Source of the DNA: Eubacteriales bacterium
GTDB taxonomy: Bacteria > Bacillota > Clostridia > Lachnospirales > Lachnospiraceae
Assembly: GCA_030524745.1 (NCBI GenBank)
Contig: JAUNGC010000003.1
Coordinates: 1 to 64,000 of the forward strand
Direction: 5' to 3'
DNA length: 64,000 nucleotides
Below the pieces are notes generated by a model. It saw nothing but the letters and a program-made list of their open reading frames with translations, made no database searches and had not been told where the DNA came from. Shown here in pieces: positions 1 through 64,000 of this stretch; position 1 is the stretch's first letter, and each line of letters starts with the position of its first letter. The position numbers and the translations under genes were made by a program.

Positions 1-51
1 CCCGCCTCCTCAGCTTGGGAAGCTGATGTTCTACCGATGAACTACATCTGC
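1..51 (-). tRNA. tRNA-Gly(CCC), 5' part only
   Basis: Read on the minus strand the gene begins GCAGATG (acceptor arm), continues with the D-arm GTTC...GAAC and an anticodon stem TCAGC/GCTGA closing the loop TTCCCAA, whose anticodon is CCC (glycine). The window edge cuts it in the variable/T-arm region, so the 3' half is missing. A promoter with an extended -10 lies just upstream. Confidence 0.88.
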
Positions 52-60
52 ATGTTTGTG

Positions 61-89
61 ATTATAGCACATTCCTTTCAACTTGAAAA
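61..89 (-). promoter_or_regulatory. promoter of tRNA-Gly
   Basis: Minus strand: -35 TTTTCA, 17-base spacer, extended -10 TGTGCTATAAT. The -10 ends about nine bases before the mature tRNA 5' end. Confidence 0.6.
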
Positions 90-120
90 GAGTAAAAAAC
101 AAAAATTTATTACAGATGGT

Positions 121-147
121 AACAGGCCGGCAGGCTGCCGGCCCGTT
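121..147 (-). terminator. stem-loop after the sugar permease operon
   Basis: Strong GC-rich inverted repeat (AACAGGCCGGCAG with CTGCCGGCC) about 25 bases after the last permease gene. There is no long U-tract on the minus strand, so it may act as an mRNA 3' stabiliser as much as a terminator. Confidence 0.5.
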
Positions 148-172
148 CAACCTTTTTACTTTTCGCGTTTTC

Positions 173-1006
173 TTACTTTTCAGCGCCCATAGTCAGGCCG
201 TCGATGATGTACTTCGAGCAGAACAGATATACTATGACGACTGCCAGAATGGAAATTCCCACCGCCAGATACATTGCTCCATAATTTGTCAGATAAATCC
301 CTTTCACTAAAGAAATCAAAATGGGCATGGTATATTTTTTCGTATCCGTAATCATAATCAACGGACCGATATAATTATTCCAGCTGTTCACAAAATTAAA
401 AATACACATTGTCGCAATGCCGGGCATGATGCACGGAAACACGATTTTGTTGAAAATCCCGAATTCCGAACACCCCTCCATCCGCGCCGCTTCCAGAAGA
501 GAATCTGACACGCCCTGCCCAATCATGCCGCGCAGGAAAAAAATTGTGGATACGCTGGTAACGCCGGGCGTAAAAAAGGGAAACATAAAAGCAAGCAGAT
601 TATTCACCAATCCCATTTTCAACCCCAGTCTGTAAAAGCCGATGATGCTCACCTGTCCGGGAATCATCATGGAAGCCAGCACGACCGAAAAGAGAAACTT
701 TTTCCCCTTAAACTGATATTTTGCAAAACCAAAAGCCACCAGAGCGCCAAAATATCCCGAAACCAACGTAAAGACTGTCGATACCAGCAGGCTGTTGCGA
801 AAGCCGTTCCAGATATTCACATATTGCTGCAGTTTTTGATAATTTTCCGCCAGATATGTTCCCGGCAGCAAATTCAGCTGCGTGACAATTTCAAAACTGG
901 AATGGGTAGCGTTCACAGTCACCAGATAAAAAGGCACCAGCGTAATGACGACCAGTAAAATCAGAAAACCATATATAACAGCATTCACAATTCCTCTTTT
1001 AACCAT
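173..1006 (-). CDS. carbohydrate ABC transporter permease, MalG type (CUT1)
   Basis: Inner-membrane half of a sugar importer of the CUT1 family, paired with the MalF-type permease encoded just upstream. About 277 residues with six predicted membrane helices. The EAA loop that docks the ATPase is visible around residue 185 (EAARMEGCSEFGIFNKIVFP), as expected for MalG homologues. I chose the ATG at 1006, which has GAGGACAG before it; an in-frame GTG at 1018 is an alternative. The start overlaps the end of the MalF gene by a few bases, so the two are translated together. No ATPase gene is present here; CUT1 systems of Clostridia commonly share an MsmX-like ATPase encoded elsewhere. Substrate is inferred only from the linked GH2 and GH30 enzymes, so probably a beta-linked oligosaccharide. 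Confidence 0.93.
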   Translation of the reverse strand: MVKRGIVNAVIYGFLILLVVITLVPFYLVTVNATHSSFEIVTQLNLLPGTYLAENYQKLQQYVNIWNGFRNSLLVSTVFTLVSGYFGALVAFGFAKYQFKGKKFLFSVVLASMMIPGQVSIIGFYRLGLKMGLVNNLLAFMFPFFTPGVTSVSTIFFLRGMIGQGVSDSLLEAARMEGCSEFGIFNKIVFPCIMPGIATMCIFNFVNSWNNYIGPLIMITDTKKYTMPILISLVKGIYLTNYGAMYLAVGISILAVVIVYLFCSKYIIDGLTMGAEK

Positions 1007-1901
1007 TCCTGTCCTCACCTTTCCTCTTCATCGCCTTGAGCGATAAGATACTCATAAGGCCAATCACCGCAAATAATCCCACAGAAATGGCTGCAGAATA
1101 TCCATAATTATGATTTTTAAACCCCTGGTTATACAAATACATGGAAACGGTCAAGATCGCTTTATCCGGCTCTCCGGTACCGTCCGACATGGTGGAAGGC
1201 ACGTCAAACAACTGCATTCCGCCGATGATGGATGTGATGGTAATGTAAACGATTGTGGGTTTAATCAACGGCAGCGTTATCTTCCGATAGGTCTGTCCTT
1301 TTGAGGCGCCGTCGATCTGCGCCGCCTCAAAGAGGTTTCTGTCTATGGTCGTAATTCCTGCCATCACAAGAATAGTCGTATATCCGAACCACATCCACCA
1401 CTGAATATAGGATGTCAGTCCCGACGTAAACACCGGATCGTTGAAAAAATCAAAGGGCGCTCCCGGTATCTGCAAAGCCTGCAGAATATTATTTACGACG
1501 GATTTATTTCCATTAAAAAGCAGATTGAACAAAAGGCCGACAGATGCCGCCGTTACCAGATTCGGCAAATAATAGACTGCCCTGAACATTTTCATTCCCT
1601 TTACAGAATACATGGTAAAAATGGCTGAAAGCAAAAGGGCCGCCAGGATTTGCGGAATATAGCTGATAATCCAGATCCGCAGCGTATTCCATATGCTCAG
1701 ATAAAAAATTCTGTCTGTCAAAAGTCTTTTGAAATTTGCCAGTCCTACAAAAGTTTCCGGCGCCAGTCCATCCCATTTTTGAAGGCTTAACGAAAATGTA
1801 AACAATACCGGATACAAACCCAGAAAAATAAATGCGATGAAAAAGGGCGATATGAATAAATATCCGTATTTACTTCTGTCATTTATGCTTTTCTTTTTCA
1901 T
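999..1901 (-). CDS. carbohydrate ABC transporter permease, MalF type (CUT1)
   Basis: First permease of the importer, 300 residues, starting MKKKSINDRSKYGY with a ribosome site AGGAGATG seven bases upstream. Six membrane helices, beginning with LFISPFFIAFIFLGLYPVLF, and an EAA loop near residue 195 (EAAQIDGASKGQTYRKITLP). It follows the binding-protein gene after a 92-base gap holding a stem-loop, and its 3' end overlaps the MalG-type gene. Together with the lipoprotein it forms the membrane channel; the ATPase must come from elsewhere in the genome. Confidence 0.93.
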   Translation of the reverse strand: MKKKSINDRSKYGYLFISPFFIAFIFLGLYPVLFTFSLSLQKWDGLAPETFVGLANFKRLLTDRIFYLSIWNTLRIWIISYIPQILAALLLSAIFTMYSVKGMKMFRAVYYLPNLVTAASVGLLFNLLFNGNKSVVNNILQALQIPGAPFDFFNDPVFTSGLTSYIQWWMWFGYTTILVMAGITTIDRNLFEAAQIDGASKGQTYRKITLPLIKPTIVYITITSIIGGMQLFDVPSTMSDGTGEPDKAILTVSMYLYNQGFKNHNYGYSAAISVGLFAVIGLMSILSLKAMKRKGEDRNG

Positions 1902-1925
1902 TTTGCCATCTCCTGTAAAAGGGAC

Positions 1926-1967
1926 GGCTGCTGCGCCTCAGCCTTTGCCGCCATTCCTGCAGCAGCC
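1926..1967 (-). other. stem-loop between binding protein and permease genes
   Basis: Perfect nine-base arms GGCTGCTGC/GCAGCAGCC with a 24-base loop in the binding-protein/permease gap. Such hairpins often protect the upstream binding-protein mRNA and keep permease expression lower. Function here is inferred. Confidence 0.5.
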
Positions 1968-1993
1968 TCTTCTCACATATTACTCTTCCCGTT

Positions 1994-3334
1994 TTATTCA
2001 ATAATCAATTCCGGATAGTTTGTCGCCACGTCATTTTTAAACTGCTCAATGGCTTCTTCTTTCGACAGCTTTCCCGTCGCATACGCTTTTGCTGCAGTTT
2101 TAAACGCCGAATTGATCTGCCCGTCATACTCGGTGATCGTGACATGGGGTTTTTCTGACATCACCTGATTATAAAACTCATAAATATTCTGCCCTGCAAG
2201 AGTTTCCTCCCCCTCTCCCTGAGCCAGTTTGTCATTCGCAGATTTACAGTCGACATACTCGCCGTATTCGCTTGCATATTCCTGCAGCGCTTCGGAATTT
2301 AAGGTCACATATTCCAGAAATGCCCATGCCGCTTCCTTATTCGGGCTGTCCTTATAAATTCCCAGCCAGGTCCCGCCGTTAATATAAGGATTCGGTCCTT
2401 CGCAAAGTCCCCATTTCCCCATAGTATTTACAGCGTTTGCCTTAATCACAAAGGAATATCCCCAGGTAGGAAGAATATAACAAAATACGCTGTCTCCTTC
2501 CACACCGGCAATCCATTCCGGATCCCATTCCGAAACGTTTAAATCATATCCGTTTTCCTGAATCGTTTTTACAATATCCAGAAAATCTTCCATTTTAGGG
2601 TCGATCACCAGCTTACCGTCCACTACCCAGGGCTGGTCTCTGTAGGACAGCGCCATCAGCATTACGTCCTCCCAACTGCCGAACATGGTAATTCCCGCTT
2701 CTTTCATTACTGCCGCTGTCTCCAGCATCTTATCGTAATCAGACAGGTATGCCGCCACGTCTTCCGGCTCGCTCACGCCTAAAACCTCTTCTGCCAGATC
2801 TCTTCTGTAGATAACGGACCCCGGCGTTGTCTGCCAGCTCAGCGCGCGGATTGCACCTGTGTCATCCGTTCCCACATCTTTTACATAGTCCCATACATCT
2901 TCAAGCGCTTCCGACGCGGAATATGGCGCCTGGCTCAGATCGTCCCATACGCCGGCATTCACCAGATATCTTACATAATCAGACTCCCCGGTAAAAATGT
3001 CCGGAACATCCTGACCGCTGGAAATGACCGGCGTCAGCTTGGACAAAAATTCCGTATTGGGAATTACCGTAATATTCACCTTAATGTTCGGATAAATCTG
3101 GTTGAATCCTTCCACAAAACGCTGCAGTTCTTCCCCCGATGACCAGATATTCAGTTCTGCCGCCAAATCGGCATCTACACCGTCCGTTTCCCCTGCATCC
3201 GTTTCGGCCGCAGGCTGCGGCGCATCTGCCGTCTGTTCACCGGTATCTTCCTGTGTCTGGCTCTGCCCGCATCCCGCCAGTGCGCCCACGCACATTGCCG
3301 CAGCAAGCAGCAGGCTCAACATTTTCTTCTTCAT
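1994..3334 (-). CDS. extracellular sugar-binding lipoprotein (ABC transporter, family 1)
   Basis: Solute-binding protein that captures the sugar outside the cell and delivers it to the two downstream permeases. 446 residues. A lipoprotein signal peptide is clear: MKKK, a hydrophobic run, then the lipobox LAGC at about residue 21, followed by a Thr/Glu/Asp-rich linker to about residue 55. The rest has the family-1 binding fold (LNIWSSGEELQRFVEGFNQIYPNIKVNI near the mature N-terminus, and a GTWLGIYKDSPNKEAAWAF segment in the C-terminal half). Ribosome site AAGGAGGAAAC. It lies 41 bases after the GH30 gene in the same operon. The ligand cannot be read from sequence. Confidence 0.93.
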   Translation of the reverse strand: MKKKMLSLLLAAAMCVGALAGCGQSQTQEDTGEQTADAPQPAAETDAGETDGVDADLAAELNIWSSGEELQRFVEGFNQIYPNIKVNITVIPNTEFLSKLTPVISSGQDVPDIFTGESDYVRYLVNAGVWDDLSQAPYSASEALEDVWDYVKDVGTDDTGAIRALSWQTTPGSVIYRRDLAEEVLGVSEPEDVAAYLSDYDKMLETAAVMKEAGITMFGSWEDVMLMALSYRDQPWVVDGKLVIDPKMEDFLDIVKTIQENGYDLNVSEWDPEWIAGVEGDSVFCYILPTWGYSFVIKANAVNTMGKWGLCEGPNPYINGGTWLGIYKDSPNKEAAWAFLEYVTLNSEALQEYASEYGEYVDCKSANDKLAQGEGEETLAGQNIYEFYNQVMSEKPHVTITEYDGQINSAFKTAAKAYATGKLSKEEAIEQFKNDVATNYPELIIE

Positions 3335-3375
3335 TCTGTTTCCTCCTTTTTTGAATTTGCTTTATTTGATTTGCT

Positions 3376-4833
3376 CTACTTGAACAAACAGGTCACAATA
3401 CTATGCGCCGGCAAACTGGTCTCTGCGATTTCATCCCGATAACGCAGCGTCAGCTTTTCCGTTCGATCTCCGGGATTCATCACCACTGCAACCTTCCCGC
3501 CATCCGGATTTTCAAAGGTGCATCCTTCCAGCAGATGCGTATACATGGAATTGCCGATTCTCACCGCGCCCGGTCTGATGAATTTGCTGAAATGACCGAT
3601 ATAGTAGTAAGATGAAGAAAACCGGATTTTTTCCGTTTCATGATCGACCACCATCGGGGCTTCTCCCACCCAGATTCCCGTGCTGATACAGGGGAGTAAA
3701 AATTCCTTTTCCGTCTCGCTCAGTTCCTCTTGCCTGCATCCGCCGGCAAGAAATCTTTCCCGGAAAGCCAGTTGTTCATCCATCCAGTGATCCGGTCTTC
3801 CGGTCGTATCCAGAAGCATGTTCCAGTCCACCCAACCGCAGGCCCAGTGATTCAGATCGCCGATCATATCGTGCGCATACTTTTCACCCGCCGCATAGCA
3901 TTCCCTCGGTTCATTGCTCATACAGGCTTCCGTTCCGAGAATCAGCTTCCCCGGATACATCTGATGAATGGCATCCAGCGCGCCGAAATGGTCTCCCGCG
4001 TACCAGTGAATCGCAATTCCGTCCACTGCCTCCCCCGCTTTTTTATCGGAAAAGATTTCTGACGCCCTGTCAAAAGCCCTCTCTTTATTATGGTCCCAGC
4101 AAAGCACCTTTTTATCGCCCAGGCCGGCCCTGCACAGAGCGGGCCGCAGATATTCTCCCGCAAACTCCCGTTCATCCTGCGCCGTATAGTAGCAGGATTC
4201 CCATCCCATTTCGGCGTGCGTTTCATTCTGAATTGTTATTCCCCAGACAGGAATCCCTTCCCGTTCATATTCCTGCAGAAATTTCACAAAGTAATCCGCC
4301 CAGACCTGACGGCAATCCTTGCGCAGATACCGCCCCTTATCCATGCGCCCGTTTGTTTTCATCCAGCCCGGCGGGCTCCACGGAGAAGCAAAAAGTTTCA
4401 GTTCCTGATTGATGGACAACGCCTTCTTTATCATGGGAATCACGTCCTGCCGGTCATGTTCCAGGGAAAAATCTTTTAACTCCCAATCGTTTTCCGTATC
4501 GTCGCAGGTATAAAATTCCGTAGAAAAATCACAGCTATTAATAGTAGTCCTGCAAAGACTGTAACCAATTCCCTCTTCCCTGTCGAAATACCCTTTCATC
4601 ACCGCTTCCTGACCGGCAGCGCTCATTTTCATAAGATTGACCGCGCTGGCCTGCGTCATTGCGCCGCCGAATCCCAGGATCTCCTGGTAACGTACCTCGT
4701 CATATATATTAAAGATATTGGCTTCATTCGCACGATACCCCTCTCTGTCCGCGTGAAAGAACAGCGGTTCCTTTTCCTGCAGAAAAGCATGACTATTGTA
4801 ATCTGTTATAAAAACCCTGATTTTTCCCTTCAT
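3376..4833 (-). CDS. glycoside hydrolase family 30 (glucosylceramidase-like beta-glycosidase)
   Basis: Retaining beta-glycosidase of family GH30. From the ATG at 4833 it has 485 residues. The family signature GFGGAMTQASA is at about residue 54. The likely acid/base is Glu204 (IQNE) and the likely nucleophile Glu302 (LGTEAC), followed by the small beta-domain at the C-terminus. No signal peptide, so it acts in the cytoplasm on imported glycoside. An in-frame start 30 bases earlier exists, but 4833 forms an ATGA stop/start overlap with the GH2 gene and has GGAGAGAG upstream, so it is preferred. Family members act on glucosylceramide, beta-1,6-glucan or xylan-type bonds; specificity here is unknown. 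Confidence 0.9.
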   Translation of the reverse strand: MKGKIRVFITDYNSHAFLQEKEPLFFHADREGYRANEANIFNIYDEVRYQEILGFGGAMTQASAVNLMKMSAAGQEAVMKGYFDREEGIGYSLCRTTINSCDFSTEFYTCDDTENDWELKDFSLEHDRQDVIPMIKKALSINQELKLFASPWSPPGWMKTNGRMDKGRYLRKDCRQVWADYFVKFLQEYEREGIPVWGITIQNETHAEMGWESCYYTAQDEREFAGEYLRPALCRAGLGDKKVLCWDHNKERAFDRASEIFSDKKAGEAVDGIAIHWYAGDHFGALDAIHQMYPGKLILGTEACMSNEPRECYAAGEKYAHDMIGDLNHWACGWVDWNMLLDTTGRPDHWMDEQLAFRERFLAGGCRQEELSETEKEFLLPCISTGIWVGEAPMVVDHETEKIRFSSSYYYIGHFSKFIRPGAVRIGNSMYTHLLEGCTFENPDGGKVAVVMNPGDRTEKLTLRYRDEIAETSLPAHSIVTCLFK

Positions 4834-6662
4834 TCTCTCTCCTCGCTTTCCCCGGATCCGCATCCGTTTTGTATTCTGCTGTTATATCGTTCTTCATTGA
4901 TTGCACGGATAACCCGGGGATTTATTTTGAAATTGCGCTCCTCATCCATAAGGCCGTTGATTTCCTGCTGCACATCCGTAAGCTGCGTATAACAATACCC
5001 GCATGCCCATTGGAGTCTTCCCACCGCCCGGACAATATCTTTGTATCGTTTCACAAATTCGTCCGCATTTTTCACCTTATTGCCGTACCCCCATCCCGGC
5101 TGTCCGTTTTGAAATGCAATGCCGCCGAACTCGCTTATCATAACCGGCTGCCCTGTATAGCGATAGTTTTGTGCAAAAACCGGCTTTTGCAGATTGGGAA
5201 ACAGCCTGCTGTCCAGAATTTCTTCCCGGTTCCATTCATACCGCTCTGAAAAAGCGTGCGCGTCTTCTTCATAGTCATGCAGCGTGATAATATCCGATAC
5301 GGTGTGCTCCCAGCCGTCATTTGCCAGAACCAGCCTTGTGCCGTCCAGCGCTTTTATGGTATGGTAAGCCGCCTCGGCAAAATGCTGCTGCCTTGTATTC
5401 GTCCGGATTTCATTGATCCCCCAGGATTCGTTAAATGCCGTCCAGACAAGAATGGAAGGATGGCTGTAATGCTGCTCCACGATTTCTGCCAGTTCCCTCA
5501 TATAATTCCGGATTTCTCCGGCTTCAAAACAATATGCGGAAGGGATTTCGCACCAGACCAGCAGTCCAAGCACATCACACCAATAGTAGTATCTCTCATC
5601 CTCTATTTTTTGATGTTTTCTCGCCCCGTTAAAACCCAATTCTTTCGTTTTCCTGATGTCTTCAATAATCGCGTCTTCATCCGGCGGGGTCAAACCGGTT
5701 TCCTTCCAATACCCCTGGTCCAGTATCAGTCTTTGATAAAGAGGTTCTCCATTCAAAAGGATGTTTCCCTGACAGACGACAATCTCCCGCATTCCGAAAT
5801 AGGAGGCCACCTGATCGCACAGGCCATCCTTCCGAAACAGCGATATTTCAATGTCATACAGGTTCGGCCTGTCCGCCGACCAATAATGGATTCCGTCCAA
5901 TTCCGTATCTTCACTGATTTCCGTCACATCGACAACGGCCGCCGTATGGTATCTTCTCACCGGAAAATCCACTGCTGTAATCAGTCTGCCTTCAAAAGAA
6001 ATTTCGGCCTTTGCACGGACATTTTCGTACGCCTTTTCCCCTTCAATTTCAAGGTCAATCCCCAGTCTTTTGTCTTTCGGCATGGGCGTCAGCTTCAGGG
6101 AAGTGATATGCACTTCATTCACAATCTCCATCCAAACGGTTTTCCAGATTCCTGTCGTCTGTACATACCAGCAGCGAAAACTTTCTTCCCGCCATCTTTG
6201 TTTGCCGCGAAGCTGTCTGGCGTCAAAAGAATCTTCCGCTCTTACGACAATCTCATTTTTGTCCGCCAGATAATCGGTGATATCAATGCTAAAACGCGTA
6301 TACCCTCCCTCATGCTGGCCCGCCTTTTTTCCGTTTATCCAGACAGTCGTCCGGTAATCACAGCCCTCAAAATGAAGCAGCACCCGTTTCTGCCAAATTT
6401 CATCGGGAAGAATGTCAAAGGTTCTTGCATACCACACACAAAAATGTGCTTTTTCTTCTTCAATGCCGCTGGCTTTTGTCTCATAGGAAAACGGAACCCG
6501 AATATTTCTCCTGCTCTGAAAATTTTCATACCACCGCTCCTTTTCCCCCCTTCCCTCATCGTCAAATCGAAACGCCCAATCCCCGTTTAAACTGCTCCAG
6601 GACTTCCTGACCATCTGAGGTCTGGGGTAATCTTTGATATAGCATGCTGTCTGCCTCCTCAT
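4830..6662 (-). CDS. glycoside hydrolase family 2 (beta-galactosidase/glucuronidase-like)
   Basis: First gene of the glycoside operon, 610 residues, no signal peptide. Domain order is typical of GH2: sugar-binding jelly-roll (about 1-180), immunoglobulin-like sandwich (about 185-290), then the TIM barrel. Asn411-Glu412 in FNESWG is the expected acid/base motif and Glu511 in ISEFGG the expected nucleophile. The length matches short GH2 enzymes rather than LacZ. It overlaps the GH30 start by four bases, so the two enzymes are probably co-translated and act in sequence on the same imported oligosaccharide. The exact glycoside (galactoside, glucuronide, mannoside or other) cannot be decided. Confidence 0.9.
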   Translation of the reverse strand: MRRQTACYIKDYPRPQMVRKSWSSLNGDWAFRFDDEGRGEKERWYENFQSRRNIRVPFSYETKASGIEEEKAHFCVWYARTFDILPDEIWQKRVLLHFEGCDYRTTVWINGKKAGQHEGGYTRFSIDITDYLADKNEIVVRAEDSFDARQLRGKQRWREESFRCWYVQTTGIWKTVWMEIVNEVHITSLKLTPMPKDKRLGIDLEIEGEKAYENVRAKAEISFEGRLITAVDFPVRRYHTAAVVDVTEISEDTELDGIHYWSADRPNLYDIEISLFRKDGLCDQVASYFGMREIVVCQGNILLNGEPLYQRLILDQGYWKETGLTPPDEDAIIEDIRKTKELGFNGARKHQKIEDERYYYWCDVLGLLVWCEIPSAYCFEAGEIRNYMRELAEIVEQHYSHPSILVWTAFNESWGINEIRTNTRQQHFAEAAYHTIKALDGTRLVLANDGWEHTVSDIITLHDYEEDAHAFSERYEWNREEILDSRLFPNLQKPVFAQNYRYTGQPVMISEFGGIAFQNGQPGWGYGNKVKNADEFVKRYKDIVRAVGRLQWACGYCYTQLTDVQQEINGLMDEERNFKINPRVIRAINEERYNSRIQNGCGSGESEERE

Positions 6663-6716
6663 ATCGTTCCCTCTCTGTGCTTTATTTATATTATATTTTT
6701 TGATGTTTATATTTAT

Positions 6717-6744
6717 ATTCTACCATTTTCTTCTCCCATATCAA
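6717..6744 (-). promoter_or_regulatory. promoter of the GH2-GH30-ABC operon
   Basis: Minus strand TTGATA, 16-base spacer, TAGAAT, about 55 bases before the GH2 start. The leader between them is almost pure A/T with an imperfect inverted repeat (6680-6720) that could be an operator, possibly for the adjacent ArsR-type regulator. Confidence 0.5.
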
Positions 6745-6827
6745 TTGTATTTTTGGCATTTTTTCTGTTTTTTTAGATTATTTTATGTTTTTTGACCATT
6801 TAATATCAGTATTACTGTTTTAAAATC

Positions 6828-6872
6828 CAAAAAAAGAAGCGATATAAACAGTTACCCTCATATCGCCTTTTT
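6828..6872 (-). terminator. terminator after the ArsR-type gene
   Basis: Stem GCGATAT/ATATCGC (6839-6866) with an A-run before and a T-run after, so it can work in both directions; it closes the regulatory operon just past the ArsR-type stop codon at 6880. Confidence 0.7.
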
Positions 6873-6879
6873 TCGTCGT

Positions 6880-7806
6880 TCAATTTCGATATTCCATTCC
6901 CATCACGATATCCTGCGGATGGTCTCCATAAGTCTTTCCAAATATATTAAATCCGCCCACATAGGTCGCATCCGGTTTATTACAGATTTCAAACTCTATA
7001 TATGCCGACTCCCTTTCAAGCAGTTTTTCAACCGTTATATCCGAATATTGTTTCCCATTCATCAGCGTGGCTTTTTCATTGATTTCAATTCCCAGCATAA
7101 CGCCGTACTGCGTGGAACCGTTCTCCCATATTTTCGGATTCAGCCTTCCCCTTCTGGAACCATAATCGCCGTTTGAACGCCAGGTACCGATTTCCACGCC
7201 ATTCACCTTAAATGTAATATCGGATTTCCAGTCCTCATGATAATTCGGCGCTTCCGAACAAATTTCCAGCGTAAACATCAGCTTATATGCCTTTCCACCC
7301 GATGGAAGCATATTGGGAAACCGGTATTTCACATACCCGCCTGCCGTCCACAAAATCCCCGCTTTGACTCGTTCCGGCAAATAAAACGAAGATACCTTAT
7401 CTTCCGTGCCGATGATGCCCTGCTCACCGGCAATTCCGCAGGTCGGCATCACTTCAAAATCATAATAGGCGCCTATGGGCATCTCATAACTTCTGTATTC
7501 ATTGATATCGCTGTTTTTCTGATAGGCGCTGATATTGATATAGTCCGTCTTTCTGGTACACAGTTTCAGCGTTCCCCTCATGCCGGGACGTTCCTCTATG
7601 CTTATCAGATCCGCAGCTTCCAGAATCTTAATATGGAAAGTCACGCTGGATTGGGGAATGTTCAGCCTTTCAGAAATTTCACTGATGCTAAGTCCCTTAT
7701 TCTCAATCAGCTTCAGTATATCAATCCTCGCGGGCACAGACAATGCTTTGCAAATGCTGCACAATTTTTCCTTATTTCCAACATCCACATTCACAATTCT
7801 TGACAT
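6880..7806 (-). CDS. ArsR-family regulator with large C-terminal domain
   Basis: Transcription regulator of 308 residues. Residues about 10-95 form an ArsR/SmtB winged helix (LSVPARIDILKLIENKGLSI, then NIPQSSVTFHIKILEAADLI as recognition helix and wing). None of the usual ArsR metal-binding cysteine pairs are obvious in this part. The remaining roughly 210 residues are beta-rich and unlike a classical ArsR protein, so a ligand-sensing domain is likely; phrases such as FKVNGVEIGTWRSNGDYGSRR suggest a jelly-roll-like fold, but I do not recognise the family. It ends the XRE/sigma/small-protein operon and lies directly upstream of the GH2 operon, so it is the best candidate for controlling sugar import. 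Ribosome site GAGGGATGC. Confidence 0.75.
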   Translation of the reverse strand: MSRIVNVDVGNKEKLCSICKALSVPARIDILKLIENKGLSISEISERLNIPQSSVTFHIKILEAADLISIEERPGMRGTLKLCTRKTDYINISAYQKNSDINEYRSYEMPIGAYYDFEVMPTCGIAGEQGIIGTEDKVSSFYLPERVKAGILWTAGGYVKYRFPNMLPSGGKAYKLMFTLEICSEAPNYHEDWKSDITFKVNGVEIGTWRSNGDYGSRRGRLNPKIWENGSTQYGVMLGIEINEKATLMNGKQYSDITVEKLLERESAYIEFEICNKPDATYVGGFNIFGKTYGDHPQDIVMGMEYRN

Positions 7807-7844
7807 TAAGCATCCCTCTATCTCTTTTGCCGTACCCGATCCGT

Positions 7845-8174
7845 TTACCCCTGCGCGCTTTCATTCTTCCGGGCAAGGTCTTCATCCGAAATATGATACT
7901 TTACCCTAAACCGTTGAAAAGCGGATTCAGGATCTATGGATTCATCGTTTTTTTTTTGCTTTTCCAGTTCTGCAAATCGAGCAACCGCCTCTGCAATCTG
8001 ACTTTCTGTTTTCTGGCCGGCCGCCATCGGATCAAGGGCTTCCAGCCGCCCCAGAATCGCCTGAACCTGCTCCGCATCAAATTCAGCGTCCGTTGCATCG
8101 AAAGTAAACCAATTCAGCTTGTCATATAAATCCCGTATCAACTGTTCCTGTTTGGAATCTCTTTTCTCTTCCAT
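7845..8174 (-). CDS. small acidic protein of unknown function, linked to ECF sigma gene
   Basis: About 109 residues from the ATG at 8174 (MEEKRDSKQEQLIRDLYDKL), preceded by AGGGGAAAGAG. Rich in Glu, Asp, Lys and Ala, apparently helical, with no membrane segment and no cysteine motif. It starts about 20 bases after the sigma gene stop. The position would suit a cytoplasmic anti-sigma or co-factor, but there is no sequence evidence for either. I do not recognise the family. Confidence 0.6.
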   Translation of the reverse strand: MEEKRDSKQEQLIRDLYDKLNWFTFDATDAEFDAEQVQAILGRLEALDPMAAGQKTESQIAEAVARFAELEKQKKNDESIDPESAFQRFRVKYHISDEDLARKNESAQG

Positions 8175-8194
8175 CGTCTCTTTCCCCTTTTCAC

Positions 8195-8752
8195 TCAGAT
8201 CCCGGACAGGCCGCAGATCGCAATACAAACTGCCAAAAACAGCATCATCTTCATACTGCTTTTGATCTTCTCCTTCATTCGCGCGATGCGCGCCTTAAAA
8301 CAGGATTCCGTAATTCCCAGCCGCTCTGCCATCTCTGAAGACGTATAGCCATACTCATAATAATGCCGCAGGATGTTCAGATCCTGGCCGGATAACATAT
8401 GCTCCAGTGATGAATAAAAATCCACTATTTGATATGCATCAAGTTCGTCAGCAGGCCCTTCCTCATATATCATCATATCCATCAGGTCTGTACTGTCAAG
8501 GTCGGCCCTTCTCTGCTTTTGAAACCATTTTTTTATCTTATTTCTGGCAACCAGCGTCAGAAATCCCGGTATATTCGGATGTGTCTTCAGCGCTTTCCAT
8601 TTTTCATATGCAACGAAAAAGACTTCCTGCGTCAGATCGTCCACCGCCGCTTCATTATGGCGGATCATTCTCTGAACGTAATGATGGATTCCCGGATACT
8701 GGCTTTCATACATTTCTTCAAAGCTGCCATAATCATTCTTTTCCCCGTTCAT
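8195..8752 (-). CDS. ECF-type RNA polymerase sigma factor with hydrophobic C-terminal tail
   Basis: 185 residues. Region 2 (about 10-80) includes DDLTQEVFFVAYEKW, the core-binding and -10 recognition segment; region 4 (about 115-165) includes the helix-turn-helix YTSSEMAERLGITESCFKARIARMKEKI. The last about 19 residues (MKMMLFLAVCIAICGLSGI) are strongly hydrophobic, unlike normal ECF factors, and would suit a membrane anchor. Start at 8752 has AGAGGGGATT upstream. It sits between the XRE gene (34-base gap) and the small acidic protein gene. No typical anti-sigma with a membrane helix follows, so the tail itself may mediate control; that is inference. Confidence 0.85.
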   Translation of the reverse strand: MNGEKNDYGSFEEMYESQYPGIHHYVQRMIRHNEAAVDDLTQEVFFVAYEKWKALKTHPNIPGFLTLVARNKIKKWFQKQRRADLDSTDLMDMMIYEEGPADELDAYQIVDFYSSLEHMLSGQDLNILRHYYEYGYTSSEMAERLGITESCFKARIARMKEKIKSSMKMMLFLAVCIAICGLSGI

Positions 8753-8785
8753 CCAATCCCCTCTTTCGTTCCCGGATCCGTCTCT

Positions 8786-9103
8786 CTATTTATAGAGCAA
8801 AGACAGATACCGAAGCACCTGTTCCAGCACGGGCTCCTTATCCCTTGGACAATCCTTAAAGATTTCCATGAATTCTTTCCCTGAAAATACTTCCCCTGTC
8901 AGAAGATACGTCGGTTCCAGCCCCATTTTCTCATAAACCGCCAGAACACGCTGTACAGAAATCTTGCGGTTTCCGCGTTCGATTTCCCCATAATAAGTAG
9001 TGGAAATTCCAAGCAGTTCCGCCGCCTGCTCCTGTGTTAACCCCAGCTTTTTGCGCTGCAGCCGGAGTCTTTCTCCGATTTCCACAAATAAGTCAGTTGT
9101 CAT
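8786..9103 (-). CDS. XRE-family helix-turn-helix regulator
   Basis: About 105 residues from ATG 9103 (MTTDLFVEIGERLRLQRKKL), with GAGAGGAAAA upstream; a TTG 15 bases earlier is in frame but less likely. Residues about 7-65 form a Cro/C1 helix-turn-helix (LGLTQEQAAELLGISTTYYGEIERGNRKIS). The remaining about 40 residues carry no recognised domain. First gene of the four-gene regulatory operon, so probably its autoregulator. Confidence 0.85.
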   Translation of the reverse strand: MTTDLFVEIGERLRLQRKKLGLTQEQAAELLGISTTYYGEIERGNRKISVQRVLAVYEKMGLEPTYLLTGEVFSGKEFMEIFKDCPRDKEPVLEQVLRYLSLLYK

Positions 9104-9241
9104 AGTTTTTCCTCTCAATCATAGTCTGGTATATTATCCATAATACTTTCATATGGCGCATATTAAGAGAAACCAACTGAATGATTTTTATGTGAAAATC
9201 TCTCATTTTGTTATTTTTTATAATAACTAATTGTACATATT

Positions 9242-10690
9242 TTAATCTTTTCTGGCAAGAACGGCAAGTACATATTTCCAGACGCGTTCCACGGAAGAAA
9301 TGCTTAGTTTTTCTTCCGTCGTATGAATATCCCTCATATCAGGACCGATCGAAACGCAATCCAGATCCTCTATCTTTCCGGACAAAATACCGCATTCCAG
9401 ACCCGCATGTATCGCCTCCACCTGCGGCCTGCTGCCATACATTTCCTGATAAACCGCAACCATCTTATCGCGCAGCACGGAGTCTTTCTTATACTCCCAT
9501 GCCGGATAATCGCCAAAAACCTCCCAGGTTCCGCCCTGGGATGCCAGAATGGCTTTCAGTTGATCCAGCAGCAGTTCCTTTTGACTGCTCAGAGAACTTC
9601 TGACGGAAAAATCCATCTGCATCTCTTTACCGTCAAGCTTCAATATCCCCAGATTCAAAGAAGTCTGCACCAATCCCGGAATATCCGCGCTCATGGACTG
9701 CACTCCGTTTGGCATCATCAATAGAAGAAACGCGGCCTTCCGGCTGCTTTGGGCGGTCAAAACGTCAAAAACTCCCTCCGATTTTTCCTGTACCGAAACC
9801 GCAAAGCCCGGGTCCTTCACTTCCAGTTCTTTCTTCACCTTTGCTTCAAATGCCTGCAGCGCCGCTTCAAAAACGGCGGTTTCCTCTTTTTTTACCGCAA
9901 GCGCAAGCTGTGTCTGTCTGGGAATCGCATTATCCGCCAGCCCGCCTTCCAGAGAAACGAGCCGCACATCCGCTTTCTTTTGACACTCATAGAGAAGCCG
10001 TCCTGCCAGGCAGTTGGAGTTGCCCCGTTCCTTATGGATTTCACCGCCGGAATGACCGCCAAGCAGGCCTCCCACCAGAATGTGATATTGATATCCTTCC
10101 ATGGTTTCCTTTTCCACGGAAAGATTTCCATGAAGGCGCGCGCCGCCTGCGCAACTGGTCAGAAAAATCCCCTCATCCTCGGAATCCAGGTTCAGCATTC
10201 TCTTTCCTCTGCAAATACTCAGATCAATCGCCCTCGCGCCATCCATACCGGTTTCTTCGTCCACCGTAAAAACCGCTTCGATCCGGGGATGCGCGATTTT
10301 TTCAGAATCCAGAATCGCAAGCATGATCGCAACCGCAATTCCGTCGTCTCCGCCCAGACTCGTATCCCGGGCATAAAGCCAGTCTCCGTCCGTTTCCAGA
10401 TCCAGTCCTTCCCGCACCATGTCCTTCGTACAGCCGGGCTTTTTCACCGCCACCATGTCCATATGCCCCTGCAGAATCAGCGGTTCCTCCGCTTCATACC
10501 CCGGCGCAGCCTCTCTGATGATGATGACATTTTTCGTCTCATCCTGTACATATTCCAGATTCCTCTCCTTTGCAAACGCGGCAAGATAATCGCTGATTTT
10601 CTCCACATTGCCGGAACCGTGAGGAATAGCACATATTTCCGTAAAAAACCGAAATACTTCTTTCGCTTCCGAATTCCATAATCTTTCCAT
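9242..10690 (-). CDS. pepD: aminoacyl-histidine dipeptidase (M20 peptidase, PepD)
   Basis: Zinc-dependent cytosolic dipeptidase of the M20 family, cleaving Xaa-His and related dipeptides. About 482 residues from ATG 10690 (MERLWNSEAKEVFRFFTEIC), preceded by GGGAGAAAA; the reading frame extends 17 codons further up without a good ribosome site. Metal-site signatures are visible: LQGHMDMVAVK, then GDDGIAVA, DEETGMDGA, and a late HAGLECGIL. The GGHSGGEIHKERGN segment is typical of PepD. Length fits the family. It stands alone downstream of a small membrane ORF. Confidence 0.93.
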   Translation of the reverse strand: MERLWNSEAKEVFRFFTEICAIPHGSGNVEKISDYLAAFAKERNLEYVQDETKNVIIIREAAPGYEAEEPLILQGHMDMVAVKKPGCTKDMVREGLDLETDGDWLYARDTSLGGDDGIAVAIMLAILDSEKIAHPRIEAVFTVDEETGMDGARAIDLSICRGKRMLNLDSEDEGIFLTSCAGGARLHGNLSVEKETMEGYQYHILVGGLLGGHSGGEIHKERGNSNCLAGRLLYECQKKADVRLVSLEGGLADNAIPRQTQLALAVKKEETAVFEAALQAFEAKVKKELEVKDPGFAVSVQEKSEGVFDVLTAQSSRKAAFLLLMMPNGVQSMSADIPGLVQTSLNLGILKLDGKEMQMDFSVRSSLSSQKELLLDQLKAILASQGGTWEVFGDYPAWEYKKDSVLRDKMVAVYQEMYGSRPQVEAIHAGLECGILSGKIEDLDCVSIGPDMRDIHTTEEKLSISSVERVWKYVLAVLARKD

Positions 10691-10798
10691 AATTTTCTCC
10701 CATTCCGCCGCAAGCGGCCTTCCTGAATCAGATATTTTCAATTACAACAGAAACAAAACGGCCTGACAGCACACATATGCCAATCAAACCGTTTACAG

Positions 10799-10912
10799 TC
10801 ACTCTTCTCCGTCGTCGACATCCGCCGCCACCGCGGACACTACGGATGAAACTACCGCAATCACGACTGCAATGATGACGATCAGCAGTCCGCCGCCCAA
10901 AACAATAAACAT
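10799..10912 (-). CDS. 37-residue single-span membrane microprotein
   Basis: A short frame starting MFIVLGGGLLIVIIAVV and ending in the acidic tail DVDDGEE. Residues about 2-29 are almost all hydrophobic, one membrane helix, with no positive charge before it. The start has an excellent ribosome site (TTGGAGGGTATCAT-ATG) and a promoter-like pair lies upstream. A weak stem (AAACGG/CCGTTT, 10755-10794) follows the stop. It lies between the exporter and pepD genes on the same strand. Function unknown; it resembles regulatory or toxin-like membrane microproteins only in general form. Confidence 0.6.
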   Translation of the reverse strand: MFIVLGGGLLIVIIAVVIAVVSSVVSAVAADVDDGEE

Positions 10913-10939
10913 ATGATACCCTCCAATCTCCTGTCCTTT

Positions 10940-10968
10940 AGTTTACCACACAAACCGGACAGATACAA
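10940..10968 (-). promoter_or_regulatory. candidate promoter of the 37-residue membrane ORF
   Basis: Minus strand TTGTAT, 17-base spacer, TAAACT, ending about 28 bases before the start codon. Confidence 0.45.
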
Positions 10969-10985
10969 CAAAAGCGAACTCTTTT

Positions 10986-11876
10986 TCAGCCTTTCTTTTT
11001 TTCCGGAAGCTGCACCAGGATGACGGCCGCAAAAACCAACGCGCATCCGCTCAGTTCCCGGACACTCAGCTTCTGATCCAATAGGATCCAGCCGGCCAGC
11101 ACCGACACGGAGGACTCCAGACTCAGAATCAGGGATGCGATGGTCGGCTCCACGTTTTTCTGACCAATCACTTGCAGCGTATAGGCCACGCCGCAGGACA
11201 TCACGCCGGCATACAAAAGCGGCACAATGCCCGCCGTCAGCGCATGCAGATCCGGCCGTTCCAGAAAAAGAGCCAATATGGTGCAAATCACGCCGCTCGT
11301 GAAAAACTGCATACAGGACAGCTTCACGCCGTTCGTCTTCGGCGAAAAATAGTCCACCACCAAAATGTGCACCGAAAAAGCAAATGCGCAGCCCAGCACG
11401 AAGCTGTCCCCTTTACTGATGGAAAAGTTTCCCGATATGCACAGCAGATACATACCGATCACGGCGATCAGCGCGCCGATCCAGATTTTTGCTCCCACCT
11501 TTTTACGGAGAAAAATCCCGCAAACGGGAACAATAATGATATATAGCGTCGTAATAAAGCCGGCTTTGCCCACCGTCGTATACAAAATTCCAAACTGCTG
11601 TAACAGGCTGGCAATACATAAAGCGAGACCACAGCAGACGCCTCCCGCCAGAACTTCTTTTCTCCCGCCCTTTTCTTTCTCCCCAGCCTTCTTATGCTCC
11701 CGGTACCAGATCACCGGCAACAGCACAACCGCGCCGATCAAAAAGCGCGCGCCGTTAAAGGTGAGCGGTCCCATATACTCCATTCCCACACTCTGCGCCA
11801 CAAAAGCCACGCCCCATATGACCGCGGCTAAAAAAAGCAGCAGACTGCTTTTTACGGATGTTTTTTTCTGTTCCAT
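10986..11876 (-). CDS. DMT-superfamily (EamA) transporter
   Basis: Ten-helix exporter of the drug/metabolite transporter superfamily, built of two EamA repeats (roughly residues 10-140 and 155-290). Typical phrases are AAVIWGVAFVAQSVGMEY in the first helix and PTIASLILSLESSVSVLAGW in the second repeat. From ATG 11876 it has 296 residues, with AGGAAGAG upstream; an earlier ATG (11897) makes an ATGA overlap with the shikimate kinase stop and remains possible. The substrate cannot be inferred. Likely co-transcribed with ridA and aroK. Confidence 0.88.
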   Translation of the reverse strand: MEQKKTSVKSSLLLFLAAVIWGVAFVAQSVGMEYMGPLTFNGARFLIGAVVLLPVIWYREHKKAGEKEKGGRKEVLAGGVCCGLALCIASLLQQFGILYTTVGKAGFITTLYIIIVPVCGIFLRKKVGAKIWIGALIAVIGMYLLCISGNFSISKGDSFVLGCAFAFSVHILVVDYFSPKTNGVKLSCMQFFTSGVICTILALFLERPDLHALTAGIVPLLYAGVMSCGVAYTLQVIGQKNVEPTIASLILSLESSVSVLAGWILLDQKLSVRELSGCALVFAAVILVQLPEKKKG

Positions 11877-11893
11877 TTCTTTCTCTTCCTGTC

Positions 11894-12400
11894 TCATGAC
11901 GATGCATGTATGACTCTGGCTCCGATTTCCGCCACAATCTCCCGAATCGTCTTATTCTCGCAATCCACGGTCACATCGGCATAACGTTCATAAAGGGGAA
12001 TTCTCTCATCATAGAGCTGCCGGAGCGTCTGCCCTTCCCTGAGCGTCACGCCGCGTTCCTTTAAATCTCCCAGCCTGTCCGCAATCGATTCACAAGACAG
12101 CTTCAGATATACCACCGTCCCGATCTCCTTCAGATGGCGCATCGCCGCTCTCCCGTAAATCACGCTTCCGCCGGTTGCAATGACCGAATGCTTCGCCTGA
12201 AGGGAGGCGTTGATTCTGTTTTCCACCTGTCTGAATCCGTCGTCCCCTTCCTGCAAGATGATTTCATGCAAAAGCTTTCCCGTCTGTTCCTGAATCACCA
12301 GATCGGAATCCACAAATTTCAATCCCGCATGCTTGGCCAGCACCACGCCGACCGTGCTTTTTCCCACGCCAGGCATGCCGATCAACACGATATTTTTCAT
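11894..12400 (-). CDS. aroK: shikimate kinase
   Basis: Phosphorylates shikimate at O3 with ATP in the aromatic amino acid pathway. 168 residues, the usual length. Walker A GMPGVGKST is at residues 8-16; the shikimate-site Asp of DSDLVI is at about 32-34, ATGGSVIYG gives the GGG-like substrate loop, and the LID region with Arg is around RGVTLREGQTLRQLYDERIPLYERYAD. It starts only four bases after the RidA stop codon, so translation is probably coupled. No other aro gene is nearby. Confidence 0.93.
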   Translation of the reverse strand: MKNIVLIGMPGVGKSTVGVVLAKHAGLKFVDSDLVIQEQTGKLLHEIILQEGDDGFRQVENRINASLQAKHSVIATGGSVIYGRAAMRHLKEIGTVVYLKLSCESIADRLGDLKERGVTLREGQTLRQLYDERIPLYERYADVTVDCENKTIREIVAEIGARVIHASS

Positions 12401-12404
12401 ACGC

Positions 12405-12788
12405 TTATTTTCCGCCCCGGTAAGCGATCACTTCCACTTCGCACAGCACATCTTTCGGAAGCTGTTTTACTGCTACGCAGCTTCTTGCGGGCTTCTGGGT
12501 AAAATATTTCTCATATACGCCGTTAAACGCGCCGAAATCGCCCATGTCCGCCAGAAAACAGGTCGTCTTTACCACAGCTTCATAGCCGATTCCCTCTTCG
12601 TTCAGAATCGCCCCGATATTCTTCATCACCTGTTCGGCCTGCTCCTCAATTCCTTCCGCTTCGATTGCGCCGTTTGCCGGATTGATCGGAATCTGCCCCG
12701 ACGCAAATAAAAAGTCTCCCGCAATCACTGCCTGGGAATAGGGGCCGATCGCCGCCGGCGCTTTGTCTGTTGCAATTGTTCTTAACAT
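12405..12788 (-). CDS. ridA: RidA family reactive-intermediate deaminase
   Basis: Hydrolyses enamine/imine intermediates left by PLP enzymes such as threonine dehydratase, limiting PLP-enzyme damage. 127 residues. Family marks are AIGPYSQAV near the N-terminus, FASGQIPINP, and the catalytic Arg in ARSCVAVKQLPKD near the C-terminus, followed by VEVIAY. Ribosome site GAGGAGGCAG. First gene of the ridA-aroK-exporter run. Confidence 0.95.
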   Translation of the reverse strand: MLRTIATDKAPAAIGPYSQAVIAGDFLFASGQIPINPANGAIEAEGIEEQAEQVMKNIGAILNEEGIGYEAVVKTTCFLADMGDFGAFNGVYEKYFTQKPARSCVAVKQLPKDVLCEVEVIAYRGGK

Positions 12789-12892
12789 GATGACTGCCTC
12801 CTCATTCTATTATCGTACAAATGCCATTTTCTTCAAACAGCGTTCTCCTTACACAACGAACAGTAACAGTATACCACGCTCATTTCCGGCTG

Positions 12893-13123
12893 TCACTCGT
12901 TAAATTCCACCGTCACATAAAATCCCCGTTCATTTTCAATGACCGCCGTCACATCTCCTTCTCTTGCCAGAAGCCTCTCCCGAAACGGATAATTGCCCGA
13001 CATAGCGAGCGCCGGATCAATCGTATAATAATAATTGCTCGGCAAAAGCCCTTCCGTCACCGTTACATGATCCCCTTCTTTTAACAGGCCGGGGCGTTCC
13101 ATTTTAAACTCCATCGTTCTCAC
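12893..13123 (-). CDS. conserved small hypothetical protein after hflX
   Basis: About 76 residues if translation begins at GTG 13123 (after AGGATGATTTT); a TTG at 13153 and an ATG at 13114 are alternatives. The sequence [19 protein letters not shown]...TVEFNE looks like a compact beta-rich domain. No signal peptide or membrane helix. Start and stop closely follow hflX, so it is probably co-transcribed. Function not recognised. Confidence 0.55.
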
Positions 13124-13156
13124 AAAATCATCCTGCCTTTCCCTGAACGTCAAAAA

Positions 13157-14440
13157 TCAGACAACATACTTTCCATACCGTCCGGCGTCGCTTTTGGGGC
13201 ATTGCAAATTCAAAACCACGCCGTCCGCTTCGTAAGCCATGGACTTCACCACAGCCCGCTCTTTCAAATAGGACACCGCCGCTCCGTCCGTATAAGGAAT
13301 CAGCATCCGGCATTCCACATAATCCGCAAACAGCTTCTGCCCAATCAAACCGATCAGTTCTTCCAGGCCAATTCCCTGTTTGGCGGACATATAAATCTTA
13401 TCCCCCACGATCTTTGGCAGTTCTGATTCTTCCATCGCAAGATCCGCCTTATTCATCACATACAGGCACGGAATCCGTTCCGCTTTCAGTTCCCTGAGCG
13501 TTTCTTCCGTCACCTTCATCTGCTCCCTGTGATGCGGATCCGAAAAATCCACCACCTGCAGAAGCAGATCCGCATTGCAGGCCTCCGCCAGCGTAGAGCG
13601 GAACGCCTTGACCAGCGTATGGGGAAGCTTGTCAATAAATCCCACCGTATCGGAGAGCAGAAAGTCCCGGTTATCGCCGGGAGAAATCCGGCGCACCGCA
13701 GTATCCAGGGTAGCAAAAAGCATGTCCTTTTCCATGACCTTCTTTTCTTCATCCCCCATATAAGTATCCAGCATCCTGTTTAAGAGGGTGGATTTTCCGG
13801 CGTTCGTATAACCGACCAACGCCACGGAAGGCAGACCGCTCCCGGCCCTTCTCTTCCTCTGCGTCTGCCGGTCCTGTTCAACGGCTTCCAGTTCCCGGCG
13901 CAGTTCGCTGATACGCTTTTCAATTTTCCTGCGGTCCAGTTCCAGTTTCTTCTCGCCCGCTCCCTTATTGGAAAAACCGCCCCCGGCGCCCGCACCTCCT
14001 CCGGCGCCGGCGCCGCCGCCCTGCCGCGACAGAGCCTCCCGCATTCCCACCAGACGCGGCAGCATATATTGCAGATTTGCGCTCTCCACCTGCAATCTCG
14101 CTTCCTTCGTCCTGGCTCTGCGGTCAAAAATTTCCAGAATCAGATTGGTCCGGTCCAATACCGCCACCTCCAGTTCCTTCTGCAGATTTCTCTGCTGGGA
14201 GGGCGTCAGGGAATTATCGAAAATGACGCATTCCGCTTCCAGCATGGACGCCAGATTTTTCACTTCCTCCACCTTGCCGCTGCCGATATAAAACGCCGGA
14301 TTGACAGACGGCAGATTCTGCACCGCCGAAGTGGCCACCTCCATATCGCAGGCCTTCGCCAGACTTTCCAGTTCTTCCATGGAATGTTCAAAGTCGGGAT
14401 CATCATTTAAGTTGACTCCTACCAAAATTACCTTTTGCAT
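13157..14440 (-). CDS. hflX: ribosome-splitting GTPase HflX
   Basis: GTPase that binds stalled 70S ribosomes and separates the subunits, mainly under heat or antibiotic stress. From ATG 14440 (MQKVILVGVNLNDD, ribosome site GGAAGG) it has 427 residues. Order: N-terminal HflX domain (about 1-150, containing TPSQQRNLQKEL and DRTNLILEIFDRRARTKEA), a glycine-rich loop (about 157-180), helical linker, then the G domain with Walker A GYTNAGKST, switch DTVGFIDKLPH and NKAD. The open frame runs 48 codons further upstream but only through the inverted-repeat leader, so that extension is rejected. Its leader holds a very large hairpin. Confidence 0.94.
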   Translation of the reverse strand: MQKVILVGVNLNDDPDFEHSMEELESLAKACDMEVATSAVQNLPSVNPAFYIGSGKVEEVKNLASMLEAECVIFDNSLTPSQQRNLQKELEVAVLDRTNLILEIFDRRARTKEARLQVESANLQYMLPRLVGMREALSRQGGGAGAGGGAGAGGGFSNKGAGEKKLELDRRKIEKRISELRRELEAVEQDRQTQRKRRAGSGLPSVALVGYTNAGKSTLLNRMLDTYMGDEEKKVMEKDMLFATLDTAVRRISPGDNRDFLLSDTVGFIDKLPHTLVKAFRSTLAEACNADLLLQVVDFSDPHHREQMKVTEETLRELKAERIPCLYVMNKADLAMEESELPKIVGDKIYMSAKQGIGLEELIGLIGQKLFADYVECRMLIPYTDGAAVSYLKERAVVKSMAYEADGVVLNLQCPKSDAGRYGKYVV

Positions 14441-14462
14441 ATGAATACCTTCCTTCGCTTTG

Positions 14463-14681
14463 TTACGGTTTGTGAGAGGAGCGGCGGCGGGGCGGAGATG
14501 TGGGGGCGGCGGGACAACGCGCATCTTTGGACACACTCCCGTTCGGAAAATACGCAGCGGTACATAGAGTTGTAAAAAACACAACTCAAGTACCGGCGTA
14601 TTTCCAACGGTCCAAGCGATGCGCGCTGTCCCGCCGCCCCCACATCCCCGCCCCGCCGCCGCTCTTTTTGCAAGCCGTAAC
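14463..14681. repeat. 219-bp near-perfect inverted repeat in the hflX leader
   Basis: Left arm from GTTACGG at 14463 and right arm ending CCGTAAC at 14681 pair almost throughout; the outer 50 bases are very GC-rich (GCGGCGGCGGGGCGG) and the inner part continues with AATACGC/GCGTATT, GGTAC/GTACC and GAGTTGT/ACAACTC around an A-rich loop near 14575. It ends 22 bases before the hflX start codon and lies downstream of the hflX promoter, so the transcript would carry it. Confidence 0.85.
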
Positions 14682-14745
14682 TTCTTTTAAATAATACAGG
14701 AATCCGAATTGCTATCCGCACTCTTATTTTTTCACCACAATACAC

Positions 14746-14774
14746 ATTTTAAAGCCCCCCGAAACCAATTGCAA
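14746..14774 (-). promoter_or_regulatory. promoter of hflX
   Basis: Minus strand TTGCAA, 17-base spacer, TAAAAT. Its -35 hexamer (14769-14774) is self-complementary and is also the -35 of the divergent trkA promoter. Confidence 0.6.
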
Positions 14775-14796
14775 TAAATTTGTTTAGTGGTATAAT
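14769..14796 (+). promoter_or_regulatory. promoter of trkA-trkH
   Basis: TTGCAA, 16-base spacer, TATAAT. Transcription would begin about 14803, exactly at the first of three leader hairpins. Confidence 0.7.
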
Positions 14797-14800
14797 GAAG

Positions 14801-14935
14801 TGTGACAACTCGCCCGTGGCGAGTTGTCACACGCTACTACTCAAACGCTATGCGTTTGAGTAGGTTCCTTTTTTTAAACGCTACTTCTCAAATGCGTAGC
14901 ATTTGAGTAGGTTCCTTTTCAAACGCATTTTACAA
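14801..14935 (+). promoter_or_regulatory. trkA leader with three stacked hairpins
   Basis: Hairpin 1: GTGACAACTCGCC/GGCGAGTTGTCAC with CGT loop. Hairpin 2: CTACTCAAACGC/GCGTTTGAGTAG, followed by GTTCC and seven T. Hairpin 3: TTCTCAAATGC/GCATTTGAGTA, again followed by GTTCCTTTT. Hairpins 2 and 3 are copies and look like intrinsic terminators, so attenuation of the potassium operon is possible. The same hairpin 1-hairpin 2 block recurs after the lacI-type promoter near 34.1 kb. Confidence 0.6.
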
Positions 14936-14959
14936 AGACAGTCATAACGGAGAATACAA

Positions 14960-16315
14960 ATGAACATTATCATCATTGGCTGCGGCAAGGTCGGCCTGAC
15001 GCTGGCCGAACTTTTATCCGCCGAGCATCACAACATCGTGCTGGTCGATGATTCCAGCCAGAAATTACAGACGATTCCGGAATCCCTTGACGCGCTCCGG
15101 GTACAGGGTAACGGCGCCTCCATCAACACATTGATGGAAGCCGGCGTGGAAAATACCGATATCCTCATTTCCGTCACCGGTTCCGACGAATTGAATCTTC
15201 TTTGTTGTCTGATTGCCAAAAAAGCGGGAAAATGCCACACCATCGCCCGTGTGCGCAATCCCGTCTATAATAAAGAGATTGAGTTCATCAAAGAGAAACT
15301 CGGCATCTCCATGGTCATCAATCCCGAACTGACTGCGGCTTCCGAAATCTCCCGCCTGCTGCGCTTTCCTTCCGCAATCAAAATCGATACTTTCGCCAAA
15401 GGCCGTGTGGAACTTCTAAAGTTCCGCATCCGTCCGGAATTTAAATTAAACGAAATGCCGATTCATCAACTCGGCAGAATCCACAGCAATATCCTGATCT
15501 GCGCTGTCGAACGCGGCAATGAGATCACGATTCCCGACGGTAATTTCGTGCTCAGGGACAATGACGTGCTTTCCATCGTCGCTTCTCCCAAAAACGCCGC
15601 AGAATTTTTCCGCAATATCGGTTTGAAAACCAACCAGGTGCGCAATACCCTGATTGTGGGCGGCGGCAAGATCAGCTACTATACCGCCCGCTTTTTGCTG
15701 GAAATGAAAATCGACGTCCGCATCGTGGAAATCAGCCGCGAGCGCTGCGAGGAACTCTCCGAACTTCTGCCCGAGGCCACCATTATATGCGGAGACGGCA
15801 CGGATAAACAACTCCTTTTGGAAGAAGGGCTGGCCGAAGCGCAATCCTTTGTGACGCTGACCAGTCTGGATGAGGAAAATATTCTTCTGTCCCTGTTCGC
15901 CCAGGCGAATTCAAACGCAAAGCTGGTGACAAAAGTAAATAAAATCGCCTTTACCGACATCATCAACAACCTTGACATCGGCAGCGTCATTTATCCCAAG
16001 TATCTGACCGCCGATTACATCCTGCAGTATGTGCGCGCCATGCAGAATTCCATCGGTTCAAACGTGGAAACGCTTTACCAGATCCTTGACAACCGGGCAG
16101 AAGCGCTGGAATTTGCCATTCATGAAAAATCGTCCGTTACGGACATTCCGCTTTCTGAACTGAAGCTGAAGAAAAACCTGCTGATCGGCTGCATCAACCG
16201 GCACGGCAGAATCCGGATTCCCCGCGGTCAGGACAGCATTCAGGTGGGCGATACGGTCATCATTGTTACCACCCAAAAGGGTCTCAACGACATACAGGAT
16301 ATTCTAAGAAAGTAG
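14960..16315 (+). CDS. trkA: Trk potassium uptake regulatory subunit TrkA
   Basis: Cytoplasmic gating ring of the Trk potassium uptake system, binding NAD(H)/ATP and controlling TrkH. 451 residues, start ATG 14960 with GGAG seven bases before. Two RCK modules: the first opens with the Rossmann motif IIGCGKVGLTLAELL (residues about 4-18) and has VDDSSQKLQ; the second opens with TLIVGGGKISYYTARFL near residue 233. Each is followed by a TrkA-C domain. The full two-RCK length identifies TrkA rather than single-RCK KtrA. The TrkH gene follows after ten bases. Confidence 0.95.
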   Translation: MNIIIIGCGKVGLTLAELLSAEHHNIVLVDDSSQKLQTIPESLDALRVQGNGASINTLMEAGVENTDILISVTGSDELNLLCCLIAKKAGKCHTIARVRNPVYNKEIEFIKEKLGISMVINPELTAASEISRLLRFPSAIKIDTFAKGRVELLKFRIRPEFKLNEMPIHQLGRIHSNILICAVERGNEITIPDGNFVLRDNDVLSIVASPKNAAEFFRNIGLKTNQVRNTLIVGGGKISYYTARFLLEMKIDVRIVEISRERCEELSELLPEATIICGDGTDKQLLLEEGLAEAQSFVTLTSLDEENILLSLFAQANSNAKLVTKVNKIAFTDIINNLDIGSVIYPKYLTADYILQYVRAMQNSIGSNVETLYQILDNRAEALEFAIHEKSSVTDIPLSELKLKKNLLIGCINRHGRIRIPRGQDSIQVGDTVIIVTTQKGLNDIQDILRK

Positions 16316-16325
16316 GAAGGGCCGC

Positions 16326-17765
16326 ATGAATTACTCCATTGTGTTTTATATTATCGGCTGGATCTTAAACATTGAAGCCGCATTCATGATTCTTCCCTGC
16401 GTTACCGCGCTCATTTATCAGGAAAGGAGCGGCTGGGCTTTTGTCATTACGATCGCGGCATGTCTTTGTATCGGCATTCCGCTGACTGTCAAAAAGCCGA
16501 GCAACCGGGTATTTTATCTGCGGGAAGGTTTTGTTTCGACTGCATTAAGCTGGATCGTATTAAGCTGTGTGGGCGCGCTGCCTTTTTTGATCTCCGGTTC
16601 CATCTCAAACCCTGTGGACGCAGTTTTTGAAACGGTTTCCGGATTTACCACGACCGGCGCCAGCATTCTTGCCGATGTGGAAGCGCTTCCTTACTGCATG
16701 CTGTTCTGGCGCAGCTTCACCCATTGGATCGGCGGTATGGGCGTGCTTGTCTTTCTGCTGATTCTGCTGCCCATGACGGGCGGCAGCCATATGAACCTGA
16801 TGAAAGCGGAAAGCCCCGGTCCCTCTGTCAGCCGCCTGCTTCCCAAAGTGTCTTCCACCGCCAGAATTTTGTATCAGATCTATATTTTTATGACGCTGGT
16901 GGAAATTGCGCTCCTGCTTCTGGGCGGCATGCCGCTGTTTGACTCCATCACCCTTTCCTTCGGTACGGCGGGTACCGGCGGTTTCGGAATCAAAAACGAC
17001 AGCATTGCCGGCTACACCGTTTATCAGCAGGTCGTCATCACGATTTTCATGATTTTGTTCGGCGTCAATTTTAACGTTTATTTTTTTATACTTTTCAAAA
17101 AATTCCGCCAGGCTTTTGCCAGCGAGGAAGTGCGCGCGTACCTGATCATTATACTCGTTTCCACGCTGATAATTACGTTCAATGCGCGCGGTCTGTTTCA
17201 CGGATTCGGTGAAGCTTTCCAGCAGGCCGCGTTTCAGGTCGGTTCCATCATCACCACGACCGGATATGCGACTACGGATTTTAACCTCTGGCCGCAGACC
17301 TCCCGCACGGTTCTGGTTTTGTTAATGTTTATCGGCGCCTGCGCCAGTTCCACCGGCGGCGGCATGAAAGTATCCCGCTTTCTGATTCTGTTTAAAACGG
17401 TTGTTAAGGAACTGCGCATGCTGCTTCATCCCAGAAGCATCAAAAAAGTCCGGATCGACGATAAACCGGTGGAACATGAAGTGGTCCGTTCCACAAATGT
17501 TTTTGTTTTCACCTATATCCTGATTTTTGCAGCGTCCATGCTTCTGCTCACCTTCGACAATCTGGATCTGACCACCACCTTTACGGCTGTCGCCGCCACC
17601 TTAAACAACATCGGCCCCGGGCTGGAACTGGTCGGTCCCACGGGAAATTTTTCCATCTTTTCAAACGGCTCTAAGCTGGTCATGATCTTTGACATGCTGG
17701 CCGGAAGGCTGGAACTGTTCCCTCTGCTTCTTCTGTTCATGAAGAGCACCTGGAAGAAATTTTAA
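16326..17765 (+). CDS. trkH: Trk potassium uptake membrane subunit TrkH
   Basis: Ion-translocating subunit of the Trk system, 479 residues with about ten membrane helices arranged as four M1-P-M2 repeats. Selectivity-loop sequences are visible, for example SGFTTTGASI at about 110, FGTAGTGGFGIKN at about 218, and TTTGYATTDFN near 310; TLNNIGPGLELVGPTGNF marks the fourth loop. Ribosome site GGAAGGG. It shares the trkA transcript and is followed by a strong terminator. Confidence 0.95.
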   Translation: MNYSIVFYIIGWILNIEAAFMILPCVTALIYQERSGWAFVITIAACLCIGIPLTVKKPSNRVFYLREGFVSTALSWIVLSCVGALPFLISGSISNPVDAVFETVSGFTTTGASILADVEALPYCMLFWRSFTHWIGGMGVLVFLLILLPMTGGSHMNLMKAESPGPSVSRLLPKVSSTARILYQIYIFMTLVEIALLLLGGMPLFDSITLSFGTAGTGGFGIKNDSIAGYTVYQQVVITIFMILFGVNFNVYFFILFKKFRQAFASEEVRAYLIIILVSTLIITFNARGLFHGFGEAFQQAAFQVGSIITTTGYATTDFNLWPQTSRTVLVLLMFIGACASSTGGGMKVSRFLILFKTVVKELRMLLHPRSIKKVRIDDKPVEHEVVRSTNVFVFTYILIFAASMLLLTFDNLDLTTTFTAVAATLNNIGPGLELVGPTGNFSIFSNGSKLVMIFDMLAGRLELFPLLLLFMKSTWKKF

Positions 17766-17824
17766 AAAGCTGATTCGTAAGCGCTTTGTGCCGCTGCGTT
17801 TGATTCTGTCAAAGTATAGAATAA

Positions 17825-17869
17825 GGGACTTCTGCAAAGAAAAGTATATTTGCAGAAGTCCCCTTTTTT
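17825..17869 (+). terminator. terminator after trkH
   Basis: Stem GGGACTTCTGCA/TGCAGAAGTCCC followed by six T. It lies between convergent trkH and the ABC exporter gene. Confidence 0.85.
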
Positions 17870-17874
17870 GATGA

Positions 17875-19725
17875 TTAATCCAATTCTTTCTTTCCCGTGT
17901 ACAGTTCGTAGTATCTGCCCTTCATCGCCAGCAGTTCATCGTGATCGCCTCTTTCAATGATTTCCCCGTTTTCCAGCACCATAATCGCATTCGCGTTACG
18001 GACCGTGGAAAGCCGGTGCGCAATCACAAGCGTTGTGCGCTGCGCCATCAGCCGATCCATGCCGTGTTCAATATGGCGTTCGGTTCTCGTATCGACAGAA
18101 GAAGTCGCCTCGTCCAGAATCAGAACCGGCGCTTTGGAAATTGCAGCCCGGGCGATATTCAAAAGCTGTCTCTGTCCCTGGCTCAGATTTGCGCCGTCCC
18201 CTTCAATCATCGTATCATAGCCGTCTTCCAGCCGTTTGATGAAATGGTCCGCGCTCGCCAGCTTCGCCGCTTCCACCACTTCTTCGTCCGTGGCGTCCAG
18301 CCTTCCGTACCGGATATTCTCCCGGATCGTTCCCGTAAACAAATGCGTATCCTGGAGCACCATGGCGATATTTTTACGCAGGCTGTCCCGCCGGATCTGC
18401 CGGATATCGACGCCGTCAATCGTGATGCTTCCTTCGTCGATATCGTAAAAACGATTAATCAGATTGGTGATCGTCGTTTTCCCCGCGCCGGTGGAACCGA
18501 CGAGGGCGATTTTCTGTCCCGGCTTCGCATAGAGGGAAATATGCTTTAAAATCGTCTTATCCGGATTATAGCCAAAGGTCACATCCTTCAAAATCACATG
18601 TCCCTGACAGGAATTGAGTTCCACCGCATCCGGCCCGTCTTCCGCTTCCGGCTCTTCATCCATGATCTTAAATACCCGTTCCGCTCCGGCAAGCGCCGAA
18701 AAGATCGTATTCATCTGCATGGACAATTCGTTGATCGGTCTGGAAAACTGGCGGGAATAGTTCACAAATACCGTCAGGCCGCCGATGTCAAATCCCCGCA
18801 GCACGCAGAGAATGCCGCCGATCATCGCCGTCAGGGAGTAACTGACCTGGCTCAGATTTCCCATTACGGGGCCCATGATGCCGCCGAAAAACTGGGCAAA
18901 AATCTGCTTATCCCGCAAATCATAGTTTAAATATTCAAATTCCTCCTGAGCGATCTCCTCATGGCAGAATACCTTGACCACTTTTTGGCCTGTCACCGTC
19001 TCTTCCACATAGCCGTTTAAGGTTCCGATGGCCGCCTGCTGGGCCTGATAATATTTCCGGCTTCTTGCCGCCACAAAACCTGCCGCTTTCAGCATGAGCG
19101 GTACCATGACCACGGTGATGATGGTCAGCCAGACGTTCGTATACAGCATCAGACAGAAGGTCCCCACCACATTGATCGTACTGGAAATAATCTGTATCAC
19201 CGTATTATTGAGCATGTCGCCCACCGCGTCCAAGTCATTGGTAAAACGGCTCATGATATCGCCGTTGTTATTCGTATCATAAAAACGCACCGGGAGTTTT
19301 TGAAGCCTGTGAAATAAATCGTTTCTGATCCGCTCCAGCGCTCCCTGTGAAATGGTAATCATAATTCTCTGCTGCAGGTACTGGGCCAGAATGCCCACTG
19401 CATAAACCGCCGCCATGGTCAGCAGAGAAGCGAGAAGCTTCTGTGCGCTGCCGCCTTTCTCCGTAAGGCCATTGATAATAGGGCGCAGCATATAGGAGCC
19501 TGCCAATGACGACACCGTTCCGACCACTACGCAAAACAGAACAAAGAGCAGTTTCGGCGTATCCGCATTCAGATAGAACAGCAGACGTTTTACGGCTTCC
19601 TTCGTATTCTCCGGTTTTTTCACCGCCATACCTTCTCTGCCCGGCCCATGTTTGGGGCCGTCCGCTCCGGCAACAGGTTTGCGGGCATATTTTTTTATCA
19701 GTCGTTCTCTTCTTGCCTCATCCAT
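17875..19725 (-). CDS. ABC exporter half-transporter, catalytically complete partner
   Basis: Membrane domain with six helices (about 45-330) fused to an ATPase, 616 residues. The ATPase has Walker A GSTGAGKTT, signature LSQGQRQ and Walker B LILDEATSS with the catalytic Glu intact. An extra basic N-terminal extension of about 45 residues precedes the first helix. Its start overlaps the stop of the partner gene by one base (TAATG), so the pair is co-translated as a heterodimer, similar to BmrCD-type multidrug exporters. MarR control upstream suggests export of drugs or toxic metabolites; the real substrate is unknown. Confidence 0.92.
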   Translation of the reverse strand: MDEARRERLIKKYARKPVAGADGPKHGPGREGMAVKKPENTKEAVKRLLFYLNADTPKLLFVLFCVVVGTVSSLAGSYMLRPIINGLTEKGGSAQKLLASLLTMAAVYAVGILAQYLQQRIMITISQGALERIRNDLFHRLQKLPVRFYDTNNNGDIMSRFTNDLDAVGDMLNNTVIQIISSTINVVGTFCLMLYTNVWLTIITVVMVPLMLKAAGFVAARSRKYYQAQQAAIGTLNGYVEETVTGQKVVKVFCHEEIAQEEFEYLNYDLRDKQIFAQFFGGIMGPVMGNLSQVSYSLTAMIGGILCVLRGFDIGGLTVFVNYSRQFSRPINELSMQMNTIFSALAGAERVFKIMDEEPEAEDGPDAVELNSCQGHVILKDVTFGYNPDKTILKHISLYAKPGQKIALVGSTGAGKTTITNLINRFYDIDEGSITIDGVDIRQIRRDSLRKNIAMVLQDTHLFTGTIRENIRYGRLDATDEEVVEAAKLASADHFIKRLEDGYDTMIEGDGANLSQGQRQLLNIARAAISKAPVLILDEATSSVDTRTERHIEHGMDRLMAQRTTLVIAHRLSTVRNANAIMVLENGEIIERGDHDELLAMKGRYYELYTGKKELD

Positions 19726-21458
19726 TATGCCAGCACCTCCTCTTTCATCTGGGAATCATAGATTTCCCGGTAAGCAGAGCAGCCTTCCATCAAATCCCCG
19801 TGTCTGCCATGACCCACGATTTTACCTTCGTCCAGCACCACAATCTGATCCGCTTCCATGACAGAAGTAATCCGCTGCGCGATGATCAGCTTCGTCGTTT
19901 CTTTTAAGGTAGTGGAAAACGCTTCCCTGATTTTGCTCTCCGTCGCCGTGTCCACTGCGCTCGTGGAGTCGTCAAGAATCAGGATTTTGGGTTTTTTCAA
20001 AAGCGCTCTTGCAATACACAGACGCTGTTTCTGACCGCCTGACACATTTACGCCGCCCTGTCCCAGTTCCGTCTCATATCCATCCGTCAGATTCTGCACA
20101 AAAGGATCCGCCTGCGCCTCTTTGGCCGCCGCCAGCACTTCCTCTTGCGTAGCATTTTCATCTCCCCAATGGAGATTTTCCAGAATGGTTCCGGAAAACA
20201 GCACATTTTTCTGCAGCACCATGCCCACGCCGCTGCGCAGATTTTTCAGGGAATAATCCCTCACGTCGACGCCGTCCACAAGAACTTTTCCTTCATCCAC
20301 ATCATAGAGACGGGGAATCATGGAAACGAGCGTCGTCTTGCCGCAGCCGGTGGACCCGATAATTCCTACGGTCTGCCCGGCTTCAATCGTCAGATTGATA
20401 TTGTCGAGCACTTTCTCCTCGCTGTTTTTATAATAGCGGAAAGACACATTCTGAAATTCGATTTTTCCTCTTTTTACGGGAAGTTCTGCATGCGCCGCCC
20501 CTTCATCCGTCAATTCCACCTGCGTATCCAGCACTTCATTGATACGCCTTGCGCTGGCAACCGCGCGGGAACTTTGCAAAAGCACCATGGCCAGCATCAT
20601 CAGAGACATCAGCACCTGCGTCACATACGTGGTAAACGCGGTCAGATTTCCCACCTGCATGCTTCCGTCCAAAATCTGGTTGCCGCCAAACCATACGACC
20701 AGAAGCGTCGTCAAATTCATGAAAAACATCATCAGCGGCATCTGCAAAATCACCACTTTAAACGCCCGCAGGCTGGATTCCTTCAGATTCTTATTGGATT
20801 GTGCGAACTGTTCCTCTTCATGATCTTCGCGCACAAAGGACTTGATGACACGCACATTGGTCAGCACTTCCTGAATATTGGAATTGAGCGCGTCCAGCTT
20901 GACCTGCATCGCCGTAAAACGCGGGAACGCGATCCGCATCACCACGCCGATCGTTACCACCATAACCGGCAGAATGACCAGAAAAATCATTGCCAGATTC
21001 CGGTTCATCAGAAAAGCCATAATGATCGCGCCCACCAGCATGCCCGGCGCCCGCAGAAGCATCCGCAGTCCCATCATGATCACATTCTGCACCTGCGTGA
21101 TATCGTTGGTCAGCCTTGTTACCAGCGAGCCTGTGGAAAACTGATCGATATTTGCAAAAGAAAAGGTCTGTACCTTCCGGAATACATCCCGTCTCAGATC
21201 CGCGCCGAAACTGATCGCAGCTTTGGATGAAAACCATGCGCCCAGAATACCGCCCGCCATCATGATAAAGGCCGTCGCAATCATGACCAGTCCTTTTTGC
21301 ACAATGTATGCCACATCATGATTCGCCGCGCCGACATTGATGATATCCGCCATAAAGGAAGGAAGCAAAACTTCCCCGACCACCTCCGTCAGCATCATGA
21401 TCGGCCCCAGAATAAAGGCATACAGATAGGGCCTTATATACTTCATATAGCGCTTCAT
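19725..21458 (-). CDS. ABC exporter half-transporter, degenerate-site partner
   Basis: 577 residues: six-helix membrane domain (about 15-310) and ATPase. Walker A GSTGCGKTT, signature VSGGQKQ, but Walker B reads LILDDSTSAVD, with Asp in place of the catalytic Glu. This asymmetry is typical of heterodimeric exporters in which one ATP site is inactive. Ribosome site AGGAGGAG. It follows marR after 13 bases and precedes the complete partner by a one-base overlap. Confidence 0.92.
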   Translation of the reverse strand: MKRYMKYIRPYLYAFILGPIMMLTEVVGEVLLPSFMADIINVGAANHDVAYIVQKGLVMIATAFIMMAGGILGAWFSSKAAISFGADLRRDVFRKVQTFSFANIDQFSTGSLVTRLTNDITQVQNVIMMGLRMLLRAPGMLVGAIIMAFLMNRNLAMIFLVILPVMVVTIGVVMRIAFPRFTAMQVKLDALNSNIQEVLTNVRVIKSFVREDHEEEQFAQSNKNLKESSLRAFKVVILQMPLMMFFMNLTTLLVVWFGGNQILDGSMQVGNLTAFTTYVTQVLMSLMMLAMVLLQSSRAVASARRINEVLDTQVELTDEGAAHAELPVKRGKIEFQNVSFRYYKNSEEKVLDNINLTIEAGQTVGIIGSTGCGKTTLVSMIPRLYDVDEGKVLVDGVDVRDYSLKNLRSGVGMVLQKNVLFSGTILENLHWGDENATQEEVLAAAKEAQADPFVQNLTDGYETELGQGGVNVSGGQKQRLCIARALLKKPKILILDDSTSAVDTATESKIREAFSTTLKETTKLIIAQRITSVMEADQIVVLDEGKIVGHGRHGDLMEGCSAYREIYDSQMKEEVLA

Positions 21459-21471
21459 ATTTCTCCTCCTT

Positions 21472-21957
21472 TTATGTTTCGTTCAGATTTTTATAAATGC
21501 GCTCCAGAAAACGATCCATCAGTTCCATCTCCTCCTCCGAAAAGCCCTGAAACATCCTGCGTTCCACTTCCCGGAACATGACCTCGCTTTTCCGGATCAC
21601 CTGTTCTCCCTTCGGCGTGATCGTCACCTGATGAACCCGGTTATCGCTTTCATCCGTCTCCCGGCGGATATAACCGCCCTTTTCCAGCTTCTTGATGGAA
21701 ACGGCGACCGCAGCAGGCGAAATTTCGAGATGCTGCGCAATCTCCACCTGAGAGCAGTTGGGCAGACGGTTCAGATGCATCAGCAGCCGGTGCTGGCTTC
21801 TGTACACGCCGGTATCCCTCACCTGGCGCTCAATGCTCCTCTTAAACGCGCTGTCCGCCCTTCTGAACTTCACGGACAGATCATGCTCTATAAAAGCAGG
21901 ACCTTCCGGCGTTCCGGTTCTATGATGATCCGCTCCTGATTCTTTTATCCTTCTCAT
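21472..21957 (-). CDS. MarR-family transcription regulator
   Basis: 161 residues. Winged helix at about 55-125: YRSQHRLLMHLNRLPNCSQVEIAQHLEISPAAVAVSIKKLEKGGYI, then the wing RRETDESDNRVHQVTITPKG. The first about 35 residues are an unusual extension. First gene of the exporter operon, and a 14-base palindrome lies between its promoter and start, so autorepression relieved by a small molecule is likely. The ribosome site (GGAG, 12 bases before ATG) is distant. Confidence 0.9.
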   Translation of the reverse strand: MRRIKESGADHHRTGTPEGPAFIEHDLSVKFRRADSAFKRSIERQVRDTGVYRSQHRLLMHLNRLPNCSQVEIAQHLEISPAAVAVSIKKLEKGGYIRRETDESDNRVHQVTITPKGEQVIRKSEVMFREVERRMFQGFSEEEMELMDRFLERIYKNLNET

Positions 21958-21988
21958 CTACTTATACGCTCCTGCGCCTCCATAAAAT

Positions 21989-22002
21989 TAATTAGTTAAT
22001 TA
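21989..22002. promoter_or_regulatory. palindromic MarR operator candidate
   Basis: TAATTA-GT-TAATTA, perfect apart from the two central bases, placed just downstream of the marR -10 box where bound repressor would block transcription. Confidence 0.6.
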
Positions 22003-22013
22003 TTTACTGGTTA

Positions 22014-22042
22014 AGTATATGGCTTTTCTGCAGCCTTGTCAA
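22014..22042 (-). promoter_or_regulatory. promoter of the marR-ABC operon
   Basis: Minus strand TTGACA, 17-base spacer, TATACT. Confidence 0.75.
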
Positions 22043-22109
22043 GCAGTTCACATTTTTTTAACAAACTCCTTCTGCAGCGGTTCGCAGGCCATCTCCAGGT
22101 GCGGAACCA

Positions 22110-22450
22110 GCGCGGCGATATGGTTCTGTCCCGGCATGCTTTCCGCGGCCTGCTGTGCCTGCCCGCCTGCATCCCTTCGGGCGTATGGGTATTTGCAGCC
22201 ATGACTGATATTCCAAATGGAGAGATTCTCCAAAGTGTCAGACCATTCCTGACATTGAAGGCGGACTGTTTGAGCCGCGAAGCGGTGAGTTTCCGCATTC
22301 AATGTCAGTTTGGAATGGGATGGCGCTTTGGACAGAATCTCCCATCTGGAATATCGGAATGGCGAAAATACCCATACGCCCGGAGAGATGCAGGCGGGCA
22401 GGCACAGCAGGCCGCGGAAAGCATGCCGGGACAGAATCACTCCGCCGCGC
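22110..22450. repeat. long palindromic element, copy 1
   Basis: 341-bp imperfect palindrome between the divergent marR and ECF S-component promoters. Arms run from GCGCGGCG (22110) to CGCCGCGC (22450) and include TCTGTCCCGGCATGCTTTCC paired with its complement. A conserved left strand (22188-22213) and right strand (22349-22372) recur in the element at 41.7 kb. The centre is CATTGAA...TTCAATG enclosing a small GCCGC/GCGG hairpin. Reading frames through it are open in both directions only because of base bias. Confidence 0.85.
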
Positions 22451-22484
22451 AAACTGGCCTGTTTAAAAAAACGCAAAATGGCAC

Positions 22485-22512
22485 TTTCAATCATGCCACT
22501 TTTCCATATAAT
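22485..22512 (+). promoter_or_regulatory. promoter of the ECF S-component / kinase operon
   Basis: TTTCAA, 16-base spacer, TATAAT, 44 bases before the start codon; it lies outside the palindromic element. Confidence 0.65.
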
Positions 22513-22556
22513 AGGGAGTAACAAATGCAGACATGCAACGAAAAGGAGTACAGATT

Positions 22557-23150
22557 ATGAGAAACGAAAAAATACAAAAGTTGGTAATGACCGGCGTATT
22601 CGCCGCACTTTCCTATGTAGTGTTCACCTTTTTACAGTTTAAGATCATGCTTCCGGGCGGCGACGCCACTTCCATCCATCTGGGGAATGCCGTATGCGTG
22701 CTCGGCGCACTGATTCTGGGCGGTCCTCTGGGCGGCATCGGCGGCGCTCTCGGCATGACAATCGGTGATCTTCTGGATCCGATCTATGTCGTTTCCGCTC
22801 CCAAAACCTTCCTGTTAAAGCTTTGCATCGGCCTGATCACCGGACTGATCGCACACAGACTGGGACGCATCACACACAAAACCGATAAAAAAGAGATTGC
22901 CAAATGGGTCACCCTCGCGGCGATAGGCGGCTTGCTGTTCAACGTGATCTTTGATCCTCTTGTCGGCTACTACTACAAATTATATATTCTCGGCAAGCCT
23001 GCCGCAGAAGTGACGCTTGCCTGGAATATCGCTTCCACCAGCATCAACGCCGTCACTTCCACCATCGTATCCGTCGTCGTATACATGGCGCTGCTGCCGG
23101 CTCTGAAAAAGGCAGGATTCTTCTTCAAAATAGGAAAAGAAAAAGCATGA
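22557..23150 (+). CDS. ECF transporter S component, probably for vitamin B6
   Basis: Substrate-binding membrane subunit of an energy-coupling-factor transporter, about 197 residues from ATG 22557 (AAGGAG eight bases before). Six predicted helices; the S-component pattern is present (KLVMTGVFAALSYVVFTFLQF, a loop with PGGDATSIHLGN, then ALILGGPLGGIGGALGMTIGDLLDP). It overlaps the pyridoxamine kinase gene by four bases (ATGA), which supports import of a B6 vitamer, as proposed for PdxU-type components. Specificity is inferred from that context only. The ECF ATPases and T component are not in the window. Confidence 0.85.
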   Translation: MRNEKIQKLVMTGVFAALSYVVFTFLQFKIMLPGGDATSIHLGNAVCVLGALILGGPLGGIGGALGMTIGDLLDPIYVVSAPKTFLLKLCIGLITGLIAHRLGRITHKTDKKEIAKWVTLAAIGGLLFNVIFDPLVGYYYKLYILGKPAAEVTLAWNIASTSINAVTSTIVSVVVYMALLPALKKAGFFFKIGKEKA

Positions 23151-24010
23151 AATATCAGATTCCACCCAAAATTGCCGTAATCAACAGCCTGGCGGGCTAC
23201 GGACGCTGCTCTGTCACGGAAGCGCTGCCGATCATCAGCGCCATGAAAGCGCAGGCCTGTCCGGTTCCCACCGCCATATTTTCCAACCACACAGGATTTC
23301 CCACCCATTATGGGACGGATTTCACGCAGCATATGCGCGGTTATCTGTCCCAGTGGGATGCGCTGGATCTGGTGTTTGACGGCATTTACTGCGGCTTTCT
23401 GGGCAATCAGGAACAAATTCCCATCGTCGCAGATTTCATCCGCCGCCAGAAAGAAAAAGGCTGTTCCATAATTTTAGTGGATCCTGTCATGGGCGATCAT
23501 GGCAGGACATACCGGACGATCACCGCCGCCCATTGCGATGCGCTAAAGGAACTGGTCACCCTGGCCGATATCATCACCCCCAACATTACGGAAGCCTGTC
23601 TTCTTACCGGACTTCCCTGGCGGGAAAGCGGCTGGCAGGAACAGGAATTGATCCGGCTATGCGGCAAACTGCATGACCTGGGACCGAAAAAAATTGCCAT
23701 TACAGGCCTTCGCTGCCGGACGCCTGGGAACAGCGGCGGCAGTTTTATGAATTTTGTCTCCCAAACGCAGGACGATCATCCACTTCCTGAAACGACTTAT
23801 CATATCGCCCCGGTCGCCGGGCCTTCCCGGCATGGTACCGGAGATATATTCGCCTCCATAGTAGCGGCGGACGCGGTGAAAGGGTCTCCTTTTTCTGCTT
23901 CCGTAAAAAAAGCGGCCGATTTCATCAGCGCCTGCATCCGCGCATCGGAAGAACTTCAGATTCCGGAAACGGACGGCGTCTGCTTCGAGAATTTTCTGCA
24001 CACCTTATAA
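23147..24010 (+). CDS. pyridoxamine/pyridoxal kinase (PdxK/PdxY-like)
   Basis: Phosphorylates B6 vitamers at the 5' hydroxyl in the PLP salvage pathway. 287 residues of the ribokinase superfamily. Marks: AVINSLAGYGRCSVTEALP at the N-terminus, the substrate-loop phrase FSNHTGFPTH, DPVMGDHG in the middle, TPNITEACLLTG, and the anion-hole catalytic motif HGTGDIFASIV with Asp near residue 230. Co-translated with the S component, giving uptake plus trapping by phosphorylation. Thiamin-pathway kinases of the same fold are an alternative, but the FSNH motif favours the PdxY group. Confidence 0.88.
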   Translation: MKYQIPPKIAVINSLAGYGRCSVTEALPIISAMKAQACPVPTAIFSNHTGFPTHYGTDFTQHMRGYLSQWDALDLVFDGIYCGFLGNQEQIPIVADFIRRQKEKGCSIILVDPVMGDHGRTYRTITAAHCDALKELVTLADIITPNITEACLLTGLPWRESGWQEQELIRLCGKLHDLGPKKIAITGLRCRTPGNSGGSFMNFVSQTQDDHPLPETTYHIAPVAGPSRHGTGDIFASIVAADAVKGSPFSASVKKAADFISACIRASEELQIPETDGVCFENFLHTL

Positions 24011-24049
24011 GAAGGATGAGACAGCGTTTTTCTGTCTCATCCTTCTTCT
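24011..24049 (+). terminator. terminator between the B6 operon and kdpE
   Basis: Fourteen-base stem GAAGGATGAGACAG/CTGTCTCATCCTTC with a T-rich tail. It overlaps the last codons of the convergent response regulator gene. Confidence 0.8.
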
Positions 24050-24744
24050 TCTCCCACCATACGGTATCCGACCCCGATTTCCGTATGGATATACCGCGGC
24101 TCCGCGGGATTTTTTTCCAGCTTCCGGCGGATGTTCGCCATATTTACACGCAAAATCCGGTTATTGTCGTCCATATACGGCCCCCACACATGGGAGATGA
24201 TCGCGTCATAGGTCATCACCTGCCCGGCATTTCTGGCCAGCAGCGCCACGATCTTATACTCCACCTGCGTCAGATGCACTTCCGTTCCATCCACCCGGAC
24301 GTTTCTTTTTCCGAAATCGATCTGCAGCCCTCCCGTGGAAAAAATCTCTGAAGGAGCCCCCATGCCCGCCACAATTGCCCCGTGACGCATCGCCGTGCGG
24401 ATGCGGGCCATCAGTTCCGAAGACCCAAAGGGCTTTGTAATGTAATCGTCCGCGCCCATATCCAGCGCTTCCACCTTTTCCTTTTCTCCGCTCCGGGCTG
24501 AAATGACAAGAACCGGCATCATGGACCAGGTCCGCACATTTTTGATCACTTCCAGACCGTCCATATCCGGCAGGCCCAGATCCAGCAAAATCACATCCGG
24601 GCAAAGCGACGCCGCCAGCGTGATTCCCTCCTTCGCCGTCTTTGCCGTCACCGCCTTAAACTCCTGCGCCCGCAGGCTGGTGGCGATAAAATCACGGATG
24701 TTCTCTTCATCCTCTATAATCAGAATCGTCCCTTTTGTCTGCAT
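24037..24744 (-). CDS. kdpE: KdpE-like response regulator (OmpR family)
   Basis: 235 residues. Receiver domain about 5-118 with acidic pocket EDEEN and phospho-acceptor Asp55 (VILLDLGLPD), switch Ser and Lys105-region (ITKPFG). Winged-helix DNA-binding domain about 130-228, ending IHTEIGVGYRMVGEE, close to KdpE. It follows the sensor kinase gene after 19 bases. The kdpFABC pump is not seen, so the target may lie elsewhere or be the Trk genes nearby. Confidence 0.88.
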   Translation of the reverse strand: MQTKGTILIIEDEENIRDFIATSLRAQEFKAVTAKTAKEGITLAASLCPDVILLDLGLPDMDGLEVIKNVRTWSMMPVLVISARSGEKEKVEALDMGADDYITKPFGSSELMARIRTAMRHGAIVAGMGAPSEIFSTGGLQIDFGKRNVRVDGTEVHLTQVEYKIVALLARNAGQVMTYDAIISHVWGPYMDDNNRILRVNMANIRRKLEKNPAEPRYIHTEIGVGYRMVGEEEG

Positions 24745-24763
24745 ATGATACCTGTCTTTCTTT

Positions 24764-25906
24764 TCATTTCATGGGCAGCGTAAATATGAGTTCTGCGCCG
24801 TTTTCATGGTTTTGGGCCCATATCCTTCCGCCATGGGCTCTGATGATCGTTTTACAGATGGACAGCCCGATTCCCATTCCCCGGTGACTGTCCGGCTCTC
24901 TGCTGCCATTCTGGGCTTCTCCGTCAAAAATACTTTCCAGTCTGTCAGGCGCAATCCCCGTGCCATAATCCTTCACACAGAATGTGACCTCATTCTTTCC
25001 TGTTTTTGTATATACCTCTATATCACAGTCAGATCCGGCATGAAAGCAGGCGTTCTCCAGCAAATTGATCAGCACCTGTTCGATCAGCATGGCGTCCATC
25101 GGAATCATCACAAATTCTTCCGGAAGCCGTACTTTTACTTTTGCGTCCGGAATTCTCTTTTTCAGCCTGCGCACCGATTCCAGAAGCACTTCCTCCACCG
25201 GCTCCAGCGACTTATTCACGCTCGCAGTCCCGGCCTGAATTCTTGTCACGGTCAGCAGATTTTCCACCATATTCAGCAGCCAGTTGGCGTCCTCCCCGAT
25301 ATGCTTCACCATACTTCTCTTCTTTTCATCCGATAAAAACGCCTCGTTTTCCAGATAGGAACTGCTCGCCCCTATAATTCCGGTGAGCGGCGTCCGCAGA
25401 TCATGAGAAACAGCCCGCAAAAGATTCGCCCGCATTTTTTCCTTATCCGCTTCCATGAGCCTCTTTTCCTGCTGCGCCAGAATCCGGGATTGTTCTTTGG
25501 TGTAAGAAGTGACCGCGCTGACCGCAATGGCAATGACCAGCATGCAGAAAAACGTGACCGGATATCCTTCTCTTCTGAACTCCCACTGAAAATACGGTTC
25601 CGTGAATAAATAGTTCACGCAGCCGACGCTGACCATAGCCGACACGATGCCGGGGACATAGCCTTCCGTAAAACGGGGAATGAAAATCAGCGCGATCGTA
25701 TAAAACATAATAATATTGACGGTACCGTAAGACAGCATATGATAAATCCATGCTACAATGGTGACGCCGGCCAGAATCGCCGCCGTCACCAGCGTGTTCT
25801 TCCATGTGATTTCCCATTTTCTGATCCAATATGCCCGCTGCCGGTAGTTTTCCCGCTTTCTGTCCCACAGATTCTTCAGCGGGAGCATTCGTTTTCCTCT
25901 TTCCAT
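24764..25906 (-). CDS. kdpD: KdpD-type sensor histidine kinase lacking the N-terminal KdpD/USP domains
   Basis: 380 residues, against about 900 for full KdpD. It begins with a short basic tail, then the DUF4118 membrane bundle of four helices (about 35-135), a coiled linker, the H-box AVSHDLRTPLTG with His168, the N-box LINLLENAC, and G-boxes DYGTGI and GMGIGLSI. The cytoplasmic KdpD and universal-stress domains that sense potassium and c-di-AMP are absent. ATG 25906 has AGGAAGGGC upstream; ATG 25888 is also plausible. It forms an operon with kdpE. Confidence 0.85.
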   Translation of the reverse strand: MERGKRMLPLKNLWDRKRENYRQRAYWIRKWEITWKNTLVTAAILAGVTIVAWIYHMLSYGTVNIIMFYTIALIFIPRFTEGYVPGIVSAMVSVGCVNYLFTEPYFQWEFRREGYPVTFFCMLVIAIAVSAVTSYTKEQSRILAQQEKRLMEADKEKMRANLLRAVSHDLRTPLTGIIGASSSYLENEAFLSDEKKRSMVKHIGEDANWLLNMVENLLTVTRIQAGTASVNKSLEPVEEVLLESVRRLKKRIPDAKVKVRLPEEFVMIPMDAMLIEQVLINLLENACFHAGSDCDIEVYTKTGKNEVTFCVKDYGTGIAPDRLESIFDGEAQNGSREPDSHRGMGIGLSICKTIIRAHGGRIWAQNHENGAELIFTLPMK

Positions 25907-25987
25907 CCTGCCCTTCCTGTCCGTTTAAAAGAGTTCTCCTGGCACATTCTTTCCCAGCCTGCCCGGCGGCAAATTTTTCCGCAAGGT

Positions 25988-26017
25988 AAAAAGGGCCGCC
26001 CGACAGACAGCCCTTTT
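25988..26017 (-). terminator. terminator of the PadR-PspC operon
   Basis: Stem AAAAGGGC/GCCCTTTT with five T after it on the minus strand, 53 bases past the pspC stop. Confidence 0.8.
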
Positions 26018-26069
26018 GCTTTTGTTATCATAATCCGTCAGAAGGATGCGCCAACATCCGCCTTCTTGC

Positions 26070-26279
26070 TCAGTCCACAATTCCGTCGTCTTCCGGAATG
26101 ATGACGGCGAGAATGAAATACAGAATCAGCCCTCCGATACCGGCAGATGCAAACAGACTGATTACCACATACAGCACGCGGATCACGGTGGGATCAATCC
26201 CCGTATACAAACCAAGTCCTCCGCAAACGCCGCAAACCATTCTGTTGGAAGTAGAACGCATTAATTTCTTTTCACTCAT
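26070..26279 (-). CDS. PspC-domain membrane protein
   Basis: 69 residues: basic start MSEKKLMRSTSNRMVCGVCGGLGLYTGIDPTVIRVLY typical of the PspC domain, then one long hydrophobic segment (IGGLILYFILAVIIP) and an acidic tail. PspC proteins act in envelope-stress responses. Last gene of the padR-DUF1700-DUF4097 run. Ribosome site AGAGAGGAT. Confidence 0.9.
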   Translation of the reverse strand: MSEKKLMRSTSNRMVCGVCGGLGLYTGIDPTVIRVLYVVISLFASAGIGGLILYFILAVIIPEDDGIVD

Positions 26280-26314
26280 CTTAAGATCCTCTCTTTCTGG
26301 AATTTATTGTACCG

Positions 26315-27259
26315 CTATTCAAAATAAATATCAATACTGCCCATGGAAGAATTCAGTTCCATCTTCCATTTTGCCCCGTTATCAATTTTCTTTTCCCGGC
26401 TCATCCCGGAATAGTCCGCGCCGTCCAGCGTCACGCTTCCCATGCCCGCCGTAATTTCATAATTGAAATCTTCTCTGTTCTGGCTGAGGTCAAGCTTCAC
26501 GTTTCCCATATTGGCCTCCACGTCCGCATCGCCCTCCAGGCTTCCCCGAAGTTCAACATTCCCCATCTCGGCCGAAACGTCCAATTTGCCGATGCTTGCG
26601 TCTTTCACCTCAATGCTTCCCAGTTCGGCTTCCATATCCGTCTGGCCTGCGCACAGGTTTTCAATTTCAATCGTTCCCAGTTCCGCCGTCAGTTCTGCTT
26701 TTTCCGCTTCCAGCGTTCCCAGATTCACATAGCCAAGGCCTGTATCAATGTTCACCTTTTCCCAGCAAATTCCTTCCGGTACGGTTAACACCAGTTCTCT
26801 GTTATTGATTTTCGTATATCTTTTATTTTTTCCCACATCCCGCACATAGAGCGTTCCGTCTTTCACATAGCACTGGATTCTATCGCAGTTTTTTCCTTCA
26901 ATATGAATTCCCCTTCCACCGCTCTCCACAATTTCCAGACCGTGAACGCCGATTTTTATCTCCAGTCTCTTCAAATCCCCATTATAAGAAATGTCCTGTT
27001 CAAAGTTGCCGTCCAGCACCTCCACGCCTTTCGTCTCCTTCTCTCCGTCATAATAACCGCCGTCCGAGAATAACTCCCGCCCAATCAGGGAAAGCAATCC
27101 GCTTTCTTCCAGATCCATATCGTCCATATGAATGTAGTTAAAATCACCTTCCGCCAATTGTCTGCGGCCTCCTGCCGCCGCGCCTGCTCCCATCAGTACG
27201 CAGCCCGCCGCAATACAGACCGCTGCCGCAATAATCGCTGTCTTAACGCCCTTTTTCAT
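26315..27259 (-). CDS. DUF4097 beta-helix repeat protein, membrane anchored
   Basis: 314 residues. An N-terminal hydrophobic helix (about 6-28, ATGG-rich small residues) anchors the protein, followed by a DUF4097 domain whose rungs repeat the pattern AELGTIEIENL, AELGSIEVKDA, AEMGNVELRG, ANMGNVKLDLS, AGMGSVTLDGA, a right-handed parallel beta-solenoid. Its start overlaps the DUF1700 stop (ATGA). In Firmicutes this family often accompanies DUF1700 and PadR proteins; its role in envelope stress is inferred. Confidence 0.88.
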   Translation of the reverse strand: MKKGVKTAIIAAAVCIAAGCVLMGAGAAAGGRRQLAEGDFNYIHMDDMDLEESGLLSLIGRELFSDGGYYDGEKETKGVEVLDGNFEQDISYNGDLKRLEIKIGVHGLEIVESGGRGIHIEGKNCDRIQCYVKDGTLYVRDVGKNKRYTKINNRELVLTVPEGICWEKVNIDTGLGYVNLGTLEAEKAELTAELGTIEIENLCAGQTDMEAELGSIEVKDASIGKLDVSAEMGNVELRGSLEGDADVEANMGNVKLDLSQNREDFNYEITAGMGSVTLDGADYSGMSREKKIDNGAKWKMELNSSMGSIDIYFE

Positions 27260-28050
27260 GCTTTTTGCCCTCCTTTCCTATGAAACAGTCTTGCAACCAA
27301 ATCGGTAAGCGCCCGAAATGCTTTCGGGAAAAACCGGGATACCACCCAGCCGATCGCAATTGTCAGAAGGATGCCGATTCCTATTGTAAACAGGCTGATT
27401 CCAACCATCAAAACCGCGCCCGCCGGATATACAAACAGTTTGGCTATAGCCCCTGCAAACGATATGACTCCCGCCACAACACAGATAATTCCCACGAACA
27501 GAAAAATAACCGCCAGTAAAACCGCCACAAATGCCAGAACCACAACCACGATTGCCAGTGTCAGCACCACCGGAAGCGCCACAGGCACGGCCAGAATACA
27601 CAATATCACGATCAGCGCCAGCATGCCGCCGCTCATTCCTTTCTTCTTTCTGCCGCCGCGGTACCGGCTGTCCAGATCGTCCTGCCCGCCATTGCTTTGG
27701 GCAGCGCCGGGGCCTTTCATTCCTTTGCCGCCTCCTGCGCCGTTTTCCGCTCCGTACTGCCGTTTTTGCCCGTTTTCCCGGCGCGCCACTACATTCTCTG
27801 TTCTGACCGCTCTTTCAGAAAATCCGCGCTCCGAAAATTCTCCCTGCTGTTCATTATCTTCTTTCAAACCTTCCCGGATGGAAGCGGCCAGCGCCTCCGG
27901 GGTTCCAAGCGCTTCCAGCACTTCTTCTTCATTCTCCACGCCGGCATCGTTTAAATAATCCTCATAATACTGGATCGCCTCATTGCGTTCATTCTCCGGA
28001 ATATCGGAAAGCAGGAATGAAAGTCTGCTCATAAAATCGATTCGGTTCAT
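27256..28050 (-). CDS. DUF1700 membrane protein
   Basis: About 264 residues from ATG 28050 (MNRIDFMSRLSFLLSDIPENERNEA), which forms an ATGA overlap with padR and has GGAGG upstream. The N-terminal about 60 residues are the DUF1700 helical domain (YYEDYLNDAGVENEEEVLEALGTPEALA). A charged Gly/Arg-rich linker (about 65-140) leads to several hydrophobic segments (about 145-245) rich in Val, Ala and Ile. A basic C-terminus follows. Likely a membrane partner of the DUF4097 protein. Confidence 0.88.
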   Translation of the reverse strand: MNRIDFMSRLSFLLSDIPENERNEAIQYYEDYLNDAGVENEEEVLEALGTPEALAASIREGLKEDNEQQGEFSERGFSERAVRTENVVARRENGQKRQYGAENGAGGGKGMKGPGAAQSNGGQDDLDSRYRGGRKKKGMSGGMLALIVILCILAVPVALPVVLTLAIVVVVLAFVAVLLAVIFLFVGIICVVAGVISFAGAIAKLFVYPAGAVLMVGISLFTIGIGILLTIAIGWVVSRFFPKAFRALTDLVARLFHRKGGQKA

Positions 28051-28370
28051 AGATCGCATCCTCCCTCAAACATGCCTGTTATTTTCGCGGAATACTTTCT
28101 CCATTCCGCCTCGTACAGATGAAGCTGCGCGCTTCCCTTCGGCGTAATCTTGTAATAACGCCGGTTGCGCCCCGCGCACTCCATATCGTAGACTTCAAGA
28201 CAGTCGTCCTTCTGCAGCCGCCGCAGAACCGGATATAACGTGGACTCCGACAGATCAATCACCCGCCGCACTTCCTGCGTGATCTTGTATCCGTAAGTTC
28301 CTTCCGCCTCGCGGGATACCACCGCCAACACGATGGCATCTAACAGCGCTGCTCCTGTATTAAATACCAT
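28047..28370 (-). CDS. PadR-family transcription regulator
   Basis: 107 residues, the short PadR subfamily. The winged helix holds TYGYKITQEVRRVIDLSESTLYPVLRRLQKDDCLEVYDMECAGRNRRYYKITPKG, with the typical tyrosines. First gene of the envelope-type cassette and probably its repressor; AT-rich palindromes ATAATATTAT overlap its promoter. Confidence 0.92.
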   Translation of the reverse strand: MVFNTGAALLDAIVLAVVSREAEGTYGYKITQEVRRVIDLSESTLYPVLRRLQKDDCLEVYDMECAGRNRRYYKITPKGSAQLHLYEAEWRKYSAKITGMFEGGCDL

Positions 28371-28518
28371 TCACATACGCTCCTTTCTTCTCCCTTCCCA
28401 AAAACTGCAGGGATCCTCTCCGTTCACTTTCGTGAATCGAAATACCGCAAACAGTTCCCAATTGATGACTTATGATTTTTTATAATATTATATATTGTAT
28501 AATATTGTTTGTAGCTAT

Positions 28519-28547
28519 AATATACGTCATATAATATTATTTGTCAA
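28519..28547 (-). promoter_or_regulatory. promoter of padR operon with overlapping AT palindromes
   Basis: Minus strand TTGACA, 17-base spacer, TATATT. The spacer contains AATAATATTAT and two further ATAATATTAT-like copies lie downstream (28484-28506), likely PadR sites. The rest of the 468-bp gap to the amylosucrase gene shows no supported gene. Confidence 0.7.
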
Positions 28548-28739
28548 CAACCAAATACAAAATATTTCCGAAAGAATTTCTAAAGACCTGCGCGCTCCTG
28601 CGGACTGTTATGATACAATACTTACGAACTATTTTACTCCCCGATCACAGGTTGAGTTCCGTAATTGCTTATGCCCAGGACAAGGGATTGATAAAATGAT
28701 GTAATCAACCGGGCTTTGCGCAAAATACGCCAAACGCAG

Positions 28740-28769
28740 AAACGGCATAGCCCGCAGGCTATGCCGTTT
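28740..28769 (-). terminator. stem-loop after the amylosucrase operon
   Basis: Perfect 13-base stem AAACGGCATAGCC/GGCTATGCCGTTT, four-base loop, about 70 bases beyond the GH13 stop codon. No clear U-tract. Confidence 0.5.
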
Positions 28770-28838
28770 CCTGATCATAGTTCCAATACCGTCCTATGAA
28801 CGCCGCAGCAGTTTGCGGCCCTTCTGAGCGGTAACGTT

Positions 28839-30671
28839 TTACATATTTTTGATCCAGCAGAAGTCATGCGCCGGCATCAAAATGTCCTTCACCACAATCT
28901 CTTCTCCTGTCAACAGATTCACAAACGCGCCGTCCTCCTGCATCCAGGCGGTTCTCTCCTGATCGCTGAAGTTGAAAATCCCGAAGAATTTTTCTCCGTC
29001 CTTTTCCCTCATGATACAGAGAATGGAATCGTCATGTACGTCATAAGTGTATGTGTCGGCGGAAGCTTCAAATATTTTTTCTCTTTTGCGGATTTTCTCC
29101 AGTTTATTCAGCCCCTGGAAGATTCGTCCCTGTACGCTGTCCGTATCTCCCCGATTCTCAGCCAGTTCCCAGCAAAATGCGCCGCGGTGGACATAACGGG
29201 AATCCGGCGCCTTGTCCGGGTCCTCTTTATAGCTGTAATCGTTTAGCTGCCCGATTTCATCCCCGCTGTAGAGCATGGGAATCCCTGACTGGGTCAACAT
29301 ATAGGCGTGAAGCATGAGATCCATCCGCACCGCCTCCTCCAGTCTTGCCGGATCATGAACATCCAGCGCGCTCTCAACGCCGCACATGGAAGCTGTCGTT
29401 CCGCAGAATCTGGCGTCCTGGGTGACAGGGTCGTCATTATAAAGTTCGCCGCGGCTTACGCTGCCCGTCCTTCCTGTGAAGTAGTCGTTTAAAAAACGTT
29501 TATGCGGCACTTCCTGCATGCCCCATTGCTGCAGGGTCGGATAATCCAATCCCCAGCCGATATCATCATGGCAGCGCAGATAATTCAAAAACGTATATTC
29601 CTTCGGCAGGGCATTGACAATATCCATTTGCTTCTTCAAAAGACGGATATCCCTGGTCGCCACGCAGTTCCAGGTAGTCGCCATGGTCGTTACGTTATAC
29701 AGCATGTGGCATTCCGGCTTTTCCACCGTTCCGAAGTACGGAACCACCTTCTCCGGCTCCATCACCACTTCTCCCAAAAGCAGCACGCTGGGACAGACGA
29801 TTTCCCCGATCATGCGCATCATGCGCACAATCGTATGTACCTTTGGAAGATTTCTGCACGATGTACCCAACTCCTTCCAGATATACGGAACCGCGTCAAT
29901 GCGGATGATATCAATTCCCTGGTTGGCCAGAAAAAGGAAATTATACATCATTTCATTAAATACGCGGGAATTTTTGTAATTTAAATCCCACTGATAAGGA
30001 TAAAAGGTCGTCAGCACATAACGGCCTGCATCCGGCAGCCAGGTGAAATTCCCGGGCGCTGTGGTCGGAAATACCTGCGGCACAGTCTCCTCATATTTTC
30101 CCGGAATGTCATAATTATCATAGAAAAAGTACCGGCTCATATACTCGCCGTCGCCCTGTCTCGCGCGAACGGCCCAGTCGTGGTCTTCCGAAGTGTGGTT
30201 CATGACAAAGTCCATGCACAGATTCATGTCCTTTTTATGGCACGCATCCGCCAGATCAGCCAAATCCTCCATCGTTCCCAGTTCCGGTTTCACTCTTCGG
30301 AAATCCGCCACGGCATACCCGCCGTCCGACCGTCCTTTGGGAGAGTCCAGAAACGGCATCAGGTGAATACAGTTCACATTGGCGGAGCGCAGATAGGGAA
30401 GCTTTTCTTTCACCCCGTTTAAATTCCCGGCGAAATTATCGATATACATCATCATTCCCAGCATATCGTTTTTCTTAAACCAGCCGGGATTTTCCTCCCG
30501 CCTCTCATCCCTGTTTTTCAACTGCTGCCGGCGCTTCTTATAATATTCGTGCATCGTTTCGCATAATTCTGCAAACATATCTCCATTCTGATACAGTTCC
30601 ATATAAAGCCAGCGCAGTTCATCATGATGCCTGTTCATCCGTCTCTGAAAAATTTCGTCCGCTTTTGACAT
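28839..30671 (-). CDS. amylosucrase-family GH13 enzyme (sucrose-acting)
   Basis: Alpha-amylase superfamily enzyme of the amylosucrase group, which splits sucrose and either transfers the glucosyl unit or releases it. 610 residues from ATG 30671 (GGACAGGAAAA upstream). Catalytic residues by alignment in memory: nucleophile Asp259 (IRIDAVPYIWKELGTSC), acid/base Glu301 (LLGEVVM), transition-state Asp369 (RCHDDIGW). A helical N-terminal domain (1-90) precedes the barrel and a beta-domain ends the protein. No signal peptide, so it works on imported sugar. Last gene of the LacI-controlled ABC operon. Whether it makes glucan or simply hydrolyses sucrose cannot be seen. Confidence 0.88.
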   Translation of the reverse strand: MSKADEIFQRRMNRHHDELRWLYMELYQNGDMFAELCETMHEYYKKRRQQLKNRDERREENPGWFKKNDMLGMMMYIDNFAGNLNGVKEKLPYLRSANVNCIHLMPFLDSPKGRSDGGYAVADFRRVKPELGTMEDLADLADACHKKDMNLCMDFVMNHTSEDHDWAVRARQGDGEYMSRYFFYDNYDIPGKYEETVPQVFPTTAPGNFTWLPDAGRYVLTTFYPYQWDLNYKNSRVFNEMMYNFLFLANQGIDIIRIDAVPYIWKELGTSCRNLPKVHTIVRMMRMIGEIVCPSVLLLGEVVMEPEKVVPYFGTVEKPECHMLYNVTTMATTWNCVATRDIRLLKKQMDIVNALPKEYTFLNYLRCHDDIGWGLDYPTLQQWGMQEVPHKRFLNDYFTGRTGSVSRGELYNDDPVTQDARFCGTTASMCGVESALDVHDPARLEEAVRMDLMLHAYMLTQSGIPMLYSGDEIGQLNDYSYKEDPDKAPDSRYVHRGAFCWELAENRGDTDSVQGRIFQGLNKLEKIRKREKIFEASADTYTYDVHDDSILCIMREKDGEKFFGIFNFSDQERTAWMQEDGAFVNLLTGEEIVVKDILMPAHDFCWIKNM

Positions 30672-30734
30672 TTTTTCCTGTCCTTTCTTTTTCCGGCGCA
30701 TCGATCCGCAAACCTGCCGGAAAAACTCCTGTCG

Positions 30735-31598
30735 TTATTTTACCGCGCCTGCCACAACGCCGCCGATGATCTGCTTCTGAAGCACGACATACAGAATCAG
30801 AATCGGAATGACGCACAGCAGAAGTCCCGCCATAATGGTGCCGTAATCCGCCGAGTAAGTGCCGTAAAAGCTGTAGGTAGAAAGCGGCAGCGTTAAAAGC
30901 TTCTTATCCGTCAGCACCAGCGACGGCAGCAGGAAGTCATTCCAGAACGCCAGCGAATTTAAAATAACCATGGTGGAAATGATCGGTTTCAGCAGCGGAA
31001 GCACAATTCCGAAAAAGGTTCTGGCATGCGTACATCCGTCGATGTAAGCGGCCTCTTCCAGCGCCATCGGCACATTTCCCCTGATAAATCCATGAAACAT
31101 GAACACAGACATCGCCATGGAAAATCCGGTATGCATGAAAATCAGCGTGATCCGGTGGTTCAATATATTCAGGGTGCCGCCGTAAATGCTCACCAGCGGA
31201 ATCATGATCGCCTGGAAGGGAATAATCATGGACGCCACCATCAGCGCAAATGTCAGCCTGGAAATGCCGTTGTTCTTCCTCACAATGTAGTATGCCAGCA
31301 TCGCCGCCAGCAACGTCACAAGCACGGTTGCCGACACCGTGACGATCAGAGAGTTTTTAAAGGCGTTTAAAAAATCCATCTGGACAAACGCCTTTGCAAA
31401 GTTGTCAAAGGACAGCCCCTTGATCGTGTACAGCCAGGAAAACGGGCTCTTTATGATATCCCGCTTCTGTTTCAGGGAGTTGATCACCACCATCAGAAAC
31501 GGAAACATGTATGCGATAAATATAACGACCAGACCGATCATCGCAATTGCATTCGTCACTTTTTTTCTGGTTCCGCCAACCGTCGTATTTTTCATCAT
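30735..31598 (-). CDS. carbohydrate ABC transporter permease, MalG type (CUT1)
   Basis: About 287 residues from ATG 31598, which makes an ATGA overlap with the MalF-type stop and has AGGAGGTGG before it. Six helices, first AIAMIGLVVIFIAYMFPFLM; EAA loop near residue 190 (EEAAYIDGCTHARTFFGIVLP). Second channel subunit of the sucrose-type importer. No ATPase gene is present in the operon. Confidence 0.93.
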   Translation of the reverse strand: MMKNTTVGGTRKKVTNAIAMIGLVVIFIAYMFPFLMVVINSLKQKRDIIKSPFSWLYTIKGLSFDNFAKAFVQMDFLNAFKNSLIVTVSATVLVTLLAAMLAYYIVRKNNGISRLTFALMVASMIIPFQAIMIPLVSIYGGTLNILNHRITLIFMHTGFSMAMSVFMFHGFIRGNVPMALEEAAYIDGCTHARTFFGIVLPLLKPIISTMVILNSLAFWNDFLLPSLVLTDKKLLTLPLSTYSFYGTYSADYGTIMAGLLLCVIPILILYVVLQKQIIGGVVAGAVK

Positions 31599-32467
31599 GC
31601 TTCCACCTCCTGTCTCTTCGTCAGATATACCTGCAGGCCGCTGATACATGCAACCACAATGAACAGAATGAGCGCTTCCGCCTGCCCCACGCCGAACTGC
31701 CGGGAGGTGAAGGCTTTTTCATACACATGCATTGCCGCCATCTGCGTCGTTCCGTAAGGGCCACCCGCGGTCAGCGACAGGTTCACATCATAGACCATGA
31801 ATGCGCGGGACAAGGTGAGGAACAGACAAATCGTAACGGAAGACATCATCAGAGGGAGCACGATATTTTTCAGTTTCACCCATCCGGAAGCGCCGTCTAT
31901 GCTGGCCGCTTCCATCACATCCTCGCTCAGTCCCATAAATCCAGCCACATAAATCAGAATCATATATCCCGACAACTGCCATACGGTTACCAGCACCATC
32001 GCCGCAAAGGCTTTCCCCGGCTCGGACAGCCAGGATACTTCAAACAGGCTCCAGCCCGTACTCTCTCCGATATTGACAAATACCCTGGAAAATACGAACT
32101 GCCAGATGTAACCGAGCACGATACCGCCGATCAGATTCGGTGTAAAAAAACCTGCCCGGAAGAAATTCTGTCCCTTGATTCCTCTCGTCAGAAGATATGC
32201 GATAGCAAAGGCGATCACATTTACCAGAACGACGACCACAATCACATACCGGAAGGTGAGCAGCAGAGACGTCCAGAACTCCTTATCCCGCATCACGCTC
32301 GCATAATTGCTCAATCCGATGAAATTTTTCACCTGCGCCACGCCGTTCCAGTCCGTGAGCGTCAGATATACGCCGTAGACAAACGGTATTACAACGACTG
32401 CAAAGAAGCAAAACATTCCCGGCAGCGCAAACATACAGAAATCTTTTCCATTATTTTTTGACTTCAT
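31595..32467 (-). CDS. carbohydrate ABC transporter permease, MalF type (CUT1)
   Basis: 290 residues, six helices beginning FALPGMFCFFAVVVIPFVYG; EAA loop at about residue 190 (EAASIDGASGWVKLKNIVLP). Starts 16 bases after the binding-protein stop and overlaps the MalG-type start by four bases. It is not a close duplicate of the permease near 1 kb. Confidence 0.93.
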   Translation of the reverse strand: MKSKNNGKDFCMFALPGMFCFFAVVVIPFVYGVYLTLTDWNGVAQVKNFIGLSNYASVMRDKEFWTSLLLTFRYVIVVVVLVNVIAFAIAYLLTRGIKGQNFFRAGFFTPNLIGGIVLGYIWQFVFSRVFVNIGESTGWSLFEVSWLSEPGKAFAAMVLVTVWQLSGYMILIYVAGFMGLSEDVMEAASIDGASGWVKLKNIVLPLMMSSVTICLFLTLSRAFMVYDVNLSLTAGGPYGTTQMAAMHVYEKAFTSRQFGVGQAEALILFIVVACISGLQVYLTKRQEVEA

Positions 32468-32483
32468 TGTCCTACCTCTTTTC

Positions 32484-33857
32484 TCAATCCTGCTGTGCCC
32501 AATAAGTCTCTATATCCTTTATCAGTTCTTCCCTGCCGCACCTGCCTGCCAGATATTTCTGCATGGACGCGCCGAGCACGGACCAGTGATCGTTGGGAAC
32601 GATCGCAGAAGCATTAAACGCTCCGTCCGTCTGAACCTTTTCATAAATGTCCCGGCTCAGCGGGTCCACCGGCTCATAGGGATTATTCTGAAACGGCGGA
32701 ATCACGTTGCAGGTGTATACCAACATTTGCTGCCCGATTTCGCTGTATACGATCCAGTTTAAAAATTCCTTCGCAGCGGCCTTCTGCGCCTCTGTCGCCA
32801 TCTGGCCGTCCAGCATGATCTGCTTGGAAGGAGAAGCCTGAATCCTGCAGTTTGCAAAATCCTCTGCATCGTCGTTCAGAAAATAGGGCAGAAATCCGTA
32901 CTCATCTTCGTCCTTTGCTCCCGCCTCTTCCAGATTCGGCCACGCCCAGTTTCCGTTAAACCAGAAAGCCGTTTTTCCGTCCGCCAGATCGATCGCCATC
33001 TCATCGTAATCAGCGCCCAGCGGATCCGCTTTGGCGACGTTGTAGTTTTTCAGAATATCAAACATATTCAGAAATTCCGAAAGGCGGTTATAATTCTCCA
33101 GATCCAGTTCGCCGCTCTTGATTTTCTCTATCGCTTCCTGCGCGCCTTCCGAAGTACCGTCATATGTTTCATATATGTACTGCAGATGATGCGCGCCCAC
33201 CGACCAGTCCTCTTTCGCCATGGATACCGGCTTCTCTATACCTGCCGCCACCAGTTCATCCAGAAGCGCCACAAAGTCGCTCTGCGTCCGAATGGCGGAG
33301 GGATCAAATTCTCTGCCCAAAGCCGCTTCGATCACCGCCTTATTATAAATTAGTCCGCGCCCTTCAATACATAAGGGAAGACTATATACTTTGCCGTTTA
33401 CCCGCGTCAGATATTCCTCCGCCTCGGCCGTCCACGCTTCATCGCTCAAATCTTCGCCCTTCTCCTCCGCCAGCGCAATCACGTCCGTCGTATCCAGAAT
33501 CGACAGCGTAGGCGGATTGCCTGAATTGTAGAGGCTCACCACCTTGGTATATGGAGAATCATCCGTAACGGGCATCACCTCCACATGAACTCCCGCCTTC
33601 TCCTCAAATACAGCGGCCATTTCTTCCAATGCGACCTGAATTTCCGCCTTTGAGTTCAAAAGCGTGATCTTCGTTCCGTTCAAAGCGGTATCATAGGCAA
33701 AAGTATCCACCGACATATCGATCGGCACCGCTTCCTCCACTTCGTTAGGATCGTCCGGATCGCTCGCAAATCCGAACGTGCATCCGGTCAACGCTCCTGC
33801 CGTCAGCACTGCTGCAAGCGACGATGCAAAGATCTTTCTCAAAACTTTCCTTCTCAT
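32484..33857 (-). CDS. extracellular sugar-binding lipoprotein (ABC transporter)
   Basis: About 457 residues from ATG 33857 (MRRKVLRKIFASSL), with AGGAGGAAAG upstream; an earlier in-frame ATG lies before the ribosome site and is rejected. Signal peptide with lipobox LTGC at about residue 25. Family-1 solute-binding fold (ITLLNSKAEIQVALEEMAAVFEEKAGVHVEV; KAAAKEFLNWIVYSEIG near the C-terminus). First gene of the operon; ligand probably sucrose or a sucrose-like alpha-glucoside because the operon ends with an amylosucrase-type enzyme. Confidence 0.92.
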   Translation of the reverse strand: MRRKVLRKIFASSLAAVLTAGALTGCTFGFASDPDDPNEVEEAVPIDMSVDTFAYDTALNGTKITLLNSKAEIQVALEEMAAVFEEKAGVHVEVMPVTDDSPYTKVVSLYNSGNPPTLSILDTTDVIALAEEKGEDLSDEAWTAEAEEYLTRVNGKVYSLPLCIEGRGLIYNKAVIEAALGREFDPSAIRTQSDFVALLDELVAAGIEKPVSMAKEDWSVGAHHLQYIYETYDGTSEGAQEAIEKIKSGELDLENYNRLSEFLNMFDILKNYNVAKADPLGADYDEMAIDLADGKTAFWFNGNWAWPNLEEAGAKDEDEYGFLPYFLNDDAEDFANCRIQASPSKQIMLDGQMATEAQKAAAKEFLNWIVYSEIGQQMLVYTCNVIPPFQNNPYEPVDPLSRDIYEKVQTDGAFNASAIVPNDHWSVLGASMQKYLAGRCGREELIKDIETYWAQQD

Positions 33858-33916
33858 GCCACTTTCCTCCTGCATTTTCTGTTTTCGATACTTCACGTCT
33901 CTTGTTCAAAACCGGT

Positions 33917-33934
33917 AAAGTAACCGGTTACTTT
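33917..33934. promoter_or_regulatory. LacI-family operator O1
   Basis: Perfect 18-base palindrome AAAGTAACC/GGTTACTTT, placed eight bases downstream of the ABC operon -10 box, where a bound repressor would cover the start site. A half site AACCGGTAAAG adjoins it. Confidence 0.75.
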
Positions 33935-33942
33935 ATGATTTT

Positions 33943-33971
33943 ATATTAGCATTTCCGTCATCTTTCGTCAA
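33943..33971 (-). promoter_or_regulatory. promoter of the sucrose-type ABC operon
   Basis: Minus strand TTGACG, 17-base spacer, TAATAT. Confidence 0.75.
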
Positions 33972-34035
33972 CATGAAAAAGCAACTTTGTGAATGCTCCA
34001 CAAAATCGCTTCTGCCCATTTATATACTTTCTACA

Positions 34036-34060
34036 AAACCGGTTACTTAACCGATTACTC
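34036..34060. promoter_or_regulatory. LacI-family operator O2 (double site)
   Basis: AACCGGTTACTT followed by AACCGATTACT: two copies of the same half-site series as O1, immediately before the -35 of the regulator gene, so the regulator probably also controls itself. Confidence 0.6.
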
Positions 34061-34089
34061 TTGTTCTTCCCACCGCTTTATGCTAAAAT
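34061..34089 (+). promoter_or_regulatory. promoter of the LacI-family gene
   Basis: TTGTTC, 17-base spacer, TAAAAT. Confidence 0.6.
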
Positions 34090-34092
34090 GAA

Positions 34093-34199
34093 GCAAGACA
34101 ACGAACCGAACGGTGAGTTGTCTTGCGCTACTTCTCAAAAAGCGAAGCGTTTGAGAAGGGACCCGAACAACGAACTAAAGTGTGAGTTGTCTTGCGCTA
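34093..34199 (+). promoter_or_regulatory. hairpin leader of the LacI-family gene, related to the trkA leader
   Basis: GCAAGACAAC (34093-34102) can pair with GTTGTCTTGC at 34117-34126 or with an identical copy at 34186-34195; an 18-base direct repeat GTGAGTTGTCTTGCGCTA is at 34113-34130 and 34182-34199. Between them lies hairpin CTTCTCAAA...TTTGAGAAG. Order and sequence (GAAG, GACAAC/GTTGTC hairpin, CGCTACT, CTCAAA/TTTGAG hairpin, GG-ACC) match the trkA leader. Confidence 0.6.
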
Positions 34200-34221
34200 T
34201 TTTTTAATTGAAGAGGAAAGT

Positions 34222-35256
34222 ATGAAACAGAAGAAAAACGTAACCTTTGATGATATTGCCAAATACACTAATTTCTCCAAAACCACCATTTCCAGATACT
34301 TCAACAATCCGGATTCGCTGACCCTGGAGAATCAGGAAATCATTGCAAAGGCGCTGGCTGAATTAAACTACAAGGAAAACAAAGTGGCCCGGATTCTGGC
34401 AAACGGAAAGACTGAGTTTGTCGGCATCATTCTTCCCCACCTGCATAACAGCTACTATTCAGAAATGCTGAACCTGATTTTGCAGACCTATGAACAGTTC
34501 GGATACAAGTTCCTGGTTTTTATCGGAAATGAACAGGAAGAAATCGAGCGCCGGTACATTCAGGAGTTACTCGCCTATAAAATAGAAGGCCTGATCGTCT
34601 TAAGCCACACGATTCCTTCGGACGAACTTGCAAAGCTGCAAATTCCCATCGTGGCCATCGAACGGGAGGATCAATATATCAGCAGCGTTAAAACGGACAA
34701 CTACATGGGCGGGATTCAGGCTACCAGTCTGCTGATTAAACACAACTGTGACGTTTTCTTTCACATCAATTCCCCCACGCCACCCCAAATCCCCGCCTAC
34801 GGGCGCATTCAGGGCTTTCTGGATATCTGTGAAGAAAAGCATTTGAACCACCGGATCATTTATAAAACCATGGGAAACACCTATGACGGCATGCAAAAGG
34901 GCCTTCAGGAAATTCTGGATGATCTGGATGAAAACTATTCCGGACTGAAAAAGGGCGTCTTTGTTTCCAACGATACCCATGCCAATCTGCTTTTGAATCT
35001 TCTCTTCCGCAAATACGGCTCCCTTCCGGAAGACTATTTTATCGTCGGTTTCGATAATTCTCCCATCTCCACGGAATCCGTCATTCCCATCAGTACCGTC
35101 GGACAGCAGATGGAAAAAATCGCCTTTGAAGCGGTTAATCTTTTGGTAGAGCAGATGAATGAGCGCAAAAAAAGAAAGCCGGTTCCCCTGGAAGAACCGG
35201 TTCATAAGGTCATCACCCCGATTCTTTTCCGTCGGGGAACCACTGAAAAATCATGA
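34222..35256 (+). CDS. LacI-family transcription regulator
   Basis: 344 residues from ATG 34222 (GAGGAAAG upstream); the open frame extends ten codons earlier into the leader. N-terminal LacI helix-turn-helix VTFDDIAKYTNFSKTTISRYFNNPDSLTLENQ with hinge LNYKENKVARILANGK, then a periplasmic-binding-protein-like effector domain (FVGIILPHLHNSYYSEMLNLILQTYEQFGYK). Divergent from the ABC-amylosucrase operon, with palindromic operators at both promoters, so it is most likely the local sugar-responsive repressor. Confidence 0.93.
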   Translation: MKQKKNVTFDDIAKYTNFSKTTISRYFNNPDSLTLENQEIIAKALAELNYKENKVARILANGKTEFVGIILPHLHNSYYSEMLNLILQTYEQFGYKFLVFIGNEQEEIERRYIQELLAYKIEGLIVLSHTIPSDELAKLQIPIVAIEREDQYISSVKTDNYMGGIQATSLLIKHNCDVFFHINSPTPPQIPAYGRIQGFLDICEEKHLNHRIIYKTMGNTYDGMQKGLQEILDDLDENYSGLKKGVFVSNDTHANLLLNLLFRKYGSLPEDYFIVGFDNSPISTESVIPISTVGQQMEKIAFEAVNLLVEQMNERKKRKPVPLEEPVHKVITPILFRRGTTEKS

Positions 35257-35347
35257 AAATTTTAACTGCCCCGGATCAGATAATCCCGGGGGATGCGCAT
35301 GCGCGCGGAAAGGAAAAAGTTGCCTGATGGCAACCGCGCGCAGCGCG

Positions 35348-35375
35348 AGAATCCTGCAAAGCAGGATTCTTTTTT
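35348..35375 (+). terminator. terminator between lacI-type gene and spoVAD
   Basis: Ten-base stem AGAATCCTGC/GCAGGATTCT, AAA loop, followed by T-run; convergent genes on both sides. A GC-rich inverted repeat (GCGCGCGG/CCGCGCGC) lies just before it. Confidence 0.85.
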
Positions 35376-35394
35376 ATTTCTTAAAAACGTGCGT

Positions 35395-36456
35395 TCAATC
35401 GATGTGTTCCAGCACCACGCCATGCGCAATACCGGGCACATTCTGTCCCTCATTAAAGCTGGTCTTGGACAACAGCGCGCCCGTGGGAACAAAGAGCACC
35501 CTCTTCCAGATGCCTTCTTCAATCTTTTTTAAAATATAAGCCGAAAGCACCGTCGCCGCGCATCCGCATCCGGAACCGCCGGCGTGAGTGTCCTGCGTCT
35601 CTCCGTCAAAAATCTCAATGCCGCAGTCCATGTGCTGCTTTGCGATATCGATTTCTCTTTCCAGCAGCAGGTCCAAAAGCGCCCGCTGCCCCACTTTTCC
35701 CAGATCGCCGGTAATGATCCTGTCATAGTCCTCCGGTTTTCTGCCAAAATCCTGCAGGTTGCGGTAAATCGTGTCCGCAGCGGCAGGGGCCATACACGCC
35801 CCCATATTCATGGAATCCTTCAGACCAAAATCCACGATCTTCCCCGGCGTAATTCCTGTAATAACCGCTTTCGCGCTTTCCCCCCTGCTGCCGCTTAAGA
35901 TAAAGGCGCCGCTGCCCGTCACCGTCCAGCTTGCCGAAAGCGGCCTCTGATTCCCGTACCCTAAGGGAAAACGGAATTCTTTTTCCGCGCTGGCAAAGTG
36001 ACTGCTGGTCACACAGGCAACATGCTCTGCAAAGCCTCCGCAGATCGCCATGGCGCCCAGACTCAGGGACAGACCGCAGGTGGAACAGGCGCCGTAAAGG
36101 CCGAATAAAGGCCGTTCAAACTGCGCCAGTCCAAAGCTTGTAGCAATGCTCTGTCCTAGCAGGTCGCCTGCAAACAAATAGCGAATATCATCCGTCTTCA
36201 GTCCCGCTTTTTGAATGGCGAGGTGCAGGGCGTCCCGCTGCAGCCCGCTCTCCGCCTCTTCCCAGGTATTGCAGCCAAACATGTCGTCATCGCCTACCAT
36301 GTCGAAAAGATCCCCCAAAGGCCCTTCTCCTTCTTTTTTCCCCACAATGGATGCGCTTTCCTTTATAAAAACAGGCGCCGGAAATTTCATGCTCTGTCCG
36401 CCGCAGGCAAACATCGCTTTTTCTCCCAGCGCCTTCTTATTCTCCTGATTGCTCAT
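35395..36456 (-). CDS. spoVAD: stage V sporulation protein AD
   Basis: Component of the SpoVA channel that moves dipicolinic acid into the forespore during sporulation and out at germination; SpoVAD itself binds DPA. About 353 residues from ATG 36456 (GGAGGG upstream). Thiolase-like fold marks: GDDDMFGCNTWEEAE, LFAGDLLGQSIATSFG, FGLYGACSTCGLSLSLGA, VTSSHFASAEKEFRFPLGYGNQRP, DTHAGGSGCGCAATVLSAY. The fit to the family is complete. No spoVAC or spoVAE is next to it, which is unusual, and a sigma-G-like promoter lies upstream. Confidence 0.95.
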   Translation of the reverse strand: MSNQENKKALGEKAMFACGGQSMKFPAPVFIKESASIVGKKEGEGPLGDLFDMVGDDDMFGCNTWEEAESGLQRDALHLAIQKAGLKTDDIRYLFAGDLLGQSIATSFGLAQFERPLFGLYGACSTCGLSLSLGAMAICGGFAEHVACVTSSHFASAEKEFRFPLGYGNQRPLSASWTVTGSGAFILSGSRGESAKAVITGITPGKIVDFGLKDSMNMGACMAPAAADTIYRNLQDFGRKPEDYDRIITGDLGKVGQRALLDLLLEREIDIAKQHMDCGIEIFDGETQDTHAGGSGCGCAATVLSAYILKKIEEGIWKRVLFVPTGALLSKTSFNEGQNVPGIAHGVVLEHID

Positions 36457-36512
36457 ATCATTCCCTCCGTACCTCATCTGCGCCGTATTTCATTTCCGGC
36501 GTTTTCTGCTCA

Positions 36513-36542
36513 TAGTATCGGAAGGTTCTCTTAAATTTATGC
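36513..36542 (-). promoter_or_regulatory. sigma-G-like forespore promoter of spoVAD
   Basis: Minus strand GCATA, 18-base spacer, GATACTA, close to the Bacillus sigma-G pattern. It lies in the 96-base gap after the LytTR gene stop. Confidence 0.55.
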
Positions 36543-36552
36543 ACGAAAAATA

Positions 36553-37272
36553 TTACCCATTCTCCGCTTTTTCTCCTAAAAACTGAAGAAAGAGTTCTTT
36601 TGCTTTTGCATATCTGGGACGGCTGACCGGAATCACCCTTCCGTCGGATAATTCCACGCCTTTTGCCGAAAAGAAACGGATCTGTTTCATGTTAACCAAA
36701 TAGCTTTGATGCACTCTGACAAAGTATTCCGGAAGCCGCTCCTCCAAATCTCCCAGCTTCATATTCACTCTGATATCTTCTTCCTTGCTGTGTACCGTCA
36801 AGACGCGCCTTTCACTTTCCACATACCAGATATCTTCCGCTCTCACTCTGGCAATAAAGCTTTTGGAAATCAGTGTCACGGATGCGGCCTCGCTCTCCTC
36901 GATCTGCTCGATTGCACGGTCCACAGCTTCGTAAAGTTTCTCCTGCTTGACCGGCTTCACCAGAAGATAAACCGGATTGGCCTCAAAAATATCCTCCGTA
37001 CATTCTAACGTGCCGGTGGAAAATATCACCTTCACGTCGCCGAAAATTTCCTGCGCCTGCCTTGCGGCATTGATGCCGTTTTCTTCTTCCGCCTTCACAT
37101 CCATAATAATAATGTCGGCTTTCTTCCGTTCATCTTTCTGCCATGCACGCAGCAGTTCTTCGCCCGATGAATAAGTCGCGATCTGCAACTCTTTCCCATA
37201 CTGCGCATCCAGCATCCTACGCATTGTTCCCAACGCTTCGCCGCTGCTGTCACAAATTGCGATTTTTCTCAT
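36553..37272 (-). CDS. LytTR-family response regulator
   Basis: 239 residues. Receiver domain 1-125 with Asp8, phospho-acceptor Asp58 (IIIMDVKAEEENG), Thr/Ser switch FSTG and Lys107-region LVKPVK. LytTR DNA-binding domain about 135-232 (SKSFIARVRAEDIWYVESERR, YFVRVHQSYLVNMKQI, LSDGRVIPVSRPRY). No sensor kinase gene is adjacent, so its partner is unknown. Ribosome site GGGGAGAAC. Confidence 0.9.
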   Translation of the reverse strand: MRKIAICDSSGEALGTMRRMLDAQYGKELQIATYSSGEELLRAWQKDERKKADIIIMDVKAEEENGINAARQAQEIFGDVKVIFSTGTLECTEDIFEANPVYLLVKPVKQEKLYEAVDRAIEQIEESEAASVTLISKSFIARVRAEDIWYVESERRVLTVHSKEEDIRVNMKLGDLEERLPEYFVRVHQSYLVNMKQIRFFSAKGVELSDGRVIPVSRPRYAKAKELFLQFLGEKAENG

Positions 37273-37473
37273 AGAGTTCTCCCCTGTCTGCTTTTAAACA
37301 TTACTGTCAAAATCAGCAACTCTGAGTCATATTGACCGTATTGCGTTTTTCACTAATTCTATATTAACACACATCAAAAGTTTTGCACTAAGGCAGATAC
37401 AATATGTATCGAAAACGACAAATTTTGTTACTCAAAAAGGCTTAGAAATGGCCTTTTTTTGCCTTTTTGCACG

Positions 37474-37514
37474 AAAAAAAACGGGGAAAAACCGAAACCG
37501 GAAATTTTCCCCGT
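37474..37514 (-). terminator. terminator of pnp
   Basis: Stem ACGGGGAAAA/TTTTCCCCGT followed by eight T on the minus strand, about 43 bases past the pnp stop. Confidence 0.88.
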
Positions 37515-37556
37515 CATTTTTATAACTGCATATTTTTCGTGAGTTTATCCACCGTT

Positions 37557-39647
37557 TTAAATCTGCGCTACATCCTTCATGGAGAAACTCATGCGGCCCA
37601 TTTTATCCTTGCCAAGACATACTACGGTAACCTTATCGCCGAGCGTCAGCACATCTTCCACGCGGTTAATTCTCTCCTTTGCGATCTTGGAGATGTGAAC
37701 CATTCCCTCTTTGCCGGGTGCAAATTCAACGAACGCGCCGAATTCCTTGATGCTCACAACAGTGCCCTTAAAGATCTGGCCCGCTTCAAACTCTGTCACG
37801 ATGATCTTGATCATCTCCACAGCCTTGTCCATCATCGCCTTGTCGGTACCGCATACGGATACATTGCCGTCGTCGGTAATATCGATCTTCACGCCGGTGC
37901 GGGCAATAATCTCATTGATTGTCTTGCCTCTCTGTCCAACCACATCGCCGATTTTTTCCGGATCGATCTGAATGGAGATAATCTTAGGCGCATAAGGTCC
38001 GACTTCCGGTCTGGGATGCGCGATGCAGGGTGTGAGAATCTCTTTGATGATATACTCTCTCGCCTCTTTTGTTCTGGCAATCGCCTCTTCCACGATCGGT
38101 CTTGTCAAACCGTGAATCTTGATATCCATCTGAATTGCAGTGATACCGTCATGTGTGCCGGCCACCTTGAAGTCCATATCGCCGAAGAAATCTTCCAGGC
38201 CCTGAATATCCGTCAGTACAATATAATCATCATCCGTGTCTCCCGTTACCAGACCGCAGGAAATACCGGCCACCTGCTTTTTGATCGGCACGCCTGCCGC
38301 CATCAGAGACAGCGTGGATGCGCAGACGGAAGCCTGAGACGTGGAACCGTTGCTTTCAAAGGTTTCCGATACGGTACGGATCGCATAAGGGAACTCTTCC
38401 TCGGAAGGCAGTACAGGCATCAGAGCCTTCTCTGCAAGCGCGCCATGGCCGATTTCACGGCGTCCCGGTCCTCTGGAGGGCTTTGTTTCGCCTACAGAAT
38501 AGGACGGGAAATTGTAATGGTGCATATATCTCTTGGAAACTTCATTTTCATCCAGGCCGTCAATTCTCTGCATCTCGGACAGCGGCGCCAGCGTACATAC
38601 GTTGCAGATCTGCGTCTGGCCGCGTGTGAACATGCCGGAGCCATGCACTCTCGGGATAATGTCGATCTCCGCCGCCAGCGGACGGATCTGTGTAATCGCG
38701 CGGCCGTCGGGTCTCTTATGATCCTTCAGGATCATCTTGCGGACCGTCTTTTTCTGGTACTGATAAACCGCCTCGCCCAGCACAGCCAGCCATTCTTCCT
38801 TCTCGGCAAAAGCCTCTTCCAGCTTCTCTGTGATTTTGCGGATATTCTCTTCACGGACCTGCTTCACATCCGTAAATACCGCCTCTTCCATTTCTTCGGG
38901 CGTTACGATCTCTTTTATAGCTGCAAACAACTCCTCCGGAACCGCGCAACTCGTATACTCATGCTTCGGCTTGCCGACCTCTGCCACGATCTTATTGATG
39001 AATTCGATGATCGTCTGGTTCACATCATGCGCCATGTAGATCGCTTCGATCATCTTCGCTTCCGGCACTTCGTTCGCGCCCGCCTCGATCATGATAACCT
39101 TCTGCGCCGTGGATGCGACCGTCAACTGCAGATCGCCCTTCTTCCACTGCTCCTGGCTGGGGTTGATCACAAACTCCCCGTCCACCAGTCCTACCTGTGT
39201 CATCGCGCAGGGGCCGTCAAAGGGAATATCGGAAATGCTGGTTGCGATCGCAGCGCCAAGCATCGCCACCAGTTCCGGGCGGCATGCAGGATCCACGGAC
39301 ATAACCAGATTATTCAGGGTAACATCATTGCGGTAATCCTTCGGGAACAGAGGGCGCATCGGTCTGTCGATCACACGGCTTGTCAGAACGGAGTTCTCAC
39401 TCGCCTTTCCCTCTCTCTTATTAAAGCCTCCGGGGATTTTGCCAACCGCATATAACTTTTCTTCAAATTCTACGGAAAGCGGGAAAAAATCGATTCCCTC
39501 TCTCGGCTTCTCGCTCGCTGTAGCGGTGGATAATACGGTCGTTTCACCATATTGCATGAATGCAGCGCCGTTTGCCTGGGCTGCCACACGGCCAACATCA
39601 ACCCGCAATGTTCTGCCGGCCAGTTCCATTGTGAATGTCTTATACAT
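37557..39647 (-). CDS. pnp: polyribonucleotide nucleotidyltransferase (PNPase)
   Basis: Phosphorolytic 3'-5' exoribonuclease of RNA turnover. About 696 residues from ATG 39647 (AAGGAG upstream), normal length. Two RNase PH cores: first MYKTFTMELAGRTLRVDVGRVAAQANG to about 230; second with catalytic-site phrases FTRGQTQ, RREIGHGALAE and GISCGLV, DIQGLEDFFGDMDFK. KH domain with VGQRGKTINEIIARTGVKIDI (about 565-600) and S1 domain from about 620 (GQIFKGTVVSIKEFGAFVEFAPGKEGMVHIS). A long leader hairpin precedes it. Confidence 0.97.
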   Translation of the reverse strand: MYKTFTMELAGRTLRVDVGRVAAQANGAAFMQYGETTVLSTATASEKPREGIDFFPLSVEFEEKLYAVGKIPGGFNKREGKASENSVLTSRVIDRPMRPLFPKDYRNDVTLNNLVMSVDPACRPELVAMLGAAIATSISDIPFDGPCAMTQVGLVDGEFVINPSQEQWKKGDLQLTVASTAQKVIMIEAGANEVPEAKMIEAIYMAHDVNQTIIEFINKIVAEVGKPKHEYTSCAVPEELFAAIKEIVTPEEMEEAVFTDVKQVREENIRKITEKLEEAFAEKEEWLAVLGEAVYQYQKKTVRKMILKDHKRPDGRAITQIRPLAAEIDIIPRVHGSGMFTRGQTQICNVCTLAPLSEMQRIDGLDENEVSKRYMHHYNFPSYSVGETKPSRGPGRREIGHGALAEKALMPVLPSEEEFPYAIRTVSETFESNGSTSQASVCASTLSLMAAGVPIKKQVAGISCGLVTGDTDDDYIVLTDIQGLEDFFGDMDFKVAGTHDGITAIQMDIKIHGLTRPIVEEAIARTKEAREYIIKEILTPCIAHPRPEVGPYAPKIISIQIDPEKIGDVVGQRGKTINEIIARTGVKIDITDDGNVSVCGTDKAMMDKAVEMIKIIVTEFEAGQIFKGTVVSIKEFGAFVEFAPGKEGMVHISKIAKERINRVEDVLTLGDKVTVVCLGKDKMGRMSFSMKDVAQI

Positions 39648-39737
39648 TTCAGTTCTCCTTTTCCTGTTTTTGCTTATGCTGCTCCGGGAAAGTTGTTCCA
39701 ATGAACAGCATGTTATGAAAATCCCGGGCAGAAGATA

Positions 39738-39810
39738 CCGAAACTACTGATAAAAACATTCTCAAAACGCTGCGCACGGCAGCGGACAATGCGCTTATCA
39801 GTGGTCTCGG
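39738..39810 (-). promoter_or_regulatory. pnp leader stem-loop
   Basis: Sixteen-base stem CCGAGACCACTGATAA/TTATCAGTAGTTTCGG with GU pairs, enclosing a smaller CGCTGC/GCAGCG hairpin, about 90 bases before the pnp start. By analogy to the E. coli pnp leader cut by RNase III it may serve autoregulation; that is inference. Confidence 0.55.
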
Positions 39811-39885
39811 AAACACTCTTCCGCCGGGTTTATCACTTCTGTAAATGAAATGCTTTAAAAAACCTGACGCAATTCCCATACGGCA

Positions 39886-39930
39886 AAGAAAGGCGGATAG
39901 CCGGCTGTTCGCCGGCTGACTATCCGCCTT
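39886..39930 (-). terminator. terminator of rpsO
   Basis: Long stem AAGGCGGATAG..GCCGGC/GCCGGC..CTATCCGCCTT with TTTCTTT tail on the minus strand, 13 bases past the rpsO stop. Read-through would reach pnp. Confidence 0.8.
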
Positions 39931-39942
39931 ATCCAATGCCAT

Positions 39943-40209
39943 TTATTTTCTGATGCCAAGTCTTTCGATCAGGGAACGATATCTCTCAATATCCTTCTTC
40001 TTCAGATAATCCAGCAGGCCTCTTCTCTGACCAACCATCTGAAGCAGACCTCTTCTGGAATGATGGTCCTTCGGATTGTTCTTTAAGTGCTCGGTCAGCT
40101 CCTGGATTCTTGCTGTCAGAACTGCTACCTGAACTTCCGGTGAACCTGTATCGCCTTCTGTTCTCGCATACTCTTTGATGATCGCTGTTTTCTTCTCTTT
40201 GGAAATCAT
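39943..40209 (-). CDS. rpsO: 30S ribosomal protein S15
   Basis: Small-subunit protein that binds 16S rRNA helices 20-22 early in assembly. 88 residues, full length. Conserved phrases: [53 protein letters not shown]. Ribosome site AGAAGGAGG. pnp follows, the common rpsO-pnp order. Confidence 0.98.
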
Positions 40210-40299
40210 GATAAATCCTCCTTCTTTTTTTAACCGCCTGATACTAAGAGTGGGTCGGAGTGTCCCAGCCCTGAGTGTCGGCTGAACTCATACGGACTG

Positions 40300-40328
40300 A
40301 TTATAGCACAGAAAGTTTTTGATGTAAA
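40300..40328 (-). promoter_or_regulatory. promoter and structured leader of rpsO
   Basis: Minus strand TTTACA, 17-base spacer, extended -10 TGTGCTATAAT. The about 75-base leader that follows contains GGGCTGGGACACTCCGACCC, able to fold, and may be the S15 feedback site; not proven. Confidence 0.7.
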
Positions 40329-40329
40329 C

Positions 40330-40357
40330 AAAAAAGTCTCCGGACAGAGACTTTTTT
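40330..40357 (-). terminator. terminator of the NlpC/P60 gene
   Basis: Stem AAAAAAGTCTC/GAGACTTTTTT, six-base loop; abuts the rpsO promoter. Confidence 0.88.
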
Positions 40358-40387
40358 GTAATTATTTTTGCTGCTTTCGCTCACTTA

Positions 40388-41422
40388 TCAGGATAACACT
40401 CTTCTCACACAATAAGGCGTCCGGTAGGAAACATTGGAAATCTTAATGCCCGTCTTAGGATTGCTGGCATGAATCACCTGACCGTTTCCGATGTAGATTG
40501 CCACATGATTGACCGTGCCATTCTTCGCGTAAAACACCAGGTCGCCCGGCTTTGCTTCCGAAAGACTGATCTTCGTACCCATTTGGGCCTGACTGCCGGA
40601 ATGATGCGGCAGGCTCACACCGTATTTCTTAAAGACGCTCAGGACAAAACCGGAACAATCGGCTCCGTTCGTCAGGCTGGTGCCGCCCCATACATAAGGA
40701 TTGCCCAAAAACTGCTTCGCATAGTTGACCAGATCGACGCGAACATCGGACACGCCCTGTCCATATGTCAGTTCAACCATGGTGACAGCCTTTTCCAGCT
40801 TTTTGGAAATGTCCACATATTCTCCGAAGACATAGGCTTCTTCATCATCCAGCATGATCTTTACCCACTCGCCTTCCACGGATACCACTTCCAGTTCCTC
40901 GCCTTCCGCAACCTGTGTGATGACAGGCGCTTCCAGGCTGGCCTCTTCCCTGACGCGCAGACCGCCGGAATTGCAAACCGCCATATCCGCTGCCTCTTCA
41001 TCCGCCAGCGTGCGGGCATCCGCTCCGGTCAGCAAATAATCCGCTCTGACATAACCCGTCACCTTACCGGATTGAATCTTATACCAGCCATTCTCTTCTC
41101 CCAGCACATTTGCTCCCGCATGCTTGGGCATCTTGCCGATCACCTTACCGTCTTCTCCGGCCGTATCGCGCACATTCAGCCAGTCATTTACATTGGCAAT
41201 TCCCAGATTCTCATATCCGTAGACTTTCTTCCGCTCTTCTTTCGCCTCTTCCGCAGCCGCCAGACATTGCTCCGTATCCACCGCTTCATCAAGGATGGAA
41301 CCAATCCCCGCGGATTGAATCGTATGATTCACCGTATTTTCAGAAGGACCTGCATTTACCGTCATGCCTGCAACCATCACACAGGCCGCAACGGTCAGTC
41401 CAAATTTTCCCAGCTTGTACAT
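40388..41422 (-). CDS. secreted SH3-domain NlpC/P60 cell-wall peptidase
   Basis: Exported peptidoglycan endopeptidase, 344 residues from ATG 41422 (GGGAGAG upstream); the frame remains open far upstream through the leader and a palindromic repeat, which is not coding. Signal peptide 1-24 (MYKLGKFGLTVAACVMVAGMTVNA-type, AG cleavage). Two bacterial SH3 domains, about 78-132 (WLNVRDTAGEDGKVIG) and 150-205 (GLRVREEASLEAPVI), then the NlpC/P60 domain 225-344 with Cys256 (GADCSGFVLSVFKKYG), His306 (VNHVAIYIG) and His318. Complete catalytic triad. Probably cuts gamma-Glu-DAP stem-peptide bonds. Confidence 0.93.
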   Translation of the reverse strand: MYKLGKFGLTVAACVMVAGMTVNAGPSENTVNHTIQSAGIGSILDEAVDTEQCLAAAEEAKEERKKVYGYENLGIANVNDWLNVRDTAGEDGKVIGKMPKHAGANVLGEENGWYKIQSGKVTGYVRADYLLTGADARTLADEEAADMAVCNSGGLRVREEASLEAPVITQVAEGEELEVVSVEGEWVKIMLDDEEAYVFGEYVDISKKLEKAVTMVELTYGQGVSDVRVDLVNYAKQFLGNPYVWGGTSLTNGADCSGFVLSVFKKYGVSLPHHSGSQAQMGTKISLSEAKPGDLVFYAKNGTVNHVAIYIGNGQVIHASNPKTGIKISNVSYRTPYCVRRVLS

Positions 41423-41553
41423 CCGTAACTCTCCCTTATTCGGTAAAATATCCCGCCGCCATGCGCCCATATGTATCGCGGCGGCCCCCTTCAACAGAAC
41501 AATCGTTTCGTAATAACTGACTTTATTCTGTAATATTTTCGTAATACTTATTT

Positions 41554-41582
41554 TATTATAGGGAAGCACGGCTCTCTTGTCA
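41554..41582 (-). promoter_or_regulatory. promoter of the NlpC/P60 gene
   Basis: Consensus pair on the minus strand: TTGACA, 17-base spacer, TATAAT. The about 120-base leader carries three TATTAC repeats and a CCGCCGC/GCGGCGG stem (41451-41484). Confidence 0.85.
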
Positions 41583-41668
41583 ACGCTATTTCCTGTGAAA
41601 TTTTTTCCAATTTGTCCGATCATGCGTCCCCTGTACACTGAGGGTACCTTCATAACACTCCTCTTAAA

Positions 41669-42049
41669 TGTTGTAAACGGCATGGGCCCCGGCCCGGTCT
41701 GCGCTGTGCCTTCGCGCCCGTCCGGCCCGGCCTGCTTTCCTGCGGCGCACAGGTATTTGCAGCCATGACTTATATTCAAAACGGTAAAATTCCCCAAAAT
41801 TGAGGCACGTTCCTGCCGCACGATGCACATTGTCTGAACAGTGAAGGGGTGATTCGCTCAGAATCACCCCTTCACTGTGAGTTTGTGTATCGTGCGGCAG
41901 TTTGGAATGTGCCTCAACTTTGGATGGAATTTTCCGTTTTGAATATCGGAATGGCGAAAATACCCGTGCGCCGCAGGAAAGCAGGCCGGGCCGGACGGGC
42001 GCGAAGGCACAGCGCAGACCGGGTCGAGGCCCCATGCGGTCTACAATTT
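41669..42049. repeat. long palindromic element, copy 2
   Basis: About 380-bp imperfect palindrome starting directly after the Na/Pi transporter stop codon. Outer arms contain GACCCGGTCTGCGCTGTGCC-type sequence on one strand and its complement on the other. Left core strand 41752-41777 differs by a single base from that of the element at 22 kb, and right core strand 41941-41964 is identical to it. The centre (41839-41877) is a perfect hairpin CAGTGAAGGGGTGATTC/GAATCACCCCTTCACTG. Confidence 0.85.
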
Positions 42050-43714
42050 TTAAGACAACCTGGTCTTATCCGCCAGTTCCACATTTTCGCTGTCATGTAT
42101 TGCGAAAGCGATATTGGTGGCATGATCCGCCACCCTCTCCAGTCCTGATACCAGGTCGGAAAAAATCATACCCGCTTCCGGAGAGCACTCATTCTTTGTC
42201 AGCCTCTCGATATGCTTCTGCTGCAGTTCCCGTTCCTTGTCGTCAATCGCGTCTTCCAGACGCTGAATATCTTCCATATGTTCATCGGAACTGGTAGCGA
42301 ACATCTCCACCGAATAACGGATGATGTCGTTCACCATATCCAGCATTTCTCCCAGTTCTCTCTGGGCAGTCTGGGAAAATCCCAATCCCGTTTCTTTTCT
42401 TCTGACGGCGTCATCCGCCACATTCTCCGCATGATCTCCGATCCGTTCAATATCGTTGACCACGTGGAACAGCGCGCCGATACTCTGCTGGTCTTCAATC
42501 GGCAGCGTAGTCTGATTGATTTTAACCAGATAATTCGTAATAGCATGATTCAGGAAATTAATATTTTTCTCCACCTGATATACTTCATTAATATCTTCTT
42601 CGTCCAGCGTGATGAGCGCATTCATGGCCCTGTTTAAATTTTCGCTCGCAAGAGAAGCCATGCGTTCTAGCTCCTTGATAACCTCCACCACCGCTGTGGC
42701 AGGATTAAATACAACCTTATTTCCGATATACTGCAGGGTAAAGCTTTCCCTGTAGCCGACGCTTTTGTCCGTGCCGGGCACAAGAAGGTAGGTCATTTTC
42801 ACGATCCAGCCGGAGAACGGGAACAGGACGATTACCTGGAATATTTTAAAGATCGTATGCGCGTTTGCAACAATACGTCCCGCGTTGTCGCCGGAAATGC
42901 CGTACAGCAGTCCCAATACCGGATTCATCGCAATCTTCAGGATAATATACATGATAATCGTGCCGATCACGTTGAATAGAAAATGAATCATGGCCGCGCG
43001 TTTCGCGTCCTTTTTTCCCGTCATGGAAGCCAGCAGCGCCGATGTACATGCGCCGATATTGCAGCCTAAAATAATGAACATACAAATGGGAAGTTCCAGA
43101 AGTCCCTGATTTGCCATCAACAAAACGATGCTGACCGTAACGGAAGAACTCTGAATCACCGCCGTCAGCACGGTTCCCACCAGAATCGCAAAAACCGGAC
43201 TTTTCAAGGAATGAAGAAGATCGACAATCTGCGCCATATCCTTCATGCCGGACATAGCGGAAGACATTCCGTCCAGTCCCATGAACAGCACGCCAAATCC
43301 CAGTATGATATTGGCGATCTTTACGATATTCTGCTTTTTGCAAAACATTACAATCAGCGCTCCGCCGAGCAAAAATACCGGCGCTATTTCAGATAAATTA
43401 AAGGAAACGAGCTGGGAAGTGACCGTCGTACCGATGTTAGCGCCGAAAATCACGCCCGCTGCCTGATACAGAGTCATCAGCCCCGAGTTTACGAAGCTGA
43501 CCACCATTACCGTACAGGCGGAAGAGGACTGGATGATCGCCGTAAAAACGATACCGACCAGCATGCCGACAAAACGGTTCTTCGTGAACATCTCCAGGAT
43601 TCCCCTCAATCTTGCCCCCGCAGCTTTTTCAATGCTGTCGCTCATCATTCTCATGCCGAGCAGGAAGAGTCCAAGCCCTCCGGCCAGAGACAAAAGCATA
43701 GCCCCTATGTCCAT
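42050..43714 (-). CDS. Na/Pi cotransporter family protein with PhoU-like domain
   Basis: About 554 residues from ATG 43714 (GAAGGAG upstream; another ATG two codons earlier is too close to it). The membrane part, about 1-330, has two inverted NptA/PNaS repeats with the QSSSA/QSSSV motifs (AIIQSSSACTVMVVSFVNSG and AVIQSSSVTVSIVLLMANQG). A cytoplasmic PhoU-like helical domain (about 345-545) has IERIGDHAENVADDAVRR and LERVADHATNIAFAI. Expected to move phosphate with sodium; PhoU-like tails may regulate it. Its stop abuts the palindromic element. Confidence 0.92.
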   Translation of the reverse strand: MDIGAMLLSLAGGLGLFLLGMRMMSDSIEKAAGARLRGILEMFTKNRFVGMLVGIVFTAIIQSSSACTVMVVSFVNSGLMTLYQAAGVIFGANIGTTVTSQLVSFNLSEIAPVFLLGGALIVMFCKKQNIVKIANIILGFGVLFMGLDGMSSAMSGMKDMAQIVDLLHSLKSPVFAILVGTVLTAVIQSSSVTVSIVLLMANQGLLELPICMFIILGCNIGACTSALLASMTGKKDAKRAAMIHFLFNVIGTIIMYIILKIAMNPVLGLLYGISGDNAGRIVANAHTIFKIFQVIVLFPFSGWIVKMTYLLVPGTDKSVGYRESFTLQYIGNKVVFNPATAVVEVIKELERMASLASENLNRAMNALITLDEEDINEVYQVEKNINFLNHAITNYLVKINQTTLPIEDQQSIGALFHVVNDIERIGDHAENVADDAVRRKETGLGFSQTAQRELGEMLDMVNDIIRYSVEMFATSSDEHMEDIQRLEDAIDDKERELQQKHIERLTKNECSPEAGMIFSDLVSGLERVADHATNIAFAIHDSENVELADKTRLS

Positions 43715-43778
43715 ATTCATTCTCCTTCGTATTGACACCGTGTATTTTTACGCAGATTTTTTCACGCAGTTCATTCTC

Positions 43779-43807
43779 ATTTTACTTTATAATTACAAAA
43801 CTTACAA
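43779..43807 (-). promoter_or_regulatory. promoter of the Na/Pi cotransporter gene
   Basis: Minus strand TTGTAA, 17-base spacer, TAAAAT. Confidence 0.65.
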
Positions 43808-43875
43808 GAACTTTCTTTTTGCGACTTATCCCGCGGCTTTCTCCGCGTCAGAATCACATCGGATAAGGCTGCGTA

Positions 43876-43912
43876 AAGCGGGCAGGAATCTTCTACCGTT
43901 TCCTGCCCGCTT
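43876..43912 (-). terminator. stem-loop at the ribF 3' end
   Basis: AAGCGGGCAGGAA/TTCCTGCCCGCTT around a short loop; it includes the last ribF codons and the stop. Short T-tail only, yet it marks the end of the nusA-ribF transcript. Confidence 0.65.
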
Positions 43913-44810
43913 CAATATCGTGATCCAACTGCGCCTTCAGTTCATCCAGACTTGCAAATTTTTGTTCCGGACGGCAGAATTTCAACAGCCGCACCGTAAT
44001 AAAACTGTCATAAATATCCTCGTCAAAATCGTAAATATAAGTCTCCACACCCATCGGCGGGTTTTCGCCTTTTTCCACGGTGGGCTTTGTCCCCACATTC
44101 GTCAGGCCCTTAAAAATCCCCCCGCGGCATTCCACTTCGGAAAGATATACGCCGTTGGGCGGCAGAAGCTTGTCCGCCGGAGGAAGCTGATTGACCGTCG
44201 GAAATCCGAGGGTACGGCCGATTCTTCTTCCATGCACCACCGTCCCCATAACCGCATAGGGCGCGCCCAGAAGCCTTTCCGCTTCTTCCATTCTGCCCTT
44301 TTCCACCGCGCCGCGCACGCGGGTCGAACTGATTGCTTCCCCGCTGTCGTAGACTTTCTCCATGATCCGCACCCGGTATCCGCACCGCGGCGCGTATTCT
44401 TCCAGCAGCGCGCAGTCTCCCCGTCCGCGGTCCCCGAAAGAAAGATCGGTTCCAGCCACGATCAACGCCGCATGCAGCTTTTTCTGCAAAATCTCCGTAA
44501 TAAATTCTGCCGGAGGCGTCGCGGCCGTTTTTTCATTCATCGGAAATTCCACGAGCACATCGATCCCAAGCTGCCGGAAATAGCGCCTTTTTTCTTCTTT
44601 CGTCGTCAGACCTTTCAGCGTTTTTTTCGCAAAAAAAGCCGCCGGCGGCGGATCAAAGGTAAAAACCACCGCCAAAAGGCCGTTCTCCTTTTCTTCCAGC
44701 ACCTGCTCCAACAAAAGCTTATGCCCTCTGTGCAGGCCGTCAAACTTTCCGATCACCACCGCGCTGCGTCCGGAAAGTTCAAAATCGGTTGTTCCGGAAA
44801 TAATCTGCAT
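43893..44810 (-). CDS. ribF: bifunctional riboflavin kinase / FAD synthetase
   Basis: Makes FMN then FAD from riboflavin. 305 residues. N-terminal nucleotidyltransferase (about 1-185): IGKFDGLHRGHKLLL, VVFTFDPPP, GTDLSFGDRGRGD. C-terminal riboflavin kinase (about 190-300): VVHGRRIGRTLGFPTVNQ, PPNGVYLSEVECRG, NVGTKPTV, VETYIYDFDEDIY. Complete for the family. Last gene of the rimP-to-ribF block. Confidence 0.96.
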   Translation of the reverse strand: MQIISGTTDFELSGRSAVVIGKFDGLHRGHKLLLEQVLEEKENGLLAVVFTFDPPPAAFFAKKTLKGLTTKEEKRRYFRQLGIDVLVEFPMNEKTAATPPAEFITEILQKKLHAALIVAGTDLSFGDRGRGDCALLEEYAPRCGYRVRIMEKVYDSGEAISSTRVRGAVEKGRMEEAERLLGAPYAVMGTVVHGRRIGRTLGFPTVNQLPPADKLLPPNGVYLSEVECRGGIFKGLTNVGTKPTVEKGENPPMGVETYIYDFDEDIYDSFITVRLLKFCRPEQKFASLDELKAQLDHDIEAGRKR

Positions 44811-44839
44811 TTGCCAATCGCTGTCCTTTCCAAGTATAT

Positions 44840-45784
44840 TTATCCCAAAAACATCCTGACCGGTTTAAAACGCGCCTGCATTTTTTGCCAGCCGTAGATC
44901 CCGTAAAAACGTCCGTCGCCGCCGTAGACGCGGATCTGTGCGCCTTCCGGAAGGGAATCGCCCGCTTCTTTGCCCTGCGCTCCCGCCGCATGCAAACCGC
45001 TGTCCGCGCCTGCTTCCAGATGAACCGGCAAAAGCGGATTCCCGTTTTTTACAAGAATCTCGAATTCTTTTTTTACCGTATAAGAAGGCAAATCCCCAAA
45101 AACGGCGTCCGTCGGCAAAAGAATACTTTCCAGCCGGCCTTCTGTGGCAAGCTGTTCAATCTCAGAAAGCGGGTATGCCTCTTCTATCCGAAACTGTCCC
45201 GACCGGGTGCGCACCAGACTCGCCATCGTGCCGCCGCAGCCCAGTTTCCGCCCGATATCGTGACACAGCGTCCGGATATAGGTTCCTTTGGAACAGGATA
45301 CCGTCATTGTCACGAAGGGCAGTTCCATCTCTTCTATCGTAATGGAATAAATGGTAATTCTGCGGCTTTTGCGTTCCACCACTTTCCCGGCTCTGGCCAG
45401 GTCGCAGAGTTTCTGTCCGTTCACCTTCAGAGCCGAATACATGGGGGGGATCTGGTCATACTCTCCCACAAAGGAAAGGATCGCCTGCCGCACCTGCTCC
45501 CTGGCGACCGTAACCGGATGCTCTTCCAGAATCCTTCCCGTCGTGTCCTGGGTATCCGTCACACATCCCAAAAGCAGCTTTGCCCGGTACTCTTTCGTCT
45601 TATCCGTGAGCATATCGCACAGCTTCGTCGCATTTCCCAGACAGACCGGAAGTACCCCGGACGCATCCGGGTCCAGGGTACCTGTGTGACCTATTTTTTT
45701 CTGTTTACAGATTCCCCGAAGCTTCGCCACCACATCAAAGGAAGTAAAGCCGGGCTCTTTATAGACATTGAGAATGCCGTTCAT
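44840..45784 (-). CDS. truB: tRNA pseudouridine(55) synthase
   Basis: Forms pseudouridine 55 in the tRNA T-arm. 314 residues. N-terminal MNGILNVYKEPGFTSFDVVAKLRG, catalytic Asp in HTGTLDPDASGVLPV (about residue 39-41), then YRAKLLLGCVTDTQDTTG and the KGTYIRTLCHDIG motif. Ends with a short PUA-like portion. Between nrnA and ribF, the standard order. Confidence 0.97.
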   Translation of the reverse strand: MNGILNVYKEPGFTSFDVVAKLRGICKQKKIGHTGTLDPDASGVLPVCLGNATKLCDMLTDKTKEYRAKLLLGCVTDTQDTTGRILEEHPVTVAREQVRQAILSFVGEYDQIPPMYSALKVNGQKLCDLARAGKVVERKSRRITIYSITIEEMELPFVTMTVSCSKGTYIRTLCHDIGRKLGCGGTMASLVRTRSGQFRIEEAYPLSEIEQLATEGRLESILLPTDAVFGDLPSYTVKKEFEILVKNGNPLLPVHLEAGADSGLHAAGAQGKEAGDSLPEGAQIRVYGGDGRFYGIYGWQKMQARFKPVRMFLG

Positions 45785-45829
45785 GCAATCTTAATCCTCT
45801 CTTACCGCAGCAATCCGGTCTGCGGTTTC

Positions 45830-46780
45830 TTATCCAAGCTGTTTCTCAATATGTAAAGACAGATTGTTGATGCAGTCATGATAAGTTCCCTTCATGTTGC
45901 ACCCGGCAGCCCGCACATGTCCGCCGCCGCCGAAATAAGCCGCCACCGCCGCCACATCGACCTTATCTTTGGAGCGCAGGCTGACCTTATATTCCATTGA
46001 CCCGGTCTGATACATAAAAATGGCGCACTCCACGCCCTTTGTCAGACGCAGTTGACTTACGATGCCGTCCAGATCTTTCGGCTGCGCGTGGTAAAAATCC
46101 ATAACCTTTTTATCAATGGCGCTCACAATACATCTTCCGTCCATGAAAAGAATGCTTTCCAAAAGCGCTCTTCCCAGAATCTGATTTTGTACATATGTTT
46201 TTTCATAAAAGGTCTCGTCGATCAGCTTCGGAAAATCAAATCCGTATCCCAGCAGCTTCGACGCGATTTCAAGCGTACGCGGCGTCGTGTTGGAATACTG
46301 AAAAACGCCGGTATCATGAATCATGCCGATATAAACAGCCTTTGCAATCTCCTGATCCAGAAGGGATTCCTCCATCAGTTCAAAGACAAGTTCGCTGGCG
46401 GAACTGGCTTTGGGATTGACGTAGTTTATCTGCCCGCAGCCGCCCGCATTGCTGATATGATGGTCGATGTTGATCGTTTTTTTCGCCGTACGAAAATATT
46501 TTTCCGCATCGCCCAGGCGTTCGCTGGCTGTATCCACAGCGATACATACGTCGTAACAGATATCCTCTTTGCAATCTGTTATCACGTTTTCGATTCCGCT
46601 GATACAGGAAAAAATAGGGGCGGGCTGTTCCAGATAGACGTCCACCTGCGCATCCGGCAGCGCTTTTTTCAAATAAAGGAAAAGCCCCATACAGGAACCG
46701 ACGCAGTCGCCATCCGGTCTCACATGTCCGCTGATTGCGATTTTATCCGTGCTGTTCAGTTCTTCCAGAATTTTATTCAT
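45830..46780 (-). CDS. nrnA: DHH/DHHA1 phosphoesterase, NrnA type (nanoRNase/pAp phosphatase)
   Basis: Degrades RNA oligonucleotides of two to five bases and pAp. 316 residues. DHH motifs: GHVRPDGDCVGS (about 19-30), NIDHHISNAG (about 99-108) and a DHHA1 motif FGGGGHVRAAGC near the C-terminus. Overlaps the end of rbfA by eight bases. Confidence 0.94.
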   Translation of the reverse strand: MNKILEELNSTDKIAISGHVRPDGDCVGSCMGLFLYLKKALPDAQVDVYLEQPAPIFSCISGIENVITDCKEDICYDVCIAVDTASERLGDAEKYFRTAKKTINIDHHISNAGGCGQINYVNPKASSASELVFELMEESLLDQEIAKAVYIGMIHDTGVFQYSNTTPRTLEIASKLLGYGFDFPKLIDETFYEKTYVQNQILGRALLESILFMDGRCIVSAIDKKVMDFYHAQPKDLDGIVSQLRLTKGVECAIFMYQTGSMEYKVSLRSKDKVDVAAVAAYFGGGGHVRAAGCNMKGTYHDCINNLSLHIEKQLG

Positions 46781-47162
46781 CCTCTTCTTCCACCCCCTTT
46801 TTCGCCCTTTGATCAGCCATAACCTGATCGATCTTATGGGACATATCCACCCCGTATGCGATCGACTGATCCACTACAAACTGAATGGTCGGCGTATTGC
46901 GCAGGTTGATTTCTTTTGCGAGCCTTCCGCGGATAAAGCCTTCCGCGCTGCGCAGACCTGCCAGCGTATCCTTCTGCGCCTCTTCATTGCCCAGCACGCT
47001 GATATACGCCCTGCAGGTCTTTAAATCCGGCGCGACTTCCACGGAAACGACGCTCGTCATGGGGCTGATGCGGGGATCCTTCATCTCTCCCCGTATCACT
47101 TCTGCCAGCACGCGCTGCACTTCATTGTTGATCCTGCTGTTTTTCACACTGTTTTTTCTCAT
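46773..47162 (-). CDS. rbfA: 30S ribosome-binding factor A
   Basis: Assembly factor that helps maturation of the 16S 5' end. 129 residues. Conserved RINNEVQRVLAEVIRGEMKDPRI, SVVSVEVAPDLKTCRAYISVLG, and a KH-like core ending TPTIQFVVDQSIAYG. Acidic tail. Follows infB after a 97-base gap with a stem-loop. Confidence 0.96.
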   Translation of the reverse strand: MRKNSVKNSRINNEVQRVLAEVIRGEMKDPRISPMTSVVSVEVAPDLKTCRAYISVLGNEEAQKDTLAGLRSAEGFIRGRLAKEINLRNTPTIQFVVDQSIAYGVDMSHKIDQVMADQRAKKGVEEEDE

Positions 47163-47184
47163 ATTCTGTTTATGCCTTTCTCCG

Positions 47185-47219
47185 GCAGCAGTTCCGCATC
47201 GCCGAGCCGTAACTGCTGC
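47185..47219 (-). other. stem-loop between infB and rbfA
   Basis: Nine-base arms GCAGCAGTT/AACTGCTGC with a 17-base loop just before the rbfA ribosome site. May attenuate or shield the infB mRNA end. Confidence 0.45.
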
Positions 47220-47259
47220 TTTCTATTTTAGTTTTACGGTGCGCGCAGGAACAAAATTC

Positions 47260-50200
47260 CTAGCGCGGCACTTCCACCATGATATATGCTTCTACAATAT
47301 CCAGTTCCTGCATCTTATCGAAGCCTTCAAATACAAGACCGCATTCAAATCCGGCCTTCACTTCCTTCACGTCATCCTTAAAGCGCTTCAGCGAAGCCAG
47401 CGCGCCTTCGTAAATCTGCTCGCCTTCTCTGGAAATTCTCACCTTGCAGCCTCTCTGGAACACGCCGTCCAGCACGTAGGAACCCGCAATGTTGCCGATA
47501 GCGGACGCTTTGAAGATCTGGCGCACTTCCGCATGGCCGATCACTTTTTCTTCGAAAACCGGATCCAGCATGCCCTTCATGGCCGCTTCGATATCCTCGA
47601 TCGCCTGATAGATGACTCTGTACAGACGGATATCCACGTTTTCCAGTTCCGCAGTCGCCTTGGCCGTAGCGTCAGGACGCACGTTGAAGCCGATGATGAT
47701 CGCGTTGGATGCGCTCGCCAGCGTAACGTCGGACTCGTTGATCGCGCCCACGCCGCCGTGAATACATTTTACCACGACCTCGTCGTTGGAAAGTTTCAAC
47801 AGGCTCTGCTTTACCGCTTCCACGCTGCCCTGTACGTCCGCTTTGACGATCAGGTTGAGTTCCTTTAAATTGCCTTCCTGAATCTGGTTGAACAGATCGT
47901 CCAAAGACATTCTGGACTTGGTCTCTTCCAGTTTCTTCTCTTTATTCTGCTCGATAAATGCGGCCGCATAGGACTTCGCTTCCTTATCGCTTTCGTGTGC
48001 CAGGAACACGTCTCCCGCATCCGGCACGTCGGAAAGTCCGAGAATTTCCACAGGCGTAGAGGGACCCGCTTCCTTCACCCTTCTTCCCTTATCGTCGATC
48101 ATGGCGCGCACTTTACCGCTGGAAGAACCTGCGGATACAAAATCTCCCACATGCAGCGTACCTTTTTGTACCAGCACTCTGGCCACAGGACCGCGGCCCT
48201 TATCCAGTTCCGCTTCGATGACAAGTCCTCTCGCCATACGGTCCGGATTCGCCTTCAGTTCCAGCACCTCGGCCGTCAGAAGAATCATTTCCAGAAGGTT
48301 CTGCAGGCCTTCGCCGGTCTTTGCGGAAACCGGAACGAACACGGTGCTGCCGCCCCAATCCTCTGCGATCAGACCGTACTCTGTCAGTTCCTGTTTTACC
48401 CGGTCCACGTTCGCATTGGGTTTATCGATCTTATTGACCGCCACGATGATTTCAATGCCCGCAGCCTTTGCATGGTTGATCGCCTCTACCGTCTGGGGCA
48501 TTACGCCGTCGTCAGCTGCCACTACCAGCACCGCGATATCCGTGGAATTTGCGCCGCGCATACGCATAGCGGTAAACGCTTCATGTCCGGGCGTATCCAG
48601 GAAAGTGATCTTCTGGCCGTTGATCTGTACGGTATATGCGCCGATATGCTGTGTAATGCCGCCTGCTTCCCGATCCGTCACATTGGTTTTCCGGATCGCA
48701 TCCAGCAGGGACGTCTTACCATGGTCAACATGACCCATAACGCAGATGACCGGAGGTCTTGTAATCATATCGTCTTCATTTTCCGCTTCCTCTTTTAAGA
48801 GTTCTTCGATCACATCGACCTTCACTTCTTTTTCACAGATAATATCGTACTCAATCGCAATATTTTCAGCGTCTTCATAGGAAATTTCCTGGTTCACCGT
48901 CACGATCTTACCCTGAAGGAACAGCTTCTTAATGATAGCCGCAGGCTGCATCTTCATCTTTTCCGCCAGTTCTTTAATCGTAATCGTTTCCGGAAGCGTA
49001 ATTACCTTGATCACTTCTTCCGGTTCTGCCGGCTTGGGTTCCGGCTTGATGAAGCGTCCCGCTTTATTTCTGCCCTTTAAATTTGCCGCGCTGTCATCTT
49101 CATAAATAGCGTCTTTTCTCGATTTCTTATCGCGGTCCTGCTGATTCAAACGTCTGTCGTCACGGCGCTTTTCCGTATCCTTTGCGGGAGCTTCCGGCGT
49201 AAAGCCTTTAGACGCCGCCGGTTTTCGGAAGTTATTGTTCTGCCGTCCGTCGCCTGTCTGAGGACGTCCGCTATTTGTTCCAGGGCGGTTACCGCCCGCA
49301 CTGCGCTGACCAGGGCCTGCATTGCGATTATAACCCTGATTATCTCTTGTAGTATTGTTATAACCCGGACGGTTCTGGTCTCTTCTCTGTCCATTGCCCT
49401 GCGTCCTTTCCTGACCCGGTCTTGTGTTCTGGCTGCGGTTGAAGGAACCGTTTCTGTCGCCTCTGTTCTGATCCTGTCTTGCGCCATACCGGTTCTGATC
49501 GTTCCGGCTCTGGTCGTTTCTGGGGCGGGCATTTCTGTCCTGATTCGTTCCCTGCTCTCTGCTGCGCTCATTCCGGTTATCGCTTCTGTTGTCGTTTCTG
49601 CCATATTCCCGGTTCTGGGAAGCCGCTCTCTCGCTGCGCCCTGCGTTGGAAACAGTTCCCTGACGCTCCACCCGCTCGGTTCTTACTTCCGCCTTTGCAG
49701 ATTCCTCTGCGTTCTGAAGACGTTCTGCGCGTGCCGCCTCCTCTTTCTTCTGGGCTTCGATTTCCGCCGCCTTTGCAGCGCGCTCAGCCGCTGCCGCTTT
49801 CTGAGCGGCTTCTTTTGCCGCCCGTTCCCGGCTCAGCAATTTCTCATCCGGCATTACCGGCTGAGACGGCTTTGTCAGCGGCCGGATCAGCGGTCTTTGC
49901 TCCACCCGGTTGCTGTTGCGGTTATTATTTCCGTTATTGTTTCGGTTTCCCTGAAAATTGCCCTGGCGGTTATTATTGGACCGGTTCTCATTGTTTCTGC
50001 CGTCGCCGTTTCTGTTATCGCCGCCTCTGCCGCCGTTGTTCCTTCTGTCATTGTTTCCGGAACCGTTGTTTCTCATGCGGCTGTTCTGCGGATTGTTGAC
50101 CACGATGATCGTCTTCGATTTTTTATGCGGCTTTGCCTGGCCTTCCTTCTGCTCCTGTCCGGCTGTAGGCTGTGCGGCCGCTTTTACATTAGATTCTTCC

Positions 50201-50469
50201 GCTTTCTCCACCTGCGTCATCCTTTCTGTATGTCCTGCTTTTTCTTCCGTTTTCTGTGTCTGGGCAGCCGGCGTCCTCTTTTCCGGTTCCGGCTCCGCCG
50301 ATTTTGAAATTCCGGACGCGAATTTCTTTTTCACCCATTCCACCGCGTCTCCTTCAATGGAACTTTGCGGCGCTTTCACGTCCAGCCCTTTCTCCTGTAA
50401 GAAAGAAAGGATGTCTTTGCTTTTTATTTCCAGCTCTTTTGCAAGCTCATGTACCTTTATTTTTGCCAT
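47260..50469 (-). CDS. infB: translation initiation factor IF-2
   Basis: GTPase placing initiator tRNA on the ribosome. 1069 residues, longer than usual because the N-terminal half (about 60-490) is low-complexity, rich in Asn, Arg, Gly and Gln ([18 protein letters not shown]-type runs). An N-terminal IF2-N helix domain [24 protein letters not shown] opens the protein and a second IF2-N is near 490-545. G domain from about 570: [24 protein letters not shown]. Domains II-IV complete, ending [10 protein letters not shown]. Ribosome site GGAGGTAGG; overlaps ylxQ by 13 bases. Confidence 0.97.
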
Positions 50470-50798
50470 GCTCCTACCTCCGTCTCATTTCCTGTTTCTT
50501 CCAGATGCTTTTTCATGCTCTTCGCAAAACCGTCATCCGTCACAGCGAGGGAGGCGCGCATTTCTTTTCCCATCGCGTGACCAAGTTCTTCCTTGGTCCC
50601 GTATTCAAAGTAAGGCACTCTGTAAAACTCGCACATATTGCGAAAATTTTTCTTCGTATTCGCCGAGGCGTCCGTTCCGACAATCACCAGGCGGGCGCTT
50701 CCTTCCTTGACGGTCTTTTCCGTCATGAATTCGCCGCTTGCGATCCGCCCTGCTTTCGTCGCAAGCCCCAGCAGTGAAAATACTTTATTCGGTTTCAC
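50457..50798 (-). CDS. L7Ae-family K-turn-binding protein (YlxQ-like)
   Basis: About 113 residues if begun at GTG 50798 ([24 protein letters not shown]), with AAGGAG ten bases before it; upstream in-frame codons run into the ylxR gene and are less likely. Fold marks of the L7Ae/L30e group: [32 protein letters not shown], and [22 protein letters not shown]. Members bind kink-turn RNA. It overlaps rnpM by 14 bases and infB by 13 bases. Confidence 0.85.
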
Positions 50799-51060
50799 TC
50801 TCACCAAACTCCTTTTCCAGGCTGTCATAAACCTCATCCGGAATACTCATTTTGAAAGAACGCTCAAGTCCCTTGTTCTTCCTGGCTTTTTGCAGGCAGT
50901 CCAGGTTCTTGCACAAATATGCGCCCCTTCCGTTTTTTCTTCCTGTCACATCCAGAACAATGGGCCCTTCCGGCGTCTTAAGAACGCGCATCATTTCTTT
51001 CTTGTTCTTCATTTCGCCGCAGCCGACACATTGTCTCATCGGAATTTTTTTATTCATCAT
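50785..51060 (-). CDS. rnpM: YlxR family RNase P modulator RnpM
   Basis: 91 residues. Conserved PMRQCVGCGEMKNKKEMMRVLKTPEG and GRKNGRGAYLCKNLDCLQKA. In B. subtilis this protein binds and modulates RNase P RNA. Located between nusA and ylxQ, as in other Firmicutes. The start MMNKK has a rather distant GGAG. Confidence 0.93.
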   Translation of the reverse strand: MMNKKIPMRQCVGCGEMKNKKEMMRVLKTPEGPIVLDVTGRKNGRGAYLCKNLDCLQKARKNKGLERSFKMSIPDEVYDSLEKEFGESETE

Positions 51061-51079
51061 CTCATCTTAACTCCGGAAT

Positions 51080-52255
51080 TTATTCTTCCTCGAAACCGCC
51101 CTCTTCGGGATCGCCTTCATATTCTTCCTCGTATGTTTCATCGAACTCGTCGTCGTAATCATCATACTCGTCGTCTTCGCCCAGGTAGTCCTCATAGCGG
51201 AAGCCCGGCGCGTCCTTTGCCTGGGTTTCAGACTTGATATCGATCTTATAACCGGTCAGTCTTGCCGCCAGCCTTGCGTTCTGCCCTTCCTTGCCGATCG
51301 CCAGGGAAAGCTGATAGTCGGGCACGACGACCTTTGCCGTTCTCTCGTCCGGATCCGCAAACACGGCCACGATTTTCGCCGGGGACAGCGCGTTCTGGAT
51401 CAGATTGCCGGGGTTCTCATCCCAGTTGACAATATCGATTTTCTCGCCGCGCAGTTCATCCACGATGGCGTTTACTCTGGAGCCGTTCATGCCGACGCAG
51501 GCGCCGACCGCATCCACGTTCGGATTATTGGACCACACCGCAATCTTTGTTCTGCTTCCCGCTTCTCTTGCGATGCTCTTGATCTCCACCGTGCCGTCCT
51601 TGATCTCGGTCACTTCAGACTCGAACAGACGCTTCACCAGTTCCGGATGCGTGCGGCTCACCAGAATGCGGGGCCCTTTAGGGGTATTTTTCACTTCCAG
51701 AATATAAACCTTGATGCGCTCCGTGGGCTTGAATACCTCGCCCTTTACCTGTTCGCTTTCATTTAAGATTGCGTCCGCCTTGCCTAAGTTTATGCTGATA
51801 TTGCGGCCCAGATAACGCTGCACCACGCCGGTCACAACATCCTTTTCCTTCTCAAAATACTGGTTATAAACAACGCTTCTTTCTTCTTCCCGGATCTTCT
51901 GCAGAATTACGTTCTTCGCGTTCTGGGTTGCAATCCGGCCAAACTCTTTGGACTTGATTTCCACATGGATGATATCACCGATATTCGCCTTTTTGGAAAC
52001 TTCTCTCGCCTGTTCCAGCGGGATCTGCAGGCAGTCGTCTTCCACGTCGTCCTCTGTTTCCACCACTTCCTTTTCCGCATAACACAGGAAGTCGCAGGTA
52101 TCACGGTCGATTTCAACCTTTACATTGTCGGCCTTGCCGAAGTGCTGTTTGCATGCCGTGATCAGAGAATTTTCGATCGCTTCAAACAAGGTTTCCTTGC
52201 TGATCTCCTTCTCCTTCTCCAGAATATCCAGTGCTTCTTTTAATTCCTTGTTCAT
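51080..52255 (-). CDS. nusA: transcription termination/antitermination factor NusA
   Basis: Binds RNA polymerase and nascent RNA, affecting pausing and termination. 391 residues from ATG 52255 (GGAGGATGA upstream). N-terminal domain MNKELKEALDILEKEKEISKE, S1 domain (about 135-200), then KH1/KH2 (NPNVDAVGACVGMNGSRVNAIVDELRGEKIDIV; IGKEGQNARLAARLTGYKIDI). The C-terminal about 35 residues are strongly acidic (DDEYDDYDDEFDETYEEEYE). Follows rimP by 15 bases. Confidence 0.96.
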   Translation of the reverse strand: MNKELKEALDILEKEKEISKETLFEAIENSLITACKQHFGKADNVKVEIDRDTCDFLCYAEKEVVETEDDVEDDCLQIPLEQAREVSKKANIGDIIHVEIKSKEFGRIATQNAKNVILQKIREEERSVVYNQYFEKEKDVVTGVVQRYLGRNISINLGKADAILNESEQVKGEVFKPTERIKVYILEVKNTPKGPRILVSRTHPELVKRLFESEVTEIKDGTVEIKSIAREAGSRTKIAVWSNNPNVDAVGACVGMNGSRVNAIVDELRGEKIDIVNWDENPGNLIQNALSPAKIVAVFADPDERTAKVVVPDYQLSLAIGKEGQNARLAARLTGYKIDIKSETQAKDAPGFRYEDYLGEDDEYDDYDDEFDETYEEEYEGDPEEGGFEEE

Positions 52256-52270
52256 TTCATCCTCCATTAT

Positions 52271-52735
52271 TTAAAAATCAAGCGCCAGCCGGATCAGTGC
52301 GATCTCTTTTCTGGCGAATGTCATTTCTTTGTCCGCAGTTTCTATGATAATCTGCCCGGCGTCAAAACTCTTCAATATGCCGGTAAATTCTTTACATTTC
52401 TCCAAAGGTTTATACAGCCTGATTTCCACTTCCATTCCAAGGCTCTTCTCAAGATGCTTATCCTTCTTGAGCGTCCTGCCCAATCCCGGCGAACTCACCT
52501 CCAGAATATAAGCGTCTTCGATGAAATCTTCCGCGTCCAGCTTATCCGACAGCGCTCTGCTCACCGTCTCGCAGTCTCCGATATTCACGCCCTCCGGCTT
52601 GTCGATGTAGGCCCTTAAATACCAGTCGCTGCCTTCCTTCACATACTCCACGTCGTAGATGTCCACGCCCGCTTCCTGTGCGATCGGAAGCAAAAGCTGC
52701 TCTGTCCTGGCTTCGTATGTCTCTCTTTTTGACAT
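52271..52735 (-). CDS. rimP: ribosome maturation factor RimP
   Basis: Helps 30S assembly. 154 residues. Marks: YDVEYVKEGSDWYLRAYIDKPEGVNIGDCETVSRALSDKLD and AYILEVSSPGLGRTLKK. First gene of the rimP-nusA-rnpM-ylxQ-infB-rbfA-nrnA-truB-ribF operon. Confidence 0.96.
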   Translation of the reverse strand: MSKRETYEARTEQLLLPIAQEAGVDIYDVEYVKEGSDWYLRAYIDKPEGVNIGDCETVSRALSDKLDAEDFIEDAYILEVSSPGLGRTLKKDKHLEKSLGMEVEIRLYKPLEKCKEFTGILKSFDAGQIIIETADKEMTFARKEIALIRLALDF

Positions 52736-52838
52736 TCCTTCTCACCATCCTTATTCAATTGTCATAAATCCTGTTTCCCCGAAGCCATGCGGCAGGCGCG
52801 GCTTTGGAGCGACCTGTTACCAGCATACTACAATAAAG

Positions 52839-52863
52839 AAGAGTGGGTTTGCAACCCACTCTT
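52839..52863 (-). promoter_or_regulatory. leader hairpin of the rimP-nusA-infB operon
   Basis: Perfect 11-base stem AAGAGTGGGTT/AACCCACTCTT with three-base loop, followed on the minus strand by CTTTATT. It lies just downstream of the operon promoter and about 100 bases before rimP, a position that suits attenuation. Confidence 0.55.
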
Positions 52864-52884
52864 ACTCTAGTAACATCATATCAT

Positions 52885-52913
52885 CATATAGACTTTATCA
52901 CATTTTTTTCCAA
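52885..52913 (-). promoter_or_regulatory. promoter region of the rimP operon
   Basis: Minus strand TTGGAA, 17-base spacer, TATATG. A second overlapping pair (TTGCTT, 17 bases, TAAAGT, 52892-52920) is equally good. Confidence 0.5.
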
Positions 52914-52955
52914 AAAGCAAGGCAAAAAAACTTTTTTAAAATTTCAAAAAAAGAC

Positions 52956-52984
52956 TTGCAATCTGTAAAAAGGTGTAGTATATT
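52956..52984 (+). promoter_or_regulatory. promoter of tRNA-Glu
   Basis: TTGCAA, 17-base spacer, TATATT, 37 bases before the mature tRNA. Confidence 0.65.
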
Positions 52985-53021
52985 ATACGAGTGCCAGTCA
53001 GCAAGGCATACGATTACAGAT

Positions 53022-53093
53022 GGCTAGTTGGTCAAGCGGTCAAGACGTCGCCCTCTCACGGCGAAAACAGGGGTTCGATTCCCCTACTAGCTG
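53022..53093 (+). tRNA. tRNA-Glu(CTC)
   Basis: Acceptor GGCTAGT/ACTAGCT, D-arm GTC..GAC, anticodon stem TCGCC/GGCGA around CTCTCAC (anticodon CTC), T-arm CAGGGGTTCGATTCCCCT-type stem with TTCGATT loop, discriminator G. The 3' CCA is not encoded. Divergent from the rimP operon. Confidence 0.93.
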
Positions 53094-53127
53094 CTGACTG
53101 TTAGAGATAACAGCCCAACCCGAAAAG

Positions 53128-53168
53128 ATGCTTAATTACCGATTTGAGGTAGTTAGGCATATTTTTTT
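53128..53168 (+). terminator. terminator of tRNA-Glu
   Basis: Stem ATGCTTAATTACC/GGTAGTTAGGCAT with GU pairs, followed by seven T. A second inverted repeat (ACAGTTC...GAACTGT, 53172-53206) lies between it and the convergent radical SAM gene. Confidence 0.75.
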
Positions 53169-53246
53169 ATTACAGTTCATTCCCCTGTCAGGGAGCGAAC
53201 TGTAACGCGCGTCCAACTGCGAAAACGCTTCGCGTTCCTGAACACT

Positions 53247-54116
53247 TCAAAATAAACTCATCTGTTCATATCCCTTATTCTCCGGGAATTCATGCAGATA
53301 AGAAAAAATCTTATCGATATCGCTTTCAATCCGACACTTTTTGCAGGTCGCATGAAAAAGCCGCATCAGTTCAGAATGACGATCACTATTGATCTCATAG
53401 CGATAACCGTATTTTTTCTGATACCGGCTGCGCAGTCCCGGAAAATGGCGGTCCAGCGCCGCATAGTAATATTCCCGGTCCCCTTCCCGCAAAGTCACTC
53501 CCATCCCAAAGCAGATAATTCCCCAGACCTTCGCCTCGATACAATACTGCAGAATCCCTTCTATATTCTCTTTTGTATCGTTGATAAAAGGAAGAATCGG
53601 GGATAGCCAGACAACGGTCGGAATGTTGTTTTCCTTCATGATCTGCAGCACCTCAAATCTTCTTTTCGTCGTGCAGACCCCAGGTTCCAGAATCCGGCAT
53701 AAATTCTCATCATAGGTTGTCAGCGTCATCTGAACCACACATTTCGCCTTTTGATTGATGCTCTTTAACAAGTCCAGATCCCGCAAAATGCGGTCCGATT
53801 TTGTCTGGATGGCAAGGCCGAAGCCGTAGGCGTCTATGAGTTCCAGACATTTTCTGGTCAGTCCCAGCGTTTCCTCACAGTGCATGTACGGATCGCACAT
53901 GGCTCCCGTGCCGATCATGCACTTTTTCCGTTTGGAGCGCAGCGCCCGTTCCAGCAGTTCGGGCGCATTCTGCTTCACTTCTATATCCTCAAAATCATGG
54001 GTAAATCCATAACATTTGCTGCGGCTGTCGCAATAAATACATCCATGGGTACAGCCTCTGTATAAGTTCATGCCGTTGCCTGCTGACAGAATCCCTTTTG
54101 CGTTCACAAAGTGCAT
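53247..54116 (-). CDS. SplB-like radical SAM protein
   Basis: Radical SAM enzyme of the spore-photoproduct-lyase-like group (COG1533 type), about 289 residues from ATG 54116 (GGAGGAAAA upstream); earlier in-frame ATGs lack that site. The [4Fe-4S] motif is CTHGCIYC (Cys-x3-Cys-x2-Cys) around residue 22-29 after MNLYRG. Followed by GTGAMCDPYMHCEETLGLTRKCLEL and TKSDRILRDLDLL. True SplB DNA-lesion lyases share the fold, but members of this group are mostly uncharacterised. It lies 66 bases after polC and is probably read from that transcript. Confidence 0.9.
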   Translation of the reverse strand: MHFVNAKGILSAGNGMNLYRGCTHGCIYCDSRSKCYGFTHDFEDIEVKQNAPELLERALRSKRKKCMIGTGAMCDPYMHCEETLGLTRKCLELIDAYGFGLAIQTKSDRILRDLDLLKSINQKAKCVVQMTLTTYDENLCRILEPGVCTTKRRFEVLQIMKENNIPTVVWLSPILPFINDTKENIEGILQYCIEAKVWGIICFGMGVTLREGDREYYYAALDRHFPGLRSRYQKKYGYRYEINSDRHSELMRLFHATCKKCRIESDIDKIFSYLHEFPENKGYEQMSLF

Positions 54117-54182
54117 CTGATTTTCCTCCGCTTTTTTCTCCATGATACGCCGGTAAAACTGACAACAGCATGTCATATTTCG

Positions 54183-57100
54183 TCAGGAAACCATAAAGTC
54201 AAACAAACTGATCTGGTTGGATTCCGGCAGATCTCCCAATATCCCCAGCGTGTCCAGAAGGTCTGTGATCGTTTTGCTGGCTTTGGAGCGGTCGCGGAAG
54301 TCGTCCTTGCTCAAAAACTGCCCGTCCTTGGCCGCCTCTGCGATGGCGTCCGCAGCCTTCTCTCCCAGACCGTCGATGCTGTTTAAGGAGGGCATGATTT
54401 TTCCGTCCATGATCTGAAAGTTTCTGGGATGGGCTTTGAACAGATCGATCGGAATGAACTCAAATCCCCGGGCATACATTTCCTGTACAATCTTCATATC
54501 CCTCACGGAAGCCTGCTCCTTCTGCGTCAGATTGTCGGAACGCCGTTTGTAATCCGCCAGCACCGTTTCCAGATGCTGCCTTCCCTGGCACATGATTTCG
54601 TAGGAGAAAGCGGATGCGCGGATGGAAAAGAACGCCGCATAGTAAGCCAGCGGATAATTCACCTTGCAATAGGCGATCCGCCACGCCATCATGACATAAG
54701 CCGCCGCATGGGCCTTCGGAAACATGTACTTGATTTTCTTACAGGATTCGATATACCATTCGGGCACATTCACCGCCCGCATGGCCTCTTCCATCTCCGG
54801 TTTCAGGCCTTTCCCCTTACGCACGCTCTCCATCGTCGTAAAAGAAAGCGCCGGGTCCATGCCTTTATTAATCAGGTAAATCATGATATCGTCACGGCAG
54901 CAGATGGCGGTGGAAATCGTGCAGTCCCCGTTTTGAATATACATCTGCGCATTGCCCAGCCATACGTCCGTACCATGTCCCAGTCCCGCAATCCGGATCA
55001 GATCGGAAAAGCACTGGGGCTTTGTATCCAGAAGCATCTGAATGACGAAATCCGTTCCGAATTCCGGAATGCCCAGCGATCCCACCGGACAGCCGTCAAT
55101 ATCTTCCGGCTTTATTCCCAGCGCCGCCGGAGACCGAAACAGGCTCATGACCTGCGGATCGTCCAGCGGGATTTTGGTCGGATCAATCCCCGTCAAATCC
55201 TGGAGCATGCGAATCATGGTCGGATCATCGTGTCCCAGAATATCGAGTTTCAACAGGTTGTGATCGATGGAATGATAGTCAAAATGCGTGGTCACGGTAT
55301 CCGTGGTCATATCGTTTGCCGGATGCTGGGTGGGCGTAAAGGAATTGATGTCCTCCCCCACCGGAAGCACGACGATGCCGCCCGGATGCTGGCCGGTGCT
55401 GCGTCGGATGCCGGTACAGCCCTGGACGATCCGGTTGATCTCGCAGGTGCGCTTTTTCGTCCCCCGTTCCTCAAAATAATTTTTCACATAACCAAACGCC
55501 GTCTTATCCGCCAGCGTGCCGATCGTTCCTGCGCGGAAGGTCTGTCCGTAGCCGAAAATCACTTCCGTATATTTATGGGCCTTACTCTGGTATTCACCGG
55601 AGAAGTTTAAGTCAATATCCGGCTCCTTGTCTCCCTTAAATCCCAGGAAAGTTTCAAACGGAATGTCAAATCCGTCCTTAATCAAAGGCTCCCCGCAGAC
55701 CGGACACATCTTATCCGGCATATCGCAGCCGCCGTTTCCCGCAAAGGCTTTCACTTCCGGCGAATCAAAGTCGTAGTAATGACATTTCGGACAGCGGTAG
55801 TGGGCGCTTAAAGAATTTACCTCCGTGATGCCCGCCATGAACGCCACCAGCGACGAACCCACGGAACCGCGGGAACCCACCAGGTAGCCGTCCTCCACCG
55901 ATTTCCACACCAGCTTCTGCGCAATGATATACATGACGGCGAAACCGTTTGAAATAATGGAATGCAGTTCCTTTTCCAGCCGGTCCACCACAATTTGAGG
56001 CAGTTCTTCTCCATATAACTCATGAGCCTTGCGGTAACAGATCTGGGTCAGCGTCTTATCGCTGTCGGGAATGACCGGCGGGCATTTATCGGGACGGACC
56101 GGAGAAATCGTCTCAATCTGATCCGCGATATAATTCGTATTGGTGATGACCACTTCTTCCGCCTTTTCGCTTCCCAGATACGCAAATTCCTCCAGCATCT
56201 CCTCCGTGGTGCGCAAGAACAGCGGCGCCTGCTCATCCGCGTCCTTAAAACCTTTTCCCGCCATGATAATTCTGCGGTATACCTCATCCGCCGGATCCAG
56301 AAAATGCACGTCGCAGGTCGCCACCACCGGTTTGTTGAACTGCTCTCCCAGATGTACGATGCGGCGATTCATATTCTGAATATCCTCCACGGAATTGACA
56401 TTTTCAATCCTGTCGGAGGCAATCATGAACATGTTATTGCCCGTAGGCTGAATTTCCAGATAATCATAAAAATTCACGATCCGCGCAATCTCCGCGTCGG
56501 ACTTTTCATCCAGAAGCGCGCGGTACAATTCCCCCGCTTCGCAGGCGCTTCCCACGACCAGCCCTTCCCGGTGCTTCATCAGAAGGCTTTTGGGCACGCG
56601 GGGCACCTTATGGTAATAGGTCAGATGAGATTCCGATACCAGCGTATACAAATTCACCCGTCCGATGTCGTTCTTGGCAAGGAAAATGACATGGTAGGAA
56701 GGCAGACGCTTTATGATATCCGGGCTGGAATCTCCCAGATGATTCACTTCGGCCAGCGTGCGGCAGTTTCGCTCTTCCAGAAGCGGGATGAATTTCACAA
56801 AAATCTCCGCCGTCGCTTCCGCATCATCCACCGCCCGGTGATGATTTTCCAGCGAAACGCCCATCGTTTTTGCCACGGCATCCAGCGTGTGCTTGGCCTG
56901 ATTGGGCAAAAGCACACGGGCGATTCCCACCGTATCCACATAGGTAGGGTCTAAGGCAATGCCCTGCCGTCTGGCATTTTCCATGATAAAACTCATGTCA
57001 AAATTCGCGTTGTGCGCCACAAAAACCGTTCCTTCACAGAACTGCAAAAATTCAGGCAGCACCTCTTCAATCACGGGCGCATCCACCACCATTTCGTCAT

Positions 57101-58961
57101 TGATACCGGTTAACTGCTCGATCCGAAACGGAATCGGCACCTGCGGATTGACAAAGGTGGAAAAACGATCCACAATTTTGCCGTCCACCACCTTGACGGC
57201 GCCAATCTCAATAATTCTGTTCTTTACCGGAGAAAAGCCCGTCGTCTCAATATCAAAGACCACATAGGAGTCCCGCAGGGGCTGTCCTTTATCCCCGGTC
57301 ACAATTTCTTTTAAATCGTCCACCAGATAACCTTCACAGCCGTAAATCACCTTAAAGAAATCATTTCTGTCCGGATTTTCTTCTCCCGCCTCTTTCCGCC
57401 GGTTTTTCTCCTCTTTCCACAGATCGTCGAGCAGATGATTCGCGTCGGGGAAAGACTGCACCACGCCGTGATCCGTAATCGCAATCGCGGGATGTCCCCA
57501 TTTATAAGCCCGCTTTACGATGTCCTTCACTTCGGAAACCCCGTCCATATCGCTCATTTTCGTATGACAATGCAGTTCCACGCGCTTGCGGACCGAATGA
57601 TCCATCCGCGTGCTCGTGAAATCAGAAATCTTCTTCACGCCGACGATGGAACCCACGGTCAGTTCCCCGTCAAATTTATCCACCATGGTAAGGCCCTTGA
57701 TCTTCACAAAAGCGCCCGGCTTAATCCCCTGGGTCAGTTCTTCCACCTGCTCGTTTAAGGTGAAAATCTTGATCGTCATGGTATCGGTAAAATCCGTCAC
57801 GTCAAAAATCAGGATCGTCCGTTCGTTTTTGATTTCCCTCTTATCCAGATTCAGGATCTTTCCGCGGATGACCACTTCGCCCATTTCGCCGATGATATCT
57901 TCTATTGCAATCGTATCTTCCTCAAAGTCACGCCCATACAGCACATCCGGGTTATCGCTTTTTCTCGCGCCGCGCCTGAAATCACCCCGTCCTTCACCGC
58001 GGTTAAACCTGCCCTTTCCATACCGGCCGCCGTCTGCGCCGGATTTTCCGCCTCTTGCGCCAGGCCGGGATGCGTTTCCGCCGCCCTGGGCCGGGATGCG
58101 CTCCGGCTGTCCGCCGCCCTGTCCGGAAACGTTTGCCGCCGTTTGGACCACAGCGCCGCCGTCAAAGGGAACTTCTTCTTTTGCCGCCGCTCCCATTTGA
58201 GCAAGATATGCTTCGTAGCCGGCGTCCATGCCTCCCATGACCGCCGCTTCCGCCGCCGTCTGTCCGCCGTTTCCGTTTTGGGACGCCATCTGCGCGCGCA
58301 CGCGGTCTTCCTGATAACCGCCGCTCGTAACCTCTCCCATCTGGCCGTTTGTAAAACCGTAATCGGATGCCACCGGACGCGCGCCCGCTCTGGCGGCGAT
58401 TTCCGCCACCTTCCGCGCCACCACGATTTCATCTTCCGCCTTGCGTTTGTTTTCTTCCGGCTGGCAATATTGCACCGCCACTTCTACCGGGATGCCGCAG
58501 CGCTCGCAGAAAATTTTCTCCAGAATCCGGACCAGTTCCGGGCAGCGTTCATGGGCGATGACCGTATCGGCCACCGCCATCTGCATGATTTTCCCGTCTG
58601 TAAAACTGATTTTGGCATTCTTGAAAATGCTGTATTCCACCGGGCTGGCTTCTTTTAACTCCAGCAAAATGCTGTCCTGATAAACTTCCAGAAGTTTTTC
58701 GGGATTATACTGGGCGGAAAGATGAAATCTCTCATAAATTTTGATCGTCATGCGGCAGTCTGGAAAGAGCTGTTTTCTGATTTCCTCCTCCATATCAAAA
58801 ATCATCTCTTTTAAGATCAGCCTGTCGCAGTTGATATAGACGCGTATAAAATCCTTCTGCCTGCTGGCGGTCACCCGCTCCACCGTCACCTTTTCAAACA
58901 GATTCCGCACATTCTCGCTTAACTTCAGTCCCGGAAACACGTCCGGAAAACGCTTTGCCAT
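54183..58961 (-). CDS. polC: DNA polymerase III alpha subunit, PolC type
   Basis: Main replicative polymerase of low-GC Gram-positives, with its own proofreading exonuclease. 1592 residues against about 1440 in Bacillus. Order: N-terminal domain (1-200), a Gly/Ala/Arg-rich insertion (about 215-335), OB domain (about 355-445), PHP part 1 (from 460, ELHCHTKMSDMDG), DEDD exonuclease (567-735, Asp570/Glu572 in FDIETTGF), PHP part 2, polymerase with the zinc site CPKCHYYDF...CPVCGEPL, catalytic DIDLNFSGE, then fingers and a C-terminal domain. Starts 35 bases after ispG. Confidence 0.97.
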   Translation of the reverse strand: MAKRFPDVFPGLKLSENVRNLFEKVTVERVTASRQKDFIRVYINCDRLILKEMIFDMEEEIRKQLFPDCRMTIKIYERFHLSAQYNPEKLLEVYQDSILLELKEASPVEYSIFKNAKISFTDGKIMQMAVADTVIAHERCPELVRILEKIFCERCGIPVEVAVQYCQPEENKRKAEDEIVVARKVAEIAARAGARPVASDYGFTNGQMGEVTSGGYQEDRVRAQMASQNGNGGQTAAEAAVMGGMDAGYEAYLAQMGAAAKEEVPFDGGAVVQTAANVSGQGGGQPERIPAQGGGNASRPGARGGKSGADGGRYGKGRFNRGEGRGDFRRGARKSDNPDVLYGRDFEEDTIAIEDIIGEMGEVVIRGKILNLDKREIKNERTILIFDVTDFTDTMTIKIFTLNEQVEELTQGIKPGAFVKIKGLTMVDKFDGELTVGSIVGVKKISDFTSTRMDHSVRKRVELHCHTKMSDMDGVSEVKDIVKRAYKWGHPAIAITDHGVVQSFPDANHLLDDLWKEEKNRRKEAGEENPDRNDFFKVIYGCEGYLVDDLKEIVTGDKGQPLRDSYVVFDIETTGFSPVKNRIIEIGAVKVVDGKIVDRFSTFVNPQVPIPFRIEQLTGINDEMVVDAPVIEEVLPEFLQFCEGTVFVAHNANFDMSFIMENARRQGIALDPTYVDTVGIARVLLPNQAKHTLDAVAKTMGVSLENHHRAVDDAEATAEIFVKFIPLLEERNCRTLAEVNHLGDSSPDIIKRLPSYHVIFLAKNDIGRVNLYTLVSESHLTYYHKVPRVPKSLLMKHREGLVVGSACEAGELYRALLDEKSDAEIARIVNFYDYLEIQPTGNNMFMIASDRIENVNSVEDIQNMNRRIVHLGEQFNKPVVATCDVHFLDPADEVYRRIIMAGKGFKDADEQAPLFLRTTEEMLEEFAYLGSEKAEEVVITNTNYIADQIETISPVRPDKCPPVIPDSDKTLTQICYRKAHELYGEELPQIVVDRLEKELHSIISNGFAVMYIIAQKLVWKSVEDGYLVGSRGSVGSSLVAFMAGITEVNSLSAHYRCPKCHYYDFDSPEVKAFAGNGGCDMPDKMCPVCGEPLIKDGFDIPFETFLGFKGDKEPDIDLNFSGEYQSKAHKYTEVIFGYGQTFRAGTIGTLADKTAFGYVKNYFEERGTKKRTCEINRIVQGCTGIRRSTGQHPGGIVVLPVGEDINSFTPTQHPANDMTTDTVTTHFDYHSIDHNLLKLDILGHDDPTMIRMLQDLTGIDPTKIPLDDPQVMSLFRSPAALGIKPEDIDGCPVGSLGIPEFGTDFVIQMLLDTKPQCFSDLIRIAGLGHGTDVWLGNAQMYIQNGDCTISTAICCRDDIMIYLINKGMDPALSFTTMESVRKGKGLKPEMEEAMRAVNVPEWYIESCKKIKYMFPKAHAAAYVMMAWRIAYCKVNYPLAYYAAFFSIRASAFSYEIMCQGRQHLETVLADYKRRSDNLTQKEQASVRDMKIVQEMYARGFEFIPIDLFKAHPRNFQIMDGKIMPSLNSIDGLGEKAADAIAEAAKDGQFLSKDDFRDRSKASKTITDLLDTLGILGDLPESNQISLFDFMVS

Positions 58962-58996
58962 AGTTTCGCCTCTTGTCCCTTACTTCTGCCGCAGCA

Positions 58997-60055
58997 TCAT
59001 TGCCGCCAGTTTTCCAGTTCATACCGCAGCGTGGAAATGAATTCCGACTCCGGTATTTTCCGAATAATCTCGCCTTTCTTGATCAGCAGGCCCTCTCCGA
59101 CGCCGCCTGCAATCCCTAAATCCGCTTCCTTCGCTTCGCCGGGACCGTTTACCGCACATCCCATAACCGCCACCTTGATATTCAAATGCGGAAACTGGGC
59201 CGCCAGCGTTTCCACCTGATTGGCCAGACTGATCTGATCGATCTTCGTCCTGCCGCAGGTCGGGCAGCTTACCACCTCTATGCCGCCCTTTCTGAGTTCC
59301 AGCGTGCGCAGAATGATCTTCGCGGATTTCACCTCTTCCACCACGTCTCCCGTCAGGGAAACCCGGATCGTATCGCCGATGCCCTGATTCAAAATCAGCC
59401 CAAGACCGATGCCCGACTTGATATTGCCCGAAAAAATCGTGCCCGATTCCGTAATGCCCACATGCAGCGGATAGTCTGTTTTGGGCGCTAACAGTTCATG
59501 CGCCTTCACGCACATCATCACATCCGAAGACTTGATGCTGATGACCAGATTCCGATAGTCCAGATCTTCAATCATATGTACCTTATCCAGCGCGCTCTCC
59601 ACAATGCCCTCCGCCGTAACGCCGCCGTATTTCTCCACCAGATTTTTTTCCAGAGAGCCGCTGTTGACGCCCACGCGGATGGGAATATCGCGTTCCTTCG
59701 CCACCTTCACCACGGCGGCCACCTTATCCGGGCCGCCGATGTTGCCGGGATTGATGCGGATTTTGTCCGCACCGTTTTCTATCGCGGCAATCGCCATCTT
59801 ATAATCAAAATGAATATCCGCCACCAGCGGAATGGAAATCTGCTTCTTAATCTCGGCAATCGCCTTTGCGGCCGCCATGTTCGGCACCGTACAGCGGATG
59901 ATTTCACAGCCTACCGCTTCCAGCCGGTGAATCTGCGCCACCGTCGCCGCCACATCCTCCGTGGGCGTGTTGGTCATGGACTGAATCAGGATCGGATTGC
60001 CCCCGCCGATCACCCTGTCGCCGATTTTTACCACTCTTGTATGATCTCTGTACAT
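58997..60055 (-). CDS. ispG: 4-hydroxy-3-methylbut-2-enyl diphosphate synthase
   Basis: Iron-sulfur enzyme of the MEP isoprenoid pathway converting MEcPP to HMBPP. 352 residues, the short two-domain form. TIM-barrel start VVKIGDRVIGGGNPILIQSMTNT; LVADIHFDYKMA; RINPGNIGG; Fe-S cysteines in SCPTCGRTKID and GCAVNGPGEAKEADLGIAGG. Ribosome site GGGAGGCG. Leads the ispG-polC-radical SAM transcript. Confidence 0.97.
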   Translation of the reverse strand: MYRDHTRVVKIGDRVIGGGNPILIQSMTNTPTEDVAATVAQIHRLEAVGCEIIRCTVPNMAAAKAIAEIKKQISIPLVADIHFDYKMAIAAIENGADKIRINPGNIGGPDKVAAVVKVAKERDIPIRVGVNSGSLEKNLVEKYGGVTAEGIVESALDKVHMIEDLDYRNLVISIKSSDVMMCVKAHELLAPKTDYPLHVGITESGTIFSGNIKSGIGLGLILNQGIGDTIRVSLTGDVVEEVKSAKIILRTLELRKGGIEVVSCPTCGRTKIDQISLANQVETLAAQFPHLNIKVAVMGCAVNGPGEAKEADLGIAGGVGEGLLIKKGEIIRKIPESEFISTLRYELENWRQ

Positions 60056-60187
60056 AAAAAACGCCTCCCAATTTTTTGCCCTGCCGTCCTCTTTTAGGCT
60101 CTGTTCTCAGCCGGAATTCTGCCGCCGACACGCATTCGCGCGCAGAGCGCGATTTTGGCTTTGCAAGACTATGACGGAACTGCTACC

Positions 60188-60216
60188 AGTATAGCACAAA
60201 GGCCGGAAAAGAAAAA
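60188..60216 (-). promoter_or_regulatory. promoter of ispG-polC
   Basis: Minus strand TTTTTC, 17-base spacer, extended -10 TGTGCTATACT; the leader holds a GC-rich CGCGC/GCGCG palindrome. Confidence 0.55.
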
Positions 60217-60264
60217 CACATTTCCTGAATCCGTTCATTCTGTAATGAGAGCCGGAAAATTGTA

Positions 60265-60888
60265 TCACGATTTTCGGATACAATACGATTTTGGAAACCA
60301 AATCATATCGTATTCAACAGAATGTTTGGATAGTATCCTTTTTCTGAATAATTTAAATCCCAGGTGCTGATATTTTTCTGCTTTTTCCATGCTATCTGTA
60401 CAGACCACGCAGGGCATATTTAATTCTTCTGCTTTATTAAACGCAAGTTGAACAAGTTTTCTCATATATCCTTTGTGCTGGTATTCCTTTTTTATGACTA
60501 ACATTCTGATATGTACACAACCGTCTTTTTTTAGCAATGTATCAATCGATTTACCGGACTTCCAAAAATTCAATCCCCAAATTGCAGCGCCACATAATCC
60601 CATTCCTTTTACGATACCTGCAAGAAATTTCATACTGCCGATAAAACTTGTTTTATCTTGCGGTATTGAAATACTGATATAGCCGGGAGTATGCTCTAAA
60701 GTATGTATCCATCCGCTTAGTAGCCCCATCTGCACATATCCTGTTACAAAAGCAATTTTTCCTTTTTCACCTTTGCATTTATAATACAATCCCTTTTCGT
60801 TGTTCTGAAATTTATAAACACTAAAGGTTCGGGCTATCATTTCAATTTCATCTTTTGTTAAATGAAGTATCATTTTATCAGTTTTCAT
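60265..60888 (-). CDS. GNAT-family N-acetyltransferase
   Basis: 207 residues. The acetyl-CoA-binding motif A is around residues 130-150 (MLVIKKEYQHKGYMRKLVQLAFNKAEE), followed by CVVCTDSMEKAEKYQHLGFKLFRKR, the typical C-terminal GNAT strand and helix. Substrate unknown. The coding sequence is AT-rich compared with neighbours. It overlaps the HXXEE gene by 11 bases. A 33-base inverted repeat (AATACGAT...ATCGTATT, 60282-60314) lies within its last codons. Confidence 0.85.
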   Translation of the reverse strand: MKTDKMILHLTKDEIEMIARTFSVYKFQNNEKGLYYKCKGEKGKIAFVTGYVQMGLLSGWIHTLEHTPGYISISIPQDKTSFIGSMKFLAGIVKGMGLCGAAIWGLNFWKSGKSIDTLLKKDGCVHIRMLVIKKEYQHKGYMRKLVQLAFNKAEELNMPCVVCTDSMEKAEKYQHLGFKLFRKRILSKHSVEYDMIWFPKSYCIRKS

Positions 60889-61396
60889 CGCTGTACCTCT
60901 TTAAATATTTTGAAAAGTTTCGCATCAGCACATGCGCAAAAGCAAGATTGAATGCAATAACAGAAATCCCGATAAAGCTGTAAAACAGCACCTGATAAAA
61001 CGAATATTCAAGCAGATATATGCTTTTGTAAATTACGCACACGCTTATGGGCAAAGCAATGATACTTGTGATTAAACAGGGTACATACTTCCTTATCACG
61101 ATACATTGTCCAATATGTATCAGAAAGTGAATTGTACAGCCAATAAATCCTCCTGTCCATAATCCATACCAATCAGAAAATATGGATATCAGACAAATAG
61201 AAATACATAACAGTAATTCTTCATATACCGCAAAAGCAAAGCCCTCCGAAGACGTCTGCCCGTATTGCCTTACAATTTCAGGATACTTCTCCCTGAGAAA
61301 TTTTTGATTATGATTCAACCATGGAATAAAGCCTATTATTTCTTCCATATCGTGAAAGATAAACAACAATGGAAATAACCAGACGTATGATAACAT
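60878..61396 (-). CDS. HXXEE-domain membrane protein
   Basis: About 172 residues from ATG 61396 (GGAAAGGA upstream); 29 upstream in-frame codons lack a ribosome site. The N-terminal helix carries the HxxEE motif (LFIFHDMEEIIGF), a second acidic pair is in AVYEELLL, and a further His motif is FLIHIGQCIVI. Five or so hydrophobic segments. HXXEE proteins are uncharacterised integral membrane proteins with an enzyme-like conserved pocket. AT-rich, in an operon with the GNAT gene and divergent from a TetR gene. Confidence 0.85.
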   Translation of the reverse strand: MLSYVWLFPLLFIFHDMEEIIGFIPWLNHNQKFLREKYPEIVRQYGQTSSEGFAFAVYEELLLCISICLISIFSDWYGLWTGGFIGCTIHFLIHIGQCIVIRKYVPCLITSIIALPISVCVIYKSIYLLEYSFYQVLFYSFIGISVIAFNLAFAHVLMRNFSKYLKRYSDEN

Positions 61397-61512
61397 ATTT
61401 TTTCCTTTCCTGCCTGTCCTTTTAAGACACATTGTAAAAAGTAAACAATTGTAACCTTTCCGGCCATATGGTAAGATATTCACTGATAAAAAGCAATACT
61501 TTTACACAAAGT

Positions 61513-61536
61513 GACACTCTTTTAACGAAAAGTGTC
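61513..61536. promoter_or_regulatory. TetR operator candidate
   Basis: Near-palindrome GACACT-CTTTTAACGAAA-AGTGTC (with inner TTTT/AAAA) 13 bases before the TetR start and upstream of the divergent HXXEE gene; suits control of both. Confidence 0.55.
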
Positions 61537-61549
61537 AGAAAGGAATTAT

Positions 61550-62128
61550 ATGAATCCGACACAAAATCCCAGCGCATTGCGCTCCAAAAAAGTAATTACC
61601 GAATCCCTCCTGCTCCTTATGAAGAAGTATCCTTATGCAGAAATAACGGTAAAGCAAATTCTTTTGGAAACGGATATATCCCGAAAAACCTTTTACCGTA
61701 ATTTTTTATCTAAAGATGATGTGTTAAGTTCTTTTATCAGCGCCATTTTGCAGGATTATGTCAATGCCATCCAACAGCAGCAACAGAAATATTCTCTTCT
61801 CCAAACGTTGGATGTTATCTTTGACTTTTGCGAAAAAAACAGGGAATTACTCTTTATTCTCCGGGATAACAGGCTCCTGTACTTATTGCCTGAGAAATTA
61901 AATGTGTTAATACTGAATGAACATAACCGGTATATTTCCGAATCACAGGAAAATCATCGGGAAAGCCAATTCCTTACAGAATATATTATTTATTTTAATA
62001 TTGGCGGCGTATGGAACCTCATTGTTCGTTGGATTGAGAATAATATGTGTGATGCTGTAACTGATATCAAAAAATCCGTGAATTTTTATTTATCTAACAT
62101 AGGAAAAATTGATATTCGTGATATTTAA
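61550..62128 (+). CDS. TetR-family transcription regulator
   Basis: 192 residues from ATG 61550 (AAAGGA upstream). N-terminal helix-turn-helix about 12-58: ITESLLLLMKKYPYAEITVKQILLETDISRKTFYRNFLSKDDVL. The C-terminal part resembles the TetR_C_33-type ligand domain found in many Firmicutes (YIIYFNIGGVWNLIVRWIENN). It probably represses itself and the divergent HXXEE-GNAT operon. AT-rich codon use suggests acquisition with those two genes. Confidence 0.88.
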   Translation: MNPTQNPSALRSKKVITESLLLLMKKYPYAEITVKQILLETDISRKTFYRNFLSKDDVLSSFISAILQDYVNAIQQQQQKYSLLQTLDVIFDFCEKNRELLFILRDNRLLYLLPEKLNVLILNEHNRYISESQENHRESQFLTEYIIYFNIGGVWNLIVRWIENNMCDAVTDIKKSVNFYLSNIGKIDIRDI

Positions 62129-63480
62129 TTTTCTTTAACCGTTACCGGGCGATACCGCATGCAGTACCTGTATGTTTTTCCGCTTTGCGCCCCAGTGGCG
62201 ATCACGCAAAAGTCCAGTTCTTCCTCCGTCTCAAAAAGCGCCGGGCAGATTTCCAGATAAAAGGATTCCTTTCCTTCCAATACCGCTCCGTCCTTCACCA
62301 GAATTTTCCGCAGTCCGCAATCCCGCAGAACGACAGGGGAAGCATTCTCCTGTACTTTGTGTTCTTCCTCCACGGCAGCGGCCGTTTTCCCGAAAATTCC
62401 CCACAAAACCGTCGCTGCCAGCAGTAAAAAAATCCATTTCCCCGGCCCTTTTTCTGTCCGCACGACGCTCTGCAGCGTCTCATATACCGGCTGCGCCTTT
62501 CTCTCCCTCTTTTCCCGGACTGCCTGCCAGACAACCGCAGCCATGGCGGCAGCTATCAAAAAGCCCAATTGCAGGAGGGCCTTTCTTTCATCCGCCGGCT
62601 CCCTTTGCGCCGCCCCAAAAAAGAGCGCGGACCGCCAGATCAGTACCCCTGTCAGAAACCATGAAACCGCATCCCGCATCCGTTCCTGCCGCCGCGTGCT
62701 CTTTTCCTTTTCTCTCAGATTTTCCAGCGCATGTTCCAGCGCGTCCATCGTCTGAAACCGTTTCTCCGGCCGTCTCTCCATACATCTTTCCACAATCTCC
62801 GCCAGTTCTTTTGGCACATCGGGATTACAGTCCGATAGCCGGCACGCGCCGTAAGGCGGCTTGGCCGGATCCAGGCCGCCCAGCAGCGCATATAAGGTTC
62901 TTCCCAGCCCGAAAATATCGCTCCGAATGTCCGCACGCCTTTTTTCCTTTTCCCTGCAGAACTGCTCCGGCGCAGCATATCCCGGACTTGCCGAAATCGG
63001 CGCAGCCTGCGTCTCTCCCATCTCCACCGCGCTGCCGAAATCGATCAGCCACAGCTTCCCGCTTTTATCGATCATAATATTGGAAGGCTTACAATCCAGG
63101 TATAAAATTGGCGGCTGCATGCCATGCAGTGTCCGAAAGGCTCTGCACAGCGACAGCGCAATTCCTACCGCCTCTTTTTTGGGAAAGGGACCCGCCTTTT
63201 GAAGCCTCGTCTGCAAGGTTTCTCCCTCAATCCAGTCCATCACCACGTACCGGCAGCCGTTTTCTTCCACCATGTCCACAATTCTGGGAAACAGGTCGCC
63301 ATCCACCTTTCCCAGCAGTTTTTCTTCCGTTCCGGGACATTCCTTTTTCACTTTCTTGGCCGCCCATATCTTGTCCAGCCTCCTGTCGTATACCTTATAG
63401 ACGGTGCCCGCTCCGCCCTTTCCCGATTGTTCCAGAATCTCATATTTTCCGCCGATCCATTCTTTTGTATCTTTATTCAT
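62125..63480 (-). CDS. membrane Ser/Thr protein kinase (Hanks type)
   Basis: 451 residues. Kinase domain about 12-260: glycine loop GKGGAGTV (20-27), likely ATP-binding Lys42 in WAAKKV, catalytic loop YLDCKPSN with Asp129, Lys131 and Asn134 (the usual HRD is LYLD here), IDFGSA with Asp147, and PGYAAPEQF. Three hydrophobic segments follow (about 270-290, 300-325, 350-370), then an outside C-terminal region of about 75 residues without PASTA repeats. Ends four bases into the convergent TetR gene. Overlaps the phosphatase gene by eight bases. Confidence 0.9.
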   Translation of the reverse strand: MNKDTKEWIGGKYEILEQSGKGGAGTVYKVYDRRLDKIWAAKKVKKECPGTEEKLLGKVDGDLFPRIVDMVEENGCRYVVMDWIEGETLQTRLQKAGPFPKKEAVGIALSLCRAFRTLHGMQPPILYLDCKPSNIMIDKSGKLWLIDFGSAVEMGETQAAPISASPGYAAPEQFCREKEKRRADIRSDIFGLGRTLYALLGGLDPAKPPYGACRLSDCNPDVPKELAEIVERCMERRPEKRFQTMDALEHALENLREKEKSTRRQERMRDAVSWFLTGVLIWRSALFFGAAQREPADERKALLQLGFLIAAAMAAVVWQAVREKRERKAQPVYETLQSVVRTEKGPGKWIFLLLAATVLWGIFGKTAAAVEEEHKVQENASPVVLRDCGLRKILVKDGAVLEGKESFYLEICPALFETEEELDFCVIATGAQSGKTYRYCMRYRPVTVKEN

Positions 63481-64000
63481 TTTCCTGCTCCCTCCCGCTG
63501 CGCATATAGCAAACCGCCGTCATATTATCCTTTTCTCCCTGCGCCTTCAAAAAATTTCCCATCCCTTTCAGCCTCTTATAGTATCCGGATTTTTCCGCAG
63601 CCGTTTCCCTGCTTATCAGGCAGCCCTTGAAAAACCCTTCCGGCGCCAGACGGCAGAAGCCGTCCGTACACAGCAGCAGCATTTCCTTTCTTTTCAAAGT
63701 GCCGTATACCGCGTCGGGCTCCTGAAATCCGAACGCGCCCAGGCAGCGCCGCAGGGCTCTGCCGTCATGATGGTCCTGCGTCAGCCGCTTTTCCTTTTTT
63801 CCGATCAGATATGCTCTGCTGTCCCCTGTGTGCAGCAGCAAATATTGTCGCCCTTTCACGATCGCCATGGTACATGTGGTGCCGCAGCAGATTTCTTCTT
63901 CCCTTTCCATCCGTTCTATCTGCTCCTGCAGGCTAAAAAGGGCATGCAGCGCACCCGCTTTGACTTGCCTTCTCCATTTTCTTTTTCCCAGCAGGCCGAT
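63473..64000 (-). CDS. PP2C-family Ser/Thr phosphatase, C-terminal part (cut by window edge)
   Basis: The frame is open to the end of the window, so the N-terminus lies outside; at least 175 residues are visible. PP2C motifs: TTCTMAIVKGRQYLLLHTGDSRAYLI with the metal-binding GDSR, LLLCTDGFCRL with metal-binding Asp, and EKDNMTAVCYM near the end. An internal ATG at 63910 would leave out the first metal motif, so it is not the true start. Overlaps the kinase gene start; a kinase-phosphatase pair acting on the same targets is expected. Confidence 0.88.
   Translation of the reverse strand: MGLLGKRKWRRQVKAGALHALFSLQEQIERMEREEEICCGTTCTMAIVKGRQYLLLHTGDSRAYLIGKKEKRLTQDHHDGRALRRCLGAFGFQEPDAVYGTLKRKEMLLLCTDGFCRLAPEGFFKGCLISRETAAEKSGYYKRLKGMGNFLKAQGEKDNMTAVCYMRSGREQENE

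Follow-up and report, generated by a model that had tools for sequence, protein, structure and literature searches.

The palindrome at positions 22,110 to 22,450 of the window, by which we mean the whole 64,000-nt stretch of DNA that was analyzed, is one copy of a dispersed giant palindrome that is strand-specific, keeps its loops, occurs in many phyla and has multiplied in this lineage. We tentatively interpret it as a giant REP-like dispersed element that may be recognized as folded single-stranded DNA by a putative factor, its arms being kept paired partly by template switching during replication.

A palindrome family and its common fold

Two copies lie in the window. Their features are listed below; model R1 was built from alignment A1, which comprises the cores of 28 copies.

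22110..22450, + strand: copy 1, whole palindrome (inverted repeat and fold; arm extent 341 bp)
22184..22375, + strand: core of copy 1 matching model R1 (E 3.2e-44)
22188..22213, + strand: left core strand of copy 1 with the GCA and GACT loops, GGTATTTGCAGCCATGACTGATATTC
22266..22275, + strand: 5′ strand of the inner loop of copy 1, CTGTTTGAGC (loop columns invariant in 28 copies; motif present in many phyla)
22285..22292, + strand: 3′ strand of the inner loop of copy 1, GTGAGTTT
22308..22311, + strand: four-base bulge on the 3′ side of copy 1 (alignment columns 188-191)
22349..22372, + strand: right core strand of copy 1 with the GGA and GA loops, GAATATCGGAATGGCGAAAATACC
41662..42055, + strand: copy 2, whole palindrome (arm extent 394 bp; fold of the core)
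41748..41967, + strand: core of copy 2 matching model R1 (E 3.3e-48)

The preliminary description of the window had proposed a long palindrome with a conserved asymmetric core at the first of these positions. An inverted-repeat search bears this out, with arms at 22110-22194 and 22366-22450 that are 93% complementary, and the fold of region 22100-22460 (361 nt) has an energy of -285.7 kcal/mol (z -24.6), far outside chance, as 0 of 100 dinucleotide shuffles folded as well. The core strands pair as described, in stems of 7, 5 and 7 pairs separated by the GCA/GA and GACT/GGA loops. The described relationship to the copy at 41.7 kb also held: its left core strand (41752-41777) has one base changed and its right core strand (41941-41964) is identical, and its arms differ in sequence from those of copy 1 and keep their self-pairing. 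The window additionally contains two tRNA matches, at 53022-53093 (+) and 1-51 (-), the second of which is cut by the window end.

Searching the genome at the DNA level returned 33 matches. With R1, we obtained at least 59 matches. Of these, 29 are strong copies, one is a divergent copy (C21:202481) and 29 are weaker echoes that fall at the same places but on the opposite strand. The further genomic copies that the preliminary description had called for thus exist: the genome carries at least 30, at different places and on both contig strands. The 28 copies that were measured range from 207 to 505 bp (median 374 bp), and two half elements are also present (L049 and L053). Two copies of a small inverted repeat, GTAACAGTTCGGCGTAGCTGAACTGTTAC, were seen in the flanks of the elements at L008 and L024.

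The consensus structure of A1 has 78 pairs, 49 of which show double changes. Across the 28 copies, 97.0% of cells are paired, compared to 85.9% after shuffling and at most 45.3% when the alignment is slid, and the 276 double-change cells compare to 75.1 (sd 9.4) in shuffles, none of 500 reaching the observed number. The asymmetric loops are kept while the stems change, above all CTGTYTGAGC / GCGAGTTT near the apex, where eight unpaired positions (columns 89, 90, 93-95 and 169-171) are invariant in 28/28 copies. This inner loop is better conserved than the core-strand loops pointed out in the preliminary description.

At gathering scores, Rfam gave no match for the window or 18 other loci; one match with E 3.4 is at chance level. 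Translations of five open frames from the element had no meaningful match in Pfam or NCBIfam, and searches of the open-licence literature by core fragment, tail fragment and topic returned no paper on the element.

Strand preference and gene context

At paired sites in the 28 copies, G·T (G·U in RNA) occurs 85 times and A·C 17 times, leaving out one invariant U·G pair and noting that the consensus fold of A1 allows G·U and so favors it somewhat over A·C. The corresponding counts in 49 Ralstonia copies are 53 and 19. As a cruciform would give equal counts, this excess indicates that the fold of one strand matters.

The motif strand is the GC-skew-negative strand, presumably the leading-strand template, in 28/30 copies of this genome (p 9e-7). 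Tested as a family-wide property, the replication-strand bias was rejected (15/25 loci in relatives and 81/150 in a broad set). Genes were predicted solely from open frames; on this basis, most of the nearby coding length runs antisense to the motif strand in 27/30 copies. Nearest neighbors were examined for 28 of the 30 copies, and 27 could be classified: 14 have both neighbors antisense, 8 lie between divergent genes, 3 between convergent genes and 2 have both neighbors sense. The gene on the 5′ side points away in 22 of these 27, and all 8 copies between divergent-called genes have the motif strand on the skew-negative side. A crude promoter scan gave scores upstream on the motif strand that were not above those of the other strand or of the downstream side.

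Copies in relatives and in other phyla

Within the genus, 8 of 13 genomes have an R1 match and 7 of these are convincing; the match in G001 is weak, lacks the inner motif and is doubtful. Among the matches listed, 24 of 25 copies from relatives belong to the family, and they mostly keep the inner motif and the 3′-side bulge on entirely different stems. G003 has 13 R1 matches and G006 has 5. When 66 elements were placed in a tree, 29 of the 30 copies of the present genome formed an exact split, with a support of only 0.61, and the same copies together with the five of G004 form a split with a support of 0.68. The divergent copy stands apart, next to those of G005; the copies from G006 cluster with the doubtful match from G001 (0.94), and the copies of G002, G003 and G007 are interleaved. 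We read this pattern as suggesting multiplication within lineages.

Orthologous sites reveal how copies change. At one site, G003 and G002 carry elements with cores in opposite orientation between matching flanks, and G007, which has no element there, shows just a short hairpin containing A- and T-runs; the loop sequence of this hairpin is found, along with its reverse complement, within the arms of the G003 and G002 elements. Judged by contig coordinates, a second site is flipped in G007 relative to G002/G003, with the neighboring element unflipped between G007 and G003. The G003/G007 ortholog pair L375/L379 differs by two adjacent double changes and three one-sided changes that break pairs. 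A second pair (15448/3749) has two double changes, and its one-sided changes comprise six that keep and six that break pairs; a third comparison is uninformative since the matching flank runs out. At L374/L391, G003 has two inverted elements where G007 keeps one, along with a leftover left arm of the second. Taken together, these comparisons suggest that arms get repaired, cores flip and elements are lost. The empty site and the missing G007 copy can be deletions, given that remnants of arms stay behind. No gain by insertion was caught among the ortholog sites compared, and as regards fixed insertion ends or a target duplication, these sites showed only presence or absence with deletion-compatible remnants. 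In Ralstonia, a pair of elements is absent from G175, where its outer tails are still found. A 272-bp palindrome-rich insertion in Ralstonia G176 (L331:16308-16580) has no counterpart at that place in three other Ralstonia genomes; it was ruled out as an insertion of the element, being a different, MITE-like one.

Beyond the genus, a genome scan recovered the exact 21-mer CTGTYTGAGCGAAGCGAGTTT from many phyla, in at least 120 stretches; the 80 titles listed include Bacteroidota, Proteobacteria, Bacillota, Desulfobacterales, Nitrospirae, Gastranaerophilales and Vogelbacteria. The loci retrieved hold 134 occurrences, 123 with enough flank for a fold test. In these, z was below -3 in 80 (below -5 in 49) and weaker than -3 in 43, compared to 0/122 controls below -3. 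When other apices were allowed, the wider pattern was present in 13/150 genomes of the Lachnospiraceae (control pattern 0) and 19/398 of the Bacillota (control pattern 1), and the apical hairpins of the family-level matches vary in sequence with pairing retained. GNA triloops are stable in DNA; by eye they are common at the apex among the listed Bacillota hits, but not among the copies of this genome.

The element is a high-copy repeat in Ralstonia. With a 3.5-kb query holding one copy, between 53 and 68 matches were obtained in each of five genomes, numbers that are not exact copy numbers because some matches are to other parts of the query or are other-strand echoes; most of the matches listed cover one stretch of about 230 bp of the query. 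Many Ralstonia elements sit in inverted pairs, and inverted pairs 330-480 bp apart are found on contigs C42 and C71 of G039 (L291 and L292), as in Ralstonia and Noviherbaspirillum. A search with one Ralstonia copy against plasmid records gave no match and the 21-mer was seen in only one viral stretch, which is what a chromosomal repeat dependent on a host factor should show. In three loci (L114:2325-2768, L171:2071-2421 and L103:5000-6082), the core gives rise to similar-looking open frames, whose peptides include LFERSEF and RFAQT; these matched no curated family and are probably spurious genes.

Competing explanations and the search for a partner

The element shares features with several known systems. 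Like REPs, BIMEs and REPINs, it is a dispersed extragenic imperfect palindrome with many copies per genome, often in inverted pairs, and with strand-specific irregularities. However, REPs are 20-40 bp long and carry a GTAG or CGTC tag in the account excerpted from PMC3733652, whereas the element is several hundred base pairs long (207-505 bp) and has GTAG directly before its estimated foot in 0/28 copies. As in attC sites, structure is kept as sequence changes and unpaired bases give polarity; the active attC strand lies on the leading-strand template in 25/30 sedentary integrons (excerpt of PMC5371416), alongside the 28/30 copies here. Unlike attC, the element occurs as single dispersed copies, with no cassette arrays in the loci read, and its conserved loop is near the apex. 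It also resembles the hairpin ends of IS200/IS605, which are read as single-stranded DNA in a manner tied to replication (excerpt of PMC6006769), but has no transposase gene inside or beside its copies. MITEs are likewise non-coding, dispersed and palindromic; the element differs in its fixed internal loops with compensated stems, and no target duplication or terminal repeat has been established for it.

We hypothesize that one strand folds into a hairpin with fixed asymmetric loops, CTGTYTGAGC / GCGAGTTT innermost, and that the folded single-stranded DNA is most likely recognized by a putative trans-acting factor that disperses the element. Recognition is modeled on that of attC by IntI (PMC5371416) and of REPs by TnpA-REP, which binds single-stranded imperfect hairpins strand-specifically (PMC8266576), both as described in excerpts. 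Arm complementarity would be kept by selection on folding and by replication template switching, which would also account for the flips and for some of the losses. We infer that single-stranded DNA is the active form, that a trans-acting factor exists and that the element spreads by transposition. This REP-like reading, the one that we tentatively prefer, is favored by the at least 30 dispersed copies, covariation with kept loops and the excess of G·U over A·C. The 28/30 bias to the skew-negative strand (all 8 divergent copies included), the lack of a promoter signal on the motif strand, the 21-mer in folding hairpins across phyla and the grouping of 29/30 copies in the tree also favor it. Counting against it, searches found no partner protein and caught no insertion, the strand bias is absent from relatives and the broad set, the split has a support of only 0.61 and the G·U excess is no less compatible with RNA than with DNA.

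Indeed, the copies could be a multi-copy structured RNA, with the motif strand transcribed and a protein binding the loops of the long hairpin. The preliminary description had taken changed stems, preserved pairing and fixed loops as the mark of selected RNA structure or of a palindromic transposable-element family. The 28-copy alignment and its covariation uphold that pattern, and with it the tolerance of G·U far above A·C (85:17, and 53:19 in Ralstonia) suits an RNA, as does the two-strand loop UGA...GA with its 3-base excess, which may resemble a kink-turn. The RNA option is nonetheless weakened here and we consider it unlikely: neither the window nor 18 other loci matched Rfam, in 27/30 copies the motif strand is antisense, with the 5′-side gene pointing away in 22/27, promoter signal is absent on the motif strand and orthologous copies may be inverted. 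The transposable-element option gains from dispersal, seen in the copy number here, the 29 copies grouping at 0.61 and the abundance in Ralstonia. A functionless origin, in which palindromes that arose long ago stay paired only through replication template switching, appears improbable. Such switching can make and repair stems (excerpt of PMC8794818), the L375/L379 pair has neighboring pairs changed on both arms, cores flip, and the arms at one site hold the target loop sequence and its reverse complement. Yet it would erase asymmetric loops, and the loop columns are invariant in 28 copies with the inner loop shared across phyla; nor does it predict an excess of G·U over A·C or multiply copies. 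Template switching thus explains the well-paired variable arms, not the fixed loops. That these are outsized transcription terminators of neighboring genes is barely credible. Many copies begin at or just past a stop codon, 31 of 99 classified copies in other phyla lie between convergent genes, and a short hairpin bearing A- and T-runs occupies the element-free G007 site, but a terminator needs no fixed inner loop, cross-phylum motif or strand preference, and 8/27 copies here lie between divergent-called genes.

The element could also be a giant REP mobilized by a Y1 (TnpA-REP/RAYT) transposase, a proposal that the strand-specific hairpin binding of TnpA-REP and the inverted element pairs support and that we nevertheless regard as highly improbable. 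All nine element-rich genomes from other genera had Y1_Tnp (a single match in each of five Ralstonia); these genomes were picked for their elements, five of them from one genus, with no matched negatives. Most of the matches are long open frames (258 to about 300 residues). Within the 4 to 10.5 kb surrounding the nine matches, the motif was nearby in G039 alone, about 2.6 kb off, and in 0/5 Ralstonia; Y1 genes are thus not generally flanked by it. Within the genus, Y1_Tnp is missing from the element carriers G003 and G006, reduced in G000 to a 42-position remnant with stops, and present in the element-free G008 and G010, so that it does not track the element. A tblastn search with three long Y1 proteins, which tests for the long type only and missed known short Y1 genes in both G007 stretches, gave no hit in the sequence covered (about 0.62 Mb from this genome, 0.20 Mb from G003 and 0.09 Mb from G007). 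A Y1 partner in the genus is therefore not supported.

A reverse transcriptase was rejected as partner, with matches in G000, G003, G006 and G007 but also in the element-free G010, and none in G002, G004 and G005; the four such proteins scanned (from G007, G010, G000 and G006) hit many general reverse transcriptase models. Clustering 795 predicted proteins from 120 loci of other taxa for a shared neighbor gene yielded small clusters only, the largest (7 loci) being ABC-transporter-like by eye.

The inner loop is the same letter for letter in Bacteroidota, Proteobacteria and Bacillota on stems that share nothing, which implies a shared recognizer; none is named in the open-licence literature searched, and the element matched no known family. 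A bolder proposal, to which we give rather less credence than to a REP-like element, is an undescribed class of hairpin elements in many phyla whose near-universal inner loop would mark folded single-stranded DNA for an enzyme acting at replication forks. Some hosts could employ as this factor a long Y1 protein of the REP-free kind (an excerpt of PMC6006769 reports that Y1 subclasses carrying a C-terminal domain lack an association with REPs), and another factor could act in the genus studied here. What REP-free Y1 proteins act on, and how far template switching or selection accounts for the covariation of the stems, can now be tested.

Further hairpins accompany the element in some phyla. In Burkholderiales loci (L103, L122, L143, L331, L332 and others) and in Bacteroidota (e.g., L091, L094 and L104), the large hairpin is followed by a second one of the type GGTTACTTTCTTTGG ... 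CAAAGAAAGTAA, and in Ralstonia this second hairpin is followed by a GCCCCGGCAGGGG hairpin and often then by an A/C-rich tail.
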